Source: Murinocardiopsis flavida
GTDB taxonomy: Bacteria; Actinomycetota; Actinomycetes; Streptosporangiales; Streptosporangiaceae
Direction: 5' to 3'
Length of the DNA: 64,000 bases
Assembly: GCF_003014485.1 (NCBI RefSeq)
Contig: NZ_PYGA01000025.1
Coordinates: 1-64,000 of the forward strand
Below, piece after piece: positions 1-64,000 of this stretch; position 1 is the stretch's first letter; the number at the start of each line of letters is the position of its first letter. Under the pieces are notes generated by a model that was not told the origin of the DNA, did no database searches, and saw nothing but the letters and a program-made list of their open reading frames with translations. The translations under genes and the position numbers were made by a program.

Positions 1-99
1 CCGGAGTGGTTGCACCACTACAATCACCACCGGTTCCACACCGCGATCAGCGGCCCTCCCGCCACCCGCGTACCTAACCTCTCAGGTCAGTACAGTTAG
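1..99 (+). CDS. IS481-type transposase, C-terminal end (cut by window edge)
   Basis: The first 32 codons read through to a TAG at 97-99 and contain WLHHYNHHRFHTAI followed by SGPPATRV and NLSGQYS, the usual end of an IS481/IS3-like DDE transposase (rve core). The rest of the gene lies upstream of the window, so intactness cannot be judged. The stop codon overlaps by two bases the stop of the convergent SRPBCC gene, so the element sits directly against that gene. Confidence 0.75.
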   Translation, partial: PEWLHHYNHHRFHTAISGPPATRVPNLSGQYS

Positions 100-557
100 C
101 GCGCTTCGAGGTGGGCTTTTGCGGCGTGGATCTCCTTGGCGACGTCGGCGGGGAGGGTGCGGCGCAGGATCGGTTCGAGGAGCCACCGGGCGAAGGGGGC
201 GAAGTCGATCGAGATCGTTCGCGTGACCCGGGTGCCGCCGTCGGCGGGGGCGGCCGCGAAGCTCGCGGCGAACCGGGACAGGCGGTGGTTGAGCCGGTTC
301 TGCGGCAACGGGGCGTAGCGCACGTCGACGCGCTCGCCCGGAGTGAGCCGCATCTGGGAGACCAGCTTCGGTGCCGGGCCGGGCACGCCCGGCAGTTTCG
401 GGCGGAACCTGAACTCGGTGAGGTCGCCCTCGCGGCGGACCCAGTCGATCGCGCCGATCTTGTCGTCGACCCGCGCATAGGCCTCCGGGTCCAGCACGAA
501 TGCCAGGAACTCCTCGGGTGTGCAGCGGATGACTTCGGCCACGGTCACTTCTACCAT
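96..557 (-). CDS. SRPBCC-fold protein (DUF2505/polyketide-cyclase-like)
   Basis: 153 residues starting MVEVTVAEVIRCTPEEFLAF. The pattern of an N-terminal beta strand, a helix with FVLDPEAYARVD, many beta strands and a long C-terminal helix matches the START/SRPBCC superfamily, which binds hydrophobic ligands; the ligand is unknown. The start was chosen because the ATG lies in the divergent palindrome shared with the TetR gene; a start further upstream would run through the regulator gene. No Shine-Dalgarno fits between the two starts, so a leaderless transcript is likely. Probably controlled by the divergent TetR. Confidence 0.7.
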   Translation of the reverse strand: MVEVTVAEVIRCTPEEFLAFVLDPEAYARVDDKIGAIDWVRREGDLTEFRFRPKLPGVPGPAPKLVSQMRLTPGERVDVRYAPLPQNRLNHRLSRFAASFAAAPADGGTRVTRTISIDFAPFARWLLEPILRRTLPADVAKEIHAAKAHLEAR

Positions 558-583
558 GGAAAGAGAGTACTCTCTTTCCATGG
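554..583. promoter_or_regulatory. 30-bp perfect palindrome spanning both divergent start codons (TetR operator)
   Basis: CCATGGAAAGAGAGT followed by its exact reverse complement; all 30 positions match. The ATG of the leftward SRPBCC gene (555-557) and the ATG of the rightward TetR gene (580-582) are each other's mirror image inside it. The core AAAGAGAGTACTCTCTTT has the size and symmetry of a TetR operator. Occupancy would cover both starts, consistent with leaderless messages and coupled autoregulation. Confidence 0.8.
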
Positions 584-1194
584 CGAGAACCACCCCCGGT
601 GTGACACGGGAACGCATCCTCGACGCTGCCGTCCGGCTGTTCGCCGAGCAGGGGTACGACGCGACCTCGGTCGTCGACGTCCAGGTCGCGTGCGGGCTGA
701 AGGCCGGGTCGGGTGCGCTGTACAAGCACTTCCCCTCGAAGCGGGCCCTGCTCGAGGCCGCGGTCGGCCGCAACCTGGAGACGATGGCGCGGCGCACCCA
801 GGAGGTCGTCGCGCACGTTCCCGACGACCCGCGCGAGGCGCTGGGGCTCATGGCGGACGCGGTGTGGGGCGTGATCGACGCAGACCGCGACCTGGTCCGC
901 ATCATGCTGCGCGAGTTCACCGCGTTCCCCGAGCTCTTCGAGCAGATGTGGCAGGGCGTGGCGGCGGGCCTCTACAGCGAGTGCACGCGGTGGATCACCG
1001 TGCAGCGCGACCGCGGCGTCCTGGCCGCCGCGGATCCGGAGGCGACGGCCACCGTGCTGGTCTCGTCGCTCACCTACTATCCGCTGCTGGCGATCCTCAT
1101 CGGGCACACACCCGGCGACCTCGGCCCGGACCGCTTCCGCGCCGCCTGGATCGACCACGCCGCCCGCACCCTCGCGATCCCCGCCCCGGAGTAG
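580..1194 (+). CDS. TetR/AcrR-family transcriptional regulator
   Basis: 204 residues. The N-terminal TetR helix-turn-helix is seen in RERILDAAVRLFAEQGYDATSVVDVQ and GSGALYKHFPSKRALLEAAV (about residues 10-60); the remaining helical domain is the ligand-binding part. ATG 580 is used; an in-frame GTG at 601 is the alternative and would still leave a complete DNA-binding domain. Divergent from the SRPBCC gene and overlapping a perfect palindrome, so it most likely represses itself and that gene. The inducer is unknown. Confidence 0.85.
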   Translation: MARTTPGVTRERILDAAVRLFAEQGYDATSVVDVQVACGLKAGSGALYKHFPSKRALLEAAVGRNLETMARRTQEVVAHVPDDPREALGLMADAVWGVIDADRDLVRIMLREFTAFPELFEQMWQGVAAGLYSECTRWITVQRDRGVLAAADPEATATVLVSSLTYYPLLAILIGHTPGDLGPDRFRAAWIDHAARTLAIPAPE

Positions 1195-1197
1195 CGC

Positions 1198-2868
1198 TCA
1201 CCCCGATCGCCCGGCCGAACGGCGCCCGCCGGGAGCGGCCGCTGGGTCGATGCTCTGCCGGTACTCCGCGGCCTCGGGGGTCTCGTCGTACTGGAGCAGG
1301 TCGCCCGCCACGCTCGCCAGCAGGTCCCGCACCTCGGACGGGGTGGCGTAGAAGAACTCGCGCCGGTGGTTGACGCGGTTGACCCGCTTTTCGGCCAGAC
1401 GCCGGTGCATCTCCGCCTCGACCCCGACCGCGTCGTCGGAGAAGTGGATGGCGTGCACGTCGAAGTTGAACGGCACCGAGGCGTCGCTCAGTTCGCGCAC
1501 GCGGTCCATCGGGTCCAGGCGGCGGGTCATGCCGACCTTGATCACCTGCTCTCCGAACGAGCCGAGGTTGGAGATCACGTACACGTAGCCCGCGCGGACG
1601 TTGGCGGCGCGCTGGTCGACGTCCGACATGGCCTGCTCGATGCCGTGGATCTGCTCCCGAAGCCGGTCCGCGCCCGAAAGGTCGCCCTTGTCCCGGAGGG
1701 CGGCGAGGGCGTTCTCGTAGTGCCGGCGCTCCTTGTCCAGGCGGTTCTTCTCGCGTTCGAGTTCGGCCTGCGCCTGGCGCTCCTCGCGCAGGCGCGCCTT
1801 CTCCTCGCGTTCGCGCTCCTTCTCCTCGGCGACCTTGTTGAGGTGGTCGGCGGTCAGTGACAGCTCGCGCCGACGCAGCCGGTGGTAGCGCCGGGAAATG
1901 CCGATGTCCATCGATCGGCCGAGCTTCTCGACGGTGTCCTTGGTCTTGTCCAGGCGGTCGGCGGACGTGGCGAGTTTGTACGCCTTCATGCCGCGCACGA
2001 GGTTGTCGGCCTCATTGTTGTAGGCGCGCAGCAGCAGTTTGGAGAACTCACCGACCATCTTCCGGCCTTCGGGAAGCGAGCCGTTCATGGTGAAGGAGGT
2101 CGTGGCCGTGACCGCGCCGCCGTCCTTGCGGTTCATCGCCTTGATCTCGTCCTTGAGCTTGGCGAGCGCGGTCCGGTAGGCGACCGAGTCGTCGAGCGGG
2201 TGCGTGTACTCGTAGACCCCCGCTTCCTGGAGCGCCGCGAGGTCTTCGGTGACGACGATGGTCCGGCGCAGATCGGTGAGATGACGTTCCAACCCCTCGA
2301 TCTCGGCCGCGGCCTGGGAGGCGGCGGCTTTGCGGGCGGTGTCGGCGCGGCCGCGCTCCTCGGCCTGCTCGACCCGCAGGGCCGCGGTCTCACCCTCCAA
2401 GCGCTGTTTCAGTTCTTCGAGCCGGATGGCGTCGAGCGCGCCGAACCGTTCGAGGTCGGCGCGCAGCCGCGTGTTCTCCTCGGTCAGGTGGGCGACCTCG
2501 ATCGCGAGTTCTTTCGCTCTGGAGCGCGCGCCGAATATGCCGATCTCGTTGTCCGCGTGGCGGGCGTGGGCGCCGCGCGTGCGCGGCGCCGCCGGAGGCG
2601 GTGCCCCCGCGGGGGCGACGGCCATCGGCGGGGTGCCGGCGGGCGGCTGCTGAACGGCGGGCAGGTGGGGGTGCCGGATCGCGGCCGTTGGTCGGCCCGA
2701 CGCCGTTTCCACCCAGAACGGCCACCCGTTCGGCGCGGGTCCCCACGCCGGATCGGGGCGCCAATCGGCGGGCGGTGTCCACCCGGGCGGGGGAGCCGGC
2801 CAGTTGGGTGGCGGGTTGTACCGGTACCGCGGCTCCGCGTCGCCGCCTTGGTGTTTGCTCGTGGACAC
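1198..2868 (-). CDS. DUF4041 coiled-coil protein with C-terminal GIY-YIG (T5orf172/MUG113) domain
   Basis: 556 residues. Residues 1-100 are rich in Pro/Trp/Gly (NWPAPPPGWTPPADW), a common actinobacterial N-terminal module. Two coiled coils flank the DUF4041 core (GEFSKLLLRAYNNEADNLVRG, then RYHRLRRRELSLTADHLNK). The C-terminal ~110 residues (GYVYVISN, VIKVGMT, HRREFFYA) are the T5orf172 branch of the GIY-YIG nucleases, frequent in phage and defence-linked proteins. GTG 2866-2868 was chosen because AGGAG lies 5 bases upstream (2874-2878). The function is unproven; nucleic-acid binding or cutting is the best guess. It ends 3 bases from the convergent TetR gene. Confidence 0.75.
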   Translation of the reverse strand: MSTSKHQGGDAEPRYRYNPPPNWPAPPPGWTPPADWRPDPAWGPAPNGWPFWVETASGRPTAAIRHPHLPAVQQPPAGTPPMAVAPAGAPPPAAPRTRGAHARHADNEIGIFGARSRAKELAIEVAHLTEENTRLRADLERFGALDAIRLEELKQRLEGETAALRVEQAEERGRADTARKAAASQAAAEIEGLERHLTDLRRTIVVTEDLAALQEAGVYEYTHPLDDSVAYRTALAKLKDEIKAMNRKDGGAVTATTSFTMNGSLPEGRKMVGEFSKLLLRAYNNEADNLVRGMKAYKLATSADRLDKTKDTVEKLGRSMDIGISRRYHRLRRRELSLTADHLNKVAEEKEREREEKARLREERQAQAELEREKNRLDKERRHYENALAALRDKGDLSGADRLREQIHGIEQAMSDVDQRAANVRAGYVYVISNLGSFGEQVIKVGMTRRLDPMDRVRELSDASVPFNFDVHAIHFSDDAVGVEAEMHRRLAEKRVNRVNHRREFFYATPSEVRDLLASVAGDLLQYDETPEAAEYRQSIDPAAAPGGRRSAGRSG

Positions 2869-3076
2869 AGGGGCTCCTGTGAAGTGGGGCGGCCGAGCGG
2901 GGGACGCGGGTCTGCTGATCGAGGAGAGGGGAATCGGCTGCCACCGGCCCTCCACGAGGGCATGCTAATGCGGGTGACCGTCGAAAAGGCATGATTTACG
3001 CGGAATTGTAGGAGATCGAGAATTCTGCGAGGTCCGTGTGGGTGGGGGGCCGGGGGCTCTGCTCACCGGGACGGGT

Positions 3077-4723
3077 TCAGGGCGTGATCTCGATGAGGGA
3101 CGGGGTGTCGGTGGCGAGGGCGCGGTCGAGGGCGGCGGCGAAGTCGGCGGGGGTGCGGACCTGCTCGCCGTGCGCGCCGAACGCCTGGGCGAAGACCGCG
3201 AAGCTCGGGTTGACGAGGTCGGTGCCGACGACCCTGCCGGGGAACCGCCGTTCCTGGTGGTCGCGGATGGTGCCATAGCGGGCGTTGTTGACGACGATGA
3301 CGGTGATGGGGAGCCCGTACCGCACCGCGGTGGCCAGCTCCTGGCCGGTCATCAGGAAGCAGCCGTCGCCGGCGAAGGCGACGGTCGTGCGGTGCGGGTC
3401 GACCAGCCGGGCGGTGATCGCCGCCGGCAGGCCGTAGCCCATGGCGCCCGACTGGGTCGCGAGCTGCGACGGGTAGGCGGTGTAGCGGCGGTAGCGCTGG
3501 TGCCACGCCGTGTACATTCCGGCGCCCGCTGTGATCACGCTGTCGGCGGGCAGACGCGCGTTCAGCTCTCGCATGTAGGGGCGCGGGTCGATGCCGTCGG
3601 CGGCCGGGGCCTCGTGCGCGCGGAGGTAGACCTCCCGGAGCCTCCGGCGCCACGATGTGTCCGGTGCCGGTGCCGGTGCCGGTGCCGGTGCCGGTGCCGG
3701 TGCGGTCGCAGGCGCGTTCGCTGCCGCCGTCGCGTTCGGCAGTGCGGCGACGAACTGCGCCGGGCGCGCGCAGATGGCGAGGTCGGCGCGGTACACGGTG
3801 CTGAACACATCGGGGTCGGGGTGGACGTGCAGCAGGCTCGGCCCGCCGTCCGGCGTGAGCGCGCGGTCGAGTTCTTCGGCGGTGAGCCCGTCGGGCCGGG
3901 TGCCGATGAGCGCGACGAGGTCGGCCTCGCGTGCCGCCGCGGCGAGCCCCGGAGTCGTGTTCAGCCCTAGCGTGCCCACGTAGGCGTCGGAGTCGTTGTC
4001 GACGAGGTCCTGATGGCGGACCGCCGTTGCCACGGGCGCGCCGAGGGCGTCGGCGAACCGCAGGAGTCCGTCGGCGGCAGCCGCGGTCCACCCGCTGCCG
4101 CCCGCGACGAGCAGCGGACGCTCGGCGGCGGCGACCATCCGCACGAACGCGTCCACGCTCGCCGCCGACGGGGCGTGGTGGGTCTCGTCGGCCGGCGGGA
4201 CGACCGGGGCGTCCGTCGTGGCGGCGAGGACGTCGGCCGGCAGGACCACGACAACGGGCCCTGGTTCGCCGGAGACGGCGGTCCGGAACGCGCGGGCCAC
4301 CAGCTCCGGCAACCGGTCGGGCCGGTCGGCGTGCAGCACCGCCTTCGCCATAGGGGCGAACGTGAACCGGTGGTCGACCTCCTGGAACGACCGCCGTCCG
4401 AGGTGCGCGGTGTCCACCTGCCCCACGAGCAGCACCATGGGGACGGCGTCCTGGTGGGCGACGTGGACCCCGATGGCGGCGTTCGCCGCGCCGGGGCCCC
4501 GTGTCACGAGGCAGACGCCGGGCCTGCCGGTGAGCTTGCCGTGCGCGGCGGCCATGAGGGCGGCGCCGCCCTCATGGCGCGCGGTGATGAGCCGGATCCG
4601 GTCGCGCGCCTCGTACAGGCCGTCGAGCACCGGCAGGTAGCTTTCGCCGGGCACGCAGAACGCGAGTTCGGTGCCGTGCTCCAGCAGTTGTTCGACGACG
4701 GCGTGTCCGCCCAGCCGTTCCAT
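3077..4723 (-). CDS. Thiamine-diphosphate-dependent enzyme (acetolactate synthase/benzoylformate decarboxylase superfamily)
   Basis: 548 residues in the usual order: N-terminal pyrimidine-binding domain with the catalytic Glu in RHEGGAALMAA (about residue 50), central domain, and C-terminal PP-binding domain with GDGCFLMTGQELATAVRYG then NN (GDG-x-NN cofactor motif). A (Pro-Ala)n linker of about 17 residues, encoded by GGTGCC repeats at 3658-3706, separates the last two domains and is unusual. The substrate is not evident; a 2-oxoacid carboligase or decarboxylase is likely. 61 bases downstream of the NRAMP-type gene on the same strand, so probably one GntR-controlled operon. Confidence 0.8.
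   Translation of the reverse strand: MERLGGHAVVEQLLEHGTELAFCVPGESYLPVLDGLYEARDRIRLITARHEGGAALMAAAHGKLTGRPGVCLVTRGPGAANAAIGVHVAHQDAVPMVLLVGQVDTAHLGRRSFQEVDHRFTFAPMAKAVLHADRPDRLPELVARAFRTAVSGEPGPVVVVLPADVLAATTDAPVVPPADETHHAPSAASVDAFVRMVAAAERPLLVAGGSGWTAAAADGLLRFADALGAPVATAVRHQDLVDNDSDAYVGTLGLNTTPGLAAAAREADLVALIGTRPDGLTAEELDRALTPDGGPSLLHVHPDPDVFSTVYRADLAICARPAQFVAALPNATAAANAPATAPAPAPAPAPAPAPDTSWRRRLREVYLRAHEAPAADGIDPRPYMRELNARLPADSVITAGAGMYTAWHQRYRRYTAYPSQLATQSGAMGYGLPAAITARLVDPHRTTVAFAGDGCFLMTGQELATAVRYGLPITVIVVNNARYGTIRDHQERRFPGRVVGTDLVNPSFAVFAQAFGAHGEQVRTPADFAAALDRALATDTPSLIEITP
3658..3706. repeat. GGTGCC hexanucleotide microsatellite inside the TPP-enzyme gene
   Basis: About eight near-perfect tandem copies of GGTGCC. 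On the coding strand they encode alternating Pro-Ala in the interdomain linker. Six-base units keep the frame when copy number changes, so linker length can vary without breaking the protein. Confidence 0.9.
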
Positions 4724-4784
4724 GGTCCCTCGTTCCCTGTCGCCGTCCCCGTCGCCGTGTGTGCGCCGATCGTCTCGTTGCCCG

Positions 4785-6170
4785 TCAGCCGAGCATGCCC
4801 ACCGCCTTGCCGAGGCCCTGGACGGCGGCAGCGGCGACGAAGACGGCGATGAGTCCGAGGCCCAGGTTGTCCTTCCAGGTGTTGACGTGGTCGCCCATGA
4901 TCGCGCGCCGGTTCATCATGAACACCATGCCGATGACGATCATCAGCAGGAACGGCGAGGTGAGAACGTGTGAGATGACGACGAGGACGACGAAGCCCGG
5001 CGCCCCGGGCAGCGACCAGACGACGGCGAGCAGGCCCCAGCAGACCATCAGCGTGTAGAAGCCGTCCCTGCTCGCTTCGCCGCCCGTGCGGGCGGCGCGG
5101 GCGGGCCGGACGACGTGCAGCGCCTCCACGCTCATCTTGCTGAGGGCGAAGATCGAGCTCGCGACGGTGGTCCAGGCCGCGCCGAGCAGGCCGAGGTAGA
5201 AGATGTAGGGCCCCGCCGGGCCGATCGCGACGCCGAGGGCGCCCGCGATGTCGTCGGCGGTCTCGACCCCGCTCTTGCCGTGCAGCACCTCCGCGCCGAT
5301 GGCCCACACGGCGACCGCGAGGAAGAACACGACCGCGATCCCGAACAGCAGGTCGTAGCGCTGGACCCGCCGGTGCGCGGGCGTCGTCCAGCCCTTCTCG
5401 TGCAGGAACTGCGGGTAGAAGAGGTTGGCCATCGAGCCGAGCGTCGCCAGGACCAGGCTGGAGGCGACCAGGCCGGAGTCGAAGATCCCCTCCTGCGGCG
5501 GCAGCTCGAACGCGAAGCCGCGCAGGAACTCGGCCCAGTTGATGCCGACCATGACGATGCCGACCACGAAGGACCCGACCATGACGGCGAGGACGACCTT
5601 GAAGATCTGCTCGATCAGCAGGTAGGTGCCCTTGAACGTCACGACGAAGACCGAGGCCGCGCCGACCAGCGTCCACACGAACGGCGACAGGACGCCGAAG
5701 AGCCCGTGCAGGGCCACGCCCACGCCGCTGAGCGTGAAGGCCATGAGGATGTGCGTGTAGACCACGAACGACACGAGCATGACCCAGCCGAAGATCGGGT
5801 GGGTCCGCGCGAATCCGCGGACGATGCTCGGGTCGCGCTGGAGGTTGTACAGCGGGTACTTCCCGAGGTTGTTCACGAAGATGAAGCGGAAGACGAGCGT
5901 CAGCGGCAGGACCCACAGCAGGGCGTAGCCGTAGTTGCCGCCCGCGACCGAGTTGTCGATCAGGTCGCCGGTCCCCACCCAGCTCAGCGCCATGACGATG
6001 CCGGGGCCGAAGGACTTCACGTAGCCGAGGAAGGATCCCTGGACCGGTGCCGGCCGGGGCGTCTCGGCGGCGACGGAGGGCGGGACCGGCACCCCGCCGT
6101 CCCAGCCTCCGGGCGGTGCCGCCGGGCGGTCCGCCGGCGCGTCGCGTCCCGTGTCGCCGGGTTCGGCCAT
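4785..6170 (-). CDS. NRAMP-family divalent metal/organic solute transporter
   Basis: 461 residues. After a Pro-rich cytoplasmic N-terminus of about 50 residues, SFLGYVKSFGPGIVMALSWVGTGDLIDNSVAGG is the NRAMP TM1 region, but the Mn/Fe-liganding DPGN of classical MntH is not seen (GTGDLIDN instead). About 11 membrane segments follow. It starts at an ATG behind AGGAG. It is first in a leftward pair with the TPP enzyme, and its promoter carries the GntR palindrome. The substituted metal-binding motif and the neighbours suggest this branch may move a non-metal solute or a cofactor metal for the pathway. Confidence 0.75.
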   Translation of the reverse strand: MAEPGDTGRDAPADRPAAPPGGWDGGVPVPPSVAAETPRPAPVQGSFLGYVKSFGPGIVMALSWVGTGDLIDNSVAGGNYGYALLWVLPLTLVFRFIFVNNLGKYPLYNLQRDPSIVRGFARTHPIFGWVMLVSFVVYTHILMAFTLSGVGVALHGLFGVLSPFVWTLVGAASVFVVTFKGTYLLIEQIFKVVLAVMVGSFVVGIVMVGINWAEFLRGFAFELPPQEGIFDSGLVASSLVLATLGSMANLFYPQFLHEKGWTTPAHRRVQRYDLLFGIAVVFFLAVAVWAIGAEVLHGKSGVETADDIAGALGVAIGPAGPYIFYLGLLGAAWTTVASSIFALSKMSVEALHVVRPARAARTGGEASRDGFYTLMVCWGLLAVVWSLPGAPGFVVLVVISHVLTSPFLLMIVIGMVFMMNRRAIMGDHVNTWKDNLGLGLIAVFVAAAAVQGLGKAVGMLG

Positions 6171-6311
6171 GGTGACTCCTCTGTGTCGAGGGCTCCGTGC
6201 CGTGCCGCTCCGCGAAGGGCGGGGGCGCGGTGGGTGCGGGGAGGTGCTGGGAGTGTGCGTGCTGGGTGATGGCACGCACGTAAGCTGCGTCACAGTCATA
6301 TCTTGATATGG

Positions 6312-6321
6312 TGGTATACCA
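6312..6321. promoter_or_regulatory. GntR operator TGGTATACCA, shared divergent promoter
   Basis: Perfect 10-bp palindrome between the leftward NRAMP-type gene and the rightward dehydrogenase gene, in an AT-rich stretch (6298-6324). The identical 10-mer is at 8904-8913 next to the gntR gene. The form (TGGTATACCA) is typical of GntR/FCD operators. Confidence 0.75.
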
Positions 6322-6348
6322 TAACCGCGGCCTAGAGAGAGGGCAAGG

Positions 6349-7275
6349 ATGAGTCGACGAGGTCTGCGGATCGCCGTGGCGCCCGACACCGACGGACGCG
6401 TGGCGGCCGCCGCCCGCGGCGAGGGCGCCGAGGTGGTGCCGCTCGACCAGGCCGAGGCGCTGGCCTGGACGGTCTCGGACCCCGCCCGGTTCCCCACCGA
6501 ACTCCCCGACGGCGTCCGGTGGGTGCAACTGCCCTCGGCGGGCGTCGAGGCGTGGTTCGCGGCGGGCACCATCGACGCCGCACGGGTGTGGACCTCGGCC
6601 GCCGGCGCCTACGCCGCGCCGGTCGCGGAGCACGCGCTGATGCTGCTCCTGGCGGGCGTCCGGCGGCTCCCGGAGAGCCTGGCCGCCGACACATGGCGCA
6701 AGACCGAGTTGCGGCCGCGCGTCGGCACGCTGGCGGGGGCGCGGGTCGCCATCATCGGGGCCGGCGGGATCGCCCGCGCCCTGATCCCCTCCCTCACGGC
6801 ACTCGGCGCCGACGCCATCGCCGTGAACCGCAGCGGGCGCCCGGTCCCCGGGGCCGCCCGCACGGTGGCGGCCGACGCTGCGGAGGACGTGTGGTCCGCG
6901 GCCGACCACGTCGTCATCGCCGCGCCGCAGACCGCGCAGACGCACCACCTCGTGGGGGGCCGGCGGCTGGCGCGGATGAAGAGCACGGCGTGGCTGGTCA
7001 ACGTCGCAAGAGGGACGCTGGTCGACACCGACGCGCTCCTGCACGCCCTGGACACCGGCGGCATCGCCGGCGCCGCCCTGGACGTCACCGACCCCGAGCC
7101 GCTGCCCGACGGCCACCCGCTGTGGACCCATCCGCGCGCCATCGTCACCCCGCACGTCGCGAACCCCACTGCGACGCTGGCCGCGGCGCTGGACACCCGC
7201 CTCGCCGAGAACATCCGCCGCTACCGCGACGGCGCCGCGCTGCTCGGCGTGGTCGACGCCGCGGTCGGCTACTGA
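6349..7275 (+). CDS. D-isomer-specific 2-hydroxyacid dehydrogenase
   Basis: 308 residues. NAD(P)-binding GxGxxA motif in IIGAGGIARALIPS (about residue 140), and the catalytic Arg (NVARGTLVDT), Glu (DVTDPEPLPDGHPLW) and His (TPHVANP) of the family are all present. Cytosolic interconversion of a 2-oxoacid and a D-2-hydroxyacid is expected; the substrate is unknown. First gene of a rightward unit with the RraA-like gene, downstream of a GntR palindrome. The Rossmann domain and catalytic triad support an active enzyme. Confidence 0.88.
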   Translation: MSRRGLRIAVAPDTDGRVAAAARGEGAEVVPLDQAEALAWTVSDPARFPTELPDGVRWVQLPSAGVEAWFAAGTIDAARVWTSAAGAYAAPVAEHALMLLLAGVRRLPESLAADTWRKTELRPRVGTLAGARVAIIGAGGIARALIPSLTALGADAIAVNRSGRPVPGAARTVAADAAEDVWSAADHVVIAAPQTAQTHHLVGGRRLARMKSTAWLVNVARGTLVDTDALLHALDTGGIAGAALDVTDPEPLPDGHPLWTHPRAIVTPHVANPTATLAAALDTRLAENIRRYRDGAALLGVVDAAVGY

Positions 7276-7393
7276 ATCCGCACTGATCCGACCCGCACCG
7301 ACCCGCACCGACCCGCATCGAACTGACCTGACCTGCACCGAACTGACCCGACTTGACCTGACCCCGCACCGACCCAACCCGGACAGGACCGAC
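7276..7393. repeat. Degenerate CGACCCGCAC decamer repeats between dehydrogenase and RraA-like genes
   Basis: CACCGACCCG occurs three times in a row (about 7287-7316), then decays into related GACCTGACCTGCACCGAACT runs. There is no coding potential and no hairpin. It separates two genes of one probable transcript by 118 bases. Confidence 0.7.
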
Positions 7394-8146
7394 ATGGCGA
7401 GCACACCCGAGTCGACGCACGCGCAGAGCGGGGAGCCGGCGGCCGCCGAGCCGCTGGACGAGCACACGATGGCGGCCCTGCACACGGTCAGCACGGCGAC
7501 GCTGACCACCCAGCTCATGGACCGCGGCCTGCGCAACACCTTCATGCAGGGGCCGCGGCCGCTCAGCGCCACCCGGCGCCGCGTCGTCGGCGAGGCGTTC
7601 ACCCTGCGCTACATCCCGGGCCGCGAGGACATCGACGTGGTGTCGGTGTTCCAGGACTACGACCACCCGCAGCGCCGCGCCTTCGAGGCGGCACCACCGG
7701 GATCGGTCCTGGTCATCGACGCCCGGGGCCGGACGCGCGCGGCGGCACTCGGCAACATCCTCGCGACCCGGTTCCTGCGTCGCGGCGGCGCGGGGATCGT
7801 CACCGACGGCGCGGTGCGCGACCTCTCCGGGTTCGCGCGGCTCGACCTGCCCACGTTCGCCTGCGGCGCGGCGCCGACCACGAACCTCGCCCAGCACCAT
7901 GCCGTGGACATGCAGCAGCCGATCGGCTGCGCCGAGGTGCCGGTCTACCCGGGCGACGTCATCGTCGGCGACGAGGACGGCGTCATCTGCGTCCCGCGCC
8001 ATCTCGCCGCGTCGGTCGCCCACGACGCGGCGGCGCAGGAGGCGGTGGAGGAATTCGTACTGGCCCGCATCGACGAGGGGCGGCCGCTGCGCGGCACCTA
8101 CCCGCCCGACGAGCGGACCCTGCGGGAGTACCGGGGGGCTCCGTGA
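7394..8146 (+). CDS. RraA-like / 4-hydroxy-4-methyl-2-oxoglutarate aldolase-type protein
   Basis: 250 residues. The family core GAGIVTDGAVRDLSGF with the Arg-Asp pair, and the C-terminal VIVGDEDGVICVPR, match the RraA/HMG-aldolase family, in which metal-dependent members cleave or decarboxylate 2-oxo-dicarboxylic acids. True RraA (RNase E inhibitor) is shorter, about 160 residues, so a catabolic enzyme is more likely. It follows the dehydrogenase and precedes the convergent GntR gene, which fits a sugar-acid or aromatic-acid pathway ending in pyruvate. Confidence 0.82.
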   Translation: MASTPESTHAQSGEPAAAEPLDEHTMAALHTVSTATLTTQLMDRGLRNTFMQGPRPLSATRRRVVGEAFTLRYIPGREDIDVVSVFQDYDHPQRRAFEAAPPGSVLVIDARGRTRAAALGNILATRFLRRGGAGIVTDGAVRDLSGFARLDLPTFACGAAPTTNLAQHHAVDMQQPIGCAEVPVYPGDVIVGDEDGVICVPRHLAASVAHDAAAQEAVEEFVLARIDEGRPLRGTYPPDERTLREYRGAP

Positions 8147-8208
8147 GCACCGCGGCGGCGCGCAGCAGCGGTGCGCGGCGGTCGGCCGGGTCCGGCCGCG
8201 GCCGCCGG

Positions 8209-8868
8209 TCAGCCGGGTGCGGCCGCGCTGCGCAGCCGGGCGATCGACCGCTCGATGTGCGTGCGCATCAGGTCTTCCGCGCGATCGGCCTCGCCCGCCG
8301 CGGCGGCCTGCTGGATCTCGTGGTGCTCGGCCGCCTCGGCGCGCCACGTCGGCCAGTTCTCCCAGAGCACGCCGACCGTCGCCAGCGCGGTCAGGTCCTG
8401 GAGGTCGTCGAGGGCCTTGACGACGAACGGGTTCTCGCACTGGGAGTAGAGGCCGCGGTGGAAGCTCCGGTTGGCGGTCGCCAGCGCCGTCGCGTCGTCG
8501 TCGGCGGTGAACGCGTCGGCCTCGTCCATGGTCGGGAGGTGCCCGGCGACGTCGAGCGCGCCCTTGGCGCGGATCGCCGAGGCCAGCGCCCACGGTTCGA
8601 GGAGCGCCCGCTCCTCGTACACGTGCCGCACCTCGGTCAGGGTCAGCCGCCGGACGGCGACGCCCCGGTTGCGGGTCATGGTCAGCAGCCCGGTACTGGA
8701 CAGCATGATCAGCGCCTCGCGGACGGGGGTCTTGGAGACGCCCAGCATCTCGGCCAGGCGCCGCTCGACAAGCACCTCGTCGGGATCGAGGCGCCCCGAG
8801 AAGATCGCGTCCCGGATGGCCTCGGCGACCAGGTCCGAGCGGGAGGTCGTCGTGCCCAGCGGGGGCAT
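8209..8868 (-). CDS. GntR-family regulator, FCD domain
   Basis: 219 residues. Winged HTH in LVAEAIRDAIFSGRLDPDEV and RRLAEMLGVSKTPVREALIML, then the all-helical FCD effector domain (metal-ligand-type FHRGLYSQCENPFV, HHEIQQA, TH). FCD members usually sense organic or sugar acids. The ATG at 8866-8868 leaves 12 residues before the HTH; in-frame ATGs at 8886 and 8898 are possible, but a -10-like TATTAT overlaps the last. The same palindrome occurs at its own promoter and the NRAMP/dehydrogenase promoter, so it probably controls the whole 3-10 kb cluster. Confidence 0.85.
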   Translation of the reverse strand: MPPLGTTTSRSDLVAEAIRDAIFSGRLDPDEVLVERRLAEMLGVSKTPVREALIMLSSTGLLTMTRNRGVAVRRLTLTEVRHVYEERALLEPWALASAIRAKGALDVAGHLPTMDEADAFTADDDATALATANRSFHRGLYSQCENPFVVKALDDLQDLTALATVGVLWENWPTWRAEAAEHHEIQQAAAAGEADRAEDLMRTHIERSIARLRSAAAPG

Positions 8869-8903
8869 GCTCGATCCGACCTGCATATCAGCACACATAA
8901 TAT

Positions 8904-8913
8904 TGGTATACCA
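8904..8913. promoter_or_regulatory. GntR operator TGGTATACCA between gntR and dapA-like gene
   Basis: Identical to the palindrome at 6312-6321. It lies just upstream of gntR (minus) and 42 bases before the DapA-like start (plus), so one site can serve both divergent genes. A -10-like TATTAT for gntR lies next to it on the minus strand (8897-8902). Confidence 0.75.
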
Positions 8914-8954
8914 CGCGGATCCGGGTGCTCCGGGTGCGCTGGAGGGGTCGCCCG

Positions 8955-9920
8955 ATGAGTCCTGCCACTGACACAGCCGCGGCAACGGCCGACGGCCTCG
9001 ACCGGGTGCGCGCGGCCCTGGCGACCGTGGTCGCCATCCCCGTGACCCCGTTCCGCCCCGACGGCGCGGTGGACGAGGCGGCCCACACCGTCCTGCTCGA
9101 CCGGCTGACCGAGGGCGGGGTCACGGCGCTCACCCCCAACGGCAACACCGGGGAGTTCTACGCGCTGAGCCCGGCGGAGCGGCGCGCCCTCGTGGCGCGG
9201 ACGGTGACGGCGGCCCCGCGCAGCCTGGTGGTCGCCGGTGTCGGGCTCGACCTCGCAACGGCGGCCGAGGACGCGCGTGCCGCGCGCGACGCCGGCGCCG
9301 GATGCGTCATGGTGCACCAGCCGCCGCACCCGTTCCGCAGCCTCGACGGCTGGGTCGACTACCACGCGGCGATCGCCGCAGCGGTCCCCGACATCGGAAT
9401 GGTCCCCTACGTCAAGGATCCTGCGGTCGACGCGGCGGCGATGTCCGCGCTGGCCTCGGCGTGCCCCACTCTGGTCGGCGTGAAGTACGCCGTGCCCGAT
9501 CCCGCGCGGTTCGCCGACCTCGTGGCGCACACCGAGGGCGCGCGGGCGACCTGGCTCTGCGGCGCGGCCGAGACCTGGGCGCCGTTCTTCGCGATCGCCG
9601 GTGCGACCGGGTTCACCTCGGGACTCGTCGGAGTTGACCCCGCCCGCAGCCTGCGCCTGCTGGCGGCGCTGCGCGCGGGCGACATGGGGGCGGCCATGGC
9701 CGAGTGGCGCGGCGTGCGCGGATTCGAGGACCTCCGGCTCCGCTCGGGCGCCGAGAACAACGTCTCGGTGGTCAAGGAGGCCCTGCACCAGTTGGGGCTC
9801 TGCTCCCGCGACGTCCGCCCGCCGATCACCCCACTGCGCGCGGCGGACGCGGCGGCAGTAGCGGACATCCTCGCCGAATGGGGCCTGAGCAGGGGATGCA
9901 CCCGGCCCGGCGGCCGCTAG
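8955..9920 (+). CDS. Dihydrodipicolinate synthase/N-acetylneuraminate lyase-family aldolase
   Basis: 321 residues, (beta/alpha)8 class I aldolase. IPVTPF, GNTGEFYALSPAER (oxyanion/carboxylate loop), MVPYVKDP (Tyr) and VGVKYAVPDP (Schiff-base Lys) are in the family order. It resembles 5-dehydro-4-deoxyglucarate dehydratase-like members more than true DapA, fitting a GntR-controlled catabolic cluster. ATG 8955 was chosen because GGAGGGG lies 8 bases upstream. Its stop overlaps that of the convergent SDR gene by two bases. Confidence 0.85.
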   Translation: MSPATDTAAATADGLDRVRAALATVVAIPVTPFRPDGAVDEAAHTVLLDRLTEGGVTALTPNGNTGEFYALSPAERRALVARTVTAAPRSLVVAGVGLDLATAAEDARAARDAGAGCVMVHQPPHPFRSLDGWVDYHAAIAAAVPDIGMVPYVKDPAVDAAAMSALASACPTLVGVKYAVPDPARFADLVAHTEGARATWLCGAAETWAPFFAIAGATGFTSGLVGVDPARSLRLLAALRAGDMGAAMAEWRGVRGFEDLRLRSGAENNVSVVKEALHQLGLCSRDVRPPITPLRAADAAAVADILAEWGLSRGCTRPGGR

Positions 9921-10702
9921 ACCACGCCCGGGCGGCGGAGGGCTTCGGCGCCGCCGTCGGCGAAGATGATCTGGCCGGTGACGTAGGTGTTCTCGGCGCC
10001 GACCAGCCACGCGAGCAGGTCGGCCGGTGCCGTGGGCGGGGCGGCGGGCCCGTTCAAGGGCGCCGGAGCCCCCGCGGCGAGCATGGCGCGGCCCTCCTCG
10101 CTCGCGAGCACCTCGGCGGTCATGGGGGTCTCGATCACGCCGGGTGCCACGGCGTTCAGCGGGATTCCCGCGCCGGCCCACGCCGGGGTGGGCGCCTGGG
10201 CGCGCAGCCACAGCGCGATCGCGTTCTTGGTGGAGTTGTAGATGGAGTTCTCGGATTCGGCGGTCCACGCCTCGGTGATGGCGGCGGCCAGGGCGAGCGC
10301 CCGCACCTCGTCCCCTGCCAGCAGCGCGGCATGCAGGTCGGGGTCGACCCGGTCGATCGCGGCGAGCGACGACACGAGAGCGGCGCGCGGAGCGGGTGAC
10401 TCCGCGAGGAGTGGCCGCAGGCCCTCCAGCGTGGCGATGGCACCGAAGTAGTTGACCCCGACGGTCGCCGGGACGGGCGCCGCCAGCCCGGCGACCGCCA
10501 CGACGGCGTCGATCCGGCCGCCGGAGCGCTCGCCCGCCTGCACGACGAGGTCGGCCCGCCCCTGCGCGGTGGTGAGGTCGACGAGGATGTCGGTGTCGCG
10601 CAGGTCGACGCCGAGCACGGTGTGCCCCTCGCCGCGCAGCCGCGCGGCAAGCGCGTGGCCGATACCGGAGGCCGCCCCGGTCACCACATAGGTTCGCGTC
10701 AT
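9917..10702 (-). CDS. Short-chain dehydrogenase/reductase
   Basis: 261 residues. Nucleotide-binding VVTGAASGIGHALA at the N-terminus, the catalytic Ser in LVSSLAAID and Tyr-x3-Lys in IYNSTKNAIA, and a C-terminal TGQIIFADGG. This arrangement (TGxxxGIG, long helix before YxxxK, NAVAPGVIETPM) resembles 3-alpha-hydroxysteroid dehydrogenase-type SDRs. Its ATG overlaps the stop of the upstream acyltransferase (ATGA), so the two are translationally coupled. Confidence 0.85.
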   Translation of the reverse strand: MTRTYVVTGAASGIGHALAARLRGEGHTVLGVDLRDTDILVDLTTAQGRADLVVQAGERSGGRIDAVVAVAGLAAPVPATVGVNYFGAIATLEGLRPLLAESPAPRAALVSSLAAIDRVDPDLHAALLAGDEVRALALAAAITEAWTAESENSIYNSTKNAIALWLRAQAPTPAWAGAGIPLNAVAPGVIETPMTAEVLASEEGRAMLAAGAPAPLNGPAAPPTAPADLLAWLVGAENTYVTGQIIFADGGAEALRRPGVV

Positions 10703-11796
10703 TGTGTTCGCCCTCTGCTTCCCATCGCTGCCGCCGCGGACCGCTCGGGCAACCCGAACGCGACCCTGAGCGGCCTGATTCTGCGGATCGCCGCATAACT
10801 CGCAATGCTCAAACCGAAGGACGATATCATGATGAGGATGAATGGGGCAGGGCCGCTGTCGGCGAACTGGATAATATAGTAGGCGGCAATGACCAGATAG
10901 GTCTGATGCAGAATATACACCGGCAGCGCGGCGGGGTTGAAATACGTGTCGAATGTCGATCCCCCGGAAAGGTACCGCCTGCCGTATCCGAGGATCGCGA
11001 GCAGTGTTGTCCAGCAGACCAGGAAATGCGCCGCAGTGGACAACGCGCTCGACTGCGCGCCGACCGTGTATGTCTCCGCGAGGATCCCCGCCGCCCCCGC
11101 CAGCGCCCCGGCGAGGTAACCGGCCCGGTGTTTTTCGATCATGTCGGTCACCGCGTCGTCGGCCGCGATGAAGTAGCCGAGCATGACGTATGCGGCGTAG
11201 ACCGCGATGTTCTTGCCGCTCGCGTCCGGGAGCACCGAGAGCAGGGCCGGCCCGGCGAAGGGCAGCAGCACGAGGAGCGGGTGCCGAGGCCAGGCGGGTG
11301 CGTAGCCGGCGCGCGCGGCCAAGCGCATGAGGGGCAGCAGGGCGATCGAGATCAGAAAGAGGAAGAGGAGGAACCACAGGTGCGCGGGTGAGATCCCCCC
11401 GGCGTACTCCGACCAGTCGGAGAAGTCGGTGAAGTACCGCACCAGGAACTCGCCGTATCCGCCTCGATAGCCCAGATGGAACCGCATCGCGTAGTACGCC
11501 TGCGGTGGGACGACGACCAGCGCGCCGAAGAAGAACGGGACCAGTAATCGCGCGAACCGCTCCTTGGCGAATTCCGCCGCCGTTCTCCGCTGCAATGCGT
11601 GGTAGCTCGACATCCCCGCGAGGAGGAAGAGCAGGGGCATGAACCAGAAGGACGAATGCACCAGGACCGAGGCGGCCGCGCTCGGCGCGCCTTTGGCGTA
11701 GAAAGGCGAGATGTCGTCGAACACCCGCGCCGCGTGATAGGGGAACAGGAAGAGGATGGCGGCGTTGCGGAGCCGGTCGATGTAATGCTTCCGCAT
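10699..11796 (-). CDS. Membrane acyltransferase, acyltransferase-3 family
   Basis: 365 residues with about ten membrane segments. RLRNAAILFLFPYHAARVF carries the family's conserved His in the first segment, and HLWFLLFLFLISIALL and LPVYILHQTYLVIAAYYI are typical. Such proteins O-acylate exported glycans or antibiotics. AGGAG lies in front of the ATG. Codons such as ATA and AAT are more frequent than in its neighbours, a possible sign of recent acquisition. Coupled to the downstream SDR. Confidence 0.8.
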   Translation of the reverse strand: MRKHYIDRLRNAAILFLFPYHAARVFDDISPFYAKGAPSAAASVLVHSSFWFMPLLFLLAGMSSYHALQRRTAAEFAKERFARLLVPFFFGALVVVPPQAYYAMRFHLGYRGGYGEFLVRYFTDFSDWSEYAGGISPAHLWFLLFLFLISIALLPLMRLAARAGYAPAWPRHPLLVLLPFAGPALLSVLPDASGKNIAVYAAYVMLGYFIAADDAVTDMIEKHRAGYLAGALAGAAGILAETYTVGAQSSALSTAAHFLVCWTTLLAILGYGRRYLSGGSTFDTYFNPAALPVYILHQTYLVIAAYYIIQFADSGPAPFILIMISSFGLSIASYAAIRRIRPLRVAFGLPERSAAAAMGSRGRTQ

Positions 11797-11884
11797 GAGG
11801 ATTCTCCTTCGCGGTCGAATATCCCCGGGGCCGCTTACCGCGGTGCCCCGGTTCCGGTAGGCGGACGGCGCCTGTGCACGCGGC

Positions 11885-12652
11885 TCAACTGGTGGTGCGC
11901 AGCCGGATCGCCCCGTTGTCGGTCCGGGCCGTGATCCGGTGCCGGCTCCCGGAGTCCTTGCCGAGGCCGTTGCGCACCTCGCCGTTGTCGGTCGCGGTCG
12001 TCACGTCGTACGCGGCCTCGGGCACCTCGACGGTCACCCCGCCGTTCTCCGCCGCGGCCTCGACGTCGTCGGGGACCGCGGCGAAGGAGAGGTGGATCCT
12101 CCCGTTCTCGGAACGGGCATCGACCCGGTCCGACCTGATCCCGGTGGCGCGGAGCCCTCCGCTGGTGGTGCGCAGGGAGAGGGGAGAGGCGGCGTCATCG
12201 ACGCGGACCGCCCCGTTGTCGGAGTCGATGCGCAGCGGCGTGTCGAAGCCGGCGGCGGTGACCGCCCCGCTGCCGCCGTCGACCGTGAGCCGGGTCGACC
12301 TGGGGACGCGTACTTCGTAGCGGGCATCGCATCCGCTGAGCACCGCGGGCCCGCATTCGGCCGTGAGGGTGAGCCGGTCGTCCTCGAACTCCCAGGCCGG
12401 CTCGGCCTTGGTGCCGGTGATCGACCACGCGGTGAACCAGCGTCGCACCGTGACTTCGTCGACGTCGGCGGGCCGGACGTCGAGTTCGCCGCTGCCGACC
12501 GCGATGGTGAGGCGCGGGCCGACCGGACCGAACCCGCGCTCCTCGGGGGCGGCGTCCTCGGCGGGGCCGCCGCACGCGGCGAGGGTCGCCAACGCCAGCA
12601 GGGTCCCGCCGACAGCGCGCGGTATGCGGCGCGGGCGATTCCGAAACGTCAT
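11885..12652 (-). CDS. DUF4097-like lipoprotein
   Basis: 255 residues. N-terminal Arg-rich region, hydrophobic stretch and lipobox LATLAACGG, so a lipid-anchored exported protein. The rest is a beta-helix-like repeat of SxxGxVxxxxxxxxxVDARSENGRI type (SGAVTAAG, DNGAVRVDD, SGGLRATG, ENGRIHLS, ENGGVTVE, DNGEVRNG, DNGAIRLR), as in DUF4097/putative adhesin domains. The function is unknown; cell-envelope sensing or structure is typical. It stands alone between the acyltransferase and TetR genes. Confidence 0.78.
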   Translation of the reverse strand: MTFRNRPRRIPRAVGGTLLALATLAACGGPAEDAAPEERGFGPVGPRLTIAVGSGELDVRPADVDEVTVRRWFTAWSITGTKAEPAWEFEDDRLTLTAECGPAVLSGCDARYEVRVPRSTRLTVDGGSGAVTAAGFDTPLRIDSDNGAVRVDDAASPLSLRTTSGGLRATGIRSDRVDARSENGRIHLSFAAVPDDVEAAAENGGVTVEVPEAAYDVTTATDNGEVRNGLGKDSGSRHRITARTDNGAIRLRTTS

Positions 12653-12853
12653 GAGAAGACTCCAAAGGGTAATGAATCGGGGGTATGAGGTGCTTCCGTG
12701 CGGCGCGCAGAGGGCACGGCCGGTGGCGACGCCGCGGATCGGTGCGCAGCGGCGGGGACGGGTCAGGTGCCGTGGCCGCTCATGGCGGCCGCGGTCGGGG
12801 CAGGGGAGAGGCGGGTGGGAGAGGGTCGGAGGCCGGTCGGGCGGGGCTGCGGC

Positions 12854-13504
12854 TCAGTCGTCGGCAGGCGCGGCAGGCGCAGCAGGCACGGCAGTCAGGG
12901 CGGTGAGGACGGTGGCGAGGGCCTGCTCGACGCGGTCGGCGCCGACCTCCTCAGGGTCGGCCAGGTGTTCCATCGACAGGCCGTTGGTCAGGCAGTGCAG
13001 GATCAGGGCGGCGGTATCGGGGTCGGCGGTGAGCCGGGTCCCGCCCTGCTCGGCGAGCGCACCGATCGACCGGGCGGCCGCCGCCCGCTGGGCGCGGCGC
13101 AGCGGAGTGAGGATCGCCTGCGTCTGCTCGTCGCGCGCCGCCCGGGCCGCGAACTCCAGGCCGAGCTGGCCCCGCTCGGTGTCCCCGGTGATCCGCTGTG
13201 CGACGACGCCGGCCGCCCGTGCGGCGGCGCCGCCCGGGTCGTCGCCGATGCCGGTCATGACCGTGGCGAGCTCGGCGTCGGCGCGCTCACTGAGGATGGC
13301 GCCGAACAGCTCCTGCTTGCTGGCGAAGTTCGAGTAGACGGCGCCCTTGGTGAACCCGGCGGCGCGGGCGATGTCCGCCAGCCGGCTGTCGGCGTAGCCG
13401 CGTTCGGCGAAGACCTGTGTGGCGGCGTCGAGCAGGCGGCGGCGTACCTCCTCGCGGGGTGTGCGCGGGGTCGGACCTGGGGGAGCGGGCTCGTTGCCGG
13501 TCAT
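12854..13504 (-). CDS. TetR-family transcriptional regulator
   Basis: 216 residues. HTH in VRRRLLDAATQVFAERGYADSRLADIARAAGFTKGAVYSNFASKQELFGAIL (about residues 20-70), C-terminal ligand domain less conserved. The ATG at 13502-13504 was chosen because it begins just downstream of an imperfect palindrome likely to be its operator (13522-13546). The divergent target is not obvious because the upstream neighbour is a broken regulator; the DUF4097 lipoprotein downstream is on the same strand. Confidence 0.85.
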   Translation of the reverse strand: MTGNEPAPPGPTPRTPREEVRRRLLDAATQVFAERGYADSRLADIARAAGFTKGAVYSNFASKQELFGAILSERADAELATVMTGIGDDPGGAAARAAGVVAQRITGDTERGQLGLEFAARAARDEQTQAILTPLRRAQRAAAARSIGALAEQGGTRLTADPDTAALILHCLTNGLSMEHLADPEEVGADRVEQALATVLTALTAVPAAPAAPADD

Positions 13505-13521
13505 AGTGGGAACCATAGCAT

Positions 13522-13546
13522 ACCCAAGGTATTGAATACTCTTGGT
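13522..13546. promoter_or_regulatory. Imperfect palindrome, probable TetR operator
   Basis: ACCCAAGGTATTGAATAC then TCTTGGT; centred on G13534, arms GTATT/AATAC are perfect and the outer CCAAG/CTTGG nearly so. It lies 18 bases upstream of the leftward tetR start, in an AT-rich patch, so autoregulation is likely. Confidence 0.6.
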
Positions 13547-13601
13547 ACTGAAATTTCCGACGGGCACCCGGAGCCCAGCGGAGGGCACTGGGCCGGGCGG
13601 C

Positions 13602-13886
13602 TCAGGGTTGGGGGGTGGGGGTCAGGAGGCGCTTGAGGGTGTCGAGTTGGGCCCCGACCAGGGCGCGCGCCTGGGCGGGTTCGAGGTCGGCGTGGCGGTG
13701 CATCGTCCACTCGTCGAAAGTGCGCAGTACCGCGAACGTGAGGCGGCCCTGCAACTCGGCGGGGAGGTCGTCGCGGACGGCGCCGGAGGCGCGGCCGATG
13801 GCGAGGGTCTCGCCGAGCCATTGCCCGATCGCGCGTGTGGACGCCGTCCAGCCTGTGGTGCGCAGCCGGATCACCCCGGGCACCAT
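13602..13886 (-). pseudogene. TetR-family regulator, C-terminal half only
   Basis: About 94 residues from an ATG at 13884-13886: TRAIGQWLGETLAIGRASG, AVRDDLPAELQGRLTFAVLRTFDEWTM. This resembles the ligand-binding C-terminus of TetR proteins (AVRDDLP, LQxRLTxAVLRTxDEWT). No HTH is found upstream in any frame, so the N-terminal half is missing. Probably a decayed gene rather than a functional small protein. Confidence 0.5.
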
Positions 13887-14142
13887 CCAAGCCTGATCGC
13901 GCGGAAACGGCTCCCTCACCTGCGGGTGGACTTTCGGCTTCCCGGTGGGGCGTGGGGATGCCCGGAGCCCGCTGGGCGCCAACGCCGCCCGGCGCCGATT
14001 CCGCTCAGAGAACGCTGGGGGAAGCCAACGGAGTAGTCCTGGGGCGGGGGGGCGCCGAGACGGCGGGTTCCGGGGAACGCGTTCGGCTGGGGTGCAGGCG
14101 GGCGTCGTCGCGCTCCCCCTCTGCCGGGCGTGCCGGTTCGGA

Positions 14143-14943
14143 TCAGGGGGTGATGGAGCGGGCGATCTCTTCGGCGGCCTCTTTGGCGAGTTCGCCCAGT
14201 TCGGGGAACCGCGACTCCGGGACCCTGGTGTCGGGGCCCCAGATCCCGAGTACGGCGAGTGGCCGCGCGCGGGAGTCGAGGACCGGCGCCGAGACGCCGA
14301 ACACGCTGGACTCCATCTCGCCGACGCTGACCCCGTAGCCGCGGCCGCGGGTCGCGGCGAGTTCGGCGCGCAGCACCGAAGGGTCGGTGATGGTGGTGCC
14401 GGTGTGCGCGGACAGCGTTTCGGCGAGCATGGTCTCGGCCTCGGACTCCGGCAGCCACGCCAGCAGCGTCTTGCCGGTGGAGGTGGCGTGCAGCGATGCC
14501 TGGTGGCCCAGCCAGCGGGCGCTGAGCACCGCCTGCGGAGCCACCTCGTCGATGTAGGTCAGGCCGACGCGCTGGGTGACCGCGAGGTTGGCGGTCTCGC
14601 CGGTGGTGGCGCACAGCCGCTCCAGTACCCCGTGGGCCCGCCGGATCAGGCCGTCCATCCGCGCCGAGGCGGCGAGGTGGGCGATGGCGAAGCCGATCGA
14701 GTAGCGGTTGGTGCTCGGATCGCGCTCGACGAGCGCGTGCTGCTCCAGGGTCGCCAGCAGCCGCCACGCCGTGGCCCGGTTCAGGCCGCACGCCGCGGCG
14801 AGGTCCGCCACCGTTTCGCCGTCGGGGGAGCTGGCCGCCACGGCGGTCAGCAGCGCGATCGCGCGCTCCAGCGACTGCACCCGTCCGGACCCCGGTGCGG
14901 CGCGGGCGGCGTGCTCGCCGCCGTTGACGTGAACGGGTCCCAT
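14143..14943 (-). CDS. IclR-family transcriptional regulator (carnitine operon)
   Basis: 266 residues. HTH in LERAIALLTAVAASSPDGETVADLAAACGLNRATAWRLLATLEQHALVE, then the IclR effector domain with THATSTGKTLLAWL-like HATSTGK and the GVSVGEMESSVFGVSAPVLD region. The ATG at 14941-14943 follows GGGGGAG. Divergent from the thioesterase/CaiD operon with a direct-repeat element between them, so it is the likely regulator of carnitine or betaine catabolism. Confidence 0.87.
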   Translation of the reverse strand: MGPVHVNGGEHAARAAPGSGRVQSLERAIALLTAVAASSPDGETVADLAAACGLNRATAWRLLATLEQHALVERDPSTNRYSIGFAIAHLAASARMDGLIRRAHGVLERLCATTGETANLAVTQRVGLTYIDEVAPQAVLSARWLGHQASLHATSTGKTLLAWLPESEAETMLAETLSAHTGTTITDPSVLRAELAATRGRGYGVSVGEMESSVFGVSAPVLDSRARPLAVLGIWGPDTRVPESRFPELGELAKEAAEEIARSITP

Positions 14944-15120
14944 CGGTCTCCCCCTGCTCCACGCTCGGCACCGGAGTCCCCAGCGTATCGGCGGTCCGGC
15001 GGTCGGCCCGCCCGTCCGCCGCGCCGCCGCACGGGTGCGGGCCGAGACGGCGTCCACCGCAGAGGCGACCGCGGTGGCGGGCGGGCGTGCGGCGAGGGAC
15101 GACCGCGCATCCACGTATTG

Positions 15121-15153
15121 CATGATGCGAACAAGCATCGCATAATGCGAACA
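15121..15153. promoter_or_regulatory. Direct repeats upstream of the carnitine operon (candidate IclR operator)
   Basis: CATGATGCGAACA (15121-15133) and CATAATGCGAACA (15141-15153), 12 of 13 identical, with a 20-bp period (two helical turns). The first also forms GATGC-6-GCATC. It lies 49 bases upstream of the thioesterase start and 178 bases from the divergent iclR start. Confidence 0.6.
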
Positions 15154-15201
15154 TAGTGCGCGCTGCTGACCGACCCGCGATCAATGAGGAGGGCGCCGCC
15201 C

Positions 15202-15762
15202 ATGACGGAGACCGATCGGACCGATCGCGTGGTCACCCCCTATGAGGGCGCGGCCGCACGCGCGTGGGACGACGCCGCGCCCATCGCGGCGCCGCTGTGC
15301 GTCCACGAGACCCGGGTGCGGCCCGAATGGCTCGACTACAACGGGCACATGAGCGAGTCGTGCTACCTGCTGGTCTTCGGCGACGACTCCGACGCCTTCT
15401 TCCGCTACATCGGTATCGACGAGGCGTACCGGGCGGCCGGGCATTCGCTGTACACGGTGGAGACGCACATCTTCAACCGCCGCGAGGCCGCCGCCGACGA
15501 CCCGCTGCGCCTCACGCTGCACCTGCTCGACCACGACCCCAAGCGGCTGCATGTGTTCCACGCCATGCACAACGCCGAGACCGGGGCGCTGCTCGCCACC
15601 GCCGAGCAGATGCTGCTGCACGTCGCGACCGGGTCGGGGCGCACGGCCCCGATGCCCGAGCCGTTGCAGCGGCGCCTCGCGGCGATCCGCGCGGCGCACG
15701 CTGCGCTGTCCGTGCCGGACGAGGTCGGCCACGTCATCGGGATCCCCCGCCGCGCGTCCTGA
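15202..15762 (+). CDS. Acyl-CoA thioesterase, betainyl-CoA/carnitine-pathway type (4HBT hot-dog fold)
   Basis: 186 residues. EWLDYNGHMSESCYLLVFGDDSD contains the hot-dog thioesterase signature DYNGHM, and HSLYTVETHIFN, LHVFHAMHN are the typical following strands. It resembles thioesterases of carnitine degradation (CdhB type). GAGGAGG precedes ATG 15202. First gene of the IclR-flanked operon; hydrolysis of betainyl- or carnitinyl-CoA is inferred from the linked caiD. Confidence 0.8.
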   Translation: MTETDRTDRVVTPYEGAAARAWDDAAPIAAPLCVHETRVRPEWLDYNGHMSESCYLLVFGDDSDAFFRYIGIDEAYRAAGHSLYTVETHIFNRREAAADDPLRLTLHLLDHDPKRLHVFHAMHNAETGALLATAEQMLLHVATGSGRTAPMPEPLQRRLAAIRAAHAALSVPDEVGHVIGIPRRAS

Positions 15763-15984
15763 CCCCCTCTGCCGCACGACCCGGCACGGACCCGTCCTCG
15801 TGGTTCGGACGACCCCGCCGTGGTCCCCGCCGTTGTCCCGGCCGCGCGTCCTGACACCGCGCGCGGCCGCCGCCCCGAGCGCCCGGGCACCGCCGCGCCT
15901 GCGTCCCCCGATTCCCGCCCGCGTCCCGCCACCCCCGCCGATTCCCGCCCCCGCGCCGCCGATCACGACCACAGGAGGCCCACG

Positions 15985-17145
15985 GTGCATTTCGCGCTGA
16001 CCGACGAGCAGCACATGATCGTCCAGACCGTCCGCGACTTCGTGACCGCAGAGCTGTACCCGCACGAGGACGAGGTCGAACGCCTCGACGACGTCCCGCC
16101 CGACCTGGCGCGATCCATCCGGCAGAAGGCCGTCGCGTCCGGCCTCTACGCCGCCAACATGCCCGCCGAGCTGGGCGGCGGCGGCCTCGACGGGCTGAGT
16201 ATGACCCTGGTCGAGCGCGAGCTCGGCAAGGCGTCCTTCGCCTTGCAGATGCTCGTGGCCCGGCCCGGCAACATCCTCCAGGCGTGCGAGGGTGAGCAGC
16301 GGGAGCGGTACCTCCTCCCCGCGGTGCGCGGCGAGCGCCACGACTGCCTCGCCATGACCGAGCCGGGCGCCGGTTCCGACATCCGGTCGATGAGCACCAC
16401 GGCCGTGCGCAGCGGCACCGACTACCTGATCAACGGGACCAAGCACTTCATCAGCCACGCCGACGCCGCCGACTTCGTGGTGCTCTTCGCCGCGACCGGC
16501 ACCGAGGACACGCCGCGCGGACCCAAGAAGCGCATCACCGCCTTCGTGGTCGACCTCGACGCGCCGGGGGTGACCGTGCGCCGCGGGTCGGCCGCCGTCT
16601 CGCACCGCGGCTACCACCAGTGCGAGATCGCGTTCGAGGACTGCCGGGTGCCCGAGGCCCAGCGCCTCGGCGCCGAAGGCGCCGGGTTCGACCTGATGTC
16701 GGAGTGGCTGGGCGCGAGCCGCCTCACCGTCGCGGCGACCAGCGTGGGCCGGGCCCGCCGGGTCCTCGACATGACCACGGAGTGGGCCGCCACCCGGGAG
16801 CAGTTCCAGCAGCCCGTTGGGCGCTTCCAGGGGGTCGGCTTCCAGCTCGCCGACTCCGTCACCGAACTGGAGGCCGCCGAGCTGCTCACGCTGCACGCGG
16901 CCTGGAAGCTCGACAACGGCGGCATGACCGACCGCGACGCGGCGATGGCGAAGCTCTACGCGTCGGAGGCGCTGGGCCGCATCACGGACCGGGCCGTGCA
17001 GATCTACGGCGGGATGGGGCTCTTGGCGGAACTGCCGATCGAGCGGTTCTGGCGCGACGCCCGGGTCGAGCGGATCTGGGACGGCACCAGCGAGATCCAG
17101 CGGCACATCATCGCGCGCTCCCTGCTGCGCCCCCTGGGCGCATGA
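15985..17145 (+). CDS. Acyl-CoA dehydrogenase (CaiA-like role proposed)
   Basis: 386 residues, the family's normal length. MTEPGAGSDIRSM (FAD-contacting), DYLINGTKHFISHAD, FxxPVGRFQGV and YGGMGLLAELPIERFWRDARVERIWDGTSEIQ are standard acyl-CoA dehydrogenase motifs. GTG 15985 was chosen because AGGAGG lies 7 bases upstream and homologues start MxFxLTDEQ. In this context oxidation of gamma-butyrobetainyl-CoA to crotonobetainyl-CoA is the best hypothesis. It overlaps the CoA ligase start by four bases (ATGA). The 222 bases upstream (15763-15984) are C-rich with no gene. Confidence 0.85.
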   Translation: MHFALTDEQHMIVQTVRDFVTAELYPHEDEVERLDDVPPDLARSIRQKAVASGLYAANMPAELGGGGLDGLSMTLVERELGKASFALQMLVARPGNILQACEGEQRERYLLPAVRGERHDCLAMTEPGAGSDIRSMSTTAVRSGTDYLINGTKHFISHADAADFVVLFAATGTEDTPRGPKKRITAFVVDLDAPGVTVRRGSAAVSHRGYHQCEIAFEDCRVPEAQRLGAEGAGFDLMSEWLGASRLTVAATSVGRARRVLDMTTEWAATREQFQQPVGRFQGVGFQLADSVTELEAAELLTLHAAWKLDNGGMTDRDAAMAKLYASEALGRITDRAVQIYGGMGLLAELPIERFWRDARVERIWDGTSEIQRHIIARSLLRPLGA

Positions 17146-19334
17146 GCGGGGGCGCGACGGCCGCGGCCGGCACCGCGGATCCCGCAGCCACTGCAAGCCC
17201 CGCAACCACGGCAACCCCGGCATCCCCCGCGGCCCGCCGGGCGGCGGGGATGCGCCGTCTGCTCGCCCCCCGCAGCATCGCGGTCGTGGGCGGCGACGCC
17301 GCCGCCGAGGCCATCCGGCAGTGCCGCCGGGTCGGCTACACCGGTGCGGTGTGGGCGGTGCACCCCCGCCGCGCGCACATCGAGGGCGTGCCCTGCGTCC
17401 CCACCGTCGATGACCTGCCCGGCGTGCCCGACGCCGTGCTCCTCGCGGTGCCCCCCGCTGCCGCGGTCGAGGTCGCCGGGCGGCTGTCCCGCATGGGCGC
17501 GGGCGGCATCGTCTGCCACACCTCCGGGTTCGCCGAAGCGGGGGAGGAGGGCGCCGGACTCCAGCGCGCCCTGCTCGACGCCGCCGGCGACACCGTGGTG
17601 ATCGGCCCCAACTGCAACGGCGTCCTGAACTACGCCGACGGCGTCGCCCTCTGGCCCGACCAGCACGGCGGCGAACGGGTCGACCGCGGGGTGGCGATCG
17701 TGTCGCAGAGCGGCAACATCGGCTTGAACTTCACCATGCAGCGCCGGTCGGTGCCGATCACGCACGTCGTCTCGCTCGGCAATGGGGCGGGCGCCGGCCT
17801 GGCCGACGTCGTGGACGCCCTGCTCGACGACGACCGGGTCGACGCGATCGGCCTGCACATCGAGGGCATCGGCGACGTCGCCGCCTTCTCCCGCGCCGCG
17901 CTGCGCGCACTGGAGCGCGGCGTGCCGCTGGCGGTGCTCAAGTCCGGCGCGTCGGAACTCGGCGCGCTCGCCACGCTCTCCCACACCAGCTCCCTCGCAG
18001 GCCCCGACGAACTGAGCGACGCGCTGTTCCGGCGGCTGGGCATCGCCCGGACACCGGACCCGGCCGGGCTGCTGGAGACGCTGAAACTCCTCGCCGTGCA
18101 CGGGGGGCTGGCAGCGGCCGAGGTCGCGTCGGCGAGCTGCTCCGGGGGAGAGGCGTCCCTGGTCGCCGACCTGGCCGAGCCGCGCGGCCTGCGCATGCCC
18201 CCGCTGCCGGGCCCGGTCCGCGAACGGCTCGAAGGGGTCCTCGGGCCGCACGTGCCGGTCGCCAACCCGCTCGACTACCACGGCTACATCTGGGGCGACC
18301 TCGCGGCGCAGACCGCCTGCTTCGCCGCCTTCCTCGGCAGCGGGGCGGCGGCGCACCTGCTGGTACTCGACTTCCCCCGTCCGGACGTCTGCGGCACCGA
18401 CCACTGGCGCACCACACTCGACGCGTTCATCGCCGCGCACCGCGCGCACCCCGTTCCGGCCTGCGTGGTCAGCTCCCTACCCGAGGGCCTCCCGGAGTCC
18501 GTCCGCGGGGAGATCCTCGCGGCGGGCATCGCCCCGATGCAGGGGATCGCGGAGTGCCTCGACGCCGTCCGCGCGGCCGCCGAGGTCGGCGCGGCGCAGC
18601 GGCGCGCCCGCGCGGGCCCGCCCGCGCCGCCCGGCCCGCCGCCCGCGGCAACGCGCCGCCTGGACGAGTGGGAGAGCAAGCGCGCGCTCGCGGCACACGG
18701 CGTCGCCGTCCCGGCGGGGCGGCTGGTCGCCGACGGCGCGGGCGCCGCAGCGGCGGCGGCCGACCTCGGCTACCCGGTCGTGCTCAAGGCGGTGGCGGCG
18801 CACCTGGCGCACAAGACCGAGGCCGGCGCGGTGCGGGTCGACCTGCGCACGCCCGACGACCTCGCCGCGGCACTGGAGTCGATGCGCGGGCTGGGCGACC
18901 GGTTCCTCGTCGAGCGGATGGCCGGCGGCGCGGTGGCGGAGCTGATCGTCGGCGTCCGGTGGGACCCGGTATTCGGGGCCGCCCTGACCGTCGGCGCGGG
19001 CGGGACGCTCGTTGAGCTGCTGCGCGACAGCGCGACCAGCCTGCTCCCGGTGTCGCGCGACGACATCGGGGCGTCGCTGCGCTCTTTGCGCACCTGGCCG
19101 CTGCTCGCCGGGTACCGGGGGCGGCCCGCGGGGGACGTGGCGGCGGCGGTCGAGGCGATCGCCGCTGTGGCGGACCTCGCCGCGGCGGACGCCGACCGCG
19201 TCACCGAGATCGATCTCAACCCGCTGCTGGTGCTGCCGGAGGGCGCGGTGGCGGTCGACGCGGTGGTCACCGTGCGCGCGGGCGCGGCGGTGGGAACGGC
19301 AGAACCGGACACGGAGGAGGACGGCGATGGGTGA
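17142..19334 (+). CDS. Acetate-CoA ligase-family protein (ADP-forming acyl-CoA synthetase)
   Basis: 730 residues, single-chain fusion. Ala/Thr-rich leader (1-30), CoA-binding domain (LLAPRSIAVVGGD, IGPNCNGVLNY), succinyl-CoA-ligase-like domains with VSQSGNIGLNF and the phospho-His region TLSHTSSLAG, and a C-terminal ATP-grasp domain (DEWESKRALAAHGV, GYPVVLKAVAAHLAHKTEAGAVRVDL, EIDLNPLLV). ATG overlaps the dehydrogenase stop; its own end overlaps caiD by eight bases. It probably activates carnitine, crotonobetaine or butyrobetaine, replacing the AMP-forming CaiC. Confidence 0.83.
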   Translation: MSGGATAAAGTADPAATASPATTATPASPAARRAAGMRRLLAPRSIAVVGGDAAAEAIRQCRRVGYTGAVWAVHPRRAHIEGVPCVPTVDDLPGVPDAVLLAVPPAAAVEVAGRLSRMGAGGIVCHTSGFAEAGEEGAGLQRALLDAAGDTVVIGPNCNGVLNYADGVALWPDQHGGERVDRGVAIVSQSGNIGLNFTMQRRSVPITHVVSLGNGAGAGLADVVDALLDDDRVDAIGLHIEGIGDVAAFSRAALRALERGVPLAVLKSGASELGALATLSHTSSLAGPDELSDALFRRLGIARTPDPAGLLETLKLLAVHGGLAAAEVASASCSGGEASLVADLAEPRGLRMPPLPGPVRERLEGVLGPHVPVANPLDYHGYIWGDLAAQTACFAAFLGSGAAAHLLVLDFPRPDVCGTDHWRTTLDAFIAAHRAHPVPACVVSSLPEGLPESVRGEILAAGIAPMQGIAECLDAVRAAAEVGAAQRRARAGPPAPPGPPPAATRRLDEWESKRALAAHGVAVPAGRLVADGAGAAAAAADLGYPVVLKAVAAHLAHKTEAGAVRVDLRTPDDLAAALESMRGLGDRFLVERMAGGAVAELIVGVRWDPVFGAALTVGAGGTLVELLRDSATSLLPVSRDDIGASLRSLRTWPLLAGYRGRPAGDVAAAVEAIAAVADLAAADADRVTEIDLNPLLVLPEGAVAVDAVVTVRAGAAVGTAEPDTEEDGDG

Positions 19335-20112
19335 CGCGGTACGCACAACGGCGGCGGACGGGGTGCTGACGATCACCCTCGACCGCCCCAAGGCGAACGC
19401 GATCGACGTGGCGACCAGCAGGGAGCTGTACGCGGCGTTCGCGCGGCTGCGCGACGACGACGCCCTGCGCGTCGCCGTCGTCACCGGGGCGGGCGAGCGC
19501 TTCTTCTCCGCGGGCTGGGACCTCAAGGCCGCGGCGGAGGGCGAGGCCATCGACGCCGACCACGGCCCGGGCGGCTTCGCCGGGCTCACGGAGTTCTTCG
19601 GCCTGCACAAGCCGGTGGTCGCGGCCGTCAACGGCCTTGCGCTCGGCGGCGGCTTCGAGCTCGCGCTCGCGGCCGACCTGATCGTCGCCGCCGACACGGC
19701 CGAGTTCGCGCTCACCGAGGTCACGATGGGGATGGTCGCCGACTCCGGCGGGGTGCTGCGGCTGCCGCGCCGCGTCCCGCGCGCCGTCGCCGCCGACATG
19801 CTCTTCACGGGACGCCGCATGGCGGCGGCGGAGGCGCACTGGCACGGCCTGGTGGCGGAGGTGGTGCCGCAGGGCGAGACGGCCGCTGCGGCGGCGCGGC
19901 TCGCCCGGACCATCGCCGACGCCGCGCCGCTGGCGGTCGCGGCCGTCAAGGAGATCCTCGACGCCACCGAGGGCGACGACCTGGCAGCGGCCTACCGGCG
20001 GCTGCGCGCCGGGGACCTGCCGCGCTACCGGGCCATGCTGGGGTCGGCCGACGCGGAGGAGGGGCCGCGGGCCTTCGCCGAGAAGCGCCCGCCGCGCTGG
20101 CAGGGGAGGTAG
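19327..20112 (+). CDS. caiD: Carnitinyl-CoA dehydratase / crotonobetainyl-CoA hydratase
   Basis: 261 residues, the same length as E. coli CaiD, and near-identical over diagnostic blocks: ITLDRPKANAID, FFSAGWDLKAAAEGEA, GPGGFAGLTE, GGGFELALAAD, DSGGVLRLP, TGRRM, AFAEKR-P-W-GR ending. Enoyl-CoA hydratase fold; interconverts crotonobetainyl-CoA and L-carnitinyl-CoA. It is the anchor for assigning the whole operon to carnitine/butyrobetaine metabolism. Last gene of the operon, followed by a strong bidirectional hairpin. Confidence 0.92.
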   Translation: MGDAVRTTAADGVLTITLDRPKANAIDVATSRELYAAFARLRDDDALRVAVVTGAGERFFSAGWDLKAAAEGEAIDADHGPGGFAGLTEFFGLHKPVVAAVNGLALGGGFELALAADLIVAADTAEFALTEVTMGMVADSGGVLRLPRRVPRAVAADMLFTGRRMAAAEAHWHGLVAEVVPQGETAAAAARLARTIADAAPLAVAAVKEILDATEGDDLAAAYRRLRAGDLPRYRAMLGSADAEEGPRAFAEKRPPRWQGR

Positions 20113-20126
20113 CGGCGGGGGACGGT

Positions 20127-20168
20127 GCCCCGCGGATGCCCCGGTGACACGGGGGGCATCCGCGGGGC
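20127..20168. terminator. Strong 16-bp hairpin between caiD and the convergent HD gene
   Basis: GCCCCGCGGATGCCCC (20127-20142), loop of ten, then its exact complement (20153-20168). It lies 14 bases after the caiD stop and 25 before the stop of the convergent HD gene, so it probably terminates both. Confidence 0.8.
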
Positions 20169-20193
20169 CCGGGTCACGCGCCCCGTGCCCGGG

Positions 20194-20757
20194 TCAGGCG
20201 CCCTGGGTCCAGGGCCGTTCGGGGTCGATCACCCGGCGAACCATCGGCTCGAAGACGTCGAGGGGCAGCGTGTCGTAGTCGGGGTCGAAGCTGGCCTGGT
20301 CGTACAGCTCGCAGAAGTCGACGCACGCCTGGTAGTGGGGGCTGTCGGCGAAGTGGTCGCGGGCGTTGCGGTCGTCCCCGTAGTGGTGGGCGTAGTAGTA
20401 CATCTGGAACGCGCCGTGGTGCTTGACGATCCAGTGCACCTGCTCGCTGACGTAGGGGCGCACGATGGCGGCCGCCATCTCGCTGTGGTTGTCGGGGGCC
20501 AGGTCGTCGCCGAGGTCGTGGAGCAGGGTTGCCACCACGTAGTCCTCGGGGCGGCCGTCGCGGTGCGCGCGGGTGGCGGCCTGGAGGCTGTGCTCGTAGC
20601 GGGTGACCTGGTAGCCGTCGAAGGAGTCCTTCAGCGACTCCAGCGCGGCGAGGAGCCGGTCGGGCAGCCCGCGCTTGATCTCGGTCTCCCGTTCGGCGAG
20701 GAAGAGGTAGTCCTCCTTGGTCCCCTCGGACATCTGCCGGAAGCTCACGGTCCGCAT
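20194..20757 (-). CDS. HD-domain protein, PhnZ-like diiron oxygenase candidate
   Basis: 187 residues. YEHSLQAATRAHRDG, VVATLLHDLGDDLAPDNHSE, IVKHHGAFQMYYY and CELYDQASFDPDYD supply H56, H80-D81, H91, H113/114 and D153, the ligand order of the HD diiron fold; the H56-to-H80 gap and YEHSLQ/LEHSLQ wording match PhnZ. The loop before H91 is shorter than in PhnZ, and its Tyr/Glu pair is not clearly conserved, so substrate and reaction are open (oxygenase or phosphohydrolase). AGGAGG precedes the ATG. Third gene of a leftward unit after the amidohydrolase and Rieske protein. Confidence 0.7.
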   Translation of the reverse strand: MRTVSFRQMSEGTKEDYLFLAERETEIKRGLPDRLLAALESLKDSFDGYQVTRYEHSLQAATRAHRDGRPEDYVVATLLHDLGDDLAPDNHSEMAAAIVRPYVSEQVHWIVKHHGAFQMYYYAHHYGDDRNARDHFADSPHYQACVDFCELYDQASFDPDYDTLPLDVFEPMVRRVIDPERPWTQGA

Positions 20758-20768
20758 GGTCGATCCTC

Positions 20769-21170
20769 CTAGGTGGTGGTGCGGCGCGGCGGCCGCAGGT
20801 CGATGACGACCGCGCCGTCGTCGATCCGGACGGGGTAGGAGCGCGCCCGGAGCCCCGGGTCGGCGAGGGACTGCCCGCTCTCGACGTCGAACTCCCAGCC
20901 GTGCCACGCGCAGCGCAGCACGCGCCCCTCGCGCTCGTACTCGAATCCGAAGAAGTCGTCGGCGGTGCGCGTGGTGCCTGTCAGCGGGCCTTCACACAGC
21001 GCGCCGCCGGCGTGCGGGCAGACGCCGTGCAGGGCGAAGAACCGGCCGTCGACGCGGAACAGCCCGATCCGCCGGCGGCCCACCTTGAGGAGCAGCCGCT
21101 CGCCGTCGCCGAGTTCGTCCTCCCGGCAGGCGGTCACCCGCCCGTCGGTGTCGCTGTCAAGCACCCGCAC
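20769..21170 (-). CDS. Rieske [2Fe-2S] ferredoxin
   Basis: 133 residues. CPH (C51, H53) and CAWHGWEFD (C87, H90) form a complete Rieske cluster site; the intervening loop is about 33 residues, longer than in ring-hydroxylase ferredoxins but usual in a common actinobacterial subfamily. GTG start at 21168-21170 overlaps the amidohydrolase by 14 bases. A likely electron carrier for an oxygenase; the only candidate partner in the operon is the HD protein. Confidence 0.85.
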   Translation of the reverse strand: MRVLDSDTDGRVTACREDELGDGERLLLKVGRRRIGLFRVDGRFFALHGVCPHAGGALCEGPLTGTTRTADDFFGFEYEREGRVLRCAWHGWEFDVESGQSLADPGLRARSYPVRIDDGAVVIDLRPPRRTTT

Positions 21171-22254
21171 CGGCGGCCTCCTCGCGTGGCCGGGCCGCGG
21201 GCAGCCGGTAGAGGGCGCGGGCGTTGCCGTCGAGGACGGCGTCGCGCCACTCGGCGGGGAAGCGGGTGGTGAACGGGTCGTCGAAGTCCCAGTGGGGGTA
21301 GTCGGAGGCGAACATGAGCATGTCGCGCCCGCCGATGTCGTCCAGCGCGGTCCACAGCGCGTCGGGGTTGCGGGGCCGCTCCAGCGGCTGGGTGGTGACG
21401 CGGACGAACTCGTGGGCGTACTCGCTGGGCAGCCGCTTGAGCCACGGCGTCTCCTTGCGCAGCGCCGTGTAGTCGGCGTCGAGTCGCCACAGGACGGCGG
21501 GCAGCCACGCGACCCCGCACTCGACCAGGACCAGCCGGGTGTGCGGGTAGCGCTCGAAGACGCCGTGCGCGAGGACGCTGGCGAGGTGGCCCATGCCCGT
21601 CTCGCACAGCATGGCGTGGGTCTCCCAGTAGAAGGTGGGCGGGCCCGTTCCGGTGGGGTTGGCGTTGACGCCGCCCTGGCCGCCGAGGTGCGCGGCGATC
21701 GGCAGCCGCATCTCCGATGCGGCCTCCCACATGGGGTGGAAGAAGGGGTCGCCGTAGGGGCGCTGCGAGCCCGACGTCACCACGACCTGCGACACGCTGG
21801 GGTGGCCGCCGACCCGGCGGATCTCGGCGGCGGCGCCCTCGGGGTCCTGCGGGGCGACGGTGATGGAGATCCGCAGCCGGTCGTCCAGCGGCGCCCAGGT
21901 GTCGAGGACCCAGTCGTTGTGGGCGCGCGCCAGCGCGCTCGCGTAGTAGGGGTTGGCGAGCGTGGACACCTCCATGCCCTCCTCGCCGAGCAGGATCGCG
22001 TAGTCCAGGTCGTAGCGGTCCAGCAGCTGCTCGCACATGTAGGCGTAGTCGGTGGCGGGGGCGCCGCCGCTCGGCGGGAGGGTGTCGTAGCGCATGTAGC
22101 CCTCGGGGTGCAGCCAGGCGCGGTGCCCGTGGGGGAACGAGTCGCGGCCGCCGGGCAGCTCGCCCCGGTCGAGGTAGTCGCGGAAGCTCCGATCCAGGTA
22201 GGGGAGGAGGACGCGGGCGGAGTCCCACCCGTTGTGCACGTCGCAGTCGATCAC
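21157..22254 (-). CDS. Amidohydrolase-2 family metal-dependent hydrolase/decarboxylase
   Basis: 365 residues. VIDCDVHNGWDSARVLLPYL (D-x-H variant of HxH), PIAAHLGGQG (His), and MLMFASDYPHWDFDDP (metal Asp with DYPHWD) mark the ACMSD/gamma-resorcylate decarboxylase-like branch. GTG 22252-22254 was chosen for AAGGAGG a few bases upstream; the longer upstream start would cross the operator. First gene of the IclR-divergent unit; the substrate is unknown. Confidence 0.82.
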   Translation of the reverse strand: MIDCDVHNGWDSARVLLPYLDRSFRDYLDRGELPGGRDSFPHGHRAWLHPEGYMRYDTLPPSGGAPATDYAYMCEQLLDRYDLDYAILLGEEGMEVSTLANPYYASALARAHNDWVLDTWAPLDDRLRISITVAPQDPEGAAAEIRRVGGHPSVSQVVVTSGSQRPYGDPFFHPMWEAASEMRLPIAAHLGGQGGVNANPTGTGPPTFYWETHAMLCETGMGHLASVLAHGVFERYPHTRLVLVECGVAWLPAVLWRLDADYTALRKETPWLKRLPSEYAHEFVRVTTQPLERPRNPDALWTALDDIGGRDMLMFASDYPHWDFDDPFTTRFPAEWRDAVLDGNARALYRLPAARPREEAAGAGA

Positions 22255-22271
22255 CGGGACCTCCTTCGTTG

Positions 22272-22306
22272 TGCTCAAATTGCACGGCAATGCTCATATA
22301 GCACGG
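22272..22306. promoter_or_regulatory. Tandem IclR operator candidates TGCTCAWATWGCACGG
   Basis: TGCTCAAATTGCACGG (22272-22287) and TGCTCATATAGCACGG (22291-22306) are direct repeats with a 19-bp period, 14 of 16 identical; the second also has TGCT-5-AGCA symmetry. They lie between the divergent amidohydrolase and iclR starts, immediately upstream of the amidohydrolase ribosome-binding site. Confidence 0.7.
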
Positions 22307-22350
22307 TACCGAACGTCAACACCGCGCCGTCGACCGCCATACTTGAACGC

Positions 22351-23094
22351 ATGAAACCGCTGGAAACCGTCGACCGGGCGCTTCAGGTCCTCCAGGTGTT
22401 CGACCAGGACCACCGCGAACTCGGCGTCGGCGAACTCGCCGCGAGCCTGGGGATCCACCACAGCAGCGCGTCCCGGCTCGCCGCGACCCTCGCACTGCGC
22501 GGGTTCCTGGAGCGCTCCGCCGACTCCGAGCGCTACCGCGTCGGCCCGGAGCTGCGCCGCCTCGGCCTCCTCGGCCTCACGAGCCCCGACCTGCTGAACG
22601 AGGCCCGGCCCATTATGGACGCGCTCGTGGAGCGCGTCGGCGAGACCGTCGCGCTCTCCCAGGTCGACGGCGACCGCAGCATCGACATCGCCGAGGCGCC
22701 CGGGCGGCACGTCATCGGCGCCCGGCAGTGGCTCGGCCGCCGCTTCCCCCTGCACGCCACCTCCGACGGCAAGGTCTTCCTCGCCTTCGCCGTCGGGCGC
22801 CCGGCAGCGCTGGAGACGGAGCTGGAGCGGTACACCGAGTGGACGATCACCGACCCCAGCGTCCTCGCCAAGGCGCTCGACCGGGTGCGCGAACGCGGCT
22901 GGGCCTATGCGGGCTCGGAGTTCGAGGAGGGCCTCGCGGGGGTCGCGGCGCCCGTCTTCGACGCCGCCGGGCGCTGCGTCGCCGCACTCAACATCACCGG
23001 CCCCGACTACCGCATGCCCAAGGACCCCGACGAGCTCGGGACGGCCTGCCGCGCGGCGGCCGACCGCATCACCACCCGCCTCGGCGGCCCTTGA
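22351..23094 (+). CDS. IclR-family transcriptional regulator
   Basis: 247 residues. HTH in VDRALQVLQVFDQDHRELGVGELAASLGIHHSSASRLAATLALRGFLER, then an effector domain with HATSDGKVFLAF and GSEFEEGLAGVAAPVFDAAG. Divergent from the amidohydrolase/Rieske/HD operon across a 96-bp gap with twin direct repeats, so it is its probable regulator. It is distinct in sequence and operator from the IclR at 14143. Confidence 0.87.
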   Translation: MKPLETVDRALQVLQVFDQDHRELGVGELAASLGIHHSSASRLAATLALRGFLERSADSERYRVGPELRRLGLLGLTSPDLLNEARPIMDALVERVGETVALSQVDGDRSIDIAEAPGRHVIGARQWLGRRFPLHATSDGKVFLAFAVGRPAALETELERYTEWTITDPSVLAKALDRVRERGWAYAGSEFEEGLAGVAAPVFDAAGRCVAALNITGPDYRMPKDPDELGTACRAAADRITTRLGGP

Positions 23095-23228
23095 GCCACG
23101 GCGCCGGGACCACGCCGCCGGGACCACCCCGCAGAAGTCCCGCGACGCCTGGTCCAGCAAGCCAGGCCGCGGCGCCGGGGCGTGTTGCCTGCTGCGCGGC
23201 GCCGCGGCCCCGGCGCCGCTGTCAGTCG

Positions 23229-23423
23229 TCAGTCGGAAAGTGTGATCGCCCGCGAGGGGCACAGCCGCACGGCGGCCCGCGCCGCCTCGGCGTCCTCCCC
23301 GTCGGGCTCTCGTTCCAGGACGACGACGCGGCCGTCATCGTCGTCCTGTGTGAAGACGGCGGGGGCGGTCAGCGCGCACATCCCCGCCCCCGCGCACGCC
23401 TCGCGGTCGGTGCCGATCCTCAC
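23229..23423 (-). CDS. 3Fe-4S ferredoxin, P450 redox partner
   Basis: 64 residues. CAGAGMC and a later CPSRAI give three cluster cysteines (C10, C16, C55), the signature of actinobacterial 3Fe-4S ferredoxins. GTG start overlaps the P450 stop (GTGA), so it is translationally coupled and presumably donates electrons to that P450. Acidic mid-region ([16 protein letters not shown]) is typical. Confidence 0.88.
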
Positions 23424-24667
23424 GACGGCGCCGCCCAGGTGACGGGGAGCCGCCGGACCCCGTAGACCGCCGAGGTCTCGCGGAGGGGGACCTCGGCGGC
23501 GGGGACCGCCAGCCGCAGCCCGGGGAACCGCTCGAACAGTGCGCGGTAGGCGATGCGCATCTCGACGCGGGCGAGCTGCTGGCCCAGGCACTGGTGGACG
23601 CCGTGCCCGAACGCGAGGTGGCGGCGGGCCCCCGTCCGGTCGAGCCGGAGGTCGGCCGAGTCGGGGAACATGTCGGGATCGCGGTTGACCGCGGGCAGCG
23701 ACACCATCACCGTCTCGCCCTTGCGGACGAGTCGGCCGTCCAGTTCGACGTCCTCCAGCGCGGCCCGGGTGGGCGCGCCGAGGTGCAGGATCGACAGGTA
23801 GCGCAGCAGTTCCTCGACGGCGTTCGCCGCCAGTGCGTCGTCGGCGCGGAACGCGGCGAGCTGCCGCGGGTGCCGGAGGAGCGCGAAGGTCCCCAGCGCC
23901 AGCATGTTCGCCGTGGTCTCATGCCCGGCCACGAGCAGGATCAGCGCGATGTTGGTCAGCTCCTCGTCGCTGAGTTCGCCCTCTGCGACGAGGCCGCCGA
24001 GCAGGTCGTCGCCCGGCGCCGTGCGCGTGCGCCGCACCAGTCCGGCCAGGTAGTCGGTGAGCGTGCCCAACGCGGCCATGGTCTGCTGCTCGGTGCTCTC
24101 CAGGTCGACCATGACACTGCTCTGCTCCTCGAACAGCGTGTGATCGGAGTAGGGGACGCCGAGGAGTTCGCAGATCACCAGGGAGGGGATCGGCAGCGCG
24201 AACGCCGACACCAGGTCGGTCGAGGTCCCGGCCCGCTCCATGGCGTCGAGGCGGTCGGCGGTGATCGCGGCGATCCGCGGCTCCAGCCGGCGCATGCGGT
24301 GCACGGTGAACCGGCCGGTGAGCATCCGCCGATAGCGGGTGTGGTCGGGCGGGTCCATGTTGATGAACCAGCCGGGCGCCGCCGGCTGCCGCGCGCCTCC
24401 GGGCCGGGGAACCGTCGCGAAGACGGTGTGCTTGACGTCGGGCCGGTTGCTGAACCGCGGGTCCGCCAGGACGGCGCGCGCCGTCGCGTGGTTCGTCACC
24501 AGCCAGCCGACGTGCCCGTCGAAGTACGCCATGCGGGTGAGGGGTTCCGCGGTGCGCAGCCGGTCGAGCTCGGGCGGGGGGTCGAAGGGGCAGCCCGGAG
24601 CGCGCCCGGTCGGCAGGGCGACGGGTTCGGAACCGGCCCCGGTGGTCCTCGCAGGGTTTCTGGCCAT
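23420..24667 (-). CDS. Cytochrome P450
   Basis: 415 residues. I-helix AGHETT (247-252), ExxR at E286-R289, and heme loop FGHGVHQC with the thiolate Cys360. It resembles the CYP105/CYP107-type bacterial P450s. ATG 24665-24667. Operon with its ferredoxin; twin palindromes in the promoter suggest control by the divergent TetR. No biosynthetic genes surround it, so a detoxification or xenobiotic role is as likely as secondary metabolism. Confidence 0.9.
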
Positions 24668-24695
24668 GACGGCGCCTCTCGAACGTGCGGACAAT

Positions 24696-24753
24696 AATAG
24701 GAGAGTACTCCTATTTTAAGAGTTGACAACCAAAATAGGAGTAGACTCCTAAC
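24696..24753. promoter_or_regulatory. Two TetR-type operators AATAGGAG-4-CTCCTATT in P450/tetR intergenic region
   Basis: Site 1 (24696-24715) is AATAGGAG-AGTA-CTCCTATT, perfect arms. Site 2 (24734-24753) is AATAGGAG-TAGA-CTCCTA, with six matching bases in each inner arm. Site centres are 38 bases apart. On the minus strand TTGTCA (24724-24729) and TACTCT 16 bases further could be the P450 -35/-10, with the -10 inside site 1. The rest of the 328-bp gap shows nothing clear. Confidence 0.72.
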
Positions 24754-24995
24754 CAAGGTTCGAGTGAGGACTGAGTGCGGGCCGCGCACCGCAGGGGGCC
24801 CGCACAGGGGAGAGGTGGCCGCCGCCGCGGCCGCGAAGCGTCCGGGCGAAGCGTCCGATGAAGCCAACGGCTACGAGACGTCCCGCGGATCGGCGGCGCA
24901 GCCGATAGGCTGTGGGCGCTCTGCGGCGCCGCGACCTCGCAGGGGATCCCCCCGAGCACGCCGCACGGCCAGACGGGAGTACACGCGATCCGCGC

Positions 24996-25607
24996 ATGAG
25001 CACAACGACGGAAGCCGCCCGCAGCGGGCGCTGGGAGCGCAAGAGGGTCCGCACCAAGACGGCGATCCAGGGGCACGCCCTGCGGCTGTTCCGCGAGCAG
25101 GGCTACCAGGCCACCACCGTCGACCAGGTGGCGGAGGCCGCCGACGTCGCCCCCAGCACGGTCTTCCGCTACTTCCCGGCAAAGCACGACCTCGCCGTCC
25201 TGGCCGACTACTTCCCGCTCGCCGACGCCGCCCGGGAGGCGTTCGAGGCGCAGCCGCCCGAGTTGGGCTCTATCGGGGCACTGCGCGAAGCGATCCGCGC
25301 GGTCTTCGCCGACCTCACCCCCGCCGAGCGGTCCGCACGCTACGAGCGCGACCTGGCGTGGCTCGCGATCCCGGAAGTCTGGGCCGCGAACGTCGAGATC
25401 GTCACCAAGAGCCGGTCCATGGTCCGCGACCTCATCGCTGGCAGGTGCGGCCGCGGCCCCGACGACCCCGCGGTGCGCGCCCTCGCCGACGCCGTAGTGG
25501 GCGTCAGCCTCGGCGCCCTCCTCGACTCCCTGCACGCACCGGACGTCGACCCCGTCGAGGCACTGGACCAGGCCCTCGCCCACCTCGAACCCGGCCAGTC
25601 CCTCTAG
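24996..25607 (+). CDS. TetR-family transcriptional regulator
   Basis: 203 residues. HTH in RTKTAIQGHALRLFREQGYQATTVDQVAEAADVAPSTVFRYFPAKHDL (about 18-66), with the FRYFPxKxDL recognition-helix end common among P450-linked regulators. ATG 24996 follows a 19-residue polar N-terminus. Divergent from the P450/ferredoxin pair; the twin operators lie closer to the P450 than to its own start. Confidence 0.86.
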   Translation: MSTTTEAARSGRWERKRVRTKTAIQGHALRLFREQGYQATTVDQVAEAADVAPSTVFRYFPAKHDLAVLADYFPLADAAREAFEAQPPELGSIGALREAIRAVFADLTPAERSARYERDLAWLAIPEVWAANVEIVTKSRSMVRDLIAGRCGRGPDDPAVRALADAVVGVSLGALLDSLHAPDVDPVEALDQALAHLEPGQSL

Positions 25608-25701
25608 CGGCCACCCCGAACGGCATCGCAGGCCGGCTCGCGATCGTCATCCGACACAACCCGCCTGATTTCTCCGGTCCAACGTATTCCGATATGGGTA
25701 T

Positions 25702-26055
25702 ATGATGGCTAACATGGCACGAGCAGCGACGACGTCGGACGTCTTCAATGCGATCGCCGAGCCTCAGCGCCGGGAGATCCTGGTGCTGTTGCGGGCCGGT
25801 GAGCGGTCGGTGACCGAGTTGTCCCGGGAGATGGGGGTGTCCCAGCCGGGGGCGTCCAAGCACCTGCGGGTGCTCCGGGAGGTCGGGCTGGTGCGCGACC
25901 GCAAGGCAGGCAAGCAGCGCCTCTACGAGCTGGACGCCCGTGGGCTGCGAGCGGTCCATGAGTGGACCGGCGGGTTCGAGCGGTTCTGGAACGAGAGCTT
26001 CGACAGGCTGGACGCCTACGTGCAGGACCTGAAGCAGGCAAGGCAGGAGGAGTAG
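25702..26055 (+). CDS. ArsR/SmtB-family repressor
   Basis: 117 residues, winged HTH: VFNAIAEPQRREILVLLRAGERSVTELSREMGVSQPGASKHLRVLREVGLV. No metal-binding Cys pair is present, as in the non-metal ArsR proteins paired with SRPBCC genes. First ATG 25702; an in-frame ATG follows at once. An AT-rich stretch GTATTCCGATATGGGTATA just upstream is the probable promoter/operator. Three bases before the AHSA1-like gene, so one operon. Confidence 0.87.
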   Translation: MMANMARAATTSDVFNAIAEPQRREILVLLRAGERSVTELSREMGVSQPGASKHLRVLREVGLVRDRKAGKQRLYELDARGLRAVHEWTGGFERFWNESFDRLDAYVQDLKQARQEE

Positions 26056-26058
26056 CTG

Positions 26059-26565
26059 ATGAGTGAGACAGGACGAGGAGCGCCGGCGCAGTCCGCGACG
26101 GCCGACCGCGAGGTCGTGGTCTCCCGGGGCATCGACGCTCCACGAGAGCTGGTGTTCGAGGCGTTCACCGAAGTGCGGCACCTGTCGCAGTGGTGGGGGC
26201 CGGAGGGGTTCACCACGACCACGCGGTCCTTCGAGTTCCGCGTCGGCGGGGAGTGGGACTTCGTGATGCACGGACCGGACGGGACGGACTACCAGGAGTG
26301 GATCACCTGGACCGAGATCGCTCCGCCGGAACGGATCGCGATGCTCCACGGTGAGTCCCGCGATGACCCGAACGCCTTCGAGTCGGTCCTGAGGTTCGAG
26401 GCCGACGGTGCGGCGACCCGGATCGAAATGCGCGCGGTGTTCCCCACCAAGGAGCTGCGCGACGAGGCGGTCGAGAAGTACCACGCGATCGAGGCCGGAA
26501 AGCAGACCCTCGGCAACCTGGCTGCCTACGTCACCGCGAACGTCCGGAAGGGAGCGGAGGACTGA
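26059..26565 (+). CDS. SRPBCC-domain protein, AHSA1-like
   Basis: 168 residues. VSRGIDAPRELVFEAFTEVRHLSQWWGPEGFTTTT and VGGEWDFVMHGPDGTDY are the AHSA1/activator-of-Hsp90-homologue signature. In bacteria these proteins bind small hydrophobic ligands and sit behind ArsR repressors. Overlaps the next start by one base (TGATG). Confidence 0.87.
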   Translation: MSETGRGAPAQSATADREVVVSRGIDAPRELVFEAFTEVRHLSQWWGPEGFTTTTRSFEFRVGGEWDFVMHGPDGTDYQEWITWTEIAPPERIAMLHGESRDDPNAFESVLRFEADGAATRIEMRAVFPTKELRDEAVEKYHAIEAGKQTLGNLAAYVTANVRKGAED

Positions 26566-27185
26566 TGGCCGGAAAGGTGTTCTTCAGCGTGTCGATGTCG
26601 CTGGACGGCTTCATCGCGCCCGAGTCCTCCGAAGAACTGATGAAGCGGCAGTGGATGGAACTTCAGCGGTGGGTCTTCCCGCTGCGGTTCTTCCGGGAGA
26701 ACCTGAAGCTCGGCGGGGGCGGCGAGGAGGGGCGCGACAACGACATCGTTCGGGAGACGTTCGAGCGCACCGGCGCGAGCGTGATGGGCAAGCGCATGTT
26801 CGACGCGGGCGAGCAGATGTGGCCGGAGGAGGCGCCGTTCCACACGCCGGTCTTTGTCGTGACGCACACCAAGCGCGACCCCTGGGAGCGGCCGGGCGGG
26901 ACCGCGTTCCACTTCGTCAACGACGGCATCGAGTCCGCGCTCGACCAGGCCCGCGAGGCGGCCGGTGATCGCGACGTCCGCATCGCGGGCGGTGGCGCAA
27001 CGATCCTGGAGTACGTGAACGCCGGCCTGGTCGACGAGTTCACGATCGCGCTCTCACCCGTGCTGTTCGGCTCCGGAATCCGCCTGTTCGAGGGCGTGGA
27101 CGCGGGCCGCGTGGCCCTGGAACAGATCCGCGCGGAGCCGACACAGCGGGTGACCCACCTGACCTACGCAGTCCGAGAGCGGTAG
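26565..27185 (+). CDS. Dihydrofolate reductase-family protein (RibD C-terminal domain)
   Basis: 206 residues. VFFSVSMSLDGFIAP at the N-terminus, GKRMFDAGEQMW, and DVRIAGGGATILEYVNAGLVDEFTIALSPVLFGSGIRLFEG are diagnostic of the RibD-C/YyaP reductase family. NADPH-dependent reduction is likely; the substrate is unknown. Last gene of the ArsR-AHSA1-RibD operon. Confidence 0.87.
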   Translation: MAGKVFFSVSMSLDGFIAPESSEELMKRQWMELQRWVFPLRFFRENLKLGGGGEEGRDNDIVRETFERTGASVMGKRMFDAGEQMWPEEAPFHTPVFVVTHTKRDPWERPGGTAFHFVNDGIESALDQAREAAGDRDVRIAGGGATILEYVNAGLVDEFTIALSPVLFGSGIRLFEGVDAGRVALEQIRAEPTQRVTHLTYAVRER

Positions 27186-27212
27186 CCGCACGGAGGACAC
27201 CACGCGGCGGGC

Positions 27213-27264
27213 CCACCGACGGTCCTCCTACCAGGACGACCACCCCACCTGGGAGGATCGGTGG
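27213..27264. terminator. Imperfect hairpin after the RibD-like gene
   Basis: CCACCGACGGTCCTCC near 27213 can pair imperfectly with GGGAGGATCGGTGG ending at 27264. It follows the operon by 28 bases and marks the left border of the lower-GC island. Confidence 0.35.
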
Positions 27265-27352
27265 CCCCGGGCCACTCGGCGCCTATTAGGCCGCAACTAC
27301 ACCCTAGATCGTTAGGAGCCCCCAATGAGCTCCCACCGGATCCGATCAAGGC

Positions 27353-27382
27353 ATTACATACGATCTTTGCAGCCCGTACGAT
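27353..27382 (+). promoter_or_regulatory. Candidate promoter of the DUF6879/STAND gene unit
   Basis: ATTACA (27353-27358) and TACGAT (27377-27382) with 18-bp spacing, in an unusually AT-rich segment (27340-27410) for this window. It lies 36 bases before the small-protein start. Both hexamers match consensus at 4 of 6 positions. Confidence 0.35.
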
Positions 27383-27418
27383 ATTCACGACGCGTGTGAA
27401 TCGAAGATGGGTGGCGAG

Positions 27419-27688
27419 ATGGAACGTCCTTGGGAGGCCGATCCGTCGGCGAAATTCGCGAAGCGATTGGGGAAATCAGCTGAGGAGTTGGGGGATTCAA
27501 AGGGCAGAGACGGGTGTCCGGACATCTGGCGCCTCGATAACGGTGATATTGCCGTAATTGGAAGAGATCTTACCGATAGCTATAATTCACGTCTCCCGGA
27601 GAACGTTCAAATTTCTCCAGATGAACGGTTGGTCGTCATTCCGGGAAATATGCTCACCGCTGCGAAGCCGGATATCGCCGATGAGTGA
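27419..27688 (+). CDS. Small protein found upstream of DUF6879 genes
   Basis: 89 residues: MERPWEADPSAKFAKRLGKSAEELG, GCPDIWRLDNGDIAVIGRDLT, VVIPGNMLTAAKPDI. I recognise this as a small actinobacterial family that travels with DUF6879 and Scr1-type genes, with no assigned function. The second ATG is preferred over 27407 because relatives begin at the equivalent Met. Overlaps DUF6879 by eight bases. Confidence 0.65.
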   Translation: MERPWEADPSAKFAKRLGKSAEELGDSKGRDGCPDIWRLDNGDIAVIGRDLTDSYNSRLPENVQISPDERLVVIPGNMLTAAKPDIADE

Positions 27689-28307
27689 CCGCCTCGTCCT
27701 GGATCTTCCTCCCTCGATGGGAAGACGACTTGCCCTGGACGACTACCGCCGCGACTTTCGGAAGCGAGATGGGGAGGTCGTCGACCGTCCCTCGTGGAAG
27801 TTTGAGCGGCGACAGTACTTCTATGAGAAAGGTGATCCCAGTCGAGAGGCGTTTCGACTAGGGAAATGGCGTGAGTCATTGAGGCTTCTCGATGCGGAAC
27901 GGGATGAACTGCGTGTCTCGGCGCTAGAGGATGAAAAACGTGGACACCTCTTCCATCGGGTGCGTGTTGTGCAGGAACCACTAACACCGTATTTGCAGTG
28001 GGAGTTGCATGCCCTGCGTGTGCAGGAAGAATGTGGGCACCCGATTCGCGTAATCCAGGCAGAGGACCTGGGCCCATGGGAGAGGTTCCAGCTCTTGCCC
28101 GAGGTCGTGGTCCTCGGCGGCCGAACACTCTACGAGGTGGTCTACACGGAGTCCGGGGTCCTGGACGGGGGAATCCGGTTCACTGACTCCGACCTTGCCA
28201 AGCGGTGGGAATCCTTCATCAAGGATCTCTTCGTGGCAGGCGAGGACGTGATCTCCTACACGGACCGCCGTGTAGTCGAACTCCCCGCGCCGCTGGCCGG
28301 AGAATAG
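27681..28307 (+). CDS. DUF6879-family protein
   Basis: 208 residues. Core SWKFERRQYFYEKGDPSREAFRLGKWRESLRLLDAERDEL, RVRVVQEPLTPYLQWELHALRVQEECGHPIRVI, YEVVYTESGVLDGGIRFTD. The family is common in Streptomyces and relatives beside XRE/DUF397 genes; the function is unknown and no catalytic motif is obvious. Overlaps the small protein by eight bases and lies 13 bases before the STAND gene, so the three form one unit. GC content is lower than in surrounding catabolic genes. Confidence 0.75.
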   Translation: MSDRLVLDLPPSMGRRLALDDYRRDFRKRDGEVVDRPSWKFERRQYFYEKGDPSREAFRLGKWRESLRLLDAERDELRVSALEDEKRGHLFHRVRVVQEPLTPYLQWELHALRVQEECGHPIRVIQAEDLGPWERFQLLPEVVVLGGRTLYEVVYTESGVLDGGIRFTDSDLAKRWESFIKDLFVAGEDVISYTDRRVVELPAPLAGE

Positions 28308-28320
28308 GTGAGCAGCGAGG

Positions 28321-30717
28321 ATGCGGAGTGGTGACGAGGACCGGAACAATGGATCGCATTCCGAGCTGTCGGGGTCGTCGCGCGATGTAGTCCAAGCCGG
28401 GAACGTCAGGGGTGGAGTCCACTTCCACGCGCACGAGCAGCGTGGAGCAGGCGAGTTCGGGCCTCCCCGACCTCAGCAGCTCCCGCGGGATGTGCGGGGT
28501 TTTGTCAACCGCTCCCAGGAATTGGACGGACTCAACGCGATCCTGGCGAGCGCAGAAGCCGATCACCACGCCGTGTCCCTCTGCGTGATCGCCGGGACCG
28601 CGGGCGCCGGTAAGACGGCATTGGCATTGCACTGGGCGCATCTGGTGCAGGACCGGTTCGCGGACGGGCAGCTTTATGTCAACCTGCGCGGTTATGACCC
28701 AGGGGAACCGGTCGCGGCTGGCGATGCCCTGAACCGGTTCATCATCGCCTTGGGTGTTCCCGTTCAAGCGATCCCACAGGATACCGAGGCCGCTGCCGCG
28801 CTCTACCGCTCGCTGCTGGCCGAGCGAAGCATGTTGATCCTGTTGGACAATGCCGCAGCGGTCACCCAGGTTCGCCCTCTACTGCCGGGAAACTCCGACT
28901 GCCTGGTCATCGTGACCAGTCGCGGCCGGATGTCCGGTCTCGCGGTCCACGATGGAGCGCACCGTCTCACCCTTGGGGTTCTGCCCGAAGCGGAGGCGGT
29001 CGCGCTCCTACGTGCCGTCATCGCCGGGTATCGGCCTGAGGATGACGCGGACGCGCTGGCCGAGTTGGCCCGCCTGTGTGCGCGATTGCCCTTGGCCCTG
29101 TGTATCGCAGCGGAGCGTGCCGTGACACGACCGCATATGCGGCTGGCCGAACTGATCAGCGACCTGAAGGACGAGTCGGCACTCTGGGAGGCGTTGAGCA
29201 CGGATGACGAGGAGGCCGACGCGGTCCGGTCAGTGTTCGCCTGGTCCTATCGGGCGTTGCAGCCGGCGGCCGCACGCCTGTTTCGGCTGCTCGGCCTGCA
29301 TCCGGGGCCCGAGTTCGGCATTGGTGCGGCTGCCGCCCTGGCGGGCACGAGTGTGCGACGGGTGCGACAACTGCTGGACGTACTGGTCGGAGCCTTTGTC
29401 CTGGAGCAGACCGCACCCGACCGGTATGAATTCCATGACCTGCTGCGTGTTTTTGCCGCAGAGCAAGCTCAGCATGAAGAATCCGCTGGTCAGCGGGATT
29501 TGGCGACGCGTCGCATGCTCGATTGGTATCTACATACCGCCGACTCCGCACAAAGCTGGATCGAACCTGCTGAAGACCACCTGCCGCTCGACGTTCCGGC
29601 TGAAGCGGCTGCGCCATTGTCCTTCCCCGACTACGACCGCGCCGTGGATTGGGCTGAGCAAGAGCACGCCAATTTCCTCCCGGCGGTACGGGCTGCGGAG
29701 CAGGCCGGATTCGAACGGCACGCCTGGCTCCTGGCCGCAGTCCTTTGGAACGCACAGGCACCATCCGCTGTCGTCACCGACTGGCTTGAGATGGGGCGCA
29801 TCGGCCTGCGCGTCGCGCGCAGGATCGGCGACCGTGCCGCCGAAGCGAAATTACTGGAGAACCTCGGGTTCGGCCATGTCCAGATCCACCGGACTACGGA
29901 AGGACTCGACTACCAGTACGGAGCCTTGGAGATTTGGCAAGAGTTGGGCGAGCGTTCGGGCCAGGCCGCAGCCCTGAACGCCATCGGCCTTATCCACCTG
30001 CGGGTGAGGAGGCTGCACGACGCTGAGGTGTGCTTTGCCCAGGCGATCACGGCTTTCGGTGAACTCGGCGAGCGCCACTGGGAGGCAGTATCCGTCGCCA
30101 ACCTCGCCGAAGCACGGCACCAGGCGGGGCGTCTTCAGGAGGCCGAAGACTCGATCCGCAGGGCCATGGCTGCACATCGCGAGTTGGGAAGCAAGCGGAG
30201 TTTGGGAAACGCCTTGCGGATCGTCAGCGGGGTACACCTCGATCGGGGCGAACCGGACAAGGCCGCGAAGGCGGCGAACGATGCGCTGGAGATTGCCGCG
30301 GACCTTCGCGACCACGTGCTGGAAGGCCATTGGCTACTGGCGTTCGGAGATACTCAGCAGGCGCTCGGCCACTTCGACGAAGCCCTGATCGCCTACCAGC
30401 GGTCCGCCACACTTCAGCGTCGCCAAGGCGACCGCAGCCGTGAAGCACGTGCCTGGCAGGGGGCGGGCGAGGCGTACGGCCGACTGGGTCGCCTAAGCGA
30501 GGCGGCCGACTTCCACCGCAGGGCGGCCGCGGTGCAGCAGGAACTCGGCCACGCCTGGTACGAGGCTATGGCACTCGACGGGCTCGCGACCGTGGTGCGA
30601 GACGACCGTCCTGACGAAGCCCGCCGCCTCTGGAGCGAGGCGTTGAGGTTGCTCGCCGACTATGGCGACTCCCGCGCCGAGCAAGTACGCGAGCGCATTT
30701 CGGGCCAGCTGGCGTAG
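28321..30717 (+). CDS. NLR-like STAND NTPase: RHIM-like amyloid motif, NB-ARC, TPR repeats
   Basis: 798 residues. Residues 11-36 read SELSGSSRDVVQAGNVRGGV, a Gly-rich motif with VVQAG resembling the RHIM-like BASS3 amyloid signalling motif of bacterial NLRs. Then NB-ARC: Walker A GTAGAGKT (92-99), Walker B MLILLDNA (171-178), VIVTSR (196-201), RLPLAL (255-260, usually GLPLAL). A winged-helix region (LFRLLGLHPGPEFG) leads to at least six TPRs (about 480-780). Soluble, likely oligomerising sensor-type ATPase. No effector domain is fused, so an effector with a matching motif would have to be elsewhere. Linked to DUF6879. Confidence 0.85.
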   Translation: MRSGDEDRNNGSHSELSGSSRDVVQAGNVRGGVHFHAHEQRGAGEFGPPRPQQLPRDVRGFVNRSQELDGLNAILASAEADHHAVSLCVIAGTAGAGKTALALHWAHLVQDRFADGQLYVNLRGYDPGEPVAAGDALNRFIIALGVPVQAIPQDTEAAAALYRSLLAERSMLILLDNAAAVTQVRPLLPGNSDCLVIVTSRGRMSGLAVHDGAHRLTLGVLPEAEAVALLRAVIAGYRPEDDADALAELARLCARLPLALCIAAERAVTRPHMRLAELISDLKDESALWEALSTDDEEADAVRSVFAWSYRALQPAAARLFRLLGLHPGPEFGIGAAAALAGTSVRRVRQLLDVLVGAFVLEQTAPDRYEFHDLLRVFAAEQAQHEESAGQRDLATRRMLDWYLHTADSAQSWIEPAEDHLPLDVPAEAAAPLSFPDYDRAVDWAEQEHANFLPAVRAAEQAGFERHAWLLAAVLWNAQAPSAVVTDWLEMGRIGLRVARRIGDRAAEAKLLENLGFGHVQIHRTTEGLDYQYGALEIWQELGERSGQAAALNAIGLIHLRVRRLHDAEVCFAQAITAFGELGERHWEAVSVANLAEARHQAGRLQEAEDSIRRAMAAHRELGSKRSLGNALRIVSGVHLDRGEPDKAAKAANDALEIAADLRDHVLEGHWLLAFGDTQQALGHFDEALIAYQRSATLQRRQGDRSREARAWQGAGEAYGRLGRLSEAADFHRRAAAVQQELGHAWYEAMALDGLATVVRDDRPDEARRLWSEALRLLADYGDSRAEQVRERISGQLA

Positions 30718-30736
30718 ATCCGCCCGCATCCGTGAC

Positions 30737-30763
30737 GGCCGCCCCCGGGGACCGGGGGCGGCC
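30737..30763. terminator. 10-bp GC hairpin between STAND gene and convergent ORF
   Basis: GGCCGCCCCC (30737-30746), seven-base loop, GGGGGCGGCC (30754-30763), perfect pairing. It lies 19 bases after the STAND stop and 10 before the stop of the convergent ORF, so it can act in both directions. Confidence 0.75.
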
Positions 30764-30773
30764 AGGTGGCGAG

Positions 30774-31085
30774 TCAAATAGTGCCGACGATGACGGTATG
30801 CGTCTCCAGCACGACGGCTCCTTCGGGCAGCGGCGTCGTGTCGTCGGGGGTGATGGTCCGCACCCAGATGCTGGTGCCGCGGGAGTAGAGATCGTGGCGT
30901 TCTATGGACTCCCACAGGTCGTAGGGGAGGGCGGCAGCCGCGCACGCGCAATGCGGACCAAACCCGCCAGAGAGGGGCGAGCGCATGCCCGCGAAGCAAA
31001 GACCGCTGTCGTCCGGCTCACCGCCGTCGATGACCTGCACGATCGACACGGACAGACTGACGCCGTCGGGGATGGCCACACTCAT
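30774..31085 (-). CDS. Hypothetical protein, 103 residues
   Basis: Not recognised. MSVAIPDGVSLSVSIVQVID opens with beta-strand-like alternation; a middle part has GFGPHCACAAAALPYDLWESIERHDLY (two Cys, two His) and the end SIWVRTITPDDTTPLPEG, VVLETHTVIV is again strand-rich. GGAGG stands 8 bases before the ATG and the ORF ends at a hairpin, both supporting a real gene. It sits convergent to the STAND gene and divergent from the XRE gene, inside the conflict island. Confidence 0.6.
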   Translation of the reverse strand: MSVAIPDGVSLSVSIVQVIDGGEPDDSGLCFAGMRSPLSGGFGPHCACAAAALPYDLWESIERHDLYSRGTSIWVRTITPDDTTPLPEGAVVLETHTVIVGTI

Positions 31086-31273
31086 CGGGGAACCTCCAAT
31101 GTGCGAAGACGAAGTGCAGGACCGTTGTCACTCAAAGAATTAGGTGTCTGACTTGGCCTGCACAGAATCGATGATCCATCTACCGAAAGGAGAATTCCAG
31201 TCGTTCTACTGACCTGCGGGGATCTAGTCCATGGTGTAGACGTGAGTAGGGTCTCGGTGCTCTTATCTACTAT

Positions 31274-32086
31274 ATGAAAGGAAACTACGACCCCCAGCGG
31301 CGCAGGCTCGGCCTCCAAGTGCGACGACTGCGCGAACAAGCAGGTCTTTCCCAGGAGGAGCTATGCAAGCTGCTCCCGATCCAGGCGGGGATGCTGAGTG
31401 CGATCGAGAGGGGGACCCGAGGTGTGAAATCGGACTATGTCGATGCAATCGACCTGGCGCTCTCTACAGGCGGCAAACTCAGGCGACTGCTGGAGTCCAT
31501 GTCCTCCAGTGCGGGGACGCCATCATGGTTCAAGAACATCCTGGAGCTCGAACAGCAAGCGACGGAGTTCCGTGAGTACGATCCGCTGCTGATCCCCGGC
31601 CCCCTACAGTCAGCGGACTATGCGCGCACCATCCTTCGCGATGGCCGTCCGGATGACACCGATGACGAGATCGAAGCGCTCGTAGAGGCACGGATGCGCC
31701 GGAAGGACATTCTTTCCGGTGACCGACCGCCCATAATGCTCATCGTTCTGGACGAGATCGCGGTTCGCCGTCCGATCGGTGGAGACGGCGTCATGAAGGA
31801 CCAATTGGCAAGCCTGCTCGATATGGCCGCCGATGCGAGGACCGTGCTTCAGATCGTCCCGTTCTCGACTACGAGGCACCCGGGACTCTCTGGCGCCTTC
31901 CGCCTCATCATTGGTCCTGACGTCGGTGAAGTCGTCTACCTTGAGACCGCGCTGGGCGGTTCGGTGGTCGATGACGTCGATGCGACGGGGAGGTGCTCCC
32001 GTACCTTCGGTGACCTGCGGGGCGTAGCGTTGCCCCCGCAGCAGTCACGCGAACTGGTCGAAAAGGTCATTAGAGGAGGTTTTTGA
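31274..32086 (+). CDS. XRE-family regulator with DUF5753 (Scr1-type TA-like antitoxin)
   Basis: 270 residues. HTH_31/XRE domain RRLGLQVRRLREQAGLSQEELCKLLPIQAGMLSAIERGTRG (about 8-50), then DUF5753: FREYDPLLIPGPLQSADYARTIL, EARMRRKDIL, IVLDEIAVRRPIGG, LQIVPFSTTRHPGLSGAFRLI. This is the standard WhiJ/Scr1-like architecture of actinomycetes. No Shine-Dalgarno is seen at ATG 31274 and TACTAT abuts it, so the true start could be GTG 31319. Three-base spacing to DUF397 makes the classical pair. Confidence 0.87.
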   Translation: MKGNYDPQRRRLGLQVRRLREQAGLSQEELCKLLPIQAGMLSAIERGTRGVKSDYVDAIDLALSTGGKLRRLLESMSSSAGTPSWFKNILELEQQATEFREYDPLLIPGPLQSADYARTILRDGRPDDTDDEIEALVEARMRRKDILSGDRPPIMLIVLDEIAVRRPIGGDGVMKDQLASLLDMAADARTVLQIVPFSTTRHPGLSGAFRLIIGPDVGEVVYLETALGGSVVDDVDATGRCSRTFGDLRGVALPPQQSRELVEKVIRGGF

Positions 32087-32088
32087 AC

Positions 32089-32280
32089 ATGCGGTCTGAG
32101 ATTCACGCGTGGCGGAAGAGCAGCTATAGCAATGCGAGTGGTGGCCACTGCGTGGAGGTCGCAGAGCTTCCTGAGGGGGTGCTGGTGCGCGACTCACGCT
32201 TCCCTGCCGATGGGTGCCTGAGTTTCCCGACAGGGCAGTGGGCGGCCCTGCTGCGCGACGTCAAGGACGGGACGCTGTAG
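32089..32280 (+). CDS. DUF397 small protein (Scr1-linked)
   Basis: 63 residues: HAWRKSSYSNASGGHCVEVAEL, VLVRDSRFP, LSFPTGQWAALL, the complete DUF397 signature. ATG 32089 follows AGGAGG inside the end of the XRE gene; a TTG at 32083 is in frame but less likely. In Streptomyces the XRE/DUF397 pair behaves like a toxin-antitoxin-type or developmental regulatory module. Right end of the island. Confidence 0.88.
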   Translation: MRSEIHAWRKSSYSNASGGHCVEVAELPEGVLVRDSRFPADGCLSFPTGQWAALLRDVKDGTL

Positions 32281-32313
32281 CACCCTGACCTCTGCATCGC
32301 CCCGGGTGCGGGG

Positions 32314-32886
32314 TCAGTCGGGGCGGGGGAGGGGGGTGAAGCGGCCGTAGGTGTGGTGGAGGTAGAGGAGTGGGCGTTTGGACTCGTCTATCGATGTCTT
32401 GGCGACTCGGCCGACCACCAGCCAGTGGTCGGCGACCCGCACGGTGGTGTGGCGGTGGCAGACCAGGTGGGCGCTTGTTCCGGCGAGGATCGGCGGGCCG
32501 TTCCAATCGGTGGTCCACCGTGTCGGCGGGGCGAAGCGGTCGATCCCCTGGGTGGCGAACCGCGTGGCGAGGTCGCCCTGGTCGTCGGCGAGCAGGTGGA
32601 CGGCGAAGCGGTCCGCCCGCCGCATCCGAACCCAGGTCGATGACGTGTCGGCGACGTAGAACGAGACCAGCGGCGGGTCGGCGCTCACGCTCGTGAACGA
32701 CGTCGCCGTGAGGCCGACGGGCCGCCCGTCGACCAGCGCGGTGACCGCCGTGACCCCTGCGGCGTGCCGACTGAGCGTCTGCCGGAACCGGGCGGAGTCG
32801 ACCTGCCCGGCGTCCGGATCGGTGGAACCGGCCGCGGAGCCGTTCACGGTCCTGTCCTGGTGCTCGGTGGCGTTGGCTGCGGTCAC
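32314..32886 (-). CDS. Flavin reductase-like protein (FMN-binding split barrel)
   Basis: 190 residues. FRQTLSRHAAGVTAVTALVDGRPVGLTATSFTSVSADPPLVSFYV is the flavin_reductase_like core (GLTATSFxSVSxDPPL). It supplies FMNH2 to two-component monooxygenases. GTG start at 32884-32886 behind GGAGGG. Co-oriented with the FMN reductase and SsuD-like gene, so likely part of sulfonate desulfonation. Confidence 0.87.
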   Translation of the reverse strand: MTAANATEHQDRTVNGSAAGSTDPDAGQVDSARFRQTLSRHAAGVTAVTALVDGRPVGLTATSFTSVSADPPLVSFYVADTSSTWVRMRRADRFAVHLLADDQGDLATRFATQGIDRFAPPTRWTTDWNGPPILAGTSAHLVCHRHTTVRVADHWLVVGRVAKTSIDESKRPLLYLHHTYGRFTPLPRPD

Positions 32887-33027
32887 GGTGATTCCCTCCG
32901 GACTTTCGTTGGCGGGTCGTCGGCGCCGGGTCAGCGCGCAGCGGCATCGTGGTCCATTGGGACGCGGGTCGCTGTTGGCGCCGACGTCGGCGGTCCAGTG
33001 CGGTGGGGGTCGCCGGTGTCGGTCGAA

Positions 33028-33555
33028 TCAGCGGGTGATGGCGCCCTGGTGCAGTGCAGTCCGGACGGCCGGGGCGACCGCGGCGGCCCACTCCTCGGCG
33101 ATCGCGGCCACTCGGGGCAGGTCGGACTCTGGCAGGGCGAGGCCCGGCGAGGGGACGAGCGCGCCGAGTTCCACCAGCAGCGGGCGCAGGTGCACCTCGA
33201 CGGCGAGTGTGTGCGCCGGCGAGCCGACGACCAGCAGCGGCAGGGCGACGGTGCCCGCGAGCCCGCCGGTGCCGATCTGGTCGAGGAACACCTTGAGGAG
33301 CCCGGTGTAGGTGGCCTTGTAGGTGGGGCTGGCGACGACCAGTACGCGGGCCGCCAGCACCCGCTCCAGCGCGTGGGCGGCGTCGGGATGGCGCTCCCCC
33401 GGCTGGAGGAGTACCGGGGCGAGTTCGGCCAGTTCGATCACGTCGGCCTCGCCCGCGGTGCCGACCTCGGCGGCGACCGCGCGGGCCGCGGTGCGCGCGG
33501 CGGCGGACGTTCGGGAGTGGGCGCGGGGGTTGCCGACGACGACGGTGATGCTCAT
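33028..33555 (-). CDS. NADPH-dependent FMN reductase (SsuE/MsuE-like)
   Basis: 175 residues, flavodoxin-like. TVVVGNPRAHSRTS phosphate loop at the N-terminus, then LVVASPTYKATYTGLLKVFLDQI, the hallmark of SsuE-type reductases. Provides reduced FMN for the downstream-named monooxygenase. Two reductases of different folds (this and 32314-32886) flank one monooxygenase, which is redundant. Confidence 0.85.
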   Translation of the reverse strand: MSITVVVGNPRAHSRTSAAARTAARAVAAEVGTAGEADVIELAELAPVLLQPGERHPDAAHALERVLAARVLVVASPTYKATYTGLLKVFLDQIGTGGLAGTVALPLLVVGSPAHTLAVEVHLRPLLVELGALVPSPGLALPESDLPRVAAIAEEWAAAVAPAVRTALHQGAITR

Positions 33556-33591
33556 CGGGTGCGGTCCTGTTCATTGTGGTGGGCTTGTCGC

Positions 33592-33740
33592 GGGCTCAGA
33601 GTTGCGCTGAGCCGCGCGGGGCGAGCGGTGCGGGCGGTGCGCGGGCATCGTCGGCGGTGTGGGCTCAGAGCCGCGCGAGGGCGAGCGGTGCGGGTGGGCG
33701 CGTGGGCATCCATCGTCGGCGGTGTGGACTCAGAGCCGGG
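33592..33740. repeat. Degenerate ~65-bp tandem repeats copying the 3' end of ssuD
   Basis: GGGCTCAGAG...GGGCATCGTCGGCGGTGT occurs at about 33592-33660 and 33661-33725, and a third partial copy (GGACTCAGAGCCGGGCGG) contains the ssuD stop at 33730. Each unit carries CTCAGAGCCG, i.e. the last codons and stop of ssuD on the other strand, so the gene's tail has been tandemly duplicated into the intergenic space. Confidence 0.7.
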
Positions 33741-34905
33741 CGGCGGCGTCCGTTGCCCCGGCGTCCGCTGCCATCGGGGCGACGGACCCGGTGGAACCAG
33801 TGGAGGGGGACGGGGGAGTCCACCGGCCCCGTTCGCGCAGCAGCGGGAGCACTCCTTCGGCGAACCAGTACGCCTCCTCCAGGTGCGGGTAGCCGGACAG
33901 GACGAACTCGTCGATGCCGATGCGGTGGTACTCCTCGATCCGGTCGGCGACCTCCGCGTGCGAGCCGACCAGCGCGGTGCCCGCCCCGCCGCGCACCAGT
34001 CCCACCCCGGCCCACAGGTTGGGGTGGATCTCCAAGGCGTCGGTGCGGCCGTTGTGCAGCTCGCGCATCCGCCGCTGCCCCTCCGACTCGCTGGTGGCGA
34101 ACCCGGCCTGCGCCTTGGCGATCGCGTCCGGACTGATCCGGGAGAGCAGCCGGTCGGCCTCGGCCCACGCCTGCGCCGCCGTGTCGCGGGTGATGACGTG
34201 CAGCCGTATGCCGAACCGCAGTGTGCGGCCGTGCGCCGCGGCGCGTTCCCGGACGGCGGCGATCTTCGCCGCGACGGCGTCGGGCGGCTCGCCCCACGTG
34301 AGGTAGGTGTCGACGTGGCGGGCCGCGACGTCCAGCGCGGCGGGCGAGGACCCGCCGAAGTACACCTGCGGGCGCGGTTCGGGGACCCGGCCCAGCCGGG
34401 CGCCCTCGACCCGCAGGTGGGTGCCTGCGAAGTCGACGGTCTCCGCGTCCCACAGCCGCGACACGATCTCCAGGAACTCCCCAGTGCGCGCGTAGCGGGC
34501 GTCCTTGTCGAGGAAGTCGCCGTGGCCGCGCTGCTCCGCCGACTCACCCCCGGTGACCACGTTGAGCAGCAGACGTCCCCCGCTGAGGCGCTGGAAGGTC
34601 GTCGCCATCTGCGCGGCAAGGGTCGGCGAGGTCAGGCCGGGTCGGAAGGCGACGAGGAACTTCAGCCGCTCGGTCTGCGCGATCAGCGCGGACGTCGCCA
34701 GCCAGGCGTCCTCGCACCACGTACCGGTCGGGGTGAGGACGCCCTCGAAGCCGAGCCGGTCGGCGGCGCGGGCGATCTGGGCGAGGTAGTCGACGGTGGG
34801 TTCGCGGGTGCGGTCGGCGGCGTCCTGCGCGGCGCCGTGGCCGCCGCCGACGATCCCCCTGCTGTCTCCGCTCGTTGGCAGGAACCAGTGGAAGGTCAGG
34901 CTCAT
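33730..34905 (-). CDS. ssuD: FMNH2-dependent alkanesulfonate monooxygenase-like LLM enzyme
   Basis: 391 residues. [71 protein letters not shown] and [28 protein letters not shown] match SsuD, the luciferase-fold enzyme that releases sulfite from alkanesulfonates. The last ~25 residues are a Thr/Ser/Ala-rich extension. With two flavin reductases and SsuABC nearby it forms a sulfur-scavenging locus, though 442 bp of repeats separate it from ssuA. Confidence 0.88.
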
Positions 34906-34993
34906 GGTGTGGTCCTTCGGGTCGGGCCGATGCCGTGGACGTTGTGGGTCAGGGGCTGTCGCCCCGGTGGTGCGCGCGTGGGCGGGGAGGGGC

Positions 34994-35060
34994 GTGCACG
35001 TGGGTGGGGAGAGGGCTGCCGTGCGGGTGGTGTGCACGTGGGTGGGGAGAGGGCTGCCGT
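34994..35060. repeat. Two direct repeats of a 29-bp unit, period 38
   Basis: A 29-base stretch beginning GTGCACGTGGGTGGGGAG is identical at 34994-35022 and 35032-35060; a decayed relative lies at about 34967-34992. Located between ssuD and ssuA; the second copy runs into the dispersed element at 35053. No coding sense. Confidence 0.8.
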
Positions 35061-35112
35061 CGCGATTGCGAAGCATCCGGCGGCACGAAACACCACGCTT
35101 GAGGAGGCCACC
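35053..35112 (-). repeat. Dispersed ~60-bp intergenic repeat, copy A
   Basis: Read on the minus strand: AGCGTGGTGTTTCGTGCCGC, then CGGATGCTTCGCAATCGCGA and CGGCAG. The same sequence with few changes is found at 35201-35262 and 46174-46234, all between genes. Copies A and B face each other 88 bases apart. Confidence 0.8.
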
Positions 35113-35200
35113 GGACCTGCACCCCCGCTCGCGGCAGGCTCGCCCCACTACTCGGGGCACCCGAGCCCGGGCACCGGACCGCTAAGCCTGTGCGCACGGT

Positions 35201-35262
35201 CTGGCGGGAAAACTCCAGCGTGGTGCTCGCACCGCCGGATGCTTCGCAATCGCGGCGGTAAC
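35201..35262 (+). repeat. Dispersed ~60-bp intergenic repeat, copy B
   Basis: CTGGCGGGAAAACTCCAGCG followed by TGGTGCTCGCACCGCCGGAT and GCTTCGCAATCGCGGCGG. It is nearly the reverse complement of copy A upstream and shares CTCCAGCGTGGTGCT with copy C at 46.2 kb. A and B could fold into a large stem. Confidence 0.8.
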
Positions 35263-35269
35263 TTTTTCT

Positions 35270-35326
35270 GCGGGTGCGGGTGCGGGTGCGGGTGCGGGTG
35301 CGGGTGCGGGTGCGGGTGCGGGTGCG
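35270..35326. repeat. (GCGGGT)n microsatellite between ssuD and ssuA
   Basis: About nine and a half uninterrupted copies of GCGGGT, ending about 20 bases from the ssuA stop codon. Together with the units at 34994-35262 it fills the 442-bp gap between ssuD and ssuA; no gene is seen there. Confidence 0.9.
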
Positions 35327-35347
35327 TTGGGGGCGGGGCGCGCGGGC

Positions 35348-36337
35348 TCACTTGGGGACGAGGTGATTGAACCGGTCGTCGGTGAAGTCCGCGATGGACG
35401 GCGCCTTCGGGATCTCGCCCGCCTCGGCGAAGGAGTCGGCGAGGCGCTGTTCCAGGGCGATCAGCTCCTTGTCGACCCGCCGCGGGGTCGGGTGCCGCCG
35501 CTCGGCCGCGACCCGGGTGACCTCGACCGGCAGCTTGCTGTGCGCCGCCCACACCTCGGCGTACTCGTCCGGGTTCCGACCGCTCCACACCACGGCGCGG
35601 TGGATCCGCTCGATGTAGTCCTCCAGCGCGGCGGCCTTGGCGGGGTCCTCCAGCGCGCTGTTGTTCGCGACCTGGAAGGAGAACGTGTTGCTGTACCCCT
35701 CGGCGTTCACCAGGATCTCGGCGTCGGCCTTGTCCTCGGCCTGGGCGACGTAGGGGTCCCAGACCGCCCAGGCGTCCACCCGCCCCTCGGAGAACGCCGC
35801 GAGCGCGTCGGCGGGTTGCAGGTACTTCACGTCGACGTCCTCGAACGCCAGCTTCTCCTGCTTGAGCACGCCGAGCAGGTGTGCGTGCGCCGAGCTGCCC
35901 CTGGCGACGGCGACCGTCGCCCCGTTCAGGTCGGCCGGGTCGGTGAGGTCGGACTTCGGCGGCACCACGATGGAGGATCCGTCGGGCGAGGCGTCGAACG
36001 CCGCGGCGATCGAGATGTCGGATCCCGCCGCCGCCGCGAAAACCGGCGGCGCGTTGCCGACCTGACCGATGTCGACCGCGTTGGCGTGCACAGCCTCCAG
36101 CAGCGGCGGTCCCGAGGTGAAGGTCGACCACTCCAGCGTGTAGGGGACGTCGTCCAGCTCGCCCGCCGCCTCCAGCAGCGGCTGCGCCCCGGCGATCTGG
36201 TCGCCGACCTTCAGGGTGACCTGGGACAGGTCCACCGAGCCGTCCTCGTTGACGGCTCCGTCGGCCGCGCCGCACGACGTGGCGAGCAGCAGGGCGGCGA
36301 GCGCGGCGGGTGCAGCGGGCAGCAGGTGTCTCATCAT
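35348..36337 (-). CDS. ssuA: Sulfonate ABC transporter substrate-binding lipoprotein
   Basis: 329 residues. Signal peptide with lipobox LLLATSCG (Cys near 22), then a periplasmic-binding fold: LKVGDQIAGAQPLLEAAG, HANAVDIGQVGNAPPVFAAA, VAVARGSSAHAHLLGVL, EGRVDAWAVWDPYVAQAE. This matches SsuA/TauA-type binding proteins. Two adjacent ATGs; the first overlaps the SsuB stop (ATGA). Last gene of the ssuCBA transcript. Confidence 0.87.
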   Translation of the reverse strand: MMRHLLPAAPAALAALLLATSCGAADGAVNEDGSVDLSQVTLKVGDQIAGAQPLLEAAGELDDVPYTLEWSTFTSGPPLLEAVHANAVDIGQVGNAPPVFAAAAGSDISIAAAFDASPDGSSIVVPPKSDLTDPADLNGATVAVARGSSAHAHLLGVLKQEKLAFEDVDVKYLQPADALAAFSEGRVDAWAVWDPYVAQAEDKADAEILVNAEGYSNTFSFQVANNSALEDPAKAAALEDYIERIHRAVVWSGRNPDEYAEVWAAHSKLPVEVTRVAAERRHPTPRRVDKELIALEQRLADSFAEAGEIPKAPSIADFTDDRFNHLVPK

Positions 36338-37206
36338 CGGTCTCCTGTCGGGTGGACGCCGAGGACGGCGAGGAGGCGGTCGCGGGCGTGCAGCAGCGCG
36401 TCGGCGTCGCGGTGCCGGGGGCGGGGGAGTCCGATGTGCTCCTCGTGCGCGATGCGGCCGTCGGCGAGGACGAGGACCCGGTCGGCGAGCAGCAGCGCCT
36501 CGTCCACGTCGTGGGTGACCAACAGGACGCCCGGCAGGTGCCGCCGCCACAGGTGCAGCACCAGGTCGTGCATTGTGATGCGGGTCAGCGCGTCGAGCGC
36601 GCCGAACGGCTCGTCCAGCAGCAGGAGTTCCGGTTCGCGTACCAGCGCTCGGGCGAGGGACGCGCGCTGCGCCTCGCCGCCGGAGAGTGTCAGCGGCCAG
36701 GCGTCGGCGTGGTCGGCCAGGCCGACCTCCCCGAGCGCGGCGACGGCGGCCTCCTTGGGCGCAGTCCCGTCGAGCCCGAGGGCGATGTTCGCCCAGACGC
36801 GTTTCCACGGCAGCAGCCGCGGTTCCTGGAACGCCACCATCGCCGAGTCGGAGGCCGCCACGGTGCCCTCGGCTTCGCGGTCGAGCCCGGCGAGCACGCG
36901 CAGCAGGGTGGATTTCCCCGACCCGCTGCGGCCGAGCAGGGCGACGAACTCGCCGGACTCGATCCGCAGGTCGACGTCTGCCAGCACCGGCCGCCCGTCG
37001 AACGCGCGGGACAGGCCGCGGACCTCGGCGGCTGCACCGCCGGAGGCGGCCGCCTCCGGTGCGGCCGGGCGGTCGGCTGTAGCGTCCACGGCGGTTGCGC
37101 GGGACGCCCCGCCGTCCAGCGCCGCCGATTGATCCGCTGTGCCGTCCACGGCGGCCGGGCGGGCCGCCGCGGCGCCGTTCACCGGGTGCCGAAAGCGCGC
37201 CGCCAT
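36334..37206 (-). CDS. ssuB: Sulfonate ABC transporter ATP-binding protein
   Basis: 290 residues. Walker A GRSGSGKST, Q-loop FQEPRLLPWKRV, signature LSGGEAQR, Walker B LLLLDEPFGALD, switch His in LLVTHDVDEALLLADR: complete and functional-looking. An N-terminal Ala-rich extension of about 60 residues with repeated AAxDGTADQSAA/AVDATADRPAA units is not part of the fold. The start overlaps ssuC by 28 bases. Confidence 0.9.
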   Translation of the reverse strand: MAARFRHPVNGAAAARPAAVDGTADQSAALDGGASRATAVDATADRPAAPEAAASGGAAAEVRGLSRAFDGRPVLADVDLRIESGEFVALLGRSGSGKSTLLRVLAGLDREAEGTVAASDSAMVAFQEPRLLPWKRVWANIALGLDGTAPKEAAVAALGEVGLADHADAWPLTLSGGEAQRASLARALVREPELLLLDEPFGALDALTRITMHDLVLHLWRRHLPGVLLVTHDVDEALLLADRVLVLADGRIAHEEHIGLPRPRHRDADALLHARDRLLAVLGVHPTGDR

Positions 37207-38033
37207 ACCAGCGCCCTCCTTTCGAGGAGCCGCACGAACGCGTCGGTGATCAGTCCGAGCAGGCTGTAGACGATGAGGCCGAGGACGACGATGTCGGTGC
37301 GCAGGAACTCCCGCGCGCTGTTGATCATGAAGCCCAGTCCGGCGTCGGCGTTGATCTGCTCGGCGACGATGAGCGCGAGCCAGGCCGAACCGAGGCTCAG
37401 CCGCAGGCCCACCAGCAGTCCGGGCAGCGAGCCGGGGAGCACGACGTGCCGGATGACGCCGAGCCGGGAGAGGCGCAGGACATGGGCGACATCGCGGAAC
37501 TTCGGGTCGACCCCTCGGATGCCAGCGGCGGTGTTGACGTAGAGCGGGATGGTGACCGCGAGGGCCACCAGCGCGACCTTGGGCGTCTCGCCGATGCCGA
37601 ACCAGAGGATGAACAGCGGGATCAGGCCGAAGATCGGCACGGTCCGCAGCATTTGCAATGGGGGGTCGACAAGGTTGTCGCCCCAGCGGCTCAGCCCCAC
37701 GACGACCGCGAGCGCGATTCCTGCTGTCGCGCCGATGGCGAACCCGGTCAGGACCCGTTGCAGAGAGACGCCGACCGCGTCGACGAGTGAGCCGTCCTGG
37801 AGCAGGCCGAGCGCCGTCGCGGCGACCGTGCTCGGCGCGGGCAGCAGGCGCTCGGGGAGGATGCCGAGCGACGCGCCGAGCTGCCAGCCCACGAGCAGCG
37901 CGATGGGGCTGACCCAGCGGTCCAGTAGCCGGTTCCGGCGCCGGGGCGCGACGGCGGGGCGGCGCGGCGGAGCGCCGCTGCCGTTCTCCGTGGCCGGGGC
38001 GCGGGGTGGCGCCGCGGTAGCGGGCGGGTGCAT
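37179..38033 (-). CDS. ssuC: Sulfonate ABC transporter permease
   Basis: 284 residues, about six membrane segments. The EAA loop region EQINADAGLGFMINSAREFLRTDIVVLGLI and FILWFGIGETPKVALVALAVTIPLYVNTAAGI are typical of SsuC/TauC. A 35-residue Pro/Ala/Arg-rich cytoplasmic N-terminus precedes the first segment. First gene of the leftward ssuCBA unit; a short palindrome stands 68 bases upstream. Confidence 0.88.
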   Translation of the reverse strand: MHPPATAAPPRAPATENGSGAPPRRPAVAPRRRNRLLDRWVSPIALLVGWQLGASLGILPERLLPAPSTVAATALGLLQDGSLVDAVGVSLQRVLTGFAIGATAGIALAVVVGLSRWGDNLVDPPLQMLRTVPIFGLIPLFILWFGIGETPKVALVALAVTIPLYVNTAAGIRGVDPKFRDVAHVLRLSRLGVIRHVVLPGSLPGLLVGLRLSLGSAWLALIVAEQINADAGLGFMINSAREFLRTDIVVLGLIVYSLLGLITDAFVRLLERRALVWRRAFGTR

Positions 38034-38100
38034 GGGGCGGGGCCCTCCATCGATCGGGGACGCGCCCGGTGGTCGGCGCGCTCGTATCGAAGTTTACCAA

Positions 38101-38113
38101 CCTAAATAGTAGG
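38101..38113. promoter_or_regulatory. CCTA-5-TAGG palindrome upstream of ssuC
   Basis: CCTAAATAGTAGG sits in the only AT-rich part (38090-38120) of the 301-bp gap between ssuC and the GNAT gene. A short inverted repeat in this position is a candidate site for a sulfur-responsive regulator. The rest of the gap shows nothing recognisable. Confidence 0.45.
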
Positions 38114-38334
38114 AATTAAAGCCCCCTCTGTCCCGGACATGAATGAGATCCCGGGAGTCTCACCCCGGCGACGTGCGATCGAGTGCGGCGTATGGCCGTT
38201 GAACTGCGGAATCGTCGCCTCAATGGTCCGGCCGGGTCGGGGGGTCTCGGGGAGGCGCGCGGATGTCGGTGGTGGGCGGGAGGATCGGCGGAGGGGCGTC
38301 CGGCCCCGCCGCCGGTCCCAAGGAGGAACCACCG

Positions 38335-38844
38335 ATGCTCTTGCGCGATGTCGAACCCGGCGACGTCGATGCCTACGTCCGGATGCGGTGCGACCCGGTC
38401 ATGATGGCCGAACTCGGCGGCCCCGCGCCGCGCGAGGGCATCGAGGCGAAGGTCGAGAAGGACGCCGCCACCACCGCGTCCGGCGAGACCTGGATCAAGA
38501 TGATCGTCCCCGACGCCGGGCGGCCCGCGGCGGTGGCGGGCTCCGTGAGCCTGTGGTCCCACGACCTCGACGGCCCGACCATCTCGGAGATCGGTTGGAT
38601 GGTGCTGCCCGAGTACCAGGGCCGCGGACTCGGCAAGCGTGCCGTCCGCGCCGTGCTCGAATCCGCGCGCGACACCGATCAGTGGGGGCTGATCCATGCC
38701 TACCCGGCCACGACCAACGCCCCCTCGAACGGTATCTGCCGCTCGCTCGGCTTCCACTTCGCGGGCGAACAGGACCTGCCCTTCGCCGACCGGGTCCTAC
38801 GGGTGAACCACTGGACCATCGACCCGCGGACCGACCTGGCCTGA
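38335..38844 (+). CDS. GNAT-family N-acetyltransferase
   Basis: 169 residues. MLLRDVEPGDVDAYVRMRCDP opening and EIGWMVLPEYQGRGLGKRAVRAVL with the acetyl-CoA-binding QGRGLG; NAPSNGICRSLGFHFAGEQD is the usual C-terminal motif. ATG 38335 was chosen for AGGAGG at 38321-38326. Acceptor unknown. Stands alone, convergent with marR. Confidence 0.88.
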   Translation: MLLRDVEPGDVDAYVRMRCDPVMMAELGGPAPREGIEAKVEKDAATTASGETWIKMIVPDAGRPAAVAGSVSLWSHDLDGPTISEIGWMVLPEYQGRGLGKRAVRAVLESARDTDQWGLIHAYPATTNAPSNGICRSLGFHFAGEQDLPFADRVLRVNHWTIDPRTDLA

Positions 38845-38876
38845 GGTCGGCTGGACCGGCCCCGCGTCCGCTCGGC

Positions 38877-39296
38877 TCAGTCGGGTCGGACCACCCGGTT
38901 CAACAGGACCTTCAGCTCGCGCAGTTCGCTGCTGGGCAGCACCCCCAGCGGGGTCTTCTCCAGCGCAGTCCGGACCAGTTCGGCGCGGACCCGGCGGCCC
39001 TCGGCGGTCATGACCACGACCCGCGAGCGGCGGTCGGCCGGGTCCACGGCGCGCTCGACCAGACCCCGTTCGACGAGCTGGTTGATGATGAAGGTCAGGT
39101 TCGGGGCGTTGCAGTACAGGCGCTCGGCCAGCACTTTCATCGAGGGCGGCGGTTCGGCCGGGTCGATGGACCACAGCGCCTGGAACGTCGCCGGCGTCAG
39201 GTGGTGATCGGCCAGCGCCTGCCCGATGAGGTCGTTGGTCCGCATCCAGATGTCGTGGATCGCGGCGACCACCTCGGTGAGGTCGGGTGCGGTCAT
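38877..39296 (-). CDS. MarR-family transcriptional regulator
   Basis: 139 residues. Winged HTH: LTPATFQALWSIDPAEPPPSMKVLAERLYCNAPNLTFIINQLVERGLVERAVDPADRRSRVVVMTAEG, with the DxRxxxVxLTxxG wing. Divergent from the SDR gene with one palindrome in front of each start, so it is a local repressor of itself and the SDR. Confidence 0.9.
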   Translation of the reverse strand: MTAPDLTEVVAAIHDIWMRTNDLIGQALADHHLTPATFQALWSIDPAEPPPSMKVLAERLYCNAPNLTFIINQLVERGLVERAVDPADRRSRVVVMTAEGRRVRAELVRTALEKTPLGVLPSSELRELKVLLNRVVRPD

Positions 39297-39315
39297 GCCG
39301 CCATCCTACCGGAAC

Positions 39316-39362
39316 TTTGAGTCTCGAAGGATCGTGCTAGCGTCAATGCTTCGAGACTCGAA
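39316..39362. promoter_or_regulatory. Twin MarR operators TTCGAGACTCGAA
   Basis: Site 2 (39350-39362) is TTCGAGACTCGAA, a perfect 13-mer palindrome about A39356. Site 1 (39316-39328) is TTTGAGTCTCGAA, one mismatch from it. Site 1 lies 20 bases before marR, site 2 lies 15 bases before the SDR start; the two also pair with each other as an 11-bp inverted repeat. Confidence 0.8.
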
Positions 39363-39376
39363 TCAATGGAGGACTT

Positions 39377-40261
39377 GTGAGAGACGACTATCGGGGCGTC
39401 ACCGCGCTCGTCACGGGCGCGTCCAAAGGGCTGGGGCGGGCGTACGCGCTGGAGCTGGCGCGCCGGGGAGCGCGGGTGATCCTGCTGGCCCGCTCGGAAG
39501 GCGACCTGCGGGAGCTTGCCGCGCAGATCCGGGAACGGCACGGAAGGCACGGCAGACCGGGCACTACCGCTCCGGACATCGCGACATCGGGCACCGCGGC
39601 ATCGGACGGCGAGGTGGCCGAGGTGGCGGAGGTGCTCGTCGGCGACCTCGCCGCCCCGGACGGCCCGGAGCGGATCGTGCGAGAGCTGCACGACCGCGGC
39701 CTGGCCGTCGACCTGCTGCTCAACAACGCGGGCGCGGGCAGCGCGGGCCCATTCCTCGACCGCCCGCTCCAACCGCAGCTGAGCTCCATCGGGCTCAACG
39801 TGAGCGGCCTGCTCGCGCTGACTCACGCGATAGGGACCGACCTGGTCGCCCGCGGCTCCGGCGGCATCATCAACGTCTCGTCCACCGCGGCCTTCCAGCC
39901 CATGCCCTACCAGGCCAGTTACGCGGCGACCAAGGCCTTCGTGCTCTCTTTCACCGAGGCGCTGGCCGAGGAGCTGCGCGGCTCCGGTGTCCACGTCATG
40001 GCGGCGCACCCCGGCGCGATCGCGACCGGCTTCTTCGACGGCACCTCGGCCACGATCAACGCCTACGCCGACACACCGGCCGCCGTCGCGGCCCGCACCC
40101 TGGACGACTACGCGCGGCGGCGCCCGGTGTCCTACCCGGGCCGGGCCCTGAACCGGCCCTTGACCTGGCCTGCGCGCCTGCTGCCCCGCACCACCGCCGC
40201 GCGGGTGGCCGGCGGGTTCAACCGGCGGCTGCGCCTGCACGAGGTCGTCGACATCGCCTAG
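39377..40261 (+). CDS. Short-chain dehydrogenase/reductase
   Basis: 294 residues. TALVTGASKGLGRAYALELARRGARVIL, NNAG, the Ser in INVSSTAAFQ and YAATKAFVLSFTEALAEEL (Tyr-x3-Lys) are complete. A C-terminal part of about 40 residues (PRTTAARVAGGFNRRLRLHE) is longer than in classical SDRs, as in DltE-like members. GTG start, GGAGG 9 bases upstream. Controlled by divergent MarR. Confidence 0.9.
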   Translation: MRDDYRGVTALVTGASKGLGRAYALELARRGARVILLARSEGDLRELAAQIRERHGRHGRPGTTAPDIATSGTAASDGEVAEVAEVLVGDLAAPDGPERIVRELHDRGLAVDLLLNNAGAGSAGPFLDRPLQPQLSSIGLNVSGLLALTHAIGTDLVARGSGGIINVSSTAAFQPMPYQASYAATKAFVLSFTEALAEELRGSGVHVMAAHPGAIATGFFDGTSATINAYADTPAAVAARTLDDYARRRPVSYPGRALNRPLTWPARLLPRTTAARVAGGFNRRLRLHEVVDIA

Positions 40262-40314
40262 CCGAGCGGTTCCCAGGTGCCCGGGTTCCCGAGAAGGGCG
40301 CCGGGCGACAAGGG

Positions 40315-40362
40315 CGGGGGAGCCCATGGCCGTGCGTCACGGCAGGACCATGGGCTCCCCCG
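40315..40362. terminator. 15-bp hairpin between SDR and glycerate kinase
   Basis: CGGGGGAGCCCATGG (40315-40329) pairs exactly with CCATGGGCTCCCCCG (40348-40362); the loop itself contains CCGTG-3-CACGG. It lies between convergent genes and is likely bidirectional. Confidence 0.75.
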
Positions 40363-40524
40363 CACCAGTGACTCTTGGGGGTACCGGTCCGGATTCCGGC
40401 CGAGAGCGGTCGCGGCTGCGCAGCAGCGACCGCCGAAGCGCATCCTGATCGGAACAGGCCAGACCGGCATCCCAACAGCTTCTTACGCGCGGACCCGGCA
40501 CCCCGTGCGACCACCCGCCCCGAG

Positions 40525-40564
40525 GGCCCGGGGCCGGGCCCGCGCCCCGGGCCGGGCCCCGGCC
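40525..40564. terminator. GC-only imperfect hairpin at the glycerate kinase end
   Basis: GGCCCGGGGCCGGGCCC and a following GGGCCGGGCCCCGG can pair over most of their length just beyond the minus-strand stop at 40568. A second terminator is plausible; it may simply be GC-rich spacer. The stretch 40363-40524 shows nothing recognisable. Confidence 0.3.
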
Positions 40565-40567
40565 GCT

Positions 40568-41779
40568 CTATGCGGGGCAGGCGGCAGCGGCGACGGGACG
40601 CTGCTCTGCCGCGGCGCCCAGCGAGGCGCCGACCAGCACCAGGCGCAGGGTGCGCTCGGCCGCGTCCGTGGTCAGCGCGACCGCCTGCTCCATGGCGCCG
40701 CCCAGGTCCACCGGGGCGGCGATGATCCCGGTGTAGGCGTCGATCCCGGCGCCATAGGTGCGCCACGCGCCGCGGCCGATCGTGCCCGCCAGCGCGATGA
40801 CCGGCTTGCCGCTGAGCTTGGCCCGGCGTGCCACCTCCGCCGGCACCTTGCCGTTCGGTGTCTGGAAGTCGATCGCGCCTTCGGCGGTGATCACCAGGTC
40901 GGCCGCTGCCAGCCGGCCGTCGAGGTCCACCCCGTCGAGCAGGACGTCGAAGCGCGGGGAGAGGCGGGCGCCGAGCACCCCGGCGGCACCGGCACCCAAC
41001 CCACCGGAGGCGCCGGTGCCGGGCGCGGTGCGCAGGTCGAGTCCGCTGTGCTCGGCGAGCAGCGCCGCCCAGTTGTCCATCGCCGCTCCGAGGCGGCGCA
41101 CCTGGGCGGCGTCGGCGCCCTTCTGCGGGCCGAACACCTCGGCGACGCCCTTCGGTCCGGTGAGGATGTTGCACGGGTTGCAGGCGAGGACGATCTCGGT
41201 GTCCCGGAGCCGCGGGTCCATGCCGCGCACGTCCAGGTGGGTCGCACGCGCCACCTCGTAGCCGCCCCTGCCGATGGGCGCGCCCGCGGAATCGAGCACG
41301 TCGGCGCCGAGCGCCTGGAGCATCCCCGCTCCGCCGTCGCAGGTGCCGGAGTCGCCGCAGCCCACGATGATGCGTCGGCACCCCTCGTCGAGCGCGGCGC
41401 GGATGAGGGTCCCCACCCCGTAGGTGGACGTGCGACCGGGGTCGCGGGCGTCGCGGGGCACCAGCCGCAGCCCCGCGGCGGCCGCCATCTCCACGAGCGC
41501 GGTGCGCGGGCCGGGCCCGCCGAGGATCCCGAAGTGCGCCGGCACCGTGCGGCCCACCGGTCCGTCGACCCGAACGGGGACCACCGTGCCGCCCGTGCTG
41601 CGGGCCATCGCGGTCGCGGAACCCTCGCCGCCGTCGACCATGGGCGCGGTGTCGATCAGCGCCTCCGGCATGACCCGGTGCACGCCGGCCGCGATCGCGC
41701 CGGCGACGGTCGGTGCGTCGATGGACTCCTTGAATCCGCTGGGCGCGATCATGATCCTCATCGGCTCGCGAACAGGCAT
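40568..41779 (-). CDS. Glycerate kinase (GarK/GlxK family)
   Basis: 403 residues. MRIMIAPSGFKESIDAPTVA, DGGEGSATAM, TYGVGTLIRAALDEGCRRIIVGCGDSGTCDGGAGML, CNILTGPKG and DLVITAEGAIDFQTPNGKVPAEVAR are diagnostic of this kinase family, which phosphorylates D-glycerate. ATG 41779 follows AGGGAA. 39 bases downstream of the SLC13 carrier, so import and phosphorylation of a glycerate-like acid are probably coupled. Confidence 0.9.
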   Translation of the reverse strand: MPVREPMRIMIAPSGFKESIDAPTVAGAIAAGVHRVMPEALIDTAPMVDGGEGSATAMARSTGGTVVPVRVDGPVGRTVPAHFGILGGPGPRTALVEMAAAAGLRLVPRDARDPGRTSTYGVGTLIRAALDEGCRRIIVGCGDSGTCDGGAGMLQALGADVLDSAGAPIGRGGYEVARATHLDVRGMDPRLRDTEIVLACNPCNILTGPKGVAEVFGPQKGADAAQVRRLGAAMDNWAALLAEHSGLDLRTAPGTGASGGLGAGAAGVLGARLSPRFDVLLDGVDLDGRLAAADLVITAEGAIDFQTPNGKVPAEVARRAKLSGKPVIALAGTIGRGAWRTYGAGIDAYTGIIAAPVDLGGAMEQAVALTTDAAERTLRLVLVGASLGAAAEQRPVAAAACPA

Positions 41780-41818
41780 GGTTCCCTCTTTCGTCGGTAA
41801 TCGGTGTGCGGCGCGCGA

Positions 41819-43330
41819 TCAGCGCAGAGGAAGCCCGAGATGGGGCCAGACGGAATGGCTGAAGACCAGCACCAGTGCGACCATCAGCGGCCCCAGCAGG
41901 GCGGACAGTCGGATCAGGTCGGCACGTCGGTAGGTGGGCACGTCGGGCAGGTCGGCGAACATCGCCACCGGCTTGGCAGAGGACGGGAGTGTGTGGCAGA
42001 ACCCGGCCGCGGCCGTCGAGGCGAACGCGACCGCCGCGGGGTCGAGTCCGGACGCGACCGCGAGGGGGACGATCACCGGGATGAGGACGGCCGAGCGTGC
42101 CGAACGCGACTGGAGCACCAGGTGCGCCGCTGCGCTCACCGTGACGACCATGGTCAACACGACCGTGCCGTCGCCCGGCCCGAACCCGCCGAGGGCGATC
42201 CCGGCGAGCCAGTCGGCGGCGCCCGACCGCGCGAGCGCGTCGCCGAGCGCGGCCGTGCAGACCATGAACAGCAGCAGGGCCCAAGGGACCGAGGCGAGGG
42301 CCGCCGACATGCGCACCGTCCCGAGCCCCGGTGCGGTCGCGGCGAGGGCGCCGACGAGCGCGACGAGCGTGGGGGAGAAGCCGTGCAGGGGCTCGGTGCA
42401 CCACAGCACCACGACTCCGACGAGGACGCCGAGCATGCGCAGCTGCGCCCCGGTGAGGGGTCCGGTGGCGCCGTCGCCGACGAGCTCGGCCAACCGGTCC
42501 CGCCGCAGCTTCAGCGGGTCGCGGCGCTCGGCGCGGTCGGTCATGGTGATCAGCACCAGCTCGGCCGCCAGGTGCGAGCTGACCACCGCGAGGGGCAGGC
42601 CGAGCAGCAGCCACTGCCCGAACCCGATCCCCGTCCCGGTCATGGCCGCGAGCACCTCACTGGTGATGAGGTGCGCCGCGGCACCGATGAGAGAGGCGAC
42701 CGCCGACAGCAGAACAACGGTGGGGAACAGCAGCGCGAGCGCCCGCACCAGGACGGGGCGGTCCGTGAGCAGCCGCGCCAAGGCCAGGAAGACAGGGAGC
42801 ACGAGGGCCGCGCGGCCCGAAGTCGCCGGGACCGCCAGCGCGGTCAGCAGCACCGCGAGCGTGGTCATATGGGCGAGCTGGCGCGGGCTGCGGGCCCGCG
42901 CGATCAGCGCGAGCGCGGCCCGCGCCGGCAGCCCGCTCGCGCTCACCCCGGCGGCGATCACGCAGGCGGCGACGAGCAGCCAGATCGTCTCCGACCCGAG
43001 GACGCCGAACACGGCCTCCTCGGCGAGCAGGCCGCACGCCACGAGCGCGGCCGCGGCGGTGAGTCCGATGAAGACGTCGTCCAGCCGGGTGAGGGTCCAG
43101 CCGACCAGCGCCGCCGCGAACACCGTGATCGTGCCCCGGCCGGTGTCCGTCAGCCCGGACTGCCCGCCGGACTGCCCTCCGAACTGCCCGCCGGGCAGCA
43201 GCGTGTAGAGCGCGGCGAGCCCGCCTGCCGCCGCCAGCGTGCCCGTGACAACGAGGAGGCGGCGCGCAATGGTGCGGCGGGGGACAGCGGGCGAATCCCG
43301 ATCGGCGGGCGTCGGGGGCTCTGGACTCAT
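41819..43330 (-). CDS. SLC13/DASS-family anion:sodium symporter-like permease
   Basis: 503 residues, about 12 membrane segments. LVVTGTLAAAGGLAALYTLLPG, AALVGWTLTRLDDVFIGLTAAAALV, TSGRAALVLPVFLALARL and the C-terminal FASTAAAGFCHTLPSSAKPVAMFADL (SNT-like loop) fit the DASS/CitT group of dicarboxylate carriers. ATG 43330; a GTG at 43339 is an alternative. Probably imports a small organic acid for the glycerate kinase route. Confidence 0.78.
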   Translation of the reverse strand: MSPEPPTPADRDSPAVPRRTIARRLLVVTGTLAAAGGLAALYTLLPGGQFGGQSGGQSGLTDTGRGTITVFAAALVGWTLTRLDDVFIGLTAAAALVACGLLAEEAVFGVLGSETIWLLVAACVIAAGVSASGLPARAALALIARARSPRQLAHMTTLAVLLTALAVPATSGRAALVLPVFLALARLLTDRPVLVRALALLFPTVVLLSAVASLIGAAAHLITSEVLAAMTGTGIGFGQWLLLGLPLAVVSSHLAAELVLITMTDRAERRDPLKLRRDRLAELVGDGATGPLTGAQLRMLGVLVGVVVLWCTEPLHGFSPTLVALVGALAATAPGLGTVRMSAALASVPWALLLFMVCTAALGDALARSGAADWLAGIALGGFGPGDGTVVLTMVVTVSAAAHLVLQSRSARSAVLIPVIVPLAVASGLDPAAVAFASTAAAGFCHTLPSSAKPVAMFADLPDVPTYRRADLIRLSALLGPLMVALVLVFSHSVWPHLGLPLR

Positions 43331-43917
43331 GGAGACCACAGTCGGACCTGGGACTGAAAGACCGATTAACGCCAGATGAGTGTTTGTTCACGGAGCGTTC
43401 CGCAAAGCACGGGACCAGCGCAGCAGTACGTTCATGTCCCAATAGGCCGGTCTCGCGCACCGTGTGCGCGGGCGTCGGTCATGACGGCTTCGTCGGATCC
43501 GGTACCGCCGTCGCACGCGGAGTGGCGGCGATCGGCGGGGAATGCGAGGGAAGCGGACAACGGAAACACGACTGCGCCCGCGGCCGTTGCTGCTGCTTTC
43601 GACCGCAGGCGGCCCGCATCCGGCACTGCGACAAGGCCGCCCCGCGGACGGGCCGCCCCCGAAAGGCCGGAAGCCCCCCGCAGCCGAGCGACACGACCGG
43701 CGGGGCCGTTGCCGAACACCAACCGGCGATGTGCTGCCGGACCGTCCGTCGTGCTGCCGGACCGTCCGTCGCGGTTGGGACCGGGTGTGGTCTGGGCGGG
43801 TGGGCGGGTGTGCCAGGCGGTTGACGGGTGATGTCGCGCGGCGGGGTGCCTGGGGCCCGGGGGCATAATGGGGACCGATTCGATGATTCAGGCTCGCGGA
43901 ACGGTCATGAGGTGTTG
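43331..43917. other. 587-bp gap between SLC13 and IclR genes
   Basis: No gene is supported: open frames here have no recognisable motif and Cys/Arg-rich, shadow-like composition. It holds a perfect tandem 20-mer, GTGCTGCCGGACCGTCCGTC, at 43731-43750 and 43751-43770, and a -10-like CATAAT at 43864-43869, about 50 bases before the iclR start. Confidence 0.6.
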
Positions 43918-44649
43918 ATGGATCCCGATTCGCCTTCCGCCAAGGAGCACCGCACCGTCACCCGGATCACGACGATCCTGGAGACGGTGGCCGGGGCCGA
44001 GGGCGGTGTCCGGCTGCGGGACGTCGTCGACGTACTCGACGCGCCGAAGTCCTCGGTGTACGGACTCGTCCAGGGGCTCGCCGCGGTCGGCTACCTGGAG
44101 GAGCGCGAAGGGGTGTACCGCATGGGCCCCGCTGTGACCATGCTGCTGTCGCCCAACCGCTCCGCGCTGATCTCGGCGGCGCGGCCCGCGCTGGAGCACC
44201 TGCGCCGCCAGTTCGACGAGACCGTCACCCTCGCCGTGCGGGTGGGCTACTCCACGGTGTACCTGGACTCGGTGGAGTCGAGCCGGCCGATCCGCTACTC
44301 CGCGCCGCTGCGCCAGCGCCGCCCGCTCTACCCCACGAGCGCGGGCAAGTGCCTGCTCGCGTTCATGCCGCCGAACCTGCGGGGCTCCTACCTGGTGAGC
44401 GCGGTGGACGAGGGTGAACGCGGCGCGGTGGTCGCCGAGCTCGCCCAGGTCAGGGAGGAGGGGGTCGCCTACAACCGCGGCGACACCCTGCCCGACGTGA
44501 CCGCGGCGGGGGCGATCGTGCTGCTGGGCGACCGCCCGGTCGCCGCCGTGGCGTGCGCGGGGCCGACGAACCGGATGGCCGGCGGGCTCGACGCCGTCGG
44601 GCGCGCGGTGCGCTCGACCGCCGACGACATCGCGCGCCGCATCTCCTGA
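43918..44649 (+). CDS. IclR-family transcriptional regulator (itaconate locus)
   Basis: 243 residues. HTH: TRITTILETVAGAEGGVRLRDVVDVLDAPKSSVYGLVQGLAAVGYLEER; effector domain with LYPTSAGKCLLAFM and VAYNRGDTLPDVTAAGAIVL. It is the first of a rightward run ahead of the MaoC and CitE genes. It is the only local candidate to bind the GTTCTTATATAAGAAC sites repeated across this locus. Confidence 0.87.
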   Translation: MDPDSPSAKEHRTVTRITTILETVAGAEGGVRLRDVVDVLDAPKSSVYGLVQGLAAVGYLEEREGVYRMGPAVTMLLSPNRSALISAARPALEHLRRQFDETVTLAVRVGYSTVYLDSVESSRPIRYSAPLRQRRPLYPTSAGKCLLAFMPPNLRGSYLVSAVDEGERGAVVAELAQVREEGVAYNRGDTLPDVTAAGAIVLLGDRPVAAVACAGPTNRMAGGLDAVGRAVRSTADDIARRIS

Positions 44650-44682
44650 CGGCGTCGACGCCATGCGGATATACGTCCCTTC

Positions 44683-44698
44683 ATACGCATATGAGAAC
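44683..44698. promoter_or_regulatory. Degenerate copy of the GTTCTTATATAAGAAC operator before the MaoC gene
   Basis: ATACGCATATGAGAAC matches the perfect 16-mer seen at 48977 and 49318 at 11 of 16 positions, including the right half ATAT-AGAAC. It also shows TTCATA-4-TATGAG symmetry (44680-44695). 73 bases upstream of the MaoC start. Confidence 0.5.
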
Positions 44699-44770
44699 AT
44701 TCCCGGAACGGGAAACGACCGCGGACCGGGGCCGTCGCTCCGGGCGCCGACAGCAGGGAGTTGAGGCACG

Positions 44771-45295
44771 GTGCACGGAGGCCGACAGGACGAGGAGACC
44801 GGCGGAGCAGGCGGCGACCTGCCGCGGACGGTGCAGCGCGGCCTGTACTTCGAGGAGCTGAGCACGGAGACGGTCTATGACCACCGGCCCGGCCGCACGG
44901 TCACCGAGGCCGACAACACGTTCTTCAGCACACTCACCATGAACCCGCAGAGCCTGCACCTCGACGCGCACTTCAGCGCGGCGACGGAGTTCGGCCGCCC
45001 CCTCGTGAACAGCCTGTTCACGCTGTCCACGCTGGTGGGGTTGAGCGTCGCGCAGATCACCCAGGGCACGACGGTCGCCAACCTCGGGTTCGGCGCCGTC
45101 GAGTTCCCCAGCCCCGTATTCCACGGGGACACCCTCTACGCCGAGACCCGCGTGCTCGACAAGCGGCTGTCGCGGTCGCGCCCCGGCAACGGGGTCGTCC
45201 GCTTCGAGCACCGCGCGCACAACCAGGACGGCGAACTGGTGGCGCGCGCCGAGCGCACCGCTCTGATCCTGCTCCGCCCGCAGGCGGACGCCTGA
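44771..45295 (+). CDS. MaoC-family enoyl-CoA hydratase (itaconyl-/mesaconyl-CoA hydratase candidate)
   Basis: 174 residues, hot-dog fold. [42 protein letters not shown] has the catalytic Asp (TEAD) and His (LHLD) of R-specific hydratases; [25 protein letters not shown] is typical of mesaconyl/itaconyl-CoA hydratases. GTG 44771. One-base overlap with the CitE gene (TGATG). Proposed to hydrate itaconyl-CoA (via mesaconyl form) to citramalyl-CoA, as Ich in Pseudomonas. Confidence 0.83.
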
Positions 45296-46131
45296 TGGGC
45301 GCGCCGGTGGAACCGTCGGTGGAGCTGCCGGGCCCCGCGCTGCTGTTCTGTCCCGGCGACCGGCCCGACCGCTACGACAAGGCCGCCGGGCGCGCCGACG
45401 CCGTCATCCTCGACCTGGAGGACAGCGTCGCCCCTGAGGACAAGGAGCGGGCCCGCGCCGAGGTGGTCGGGGCGCTCGGCCGGCTCGACCCCGCGCGCAC
45501 GGTCGTGCGCGTCAACGCGCCGGGCACGGAGTGGTGGGACGGCGACGTCGCCGCCGTCGCGGCGGCGGGCGTGCGGCTGGTGATGCTGCCCAAGGCGCAG
45601 TCGCCGGAGGACGTCGCGGCGCTCGCCCCCGCGGGGGTGATCGCGCTGTGCGAGACCGCGGCCGGGGTGCTCGCCGCGCCGCAGATCGCCGCGGCCCCGT
45701 CCTGCCTGGCACTGAGCTGGGGCGGTGAGGACCTCATGGCGGACCTCGGCGGCGCGTCGAGCCGCGGCGCCGACGGAGCCTACCGCGACGTCGTCCGGCA
45801 CGCCCGCTCGGCCGTCCTGCTCGCTGCGGCGGCGCATCGGCGCCCCGCCGTCGACACCGTCCACCTCGACATCGGCGACCTCGACGGCCTCGCGGCCGCG
45901 TCGGTCGACGCGGCGGAGTCGGGCTTCGCCGCGAAGATGTGCATCCACCCCGACCACGCCGCCGTCATCAGGTCGTCCTTCGCCCCCGCACCCGCCGACG
46001 CCGCATGGGCGCGGGGCGTCCTCGCCGCGGCGCGGGACGAGCCGTCGGGCGTGTTCCGCTACGAGGGGCGGATGATCGACGCCCCGGTGCTCGCCCAGGC
46101 CGAGTCCATCGTGCGCAGAGCGTGCGGCTGA
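45295..46131 (+). CDS. CitE-like CoA-ester lyase (citramalyl-CoA lyase candidate)
   Basis: 278 residues, HpcH/HpaI-CitE fold. ALLFCPGDRPDRYDKA, ADAVILDLEDSVAPEDKERAR, VVRVNAPGT (Arg), ALCETAAGV (metal Glu) and LSWGGEDLMADLG (metal Asp) are all present. Following a MaoC hydratase it most likely splits citramalyl-CoA into acetyl-CoA and pyruvate, as Ccl of itaconate degradation. Last gene of the iclR-maoC-citE run. Confidence 0.87.
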   Translation: MGAPVEPSVELPGPALLFCPGDRPDRYDKAAGRADAVILDLEDSVAPEDKERARAEVVGALGRLDPARTVVRVNAPGTEWWDGDVAAVAAAGVRLVMLPKAQSPEDVAALAPAGVIALCETAAGVLAAPQIAAAPSCLALSWGGEDLMADLGGASSRGADGAYRDVVRHARSAVLLAAAAHRRPAVDTVHLDIGDLDGLAAASVDAAESGFAAKMCIHPDHAAVIRSSFAPAPADAAWARGVLAAARDEPSGVFRYEGRMIDAPVLAQAESIVRRACG

Positions 46132-46173
46132 GCTCGGCCCCGGCGCCGGGCCGCCGCCCGCGCAGATGCACGA

Positions 46174-46234
46174 CTGGTGGGAACACTCCAGCGTGGTGCT
46201 TCGTGCCGCCGGGTGCTTCGCAGCCGCGACGGCA
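46174..46234 (+). repeat. Dispersed ~60-bp intergenic repeat, copy C
   Basis: CTGGTGGGAACACTCCAGCG then TGGTGCTTCGTGCCGCCGGG and TGCTTCGCAGCCGCGACGGC: the same element as at 35053 and 35201, about 11 kb away. Here it abuts the CCCGGGGG tandem array. Confidence 0.82.
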
Positions 46235-46245
46235 GCCGATACCTC

Positions 46246-46510
46246 CTGCTCCCGGGGGCTTCGCGGTCCCGCCCGCTTCGCGGTCCCCTGCTCCCGGGGG
46301 TGGGTTCGCTGTCCCCTCCTTCCGGGGGCTTTGCGGTCCCCGGCTCCCGGGGGGTTCGCGGTCCCGCCCTCTTTGCGGTCCCCTCTTGCCGGGGGGCGCT
46401 GTCCCCTGCTCCCGGGGGCTTCGCGGTCCCCTGCTGTGCCCGCTTCGCGGCGTGGCGCGCAGCGGGGGACCGCGACGGCGGCCGCCCCCTCCTTCCGGGG
46501 GCTGTGCGGA
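46246..46510. repeat. Tandem array of ~17-28 bp CTCCCGGGGGCTTCGCGGTC units
   Basis: At least eight consecutive units (starts near 46246, 46271, 46288, 46316, 46341, 46366, 46383, 46406) share GGTCCC endings and a CCGGGGGCTTYGCGG body; two more decayed units lie to 46510. It fills most of the 435-bp space between convergent citE and the dehydrogenase. There are no spacers of constant size, so it is not CRISPR. Each unit can form a small CCCGGGGG-based stem. Confidence 0.85.
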
Positions 46511-46566
46511 CGCTCTCCCCTTTCGTCCGGGGCGCCGGGGTGCGGAAGGGGTCTCGGAACCGGGGG

Positions 46567-47733
46567 TCAGTAGGAGCGGGGGAGGCCGAGGGTGTGTTGG
46601 GCGAGGTAGTTGAGGACCATCTCCTGGCTGACCGGCGCCAGCCGCAGGATCCGCGACTCGCGGAAGTAGCGCTCCACGTGGTACTCGGTGGCGTAGCCCA
46701 TGCCCCCGTGCGTCTGCACCGCGCGGTCGGCCGCCGCGAACCCGGCCTCGGCGCACAGGTACTTGGCCATGTTCGCCTCGGTGCCGCACGGGCGCCCCTG
46801 GTCGTAGCGCCAGGCGGCGTTGCGGGCCATCAGCCGCGCGGCGTCGAGCCGGGCGCGGGACTCGGCGAGCGGGAAGGCGACGCCCTGGTTGCTGCCGATG
46901 GGCCGGTCGAACACGACGCGGTCCTTGGCGTAGCGCACGGCGGCGTCCAGCGCGGCGCGCCCGATCCCGAGGGCCTCGTGCGCGAGCAGGATCCGTTCGG
47001 GGTTGAGCCCGTCGAGGAGGTAGCGGAACCCGTCGCCCTCGTTGCCGATGCGGGCCGAGGCCGGGACCCGCAGCCCGTCGATGAAGACCTCGTTGGAGGA
47101 GACCGCGTTGCGCCCCATCTTGGGGATCGGCCGGATGTCCATGGCGGAGCGGTCGATGTCGACCAGGAACAGCGACATCCCGTCGGTGGGCCGCTCGACC
47201 TGGTCGCGGGGCGTGGTGCGGGTGATGAGCACCATCTTCTGGGACTCGGCGGCCTTGGTGATCCAGACCTTGCGCCCGTCGATGACGTAGTCGTCGCCGT
47301 CGCGGCGCGCGAACGTCGAGATCCGGGTGGTGTCGGTCCCGGCGTCGGGCTCGGTCACCGCGAAGCACACGTGCAGGCTCCCGTCGACCACGGAGGGCAG
47401 GATCTCGCGCCGGAGCTCCTCGCTGCCGTGCTTGACGATCGTGTTGATGCCGAAGATGGTCAGGTGCAGGGTGCTGCACCCGTTCATCCCGGCGCCGGAG
47501 GCGGCGACCTCCTCCAGCAGGATGGCGGCCTCCTGGATGCCGAGCCCGCCGCCGCCGTAGGCCTCTGGCACGGCGATCCCCAGCCAGCCGGCCTCGGCGA
47601 AGGCGGTGTAGAACGCCCACGGGAACTCGTGGGCGGCGTCGCGCGCGGCCCAGTAGTCGGCGTCGAAGCGGGCGGCGAGGTCGGCGACGGCGTCGGCGAT
47701 CGCGCGCTGGTCGTCGGTCAGGTCGAAGTCCAC
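46567..47733 (-). CDS. Acyl-CoA dehydrogenase (itaconate locus)
   Basis: 388 residues. FDLTDDQRAIADAVADLA, AVTEPDAGTDTTRISTFA, DYVIDGRKVWITKA, VQTHGGMGYATEYHVERYFRESRILRLAPVSQEMVLNYLAQ. GTG 47731-47733 behind GAGGAG. A dehydrogenase of this kind accompanies ict-ich-ccl in Pseudomonas aeruginosa (PA0879). The usual GTSEIQ near the end reads APVSQEM, as in that branch. Coupled to the CoA-transferase four bases upstream. Confidence 0.85.
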   Translation of the reverse strand: MDFDLTDDQRAIADAVADLAARFDADYWAARDAAHEFPWAFYTAFAEAGWLGIAVPEAYGGGGLGIQEAAILLEEVAASGAGMNGCSTLHLTIFGINTIVKHGSEELRREILPSVVDGSLHVCFAVTEPDAGTDTTRISTFARRDGDDYVIDGRKVWITKAAESQKMVLITRTTPRDQVERPTDGMSLFLVDIDRSAMDIRPIPKMGRNAVSSNEVFIDGLRVPASARIGNEGDGFRYLLDGLNPERILLAHEALGIGRAALDAAVRYAKDRVVFDRPIGSNQGVAFPLAESRARLDAARLMARNAAWRYDQGRPCGTEANMAKYLCAEAGFAAADRAVQTHGGMGYATEYHVERYFRESRILRLAPVSQEMVLNYLAQHTLGLPRSY

Positions 47734-47737
47734 GGTG

Positions 47738-48946
47738 TCACTCCTCCTCACGGCCGAACGCGCCTTGGGCGCGCAGGGCGTCGATCGCGGCGGCGTCGTA
47801 GCCGAGCTCGCCCATGACCTCTGCGGTGTGCTGGCCCAGCGTCGGCGGCGGCGCAGAGGGGCGCGCCGGGGTTTCGGACGCCCGGAACGGGAAGCCGGTC
47901 CCCACGTAGGTGCCGGCGACCGGGTGCGGCAGCCGGACGATCTGCTCGCGCTCCTCCGCCCACGGGTCGGAGTACAGCTCGGCGATGGTGTTGATGTTGC
48001 CGCTGGGGATGCCCCGCTCGGCGAGGGCGTCGAGCCAGTACGCCGAGGTCTGTTCGGCGAGCAGCGGTTCGATGACCGCGTTGAGGGCGTCGCGGTGCTC
48101 GACCCGCAGCGCGTTGGTGCCGAACCGGGGGTCCTCGGCGAGGCCGTTGCCGAGCAGCGCGCAGAAGGACGCCCAGAACTTGTCGTTGGGCACGGCGACG
48201 GTGATCCAGCCGTCGGCGGTGGCGTACGCCTGGTAGGGCGCGATCATCTCGTGCTGCGAACCGCGCCGCTGCGGCGAGCGTCCGGTGTGGAAGTACATCC
48301 CGGCGCCGTAGACGTGCCAGGACATCTGCGCTTCGAGCAGCGAGAGGTCCATGTACTGGCCGCGCCCGGTGCGTTCGCGGGCCTGGAGGCCCATGAGCGC
48401 GGCGATGATCCCCCAGGTGCCGCCGTTCAGGTCGGCGACGGGGAACCCGGCCTTGACCGGCTCGCCGCCGGGCGCGCCGGTGACCCCCATGAGGCCGCCC
48501 ATGCCCTGGGCGATGAGGTCGTATCCGGGCCGGTCGCGGTGGCGGCCGGTCTGGCCGAAACCGCTGATGGCGATGTAGATGAGCCGGGGGTTCGCCTCGC
48601 TCAGCGCGGCGTGGTCCAGGCCCCATTTCGCCATGGTGCCCGGCCGGTAGTTCTCCACGAGGATGTCGGCCTCGGCGGCGAGCTCGCGGGCGATCGCGCG
48701 GCCCGCCTCGGTCTTCAGGTCCAGGGTGATTCCGCGCTTGCTGCGGTTGGCCGCCATGAAGTAGACGGACTCGCGCTCCTGCGCCCCGCCGACGAAGGGC
48801 GGCCCCCATCCCCGCGTCTCGTCGCCGGTCAGCGGCGGTTCCACCTTCACGACCTCGGCGCCCATGTCGCCCAGGAACTGCGTGCAGTAGGGGCCCGCGA
48901 GGACGCGGGACAGGTCCAGGACGCGGATCCCTGCTAACGGCGGCAT
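47738..48946 (-). CDS. CaiB/BaiF-family CoA-transferase (itaconate CoA-transferase candidate)
   Basis: 402 residues. GIRVLDLSRVLAGPYCTQFLGDMGAEVVKVEPPLTGDETRGWGPPF, NRSKRGITLDLKTEAG, ENYRPGTMAKWGLDHAAL, and AISGFGQTGRHRDRPGYDLIAQGMGG with the class III catalytic Asp in RPGYDLIAQ. Transfers CoA between acids. First gene of a leftward pair with the dehydrogenase; a perfect palindrome lies 31 bases upstream of its start. Candidate Ict. Confidence 0.87.
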   Translation of the reverse strand: MPPLAGIRVLDLSRVLAGPYCTQFLGDMGAEVVKVEPPLTGDETRGWGPPFVGGAQERESVYFMAANRSKRGITLDLKTEAGRAIARELAAEADILVENYRPGTMAKWGLDHAALSEANPRLIYIAISGFGQTGRHRDRPGYDLIAQGMGGLMGVTGAPGGEPVKAGFPVADLNGGTWGIIAALMGLQARERTGRGQYMDLSLLEAQMSWHVYGAGMYFHTGRSPQRRGSQHEMIAPYQAYATADGWITVAVPNDKFWASFCALLGNGLAEDPRFGTNALRVEHRDALNAVIEPLLAEQTSAYWLDALAERGIPSGNINTIAELYSDPWAEEREQIVRLPHPVAGTYVGTGFPFRASETPARPSAPPPTLGQHTAEVMGELGYDAAAIDALRAQGAFGREEE

Positions 48947-48976
48947 CTCGACTGCCCCTCTCGGTCGCCTGTGTTC

Positions 48977-49333
48977 GTTCTTATATAAGAACAATCGTTC
49001 GTACTCAGGGACACCGTAACCGATGTGGCCCCGAGTGGGGCAGGGGAGGCGGCGTGCCCGCCGGTGCGGGCCGCGTGGCTGCGGCGCTGCGTCGGGATCA
49101 CCTTGTGTGCGTATATAGGAACAGTGGAAGAGTCTTCCTGGGTCGTTGCGGCGCACTCGGTCCGCAGGTGCGGTGGCGGTCGTGTTCCGGGCATCCGGCG
49201 TGCCCGTGCCGCTCCGCACGAAGGGACCGTGGGGCGGGCCTGTCGGGGTCCGCCGCGACGATCATGATTGACAGTGATTTGCGTCTCGCCCTACTGTCCA
49301 GGGGGTCACGTGATCGAGTTCTTATATAAGAAC
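48977..49333. promoter_or_regulatory. Operator cluster GTTCTTATATAAGAAC in divergent CoA-transferase/TRAP promoter region
   Basis: Perfect 16-bp palindromes GTTCTTATATAAGAAC at 48977-48992 and 49318-49333, and a 13-of-16 copy GTGCGTATATAGGAAC at 49107-49122. The outer two lie 31 bases before the leftward CoA-transferase and 81 bases before the rightward dctP. The remaining sequence of this 468-bp gap has no gene. Confidence 0.85.
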
Positions 49334-49414
49334 GCGTGGCCGAGCAGTGTTCGGTAGGCAACGACGTCGGTTTCCGGTGCCGGGCCCGCCACCCGACCGT
49401 TGTGGAGGTAGAGC

Positions 49415-50533
49415 GTGCACGATCGGCGCCGTGAGCTGAGAGACCCCCCGTCCCGCGGGCGGGGTTCGCCGTCCCGGGGCGCGCGCACCGGTGCCGCCGC
49501 ACTGCTGCTCGCCCTCGCCGCGGCGACCGGGTGCACCCCGGCACCCGTCGAACCGGGGGAGGACGGCCGGTACACGATCGTCCTCGGCGACTCCTACCCG
49601 GTGGGCCACCCCATCTCCGAGCACGGTGCCGAGTACTTCATGGAGCGCGCCGAGAAGCTCAGCGGCGGCCGGATCACGTTCGAGTACTACCCCTCGGAGC
49701 AGATGGGCGCCGCCGACGAATTGATCGACTTCACCGGCGCCGGCGTCGTCGACATGGCATCCGTCGCACCCGCCTACGTCCCCGCCAAGCTTCCGATGTC
49801 GGGGGTCGCCGACCTCCCCGGCATGGTGTCGTCCTCCTGCGAGGGCGCACTCGCCACCGAGGCGCTGATGTCCGAGGGCGGCGTGCTGTTCGAGGAGGAG
49901 TTCCAGCGCTACGGCGTGCGCCCGCTCGTCATCGGCCTCATCCCCTCCTACGAGCTCATGACGGGCAGCACCGAGGTGACGGCGCCCGACCAGGCCCAGG
50001 GCATGCAACTGCGGTCCTCCGGCGGGACGATCGACGGGGTCGTGACCTCGTTGGGCGCCTCGCCCGTGAGCATGCCGGCGCCGGAGATGTACGAGGCCAT
50101 CTCCCGCGGCACCGTCGACGGCACCGTCCTGGCGCCGTTGAGCGCCCTGCCCTACCGCCTGGACGAGGCCGCGCGGCACTCCACGCTCGGCGCCAACCTC
50201 GGCAGTTTCACCAACACCTACTCCATCAGCGAGGACGTGTGGGACGGCCTGCCCGCCGACCTCCGCGACGCGCTCGGCACCGCCGGGCGCGACACCACCC
50301 GCCACCTGTGCGCGGCCCTGGACGAGGAGAACACCGCCTCGCGCAAGAGCCTCGCCGAAGGCGGGATGGTCTTCCACCGCCTGACCGGCACCCAGCGCGA
50401 GCGCTGGGCTGAGGTGACCGGCCCGGCCCAGCGGCAATGGGCCGAGCACGTCGAGAGCATCGGACGCCCGGGGTCGGACGCGCTCGACTCGATGCACGAC
50501 GAACTGGAGCGTGTCCGCGATGACCGAGAATGA
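49415..50533 (+). CDS. dctP: TRAP transporter solute-binding protein
   Basis: 372 residues. Long basic N-terminus, hydrophobic segment and lipobox ALAAATGCTP, so a lipoprotein as expected in Gram-positives. DctP core: GHPISEHGAEYFMERAEKLSGGRITFEYYPSEQMGAADELIDFTGAGVVDMASVAPAYVP, then LRSSGG and the selectivity-helix Arg region. GTG 49415 behind GGAGG. Captures a carboxylate ligand; itaconate or a C4/C5-dicarboxylate is inferred from the neighbours. TRAP systems are uncommon in actinomycetes. Confidence 0.87.
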   Translation: MHDRRRELRDPPSRGRGSPSRGARTGAAALLLALAAATGCTPAPVEPGEDGRYTIVLGDSYPVGHPISEHGAEYFMERAEKLSGGRITFEYYPSEQMGAADELIDFTGAGVVDMASVAPAYVPAKLPMSGVADLPGMVSSSCEGALATEALMSEGGVLFEEEFQRYGVRPLVIGLIPSYELMTGSTEVTAPDQAQGMQLRSSGGTIDGVVTSLGASPVSMPAPEMYEAISRGTVDGTVLAPLSALPYRLDEAARHSTLGANLGSFTNTYSISEDVWDGLPADLRDALGTAGRDTTRHLCAALDEENTASRKSLAEGGMVFHRLTGTQRERWAEVTGPAQRQWAEHVESIGRPGSDALDSMHDELERVRDDRE

Positions 50534-51059
50534 GGCCCCGTCCCGGGCCGAGCGCGCCATCACCGGGATCGAGAACGCGCTCGCCACACTGGCCGCCCTC
50601 GCCCTCGGGGCGATGCTGCTGGTCATGGTGGCCGAAGTGGTGATGCGCTACATCCTGTCGGCCCCGCTGGGCTGGACGGTCGGATTCGTGCAGGACTACC
50701 TGATGGTCGCGGTGTTCTTCCTCGGCCTGTCCTACAGCTACCGCACCGGCGCCCACGTCACCATCGACTTCGTCTACCGGCGCCAAGGCCCCCGCGGTCG
50801 GCTGGCGATGGCGCTCATCGGCGACGTGCTGTCGTTCGCGCTGTTCGCGCTCGTCTTCGCGGCGGGGGTCGCGACGACCGCGCACGCGTGGACCCTGGGC
50901 GAGATCCCCGCGCCCGGCGGCGGCGCCCTGTCCTGGCCGGTCTGGACCTCCCACGTCTTCGTCCCCCTCGGCTGCGGCGTCCTGCTGCTCCGGCTTGCCG
51001 CGACCATCGCGGCGCACCGATCCGGCCCCGCGCGGGCCGACCTGGAGGCGGGAACCTGA
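50520..51059 (+). CDS. dctQ: TRAP transporter small membrane subunit
   Basis: 179 residues, four membrane segments: ALATLAALALGAMLLVMVAEVVMRYIL, FVQDYLMVAVFFLGLSYSYRTGAHVTIDFVY (DctQ motif), MALIGDVLSFALFALVFAAGVATT, HVFVPLGCGVLLLRLAAT. ATG 50520 overlaps the dctP end by 14 bases; a GTG at 50511 is also in frame. Partner of DctM. Confidence 0.87.
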   Translation: MTENEAPSRAERAITGIENALATLAALALGAMLLVMVAEVVMRYILSAPLGWTVGFVQDYLMVAVFFLGLSYSYRTGAHVTIDFVYRRQGPRGRLAMALIGDVLSFALFALVFAAGVATTAHAWTLGEIPAPGGGALSWPVWTSHVFVPLGCGVLLLRLAATIAAHRSGPARADLEAGT

Positions 51060-52351
51060 TGCTCGTCGCATCCGTCATCGTGCTCCTGTTCGTCCTCCTG
51101 CTGATCCGGATCCCGGTCGGCTTCGCCATCGGCATCACCGGCGCCGTCGGGCTCTGGGGGTACGGCGGCCTGCCGTTCCTCACCGGGATGCTGGAGGCCG
51201 CCTCGCACGGCCCCGTCGCCAGCTACACCCTCTCCGCCATCCCGCTGTTCGTCCTCATGGCGCAGTTCGTCCTGAAGAGCGGGATCACCGACGACCTCTT
51301 CGACGCGGCGCGCGCCTGGGTCGGCAGCGTGCCCGGCGGGCTGGGGGTCGCCACCGCCGGGGCCGGTGCGCTGTTCGCCGCGATCTCGGGGTCGAGCACC
51401 GCCGCCGCCGCGACGCTCGCGACCACCTCGACCGACGAGATGAAGAAGGCCGGCTACGACATGCGGATGGCCAGCGGGATGGTCGCCGTCGTCGGCACCC
51501 TCGCCGCCATGATCCCGCCGAGCATCATCCTGGTCTTCTACGCGGTGCTCGCCGAGCAGAGCGTCGGCAAGATCCTGGTCGCCGGGTTCCTCCCCGGTGC
51601 GTTCGTCACCGTGGCGCTGATCGCCACCCAGATGCTGCTCATCTGGCGCAACCCGGCGCTGGCGCCCAGGGGCGAGCGCCACTCGTGGGCGGCGAAGCTG
51701 CGCACACTCGTCGCCGCCGCACCCGTACTCGCCCTGTTCGCCCTGGTCACGGGGACGGTGTACTTCGGACTGGCCACCCCCACCGAGGCGGCGGCCCTCG
51801 GCGGGCTGGGCGGCCTGCTGTTCATGGTGTTCCGCAAACGGGCGACCCGCGAGCGGCTGCGCTCGGCGGCGCTGGAGACCGTGAACAGCACGGTGATGAT
51901 CCTGATGATCATCTTCGGCGCCTACATCTTCGGCTACTTCCTCACCGTCACCCGGGTCACCCCGGCGCTGGTCGACACGGTCGCCGGGCTGCCCGTGCCG
52001 CCCATGGCGATCTTCGCGCTCATCGCCCTGATGTACCTGGTCCTCGGCTTCTTCATGGACCAGATGGCGATCCTCGCGCTGACCGTGCCCGTGGTGCTGC
52101 CGGTGGTCGAGGCGCTCGGCTTGGACCCGATCTGGTTCGGCGTCATGGTGGTGCTGATCGCCGAGATCGGACTCGTCACCCCGCCACTCGGCCTGAACGT
52201 GTTCGTCGTCGCCCGGGCGGCGCGCCAACCCGTCGAGCAGGTCTTCCGCGGCGCGGCGCCGTTCGCGGTGGCGATCCTGGTCGTCGTCGTGCTCTTCGCG
52301 GCGTTCCCCGACCTCGTCCTGTGGCTGCCCAACAGCATGACGGGCGACTGA
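51059..52351 (+). CDS. dctM: TRAP transporter large permease
   Basis: 430 residues, about 12 membrane segments. RIPVGFAIGITGAVGL, IPLFVLMAQFVLKSGITDDLFDAARAWVG, FAAISGSSTAAAATLATTSTDEMKKAGYD and MIPPSIILVFYAVLAEQSVGKILVAGFLPG are DctM signatures. Sodium-driven import. One-base overlap with both dctQ and the following CoA-transferase, so the four genes are translationally coupled. Confidence 0.92.
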   Translation: MLVASVIVLLFVLLLIRIPVGFAIGITGAVGLWGYGGLPFLTGMLEAASHGPVASYTLSAIPLFVLMAQFVLKSGITDDLFDAARAWVGSVPGGLGVATAGAGALFAAISGSSTAAAATLATTSTDEMKKAGYDMRMASGMVAVVGTLAAMIPPSIILVFYAVLAEQSVGKILVAGFLPGAFVTVALIATQMLLIWRNPALAPRGERHSWAAKLRTLVAAAPVLALFALVTGTVYFGLATPTEAAALGGLGGLLFMVFRKRATRERLRSAALETVNSTVMILMIIFGAYIFGYFLTVTRVTPALVDTVAGLPVPPMAIFALIALMYLVLGFFMDQMAILALTVPVVLPVVEALGLDPIWFGVMVVLIAEIGLVTPPLGLNVFVVARAARQPVEQVFRGAAPFAVAILVVVVLFAAFPDLVLWLPNSMTGD

Positions 52352-53571
52352 TGGGCGCCGGGGAGGCCGCGCCGGGACCGGACGGCGCGCGCGGGCCGCT
52401 GGCGGGCGTCCGGGTCCTCGACCTGACCTCCGTCCTGCTCGGGCCCTACTGCACACGGACGCTGGGCGACATGGGCGCCGAGGTCATCAAGGTGGAACCG
52501 CCCGAAGGCGACCCGGTCCGCAGGCTCGGACCGGCCCGCTCCCCGGGGATGGGCGGTACCCACCTCAACCTGAACCGCGGCAAGCGCAGCGTCGTGCTCG
52601 ACCTCAAGCGCGCGGAGGCGCGCGGCGCCGCCCTGCGCCTCGCCGCGGACTGCGACGTGTTCGTGCACAACATGCGCCCGAGCGCCGCCGCGCGGCTGGG
52701 GCTCGCCTACGCCGACGTCGCCGCCGCGGCACCGGGCATCGTCTACTGCGCCGCGCCCGGGTTCGGCACCGAAGGCCCCTACCGCGACCGGCCGGCCTAC
52801 GACGACATGATGCAGGCCGCGAGCGGGATCGCCGCCTTGCAGGCCCGCGACGGCGAGGCGCCCCGCTACGTCGCCACCGTCCTCGCCGACAAGGTCACCG
52901 GGCTCATGGCGGCGACGGGGATCCTCGGGGCCCTGCACCGGCAGCGGACCACGGGGGTCGGCGGCGAGGTCGAGGTCCCGATGTTCGAGACCATGGCGTC
53001 GTTCCTCATGGCGGAGCACCTCTACGGGGCCGCGTTCGAGCCTGCGCTCGGCCCCGTCGGCTACCAGCGGGTGACCTCGCCGCACCGGCGGCCGCACGCC
53101 ACCGCGGACGGCCACATCGGCGTCATGCCCTACACCGACCGGCACTGGGCGGCGTTCTTCCACGCGGCGGACCGCCCCGACCTGGCAGCGGACCCGCGCT
53201 TCCGCGACCTCGCCGGGCGGACCGCGCACATCGACGCCCTCTACGAGGAGGTCGGCGCCATCGTGCGGACCCGCCCCACCGCCGAGTGGCTGCGGATCCT
53301 GCGCGCGGCCGACGTCCCCGTGTCCGACGTCGTCGCACCGGCCGACCTGCTCGACGACGACCACCTGCGCGCGGTCGGGCTCTTCGAGACCGCGGCGCAC
53401 CCCACCGAGGGCGCCGTCCGCACCGTCCGCGGCCCGGTCCGGTTCGGCGCGGACCCCGCCCCCGCACCGCCCCATGCCGAGCGCCTCGGCGAGAGCACCG
53501 CCGAGATCCTGCGCGCGGCCGGCCTGGACGACGCCGCCATCGCCCGGCTGAGCGCGGCACCGGAGGGGTGA
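52351..53571 (+). CDS. CaiB/BaiF-family CoA-transferase, second copy
   Basis: 406 residues. GVRVLDLTSVLLGPYCTRTLGDMGAEVIKVEPPEGDPVRRLG, NLNRGKRSVVLDLKR, and RDRPAYDDMMQAASGIAALQ with the catalytic Asp. Only moderately like the copy at 47738 (different length of the C-terminus, ATLADKVTG-type loop), so not a recent duplicate. Coupled to the TRAP genes; activation of the imported acid is the likely task. Confidence 0.87.
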   Translation: MGAGEAAPGPDGARGPLAGVRVLDLTSVLLGPYCTRTLGDMGAEVIKVEPPEGDPVRRLGPARSPGMGGTHLNLNRGKRSVVLDLKRAEARGAALRLAADCDVFVHNMRPSAAARLGLAYADVAAAAPGIVYCAAPGFGTEGPYRDRPAYDDMMQAASGIAALQARDGEAPRYVATVLADKVTGLMAATGILGALHRQRTTGVGGEVEVPMFETMASFLMAEHLYGAAFEPALGPVGYQRVTSPHRRPHATADGHIGVMPYTDRHWAAFFHAADRPDLAADPRFRDLAGRTAHIDALYEEVGAIVRTRPTAEWLRILRAADVPVSDVVAPADLLDDDHLRAVGLFETAAHPTEGAVRTVRGPVRFGADPAPAPPHAERLGESTAEILRAAGLDDAAIARLSAAPEG

Positions 53572-53678
53572 CGTGCGGCGGCGTACCCGGTTGACCTCAA
53601 CTGCCGTTGAGCTCCTAGGTTCGTCCCCGAGCACGCGGACAGGCCACCCCGGCGCCGCGGTGACGAAAGGGGCCGACC

Positions 53679-54509
53679 ATGGCACGGCTGGAACTGGGAC
53701 CGATCGGTGCCTCGATCGAGGTGAACGGACGCGACGGCTACGCGGCCGACGCCGTCGCACTGGAGAAGCTGGGCTTCTCCACGATCTGGCTGCCGGGCGG
53801 GCAGTTGGCGACCATGGACCCGATCACGGAGATCCTCCGGGCCACGACGCGGATCGGCGTCGGCAGCGCGATCCTCGCAGCGGAGGCGTTCGACGCCGCT
53901 ACCGTCGCCGCCGGGTTCGCCGCTATCGAGGCCGCGCACCCGGGACGGTTCATCGCCGGGCTCGGCGGGGGCCACGGCCCCCGCCCGCTGGCCGCCATGG
54001 GCGCGTACCTGGACGAACTGGACGCCGCGACGCCGCCGGTCCCCGCCTCGGCGCGCGTCCTCGCCGCACTGGGCCCGCGCAAGCTGGAGCTCGCACGCGA
54101 CCGCTCCGCCGGGGCCGTGCCGATGCTGGTCACCCCCGAGTACACCGCTCAGGCACGGGCCGTCCTGGGGAGCGGACCGGTCCTCTCCATCCAGCAGTTC
54201 GTGGCCGTCGACCAGGACGCGGAGCGTGTACGCGCGGCGGCGCGCGTCCCGCTCGGCTTCCTCGCAGGTGTCGGCGGCTACGCCGCGAACTTCCGGCGCA
54301 TGGGATTCGCGGAGTCCGACGTCGCGGGCCTCGGCGACCGGCTCGTCGACGCAATGGTGCCGTGGGGCGACGCCGACGCGGTCGCCGCCCGCGTGACCGA
54401 GCACCTCGACGCGGGCGCCGACCAGGTCACCCTCGCACCCCTGACCACCGGCACCAGCGCGCCGGCACTCGACCAGCTGCGCCTCCTCGCGGAGCGCCTG
54501 ATCGGCTGA
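53679..54509 (+). CDS. F420-dependent LLM-class oxidoreductase (TIGR03620-like)
   Basis: 276 residues. ALEKLGFSTIWLPGGQLATMDPITEILRATTRIGVGSAI, GRFIAGLGGGHGPRP and the C-terminal AGADQVTLAPLTTG are typical of this luciferase-like subgroup, abundant in actinobacteria. Short form of the fold. It follows the CoA-transferase by 107 bases; a role in the itaconate locus is not evident. Confidence 0.83.
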   Translation: MARLELGPIGASIEVNGRDGYAADAVALEKLGFSTIWLPGGQLATMDPITEILRATTRIGVGSAILAAEAFDAATVAAGFAAIEAAHPGRFIAGLGGGHGPRPLAAMGAYLDELDAATPPVPASARVLAALGPRKLELARDRSAGAVPMLVTPEYTAQARAVLGSGPVLSIQQFVAVDQDAERVRAAARVPLGFLAGVGGYAANFRRMGFAESDVAGLGDRLVDAMVPWGDADAVAARVTEHLDAGADQVTLAPLTTGTSAPALDQLRLLAERLIG

Positions 54510-54514
54510 CCGCG

Positions 54515-54531
54515 CGAGGCCGCGGGCCTCG
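54515..54531. terminator. Short hairpin after the LLM gene
   Basis: CGAGGCC-GCG-GGCCTCG, seven perfect pairs with a three-base loop, 6 bases downstream of the stop codon at 54507-54509. Likely transcription end of the gene. Confidence 0.55.
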
Positions 54532-54589
54532 GCGCCGGTTCTCAGCGACCCGCTCGAATGCAGCGTGGTCACGGTCGACTACGATGCCG

Positions 54590-54770
54590 GGAATCGACGT
54601 GTTCGAGGTGATCGGCGGCTGCCCGAGCTGCGGTACGACAACGTCATCAGCCCCTCGCCGTTCTCCCCGACCGGCCCAAGGGCATGGGCGGCGGCGCCCC
54701 ATAGCACGCCGTCCGCGCCGCCGTGCAGGACGCCATCCCTACCACCGGGATGGCGTTGAACAGCCACTGC
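54590..54770 (+). pseudogene. Decayed fragment of a CoxL/xanthine-dehydrogenase-type molybdopterin subunit
   Basis: One frame reads LPELRYDNVISPSPFSPTGP; the next frame continues PKGMGGGAP, stop, HAVRAAVQDAI. Together this resembles the C-terminus of molybdenum hydroxylase large subunits (SPFTPTGAKGMGEGG...AVADAL), broken by a frameshift and a stop. No other part of the gene is found nearby. Confidence 0.5.
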
Positions 54771-54822
54771 TCCCAAGACGCCGTCTTCGGCCCGCTCGCG
54801 GGCTCCGGAGCGGAGAAAGTGC

Positions 54823-54877
54823 GGGTACTCCGATGCGGATCGACGGCGGCTTCACAACGGCGGGCACGCTCGTATGA
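54823..54877 (+). pseudogene. Remnant of an SDR C-terminus
   Basis: The frame ending at TGA 54875-54877 reads AGTPMRIDGGFTTAGTLV, the typical last residues of a short-chain dehydrogenase (IDGGF). The stop overlaps the amidohydrolase ATG (ATGA), as if an SDR gene once coupled to it was deleted. Very short, so tentative. Confidence 0.35.
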
Positions 54878-55860
54878 CGGCGCACCCGGCGACCGACGTC
54901 CACACCCACCTCGCGCCCCTGCTCGGCGCGGCCGCGCGCGAACGCAACGGGGTCGGCCTGCGCGACGGCCGCTACGTCGTCGCCGACCAGCCGGTCGGCC
55001 CCGACGGGCTCTACCGCCCCGAAGGGCTCACCGCCCACCTGGCCGCCCACGCCCTCGACCGCGCCATCGTCTCCGTGCCCCCGCCGTTCTTCCGGCAGGG
55101 GCGCGCCGCCGAGGACTGCCGCCGCTGGGCCGCCGATGTCAACGACGGCCTGCTCGCGGCGGTCGACGGGCACGGCGGCCTGAGCCCGCTCGCCTACCTC
55201 CCGTTGGACCGCCCCGACGCGGCGCTCGCCGAGTACCGGTGGCGGCGCGGCGACCCCGCCTGGGCGGGGTTCTCCGGCGCGGCGGGCGGCGGTTCACCCG
55301 CCATGGACGCCCCCGAGCTCGCGCCGCTCTGGGACGCCATGGCGGCAGACGGCGCCGCGATCCTGCTGCACCCCGGCCTGTCCACGGACCCCCGGCTGGC
55401 CCGCCACTACCTCGGCAACCTGCTCGGCAATCCGGTGGAGAGCACGGTGTCGGCGGCCGAACTCGTCTTCGGCGGCGTCCTGCACCGCTACCAGGGGATC
55501 GCGTTCATCCTCGCCCATTGCGGCGGCGCCACCGCCGCGCTCGCGGGCCGCTGGCAGCGCGGCTACGCGACCGGCAGCCCGGGGGTGGCCCCCCTCGACG
55601 AGGAGCCGTCCGCAGCCGTCCGCCGCTTCTACGTCGACGCGCTGGCGCACGAACCGGCGGTGGTCGACCTCGCCGCCGCCGTCATCGGCACCGACCGCAT
55701 CGTGCTGGCCAGCGACTGGCCCTTCCCCATGGGCGTGGACGACCCGCACACCGCGGTCGCGCACCTGCCGGCCGCCGACAGGGAGCGGATCGCCCGCACC
55801 AACCCCGCGGAGCTGTTCGGCGGGCGGCGCGCGGCGGCACACCGCGGGGAGCGGCCGTAA
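54874..55860 (+). CDS. Amidohydrolase-2 family protein
   Basis: 328 residues. ATDVHTHLAP (HxH metal site), ILLHPGLSTDPRLARHYLGNLLGNPVEST, FILAHCGGATAALAGRWQRGY and IVLASDWPFPMGVDDP (metal Asp) place it in the ACMSD-like branch, which decarboxylates or hydrolyses cyclic acids. It appears intact although both flanks hold decayed oxidoreductase genes. Confidence 0.83.
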   Translation: MTAHPATDVHTHLAPLLGAAARERNGVGLRDGRYVVADQPVGPDGLYRPEGLTAHLAAHALDRAIVSVPPPFFRQGRAAEDCRRWAADVNDGLLAAVDGHGGLSPLAYLPLDRPDAALAEYRWRRGDPAWAGFSGAAGGGSPAMDAPELAPLWDAMAADGAAILLHPGLSTDPRLARHYLGNLLGNPVESTVSAAELVFGGVLHRYQGIAFILAHCGGATAALAGRWQRGYATGSPGVAPLDEEPSAAVRRFYVDALAHEPAVVDLAAAVIGTDRIVLASDWPFPMGVDDPHTAVAHLPAADRERIARTNPAELFGGRRAAAHRGERP

Positions 55861-55900
55861 GCCCGGCCGCGACCGGCGCGGCGACACCGGAGGCGGCGGC

Positions 55901-56130
55901 GACCGCTACGTCCAGCGGGCCGCGGCCCGCGGCTGCGTCGGGTTCGCCGCGTCCGACACCCGCCCGCTGATGCCGGCGCCCGGCGGCGCCACCCGCGTCG
56001 TCGGCGACGACCCGCTGGCGATCGGGGCGCCGCGCCCGGCGGCGATCCCGTCGTGCTCGACGTGGCGATGTCCGAGGCGGCGCTCGGCAGGATCCGGCCG
56101 GCCGAGCAGCAGGGCGACGAGCCACCGCCG
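55901..56130 (+). pseudogene. Decayed malate/L-lactate dehydrogenase (Ldh_2/YlbC-type) fragment
   Basis: RAAARGCVGFAASDTRPLMPAPGGATRVVGDDPLAIGAPRP is followed, after a one-base frameshift near 56035, by GGDPVVLDVAMSEAALGRI. This is the NAD-binding middle of Ldh_2 enzymes (GxxPLAIGAPR...LDVA). The start and C-terminus are absent. Confidence 0.6.
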
Positions 56131-56237
56131 CCCGCGCCGCCCCGCGCGGCGGGCGGCGTTCGACGTCCCCGCCGCCTTCGGCGCGCGGGGGAGCCGACCA
56201 CAGGCGCGGTGTCGGGCGGATGCGCTGTTCGGGAGGC

Positions 56238-56312
56238 TTGACGCCGCGCGGCGAAGGGCGTAGCTTGGGCTTGTAATCAACCAAATGATTTATCAAGAAA
56301 ACGGTTGATAAA
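56238..56312 (+). promoter_or_regulatory. Promoter and operator of the ArsR-SRPBCC pair
   Basis: TTGACG (56238-56243), 17-bp spacer, TAGCTT (56261-56266) form a good sigma-70-type promoter. Downstream TTTATCAA (56289-56296) and TTGATAAA (56305-56312) form a perfect 8-bp inverted repeat ending on the A of the ATG, the likely ArsR operator. AATCAACCAAATGATT just upstream shares the half-site. The rest of the 451-bp gap holds only the Ldh_2 remnant. Confidence 0.65.
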
Positions 56313-56659
56313 TGCGATCAGAGACTGAGGCCGACGAGCGGCTCGACCGCGCGTTCCTCGCGCTGGCCGACCCGGTCCGGCGGGGGATGGTCGCACGGCT
56401 CTCGCGCGGACCGGCGACGGTGAACGAGCTCGCCGAGCCGTTCGCCATCTCCAAGCAGGCGGTGTCCAAGCACATCAAGGTGTTGGAGGCCGCCGGACTG
56501 ATCACCCGTTCCAGGGACGCCCAGCGGCGGCCCTGCCACCTCGAACCGGCGGCGCTCGAAGCGCTCACCGGTTGGATCGACGCCCAACGGCTCAACACCG
56601 AGGACCGGTTCCGCCGCCTCGACTCCGTGCTCGAAACACTGAAGGAGAAGGACCAATGA
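56312..56659 (+). CDS. ArsR-family repressor
   Basis: 115 residues. RAFLALADPVRRGMVARLSRGPATVNELAEPFAISKQAVSKHIKVLEAAGLITRSRDAQRRPCHL, winged HTH without metal-site cysteines. ATG overlaps an operator palindrome. Overlaps the SRPBCC start (ATGA). Parallel to, but distinct from, the ArsR-AHSA1 pair at 25.7 kb. Confidence 0.88.
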   Translation: MRSETEADERLDRAFLALADPVRRGMVARLSRGPATVNELAEPFAISKQAVSKHIKVLEAAGLITRSRDAQRRPCHLEPAALEALTGWIDAQRLNTEDRFRRLDSVLETLKEKDQ

Positions 56660-57141
56660 CCGACAAGCCCGTCACCATCACCGCGCCCCCCGGCACGCCG
56701 TTCACCGAGATCGTCCGCGAGTTCGACGCACCGGTGGCCGCCCTCTACCGCGCCTACGTCGACCCCGCGCTGGTCGTGCAGTGGCAGGGGCCGCGCGGGC
56801 TCAGCATGGACCTGAAGGAGTACGACGCCCGCACCGGCGGCACCTGGGCCTACACCCACAGCGATCCCGAAGGCAACGCCTACGGCTTCCACGGGGTGTT
56901 CCACAGCGTCGTCCCCGACCAGGCCATCGTGCAGACCTTCGAGTTCGACGGCGCGCCGGGGCACGTGTGCCTCGAATCGATCCGCTTCGAGGACCTGGCC
57001 GGCCGCCGCGCCCGGGTCGTGACCCACAGTGTGTTCCAGTCCGTCGCCGACCGCGACGCGATGCTCCAGAGCGGCATGGAGACCGGCGTGGTCGACTCGA
57101 TGAACCGCCTCGACGAACTGCTCGCCGCAGAGGGGAAGTAG
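56656..57141 (+). CDS. SRPBCC-domain protein, AHSA1-like
   Basis: 161 residues. IVREFDAPVAALYRAYVDPALVVQWQGPRGLSMDLKEYDARTGGTWAYTHSDPEGNAYGFHGVF is the AHSA1-like core. Translationally coupled to the ArsR gene, which presumably represses it. Ligand unknown. Confidence 0.87.
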   Translation: MTDKPVTITAPPGTPFTEIVREFDAPVAALYRAYVDPALVVQWQGPRGLSMDLKEYDARTGGTWAYTHSDPEGNAYGFHGVFHSVVPDQAIVQTFEFDGAPGHVCLESIRFEDLAGRRARVVTHSVFQSVADRDAMLQSGMETGVVDSMNRLDELLAAEGK

Positions 57142-57144
57142 CGC

Positions 57145-57160
57145 GCGCCGCCGGCGGCGC
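57145..57160. terminator. GC palindrome between convergent SRPBCC and TetR genes
   Basis: GCGCCGCCGGCGGCGC, a perfect 16-bp palindrome 3 bases after the SRPBCC stop and 3 before the tetR stop. It could act as a compact bidirectional terminator. Confidence 0.45.
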
Positions 57161-57163
57161 GGC

Positions 57164-57760
57164 TCACCCCGCGCCGCTGGGCCCCCGGTGCCGCGCGATC
57201 AGGTCGACGGCCATGGCGCGGGCGCGCTGCGCCGCTTCGGTGTCGCCCTCGGCCGCCGCGATGATCGACCCCTTCATCAGCAGGTGGAACGAGTGGGCGA
57301 ACGCCTCGGGGTCGGCGAGCCCGGCCGCCTCGGCGCGCGACCGGACGATCGTCCGGATCCCGGCGAGGTAGTGCACGCTCGCGCGGCCGGCCGGATGGTC
57401 GGGGCCCATCTCCAGCAGCACGTTGATGAACGAGCACCCGTCGAACGCGCTGGGGGTGCGGAACCAGGTGTCGAAGACCTCGAAGACCGCCAGCAGGCTC
57501 TCCTCGGGGGAGTCGCGGCGCGAGCGGTCCTCGACGAAGTCGCGGGTCCACTCCTGCTCGCGGCGCGCGAGGAAGGCGAGGACGAGCTCGTCCTTCGACG
57601 GGAAGTGCTTGTAGAGGGTGGCCTTCGCCACCGACGACTTGGCGATGACCTCGTCGATCCCGACGCCCCTGATACCGCGGCGGGAGAACAGTGCATAGGC
57701 GGTCGCCATGATGCGCTCGCGCGCCGTGCCGCGCACCTGGTCCACGGGATCAGCCACCAT
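57164..57760 (-). CDS. TetR-family transcriptional regulator
   Basis: 198 residues. RERIMATAYALFSRRGIRGVGIDEVIAKSSVAKATLYKHFPSKDELVLAFL (about 13-63), strong TetR HTH. C-terminal domain with FDGCSFINVLLEMG resembles the YcdC/TetR_C group. ATG 57758-57760. Divergent from the sigma-like gene; a palindrome lies about 50 bases upstream. Confidence 0.88.
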   Translation of the reverse strand: MVADPVDQVRGTARERIMATAYALFSRRGIRGVGIDEVIAKSSVAKATLYKHFPSKDELVLAFLARREQEWTRDFVEDRSRRDSPEESLLAVFEVFDTWFRTPSAFDGCSFINVLLEMGPDHPAGRASVHYLAGIRTIVRSRAEAAGLADPEAFAHSFHLLMKGSIIAAAEGDTEAAQRARAMAVDLIARHRGPSGAG

Positions 57761-57808
57761 CGTGCGCCCAGTGTATGGCCCGGCGCGGCGTCGGATCGAC
57801 CGTTCTGT

Positions 57809-57822
57809 ACAGACTCGTCTGT
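57809..57822. promoter_or_regulatory. ACAGAC-2-GTCTGT palindrome, probable TetR operator
   Basis: ACAGACTCGTCTGT, perfect six-base arms, 49 bases upstream of the leftward tetR start and 121 bases before the sigma-like gene. The flanking GT and GC also keep partial symmetry. Confidence 0.6.
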
Positions 57823-57942
57823 GCGTGCTACACAAAGAGCATCGTCTTCCCGGGTGCCACGGTGCGAGCAGCGCCGATGCGCCGCGCGGGAATCGGGTCG
57901 GCTCCGGCGGTCGAGCGCCGGCAACCGTGGAGAGGACCGCCT

Positions 57943-58257
57943 ATGGCAGCCTCCGCAGATCCGGCCGCTGACGGCGAACGGCCCCGGGCCGGGGGCGATG
58001 CGCCCGCCGCCGATCCCGCCGCGCGGATCCGGGCCCGAGCGGTCCGGGCCGCGGCCCCGGAACTCCCTGACGACCGCGACGCGCTGAAGGCGGCGCTGGC
58101 ACGGCTGCCGCGCCATGAGCGCCGCGCCGTAGTGCTGCGGTTCCTCGGCGGCAGGAGCCCGGACCAGATCGCGGCGGCCATGCGCGTGCCGCCGGAGCAG
58201 GTGCGGCTGCTGCTGACGCGGAGCCTGGACCGGCTCCGTACCGACCTGCTGTCCTGA
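57943..58257 (+). CDS. Small sigma-70 region-4-like DNA-binding protein
   Basis: 104 residues. Ala/Pro-rich N-terminus, then LKAALARLPRHERRAVVLRFLGGRSPDQIAAAMRVPPEQVRLLLTRSLDRLRTDLL, a full sigma region 4 helix-turn-helix (ALARLPxxxRxxxxLRF...IAxxMxxxxxxVxxxxxRxxxxLR). No region 2 is present, so it cannot act as a normal sigma factor. ATG 57943 is preceded by a weak GGAGAGG. It could be a decayed sigma gene or a stand-alone regulator. Confidence 0.72.
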   Translation: MAASADPAADGERPRAGGDAPAADPAARIRARAVRAAAPELPDDRDALKAALARLPRHERRAVVLRFLGGRSPDQIAAAMRVPPEQVRLLLTRSLDRLRTDLLS

Positions 58258-58420
58258 GTCCCGCCGACACGGGACCGCCGGACCGGTCGGCGGAGAGGAC
58301 GGTCGGCGCTCGCGGGCGGCGCGGGCGATATAGGACGGGAGTCGCCCTACATCCTCACTATCGTGGCCGGGTCAGTGCCGATCGGACCGGAGACGGCCGC
58401 CGAACCCCCGAAGGACCACG

Positions 58421-59578
58421 ATGAGCGCCGAGATCCAGCCCTTCCGTATCGCCATCCCGCAGGACGACCTCGACGACCTGCGCGCCCGCCTGGCGGCGAC
58501 CCGCTGGCCGCGGCGGCTCCCCGGCGCCGAATGGAGCAGGGGTGTGCCCGTCGCACACCTCAAGGCGCTCGCCGAGTACTGGCGCGACGGCTACGACTGG
58601 CGCGCGCACGAGGCGGAGTTGAACGCGTTTCCGCAGTTCGCCACGGTGATCGACGGCGAGCAGGTGCACTTCCTGCACGTGCGGTCGCCCGAACCCGACG
58701 CGCTCCCGCTGATCATGACGCACAGCTGGCCGAACTCCATCGCCGAGTTCACGGACGTCATCGGGCCGCTCACCGACCCCCGCGCACACGGAGGCGATCC
58801 CCGGCGGGCCTTCCACGTGGTGGCGCCGTCCCTGCCCGGATTCGGCTTCTCCCCGTTCCCAGAACCGGCCGACGACCGGCCGTGGAGCGCCGCCCGCGTC
58901 GCGGTGGCCTGGGCCGAGCTGATGGCGCGCCTGGGCTACGGGCGCTACGGCGCGCACGGCAACGACGCCGGTGCGCTGGTATCCCCGCAGCTCGCGCTCG
59001 CCGCGCCGGAACACGTCGTCGGCGTGCACCTCACCGGCGGACTCGGGATGCCCACCGGCGACCCCGCGGAACTGGAGGGCCTCGACGACGGGGAGCGCGC
59101 CGAGGTCGCGTTCCTCGCCGAGATGCTCAACGGGGCGGGCGGCAGCGGCTACGCCCCCTACCTCGCACGCCGGCCGCAGACCCTCTCCTACGGGCTGCTC
59201 GACTCCCCGGTCGCCCAACTCGCCTACCTCGTGGAGCGGTTCACGGAGTTCGACGGGTGGCCCGATGACGGTGGCGCGCCCGCGGAGCCCATCGACCGCG
59301 ACCGGCTGCTGACCAACGCGAGCCTCTACTGGCTGACGGCGACCGCCGGATCGTCGTCCTGGACCTACTACGACGGCGCCGCGGGGATGCCCGTCGACCA
59401 GGCCGCGGTGCCCACCGGCGTTTCGCACGGGGGATCGGCGGTGTTCCGCCGGCTCGCCGAACGCGGCAACGACATCGTCCACTGGGCCGACAACACGGCC
59501 GGCAGCCACATGATCGCGATGTCGGACCCCGGACCGCTGGCCGCCGACATCGCGGAGTTCTTCGGCAAACTCCGCTAA
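58421..59578 (+). CDS. Epoxide hydrolase (EHN domain plus alpha/beta hydrolase)
   Basis: 385 residues. EHN N-terminal domain IQPFRIAIPQDDLDDLRARLAATRWPRRLPGAEWSRGVP and YWRDGYDWRAHEAELNAFPQF, oxyanion-hole THSWPNSIAEF, nucleophile Asp in YGAHGNDAGALVS (usually GGDWG), and C-terminal catalytic His in GSHMIAMSDP. Microsomal-type epoxide hydrolase; cytosolic here. Confidence 0.88.
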   Translation: MSAEIQPFRIAIPQDDLDDLRARLAATRWPRRLPGAEWSRGVPVAHLKALAEYWRDGYDWRAHEAELNAFPQFATVIDGEQVHFLHVRSPEPDALPLIMTHSWPNSIAEFTDVIGPLTDPRAHGGDPRRAFHVVAPSLPGFGFSPFPEPADDRPWSAARVAVAWAELMARLGYGRYGAHGNDAGALVSPQLALAAPEHVVGVHLTGGLGMPTGDPAELEGLDDGERAEVAFLAEMLNGAGGSGYAPYLARRPQTLSYGLLDSPVAQLAYLVERFTEFDGWPDDGGAPAEPIDRDRLLTNASLYWLTATAGSSSWTYYDGAAGMPVDQAAVPTGVSHGGSAVFRRLAERGNDIVHWADNTAGSHMIAMSDPGPLAADIAEFFGKLR

Positions 59579-59706
59579 GGCGGCGCCGGGGTCGAACGGC
59601 CCCGGCGCGTCCGGCGCAGCGGCCCGCTGCACACCGGCCTCCGCGGCATCCCGGCAGCGCGGGAAAACGGTTCGCCGTCCGGGGCGGGCGCCCCTACCCT
59701 GGTCCG

Positions 59707-60534
59707 GTGAGCGGAGAGATCCACGCCGACCCGGCGACGGCACGGTCCATCGAGCGCAACCGCGCCATGTGGGACGAACGCGTCCCCCTGCACGAGGTGA
59801 GCGACTTCTACGACGTCGCGGGCTTCCGCGCGGGCGCCGAGGCCCTCACCGACTTCCAGATCGCCGAGGTGGGCGACGTCCAGGGGAAGTCGCTGCTGCA
59901 CCTGCAATGCCACATCGGCCTCGAAACCCTCGCGTTCGCCCGGCGCGGGGCCGCGGTGACCGGCCTGGACTTCTCGGAACCCGCGGTGCGCAGCGCGCGC
60001 GGGCTCGCCGCCGACATCGGCGCCGCCGACGCGGAGTTCGTGGCGGCCGACGTCTACGCCGCGCCCGAGGCGCTCGGCGGCCGCAGGTTCGACATCGTCT
60101 ACACCGGTGTCGGGGCCCTCTGCTGGCTGCCCGACATCCCGCGGTGGGCCGGCGTCGTCGCCCGGCTGCTCGAACCGGGCGGCGCCTGCTACCTCGCCGA
60201 GTTCCACCCCTTCGGCGACGCCCTCGACGGCGAGACCGGCACCACCGTCACCTTCGACTACTTCGACGAGGACGGCGAGGTGATCGACATGTCGGGCAGC
60301 TACGCCGATTTCGACGCCGCGACCGCGCACAACACCAGCGTCCAGTGGCGCCACCGCGTCGGCAGCGTCGTCACCGCGCTGGCCGCGGAAGGGCTGCGGC
60401 TGGAGTTCCTGCACGAGCACCCGACGACCCTGTTCCAGCGGTTCGACGCCCTGGAGCGGCACGGCGACCGCTTCCACTACCCGACCGGGGTCCCGCGGGC
60501 GCCGCTGATGTACTCCCTGCGCGCCCGCGCGTGA
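59707..60534 (+). CDS. Class I SAM-dependent methyltransferase
   Basis: 275 residues. Motif I LLHLQCHIGLETLAFARRGAAVTGLDFSEPAV, then FDIVYTGVGALCWLPDIPRWAGVVARLLEPGGACYLAEFHPF. N-terminal NRAMWDERVPLHEVSDFYDV is common in this actinobacterial group. GTG start at 59707. Substrate unknown. Confidence 0.86.
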   Translation: MSGEIHADPATARSIERNRAMWDERVPLHEVSDFYDVAGFRAGAEALTDFQIAEVGDVQGKSLLHLQCHIGLETLAFARRGAAVTGLDFSEPAVRSARGLAADIGAADAEFVAADVYAAPEALGGRRFDIVYTGVGALCWLPDIPRWAGVVARLLEPGGACYLAEFHPFGDALDGETGTTVTFDYFDEDGEVIDMSGSYADFDAATAHNTSVQWRHRVGSVVTALAAEGLRLEFLHEHPTTLFQRFDALERHGDRFHYPTGVPRAPLMYSLRARA

Positions 60535-60556
60535 CACCGCCGCCGGCGACGAACCC

Positions 60557-60596
60557 GGACCCCCATGACCGAACGGATCCCGCCGGCGCTGCGCGG
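60557..60596 (+). repeat. Partial duplicate of the 5' end of the alpha/beta hydrolase gene
   Basis: 27 bases from GGACCCCCATG through GAACGGATCCCGC are identical to 61995-62021, and the next 13 bases match except at three positions. The copy includes the ATG and the first codons (MTERIP) of the gene at 62003 but then diverges; the frame continues without recognisable sequence. A truncated duplication about 1.4 kb upstream. Confidence 0.8.
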
Positions 60597-60634
60597 CGCC
60601 GGTCAGCTGGCCATGGCGCGCGCATCGCTCCGGG

Positions 60635-61732
60635 TCAGCGCGGTGCAGCGGAGCCGCGTCGGCCGGACGGTTCCCGCGCGTCCGGCGCGACGCCCCCGAG
60701 TTCCCTGGCGACGACGGCCAGCCGGCGGATCCGGTCCTCGATCGACGGGTGGCTGGAGAGCAGCCCGCCGCCCGTCGTGCGAACCGTCGTCCCGGATCCC
60801 TCCGTCATCGGCACGATGCAGAACGCCGCCGCATGACGCAGGGCGCGCGCGTCGGCACGGGGGATCCCGGCGTGCTCCGCACCGGCCTTGAGCAGCGCGC
60901 TGGACAGTGCAGAAGGACGTCCGGTGAGGTAGGCGGCGGCGCGGTCGGCCGCGTACTCCCGTGTGCGCGACAGCGGAAGGGTGAAAAGCAGTCCGACGAG
61001 CGCCACGAGTGCGGAGACGATGGCGAAGACGATCATGAAGCCGCCGAAGCCCAGGTAGAAGACCGCTGTCGTCGGAATGAGAACGAGGGTCGCGAGGGCC
61101 TTGCCGCCCCGGCGCGGTGCGGCCTGTTCCTCCCCGGAGTCGCCGCCGCCGACCAGGCCGACCCCGTGGCGGCGGTCGTACGCGCGCAGCCGCGACTCCG
61201 ACCAGGTCCCGGCGGCGTCGAGTGCCAGTGCCAGGTGGGCGCAGGCCAGGCCGAGGAACGATGCGATCGTCATGACGAGGGCATCGCGATTCGCGACGTG
61301 TGAGAGTTCGTGCGCGACCACCGCCTCGATCTCGGCAGTGTCGAGCCGGTCGAGGAGGCCCCGGGTGACGCACAGGGACGCCGCCCGTCCACCGCGGCCG
61401 TAGGCGAACGCGTTGGGGGCGTCGATCTCGATGACGCGGATCCGGGGCTTCGCGATACCGGCGAGCGCGCACAGCCGCTCGACCGTTCTGTGCAGGTGCG
61501 GCTCCCGGTCGGCGCCGAGGTCGTGTTTGGTGAGTCCGGTGCCGACAGCGCGGGTGCCGACGACGTACTGCGCCGCGAGCGCGGCGGCGGCGAACGCGAG
61601 GATCGCCCACCAGGGGGCTCCCAGCCGCAGAGCCAGTCCGATGGCACCGAGGTAGCACGCGAGGACCAGGCCGAGGCTGAGAAGCATGCGCCGGGTCAAC
61701 CGGGGATCTTGGGGAACGCTCTGCCGGACCAT
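60635..61732 (-). CDS. M48-family zinc metalloprotease (HtpX-like)
   Basis: 365 residues. Two N-terminal membrane segments (MLLSLGLVLACYLGAIGLAL, AILAFAAAALAAQYVV), zinc motif HELSH (141-145) in VVAHELSHVANRD, two further segments (LVLIPTTAVFYLGFGGFM, VSALVALVGLLFTLPL) and the third-ligand helix SRTREYAADRAAAYLTG. Membrane quality-control protease. Starts ATGGTCCGGCAGAG; stands alone. Confidence 0.9.
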   Translation of the reverse strand: MVRQSVPQDPRLTRRMLLSLGLVLACYLGAIGLALRLGAPWWAILAFAAAALAAQYVVGTRAVGTGLTKHDLGADREPHLHRTVERLCALAGIAKPRIRVIEIDAPNAFAYGRGGRAASLCVTRGLLDRLDTAEIEAVVAHELSHVANRDALVMTIASFLGLACAHLALALDAAGTWSESRLRAYDRRHGVGLVGGGDSGEEQAAPRRGGKALATLVLIPTTAVFYLGFGGFMIVFAIVSALVALVGLLFTLPLSRTREYAADRAAAYLTGRPSALSSALLKAGAEHAGIPRADARALRHAAAFCIVPMTEGSGTTVRTTGGGLLSSHPSIEDRIRRLAVVARELGGVAPDAREPSGRRGSAAPR

Positions 61733-62002
61733 GGCCGGAAGTCTAGGGCGTGTCCCGCGGACGCCGCCGGGGCGGCGAGCGGCCCCGCCCCCACGGCGCC
61801 GCTTCTCGGCGGTCGCGCAGTGGGGCCCGGGCGCCGCCGCCGACTACGATCGTGTGCCCGGGTGGCCGACCCCTCGCTGTGCGCCGGGCCCGGTGCCCGC
61901 GGTGGCGGCGGGCCCGTAGGGTGAGACCCCCGCCCGCGGCCCCCACGGCAGCGCGCGCCCGCGCATGACACCCCCGGACCGCGACAGAGGACCAGGACCC
62001 CC

Positions 62003-62809
62003 ATGACCGAACGGATCCCGCTGACCCTGCGCGGCCGCCGGTTCGCCTACACCGACACCGGCGGCGCCGGGACGCCCGTCGTCGCCCTGCACGGCGTGTT
62101 CGGCAGCGCACTGGACTTCGCCGAGATCGGCGCGCTGCTCGCGCCTGACTACCGCCTCGTCGCCCTCGACCAGCGCGGCCACGGGCTGTCCGAGCACGGC
62201 GGCGACTTCGGCAGGGACGCGTTCGTCGGCGACGCCGCGGCGTTCGTGGCCCACCTCGGCCTCGCCCCGGCGATCGTGCTGGGCCACTCCCTGGGCGGGG
62301 TGACGGCCTACCAGTTGGCGGCCCGCCACCCCGGACTCGTCCGCGCCCTGGTCGTCGCCGACATCGGCGCGGTGACCGACGGGTCGGAGCTGGACCACCC
62401 GGTCCTCGACATCACCGACTGGCCGCGCACGGCCCCGAGCCGCGACGCGCTCGCGCGGTTCCTCGCCGACCGGGACATGCCGGCGCTCGGCTACTTCATG
62501 GCCAGCGCCTACGACGACGGCGCCGGGTGGCGGATGCGCTTCGACCACGACGACATGATGGCGGCGCAGCACGGCAACAGCGGCGACTGGTGGTCCGACT
62601 GGCTGGCGGCGGCCCAGCCGGCGCTGCTGGTGCGTGGCGAGCGCAGCATGCTGCTGTCGGAGCGCCAGGCGCAGGCGATGGTGCGGCGGCGGCCGGGCAC
62701 CCGGCTGCGCGAACTGCCCGGCTGCGGGCACTGGGTGCACCGCGACGACCCGGCCGGTTTCGTGCTGGCGGTGCGGGCGTTCCTCGACGGACTCGCCCGC
62801 ACCGGCTGA
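62003..62809 (+). CDS. Alpha/beta-fold hydrolase
   Basis: 268 residues. VVALHGVFGSALDFAEI (oxyanion HG), nucleophile Ser in VLGHSLGGVTAYQLA, and catalytic His in PGCGHWVHRDDP. Resembles esterase/lipase and haloperoxidase-like hydrolases; substrate unknown. Its 5' 40 bases are duplicated at 60557. Divergent from the M48 gene with 270 bases between, in which I see no clear site. Confidence 0.87.
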   Translation: MTERIPLTLRGRRFAYTDTGGAGTPVVALHGVFGSALDFAEIGALLAPDYRLVALDQRGHGLSEHGGDFGRDAFVGDAAAFVAHLGLAPAIVLGHSLGGVTAYQLAARHPGLVRALVVADIGAVTDGSELDHPVLDITDWPRTAPSRDALARFLADRDMPALGYFMASAYDDGAGWRMRFDHDDMMAAQHGNSGDWWSDWLAAAQPALLVRGERSMLLSERQAQAMVRRRPGTRLRELPGCGHWVHRDDPAGFVLAVRAFLDGLARTG

Positions 62810-62840
62810 CACCCGGCCGGAGCCGCGGGCGGCGGCGGTG

Positions 62841-63545
62841 TCAGGCGGCGGGCTCGATGAGTTCGGGGCCGTTGTTGCGCACCGAGCCGACCGCCGTGCC
62901 GACCCGCAGCGGCAGCAGATGGGGGTCGGGTATGGCGTCGAGGAGGTGGCGCACCTGCGCCTTGTCGGTGGTGCCGCGGTCGAGCCAGTCGCCCACCATG
63001 GCATCGGGTACGACGACCGGCGTGCGGTCGTGGATGTGGCCGAGCGCGTCGGTGGCGGGTCGGGTGAGGATGGTGCAGGACCACAGCCATTTGGCGGGGT
63101 CGTCGTCCGCGACGCCGGGGTCGGGCCACAGTTCGTAGAGCCCGGCGAACGCCAAGGGGGAATCGCCCTCGGGGTGCAGGTAGTACGGGGTCTTCTTCCC
63201 GGTGCCCTGCTGCTGCCACTCGTAGTAGCCGTCGGCGGGCACCACGCAGCGGCGCTTCGCGGCGGCGCTGCGGAATGACGGCTTCTCGGTGACGGTCTCG
63301 GAACGGGCGTTGATCATCCGCGCGCCGACCTTCGGGTCCTTCGCCCACACCGGGACGAGGCCCCAGCGCGCGTTGCGCAGCAGCCGCACGGACCCGCCGT
63401 CGCGGGGTTCGTCGTGCACCACCCGCACCTGCTGGGTGGGGGCCACGTTCCAGGACGGCCCGAGTTCGTCGCCGACCCGCTCGTCGACCTCGAAGAGCGA
63501 GATCAGCCGGCGATCGTCCCTGGCACTCACATACCTTCCGCACAT
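62841..63545 (-). CDS. yedK: SRAP-domain protein (YedK/HMCES), abasic-site DNA crosslinker
   Basis: 234 residues. Catalytic Cys2 in MCGRYVS, SWNVAPTQQVRVV, ARWGLVPVWAKDP, MINARSETVTEKPSFR, CVVPADGYYEWQ and ALGHIHDRTPVVV: all SRAP motifs. After Met removal Cys2 forms a thiazolidine link with abasic sites in single-stranded DNA, protecting replication forks. Confidence 0.93.
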   Translation of the reverse strand: MCGRYVSARDDRRLISLFEVDERVGDELGPSWNVAPTQQVRVVHDEPRDGGSVRLLRNARWGLVPVWAKDPKVGARMINARSETVTEKPSFRSAAAKRRCVVPADGYYEWQQQGTGKKTPYYLHPEGDSPLAFAGLYELWPDPGVADDDPAKWLWSCTILTRPATDALGHIHDRTPVVVPDAMVGDWLDRGTTDKAQVRHLLDAIPDPHLLPLRVGTAVGSVRNNGPELIEPAA

Positions 63546-63581
63546 GCGCCCCAGTGTGGCACCGGGCTACGACGGACCGCC

Positions 63582-64000
63582 TCAGGGCGCCCCGGCGGCG
63601 AGCGGCTCGGGGGCGGGCCGCCGCGGGGCGAGCCCGGCGGCGCGGGCGAGGCGCGCGTAGGAGTCGGCCATGGCCTCGCGGTCGAAGGTGCTGGTGGTGA
63701 TCAGCACCTCGTCGGCGCCGGTGCGGCCGATGAGCGCGTCGAGCTGCGCGGTCACCTCGTCCTCGGTGCCGTGGACGTGGCCCTCCATCGCCTCGTCGAA
63801 CCGCTCGCGCTCGCGGGGCGACATCGTCCGGCCGAGGACGTCGTCGGCCGGGTCCAGCGGCGGGAACACCCCGTGCGTGCGCGAGTAGGCGTGCGCCCAC
63901 GCCTCGGAGACCAGCAGGTGGCGCGCGCGGTCGGGGGTCGCGGCGACGGCGACGTTGCGGGACACCACGACGTGGGGCCGGTCCGCCCAGGCCGATGGGC
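63582..64000 (-). CDS. LLM-class flavin-dependent oxidoreductase, C-terminal part (cut by window edge)
   Basis: The frame is open to the window end and reads PSAWADRPHVVVSRNVAVAATPDRARHLLVSEAWAHAYSRTHGVFPPLDPADDVL, then EDEVTAQLDALIGRTGADEVLITTSTFD. This is the C-terminal third of MsnO8-type luciferase-like proteins. The N-terminus lies beyond 64000. Confidence 0.8.
   Translation of the reverse strand, partial: PSAWADRPHVVVSRNVAVAATPDRARHLLVSEAWAHAYSRTHGVFPPLDPADDVLGRTMSPRERERFDEAMEGHVHGTEDEVTAQLDALIGRTGADEVLITTSTFDREAMADSYARLARAAGLAPRRPAPEPLAAGAP

What the first reader, a model, noticed from the sequence alone, without database searches (positions are those of the whole stretch)
20194..22254. 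PhnZ-like HD protein, Rieske ferredoxin and amidohydrolase in one unit beside a carnitine operon
The HD protein keeps the diiron ligand order (H56, H80-D81, H91, H113/114, D153) and the EHSLQ wording of PhnZ, whose relatives include an oxygenase acting on a quaternary-ammonium phosphonate. Here it is coupled to a Rieske electron carrier and a decarboxylase-like amidohydrolase, next to genes for another quaternary amine. An uncharacterised oxidative pathway is plausible.
Basis: partly seen in the sequence, partly recalled or inferred. Interest (0 to 1): 0.65.

Follow-up and report, generated by a model that had tools for sequence, protein, structure and literature searches.

The report
Two oxygenases and ferredoxin, one operon
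A bacterium, probably an actinobacterium, carries a small self-regulated gene unit that appears to combine two unrelated metal-dependent oxygenases and an electron carrier, probably to hydroxylate a small molecule and then cut it; the cutting enzyme belongs to a large unstudied family also found in ocean bacteria.

Summary
The three genes are real and form one minus-strand operon (ARO 21157-22254, Rieske 20769-21170, HD 20194-20757), divergent from an IclR gene (22351-23094). The HD protein has the oxygenase diiron ligand set and its model matches PhnZ, TmpB and MIOX well above any other solved structure. It belongs to a separate, uncharacterised family: all 119 full-length sequences aligned (window included) keep the six ligands, none has the PhnZ/TmpB YxxE glutamate, and the phosphonate-site histidine and lysine are replaced. 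The 'decarboxylase-like amidohydrolase' is an amidohydrolase-related dinuclear oxygenase (ARO, AibH2/SfbO type) with all six metal ligands; the Rieske protein is most likely its electron donor. A tandem operator found once per genome sits between operon and regulator here and in two Saccharopolyspora species. Best reading: the ARO hydroxylates, then the HD oxygenase cleaves, as in PhnY*/PhnZ and TmpA/TmpB but with an ARO as hydroxylase. Elsewhere this HD family sits beside TmpA/BBOX-like hydroxylases (10 of 120 loci), MttB-like genes, or purF and a glutamate-cysteine ligase in SAR11. The neighbouring carnitine-like operon is not linked in three comparison genomes. The substrate is unknown; a quaternary or N-methylated amine is only suggested.

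The parts
20194..20757 (-). HD-domain diiron oxygenase (PhnZ/TmpB/MIOX fold, separate uncharacterised family), 187 aa
   Evidence: ligands H56 H80 D81 H91 H114 D153 in 119 of 119; AlphaFold model pLDDT 94.3; VIA-align Z 17.1 PhnZ, 16.3 TmpB, 12.0 MIOX, next entry 8.0
20769..21170 (-). small Rieske [2Fe-2S] ferredoxin, AibG-like role (electron donor of the ARO, inferred), 133 aa
   Evidence: C51xH53 and C87xxH90; a Rieske gene near the ARO in 34 of 34 other ARO loci fetched, some overlapping
21157..22254 (-). amidohydrolase-related dinuclear oxygenase (ARO, PF04909), 365 aa
   Evidence: Best PDB matches are the four ARO structures 8sm7 (2.7e-86), 8sm6 SfbO (2.6e-75), 8sm8, 8sm9, then AibH2 6m1w_B (1.4e-53); D5 H7 H189 E245 D318 H321 D323 match AibH2 D25 H27 H211 E265 D337 H340 D342
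22272..22304 (-). tandem operator: two 14-mers GTGCNATNTNNGCA separated by 5 bases (19-base period), between the divergent starts
   Evidence: Conserved in both Saccharopolyspora loci; exactly one site (up to 3 mismatches) in each of three genomes, 0 in G002, 0 for the reversed control in all four; 0 in 100 shuffles of the window. Binding by the IclR protein is inferred
22351..23094 (+). IclR-family regulator, divergent from the operon
   Evidence: BhcR 151.5 bits, cut-off 350; PcaR/PcaU 151.1, cut-off 284.75; 68-70% identical regulator at the same place in L054 and L055; start

Best explanation
The unit is a two-step oxidative cleavage cassette. Step 1 (inferred from family): electrons from a general NAD(P)H reductase pass through the Rieske ferredoxin P0002 to P0003, an amidohydrolase-fold dinuclear (Mn/Fe or Fe/Fe) monooxygenase, which hydroxylates a carbon of a small substrate (R-CH2-X to R-CH(OH)-X). 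Step 2 (inferred from family): P0001, an HD-domain mixed-valent diiron oxygenase, binds the new alcohol, uses a second O2 and cleaves the C-X bond to R-COO(-) and HO-X. This is the logic of PhnY*/PhnZ and TmpA/TmpB with the 2-oxoglutarate hydroxylase replaced by an ARO. X is probably not a phosphonate; a carboxylate or another carbon is more likely (inferred). The divergent IclR protein probably controls this operon through one tandem operator, so the substrate or an intermediate is probably its effector. Shown here: the gene unit, the ligand sets, the fold, the family separation and the conserved operator sequence. Inferred: the chemistry, the order of steps, the regulation and the substrate. 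My estimates: HD is a diiron oxygenase 0.85; P0003/P0002 is an ARO monooxygenase system 0.9; the three genes serve one pathway 0.9; sequential hydroxylation then cleavage 0.5; substrate a quaternary or N-methylated amine 0.3.
For: ARO identity; the same ARO-plus-small-Rieske signature was used to find multicomponent AROs in PMC10811679, has 90% co-occurrence among 555 AibH2-like proteins in PMC10401708 (passages), and is the AibH1H2-AibG-AibF chain of PMC7782822 (passages). HD identity. One unit: gene overlap and spacing, conserved order in two Saccharopolyspora loci, one operator per genome. Hydroxylase pairing as a theme of this HD family: a TmpA/BBOX-like 2OG hydroxylase directly upstream on the same strand in 10 of 120 HD loci; of these ten proteins the best NCBIfam model is TmpA in six and gamma-butyrobetaine dioxygenase in four, all under the cut-offs of 400 and 414.75 (best scores 185-340 bits). 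Only 3 further loci have such a gene elsewhere in the fetched stretch (L090, L156, L159). On the tree this label needs 5 changes, at least 3 forced by well-supported branches. In L163 the gene 64 bases upstream is a PtmU3/DitZ-like PF04909 protein, and in L154 the gene 66 bases upstream is a P450.
Against: HD and an AibH2-type ARO are together in only 3 genomes (one clade of the HD tree, 100/99), and 110 of 120 HD loci have no match to the two TmpA/BBOX-like queries directly upstream, so HD does not need such a linked hydroxylase. Other contexts (TPP enzyme and Zn-ADH; purF and glutamate-cysteine ligase; MttB-like and FAD/GcvT-type genes; AMP-binding CoA ligases; LytB; mandelate racemase-like) do not obviously fit hydroxylate-then-cleave. 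A close ARO relative (72%) in G002 has no HD match within a 19.9 kb stretch, although G002 has a 58% HD relative on another contig, so the ARO can occur without it. The ARO-Rieske module without HD exists elsewhere, so HD may serve another step. No assay of this HD family was seen in my literature searches, and no substrate was identified. The AlphaFold model carries no metals and I had no coordinates to inspect the pocket.
Confidence: 0.5

Rival explanations
1. Same pathway, non-consecutive or reversed steps: the HD oxygenase acts first or several steps away from the ARO, for example cleaving an alpha-hydroxy acid or alpha-hydroxy ketone made by other enzymes, while the ARO and Rieske proteins oxidise another position or release an N-alkyl group.
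For: The ARO-Rieske module, in several loci with an IclR gene, exists without HD, so HD is an addition. In another clade HD sits behind a TPP enzyme and, in some loci, before a Zn-dependent alcohol dehydrogenase, a context for alpha-hydroxy carbonyl compounds. SfbO started N-dealkylation of surrogate substrates (PMC10811679).
Against: The tandem hydroxylase-HD arrangement recurs with 2OG hydroxylases, and the PhnZ-type oxygenases described in PMC8177086 and PMC10574752 (passages) follow a hydroxylase.
Confidence: 0.28
2. The Rieske ferredoxin also, or mainly, serves the HD oxygenase, keeping its diiron centre in the mixed-valent state or donating electrons for a true monooxygenation.
For: The Rieske gene lies between the ARO and HD genes, 11 bases from HD. 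A mixed-valent cofactor must first be reached by one-electron reduction of the diferric state (general knowledge).
Against: A Rieske gene accompanies AROs without HD in all 34 other ARO loci fetched. Of 120 HD loci outside the window only 3 match P0002 at E 1e-8: L054, L055, and L146 on the opposite strand 3.8 kb away. Known HD oxygenases regenerate the mixed-valent state without an external reductant (PMC8177086).
Confidence: 0.12
3. The unit is part of the adjacent carnitine-like pathway (15184-20112), for example cleaving carnitine or gamma-butyrobetaine to glycine betaine.
For: CaiD-like hydratase 343 bits and a thioesterase like the C-terminal domain of carnitine 3-dehydrogenase 175 bits, both below cut-offs of 500 and 592. 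A 61-67% identical thioesterase with ACAD, CoA synthetase and IclR neighbours also occurs in S. soli, S. rosea and G002, so both sets co-occur.
Against: In S. rosea the two sets are about 1 Mb apart and in S. soli and G002 on different contigs; each set has its own IclR gene; the operator occurs once, only at the HD-ARO unit; the two operons are convergent.
Confidence: 0.08
4. The HD protein is a phosphohydrolase or another hydrolase.
For: Pfam HD domain 29 bits; most known HD proteins are phosphohydrolases (PMC8177086).
Against: Six-ligand oxygenase motif in 119 of 119, though PMC11203657 (passages) notes that this motif is not an absolutely reliable marker; PhnZ, TmpB and MIOX hold ranks 1-7 with Z 17.1-11.1 and the next entry has 8.0.
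Confidence: 0.04

Closest known systems
TmpA/TmpB and PhnY*/PhnZ oxidative C-P cleavage
   Same: HD oxygenase with the H..HD..H..H..D diiron set and the same fold; ten relatives of P0001 sit directly behind TmpA/BBOX-like hydroxylases; hydroxylase plus HD oxygenase logic.
   Different: Here the linked hydroxylase is an ARO with a Rieske donor; no YxxE loop; the PhnZ H62 and K108 positions are D or K and Q or E; a segment that most of the Phn-HD-like comparison sequences carry between the fourth histidine and the last aspartate ligand is missing; NCBIfam scores 25.9-41.1 bits against cut-offs of 214.6-300.
AibH1H2-AibG-AibF (2-aminoisobutyrate hydroxylase) and SfbO
   Same: P0003 has all six AibH2 metal ligands plus the seventh acidic residue; a small Rieske gene directly follows.
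   Different: No AibH1-like second subunit in the operon; SfbO's sulfate-binding R232 and R235 align with H213 and L216 of P0003 (alignment); an HD oxygenase gene is added, which I did not see named as a partner in the parts of the three ARO papers that I read.
PtmU3 / DitZ
   Same: PF04909 fold with a dinuclear hydroxylase (PtmU3); a DitZ/PtmU3-like gene lies 64 bases upstream of an HD relative in L163.
   Different: P0003 is far closer to 8sm7/SfbO/AibH2 (293-185 bits) than to PtmU3 (66 bits) or DitZ (31 bits).
myo-inositol oxygenase (MIOX)
   Same: Fold (Z 12.0) and diiron ligand pattern; 14 of 119 relatives have HDxGK.
   Different: P0001 has HDLGD, is about 70 residues shorter than the 258-residue chain 2huo and 14% identical in the aligned part.

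Membership tests
PhnZ/TmpB phosphonate HD oxygenases (TIGR03276 and relatives) | Diiron ligand set H..HD..H..H..D | tested here: met
   H56, H80, D81, H91, H114, D153 in 119 of 119 full-length family sequences, window included
PhnZ/TmpB phosphonate HD oxygenases (TIGR03276 and relatives) | Fold | tested here: met
   Z 17.1 (PhnZ 4n71_A, 153 aligned, rmsd 3.4) and 16.3 (TmpB 6npa_C, 156 aligned, rmsd 3.6)
PhnZ/TmpB phosphonate HD oxygenases (TIGR03276 and relatives) | YxxE substrate-gating loop (PMC8177086) | tested here: not met
   P0001 has F46 and Y49 there; position 49 is Y in 100, F in 17, L in 1, M in 1 and never E among 119. The six comparison sequences: E 3, D 2, F 1
PhnZ/TmpB phosphonate HD oxygenases (TIGR03276 and relatives) | Substrate-site His62 and Lys108 of PhnZ (roles recalled, primary paper not held) | tested here: not met
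   Position 84 is D in 105 and K in 14; position 118 is Q in 112 and E in 7 of 119. The six comparison sequences: H in 4, K in 4
PhnZ/TmpB phosphonate HD oxygenases (TIGR03276 and relatives) | Score over the NCBIfam cut-off | tested here: not met
   41.1 (TmpB, cut-off 300), 40.8 (Phn-HD, 214.6), 25.9 (hydroxymethylphosphonate dioxygenase, 300) bits
[quoted passage not shown]
   Needs purified protein
AROs (amidohydrolase-related dinuclear oxygenases) | Six metal ligands of AibH2 | tested here: met
   D5 H7 H189 E245 D318 H321; 38 of 43 ARO-like segments, some partial or overlapping, keep all six
AROs (amidohydrolase-related dinuclear oxygenases) | Acidic residue two after the last His, linked to the dinuclear site (PMC7782822) | tested here: met
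   D323
AROs (amidohydrolase-related dinuclear oxygenases) | Small Rieske gene in the same transcription unit | tested here: met
   P0002 overlaps P0003 by 14 bases
AROs (amidohydrolase-related dinuclear oxygenases) | Monooxygenase activity with Mn/Fe or Fe2 | not testable with these tools
   Needs purified protein
PF04909 decarboxylases (5-carboxyvanillate, gamma-resorcylate) | Closest relatedness to these enzymes | tested here: not met
   71.6 bits (4icm) and 48.1 bits (2dvt) against 293.2 bits for ARO 8sm7
MIOX | HDxGK lysine (role recalled) and close sequence similarity | tested here: not met
   P0001 has HDLGD; 14% identity over 140 aligned residues

The most novel reading that the evidence does not exclude
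A new oxidative C-C (not C-P) cleavage pathway built from two unrelated dinuclear oxygenases, an ARO/Rieske hydroxylase and an HD diiron oxygenase of a new family. The same HD family, widespread in SAR11 and other marine bacteria, would oxidise hydroxylated quaternary or N-methylated amines or their carboxylate analogues rather than phosphonates, so that part of what marine surveys count as phnZ would be this enzyme.
Probability: 0.3. Interest if true: 0.82.

Novelty: new variant of a known kind. Interest (0 to 1): 0.62.

Why it matters
PMC10401708 (passages) lists 555 uncharacterised AibH2-like proteins, and PMC10811679 could not infer natural substrates for its four AROs; a unit where the next enzyme and the regulator are also known makes a substrate findable. 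PMC8177086 (2020, passages) names three HD-domain oxygenases (MIOX, PhnZ, TmpB); this family is large, conserved and, in the papers I saw, untested. Passages of PMC9381506 report phnZ as the dominant marine 2-AEP strategy with 45% of marine phnZ sequences from Pelagibacterales, while PMC8316502 found the 2-AEP type at very few sites. In the 20 SAR11 genomes tested here, chosen because they carry this HD gene and mostly partial, the only TIGR03276 match is this gene, at 36-40 bits against a cut-off of 214.6. If such genes were counted as phnZ, the marine phosphonate budget would change. I could not check which sequences those authors used.

Tried and rejected
Linking the unit to the carnitine-like operon: rejected as evidence because synteny is lost. 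Decarboxylase reading of P0003: rejected. PhnZ/TmpB membership: rejected on three tested features. AlphaFold of P0003 from one sequence gave pLDDT 43.5 and was not used. In the VIA-align list no structure other than PhnZ, TmpB and MIOX stood above Z 8.0; this is a second look at Foldseek's hits only. Searching the order (249 genomes, E 1e-60) and the family (341 genomes, E 1e-120) for the ARO found no second HD-ARO unit; most loci had flanks of only about 1.5 kb. Neighbour proteins were called with a crude GC-period gene finder (245 proteins in 66 loci); 51 selected neighbours, a few of them called otherwise, were scanned, so the neighbour survey is a sample; one of them (L167) matched no Pfam family at E 1e-5. 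The gene name 'DMGDH-like' used in my scripts is recalled; NCBIfam gives sarcosine oxidase alpha and GcvT-type matches below cut-offs, and MttB-like is 350 bits, cut-off 525. Papers on HD-ARO pairs or on this HD family: none seen in searches of the held library, by listings and the passages read; the primary PhnZ and TmpB papers are not held. Rows dropped before counting: 10 weak or partial HD hits (L015-L018, L020, L024, L050-L053) were left out of the 119, and six of these (L018, L020, L050-L053) served as the Phn-HD-like comparison set, in which L018 is atypical; L019 and L021-L023 gave no hit in the pooled search; hits without a locus were not aligned. Subgroup 2 was defined by K at position 84, so that count is by construction. 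The tree's outgroup rows have long branches, and its label counts ignore 40 rows in no group. The TIGR03276 search also rang, below cut-off, in 5 of 14 well-known control genomes, so such weak matches are not specific by themselves.
Full report
What is there. The three genes of the finding are intact ORFs on the minus strand: P0003 (21157-22254), P0002 (20769-21170) and P0001 (20194-20757), read in that order. P0003 and P0002 overlap by 14 bases and 11 bases separate P0002 from P0001; each start has a GGAGG-like site in front of it. An IclR-family gene (22351-23094, plus strand) diverges from the operon. The carnitine-like genes (15184-20112) run convergently toward the unit.

One unit. The same four genes in the same order occur in Saccharopolyspora soli (L054) and S. 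rosea (L055), at 80 and 75% identity for HD, 67-68% for Rieske, 82-83% for the ARO and 68-70% for the IclR. Between the divergent starts the three loci carry two 14-mers GTGCNATNTNNGCA at a 19-base period. Searched with up to 3 mismatches, this tandem site occurs exactly once in each of the three genomes, not at all in G002, and not at all for the reversed control; shuffles of the window gave none. The IclR protein therefore probably controls this operon and little else (inference). The unit was seen in these three genomes only.

The HD protein. P0001 hits TmpB (6npa, 4e-7) and PhnZ (9e-5) in the PDB by sequence. Its AlphaFold model, from 33 sequences of the window and of fetched loci, has pLDDT 94.3. 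PhnZ (Z 17.1), TmpB (16.3) and MIOX (12.0, 11.1) fill the first seven places of the fold comparison and the next entry has Z 8.0. In an alignment of 119 full-length sequences (80, 39 including the window; many SAR11 rows are near copies), the six diiron ligands are invariant. Three features separate this family from PhnZ/TmpB: the YxxE loop described in PMC8177086 is absent (position 49 is Y in 100, F in 17, L in 1 and M in 1; never E); the PhnZ H62 position is D (105) or K (14); the PhnZ K108 position is Q (112) or E (7) (the roles of H62 and K108 are recalled). NCBIfam scores are 41.1, 40.8 and 25.9 bits against cut-offs of 300, 214.6 and 300. So it looks built like an HD oxygenase, but it fails the tests for the phosphonate families.

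The amidohydrolase. P0003's best PDB matches are the four structures 8sm7, 8sm6 (SfbO), 8sm8 and 8sm9 (2.7e-86 to 6.7e-57), then the Aib hydroxylase chains (1.4e-53 to 6.4e-44); decarboxylases follow at 5e-19 or worse. PMC10811679 (parts 1 and 2 of 3 of the text read) names these four structures as amidohydrolase-related dinuclear oxygenases, found by the signature seen here: a PF04909 gene beside a small Rieske gene. AibH2's ligands (D25, H27, H211, E265, D337, H340; PMC7782822 passages) map to D5, H7, H189, E245, D318 and H321, and the acidic residue D342 to D323. SfbO's sulfate-binding R232 and R235 align with H213 and L216, so the substrate group probably differs. Elsewhere, 34 of 34 fetched ARO loci (18, 16; some overlap) have a Rieske gene nearby, in 6 of them on the opposite strand, and none matches this HD within the fetched flanks of about 1.5 kb. 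Several also have an IclR gene. HD is therefore an addition to an existing ARO-Rieske module.

The HD family elsewhere. In the genome samples, 23 of 297 genomes of the order and 34 of 396 of the phylum have a match at E 0.001, own genome included; the weakest matches include Phn-HD-like proteins. Of 120 HD loci with flanks (80 plus 40), 40 have purF and a glutamate-cysteine ligase gene, in SAR11 (one of each scanned: purF 494 bits, over its cut-off of 350; the ligase 384 bits, cut-off 463); 14 have MttB-like and/or FAD/GcvT-type genes, 13 of them upstream on the same strand; 10 have a TmpA/BBOX-like 2OG hydroxylase directly upstream on the same strand (L107, L116, L131-L133, L135, L149-L151, L153) and 3 more have one elsewhere in the stretch. 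For the ten upstream proteins the best NCBIfam model is TmpA in L131, L133, L149, L150, L151 and L153 and gamma-butyrobetaine dioxygenase in L107, L116, L132 and L135, often with nearly equal scores and all under the cut-offs. On the tree this label needs five changes, at least three forced by well-supported branches, so the pairing is spread over distant branches. Further neighbours are a PtmU3/DitZ-like PF04909 gene (L163), a P450 (L154), a PhyH protein and a Rieske oxygenase behind HD in L107 (a similar oxygenase in L132), a DddP-like gene (L088, 444 bits, cut-off 600), AMP-binding ligases (L137, L155), class II aldolase-like genes (L063, L078, L102), LytB-like genes (L171, L172), and in the HDxGK subgroup a TPP enzyme in front (scanned in L140, L142, L145) and a Zn-dependent alcohol dehydrogenase behind (scanned in L143, L148). 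Not all contexts fit one chemistry.

Most likely mechanism. ARO plus Rieske hydroxylates, then the HD oxygenase cleaves at the new alcohol. The order is borrowed from PhnY*/PhnZ and TmpA/TmpB (PMC8177086, PMC10574752 passages) and from the recurrent hydroxylase neighbours. It is not shown for this unit. By analogy with PhnZ (R-CH(OH)-PO3 to R-COO(-) and phosphate), loss of the phosphonate-site residues suggests a carboxylate or carbon leaving group; this is a guess. The carnitine neighbourhood does not help: its thioesterase relatives are elsewhere in the three comparison genomes, although all four genomes have both an HD relative and such a thioesterase. In G002 the HD relative, the ARO relative and the thioesterase are on three different contigs.

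Marine annotation. PMC9381506 (passages) states that Pelagibacterales make up 45% of marine phnZ sequences and that phnZ is the dominant marine 2-AEP strategy; PMC8316502 (passages) found the 2-AEP type at very few sites; PMC10574752 (passages) notes the disagreement. In 20 SAR11 genomes chosen because they carry this HD gene, the TIGR03276 model finds one match each, at 36-40 bits (cut-off 214.6), and each match lies inside this HD gene (20 of 20). The same search rang below cut-off in 5 of 14 control genomes. These SAR11 genomes are mostly partial and were selected, so this does not measure SAR11 as a whole, and I could not see which sequences the surveys counted.

Verdict. The new points are the ARO identity of P0003, the Rieske protein as its probable donor, the separate HD family, and the single-operator unit.

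Noticed in passing
L064, L070 and 38 further SAR11 loci (40 of 120): Conserved purF-HD-glutamate-cysteine ligase gene order around this HD family in SAR11; in the loci looked at, HD follows purF with a gap of 0-3 bases. The role of the gene there is unexplained.
   Followed up: partly
L163:6698-7966 (+), HD from about 8030: A PtmU3/DitZ-like PF04909 protein (269 bits to DitZ 8uyr, 120 to PtmU3) lies 64 bases upstream of an HD relative: a second, separate PF04909-HD pairing.
   Followed up: partly
L140-L145 and L148: HDxGK subgroup: an ORF of 554-567 aa lies 0-15 bases upstream of HD (289 in L148), a TPP-dependent enzyme in the three scanned (L140, L142, L145); a Zn-dependent alcohol dehydrogenase follows HD in the two scanned (L143, L148).
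   Followed up: partly
L107:723-4471 and L132:1719-5337: TmpA/BBOX-like hydroxylase, HD, a 267-aa protein (PhyH in L107) and a Rieske oxygenase alpha subunit (best model GbcA at 159-162 bits, cut-off 670) in one direction, from two different assemblies.
   Followed up: partly
L088:1568-2761 (+): A DddP-like DMSP lyase relative (444 bits, cut-off 600) lies 92 bases downstream of HD.
   Followed up: no
window 23229-24694 (-): A ferredoxin-like ORF and a cytochrome P450 lie beyond the IclR gene; the P450 has no match at E 1e-8 in the fetched flanks of the two Saccharopolyspora units, so it is probably unrelated to the unit.
   Followed up: partly
window 17142-19334 (+): The CoA synthetase of the carnitine-like operon best matches acetate--CoA ligase type models (249 bits, cut-off 1200), not a CaiC-type ligase.
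   Followed up: no
L177, L190, L208, L211: Some ARO loci carry two tandem ARO-like genes; in these four one copy has H in place of D323, perhaps an AibH1-like partner subunit.
   Followed up: partly
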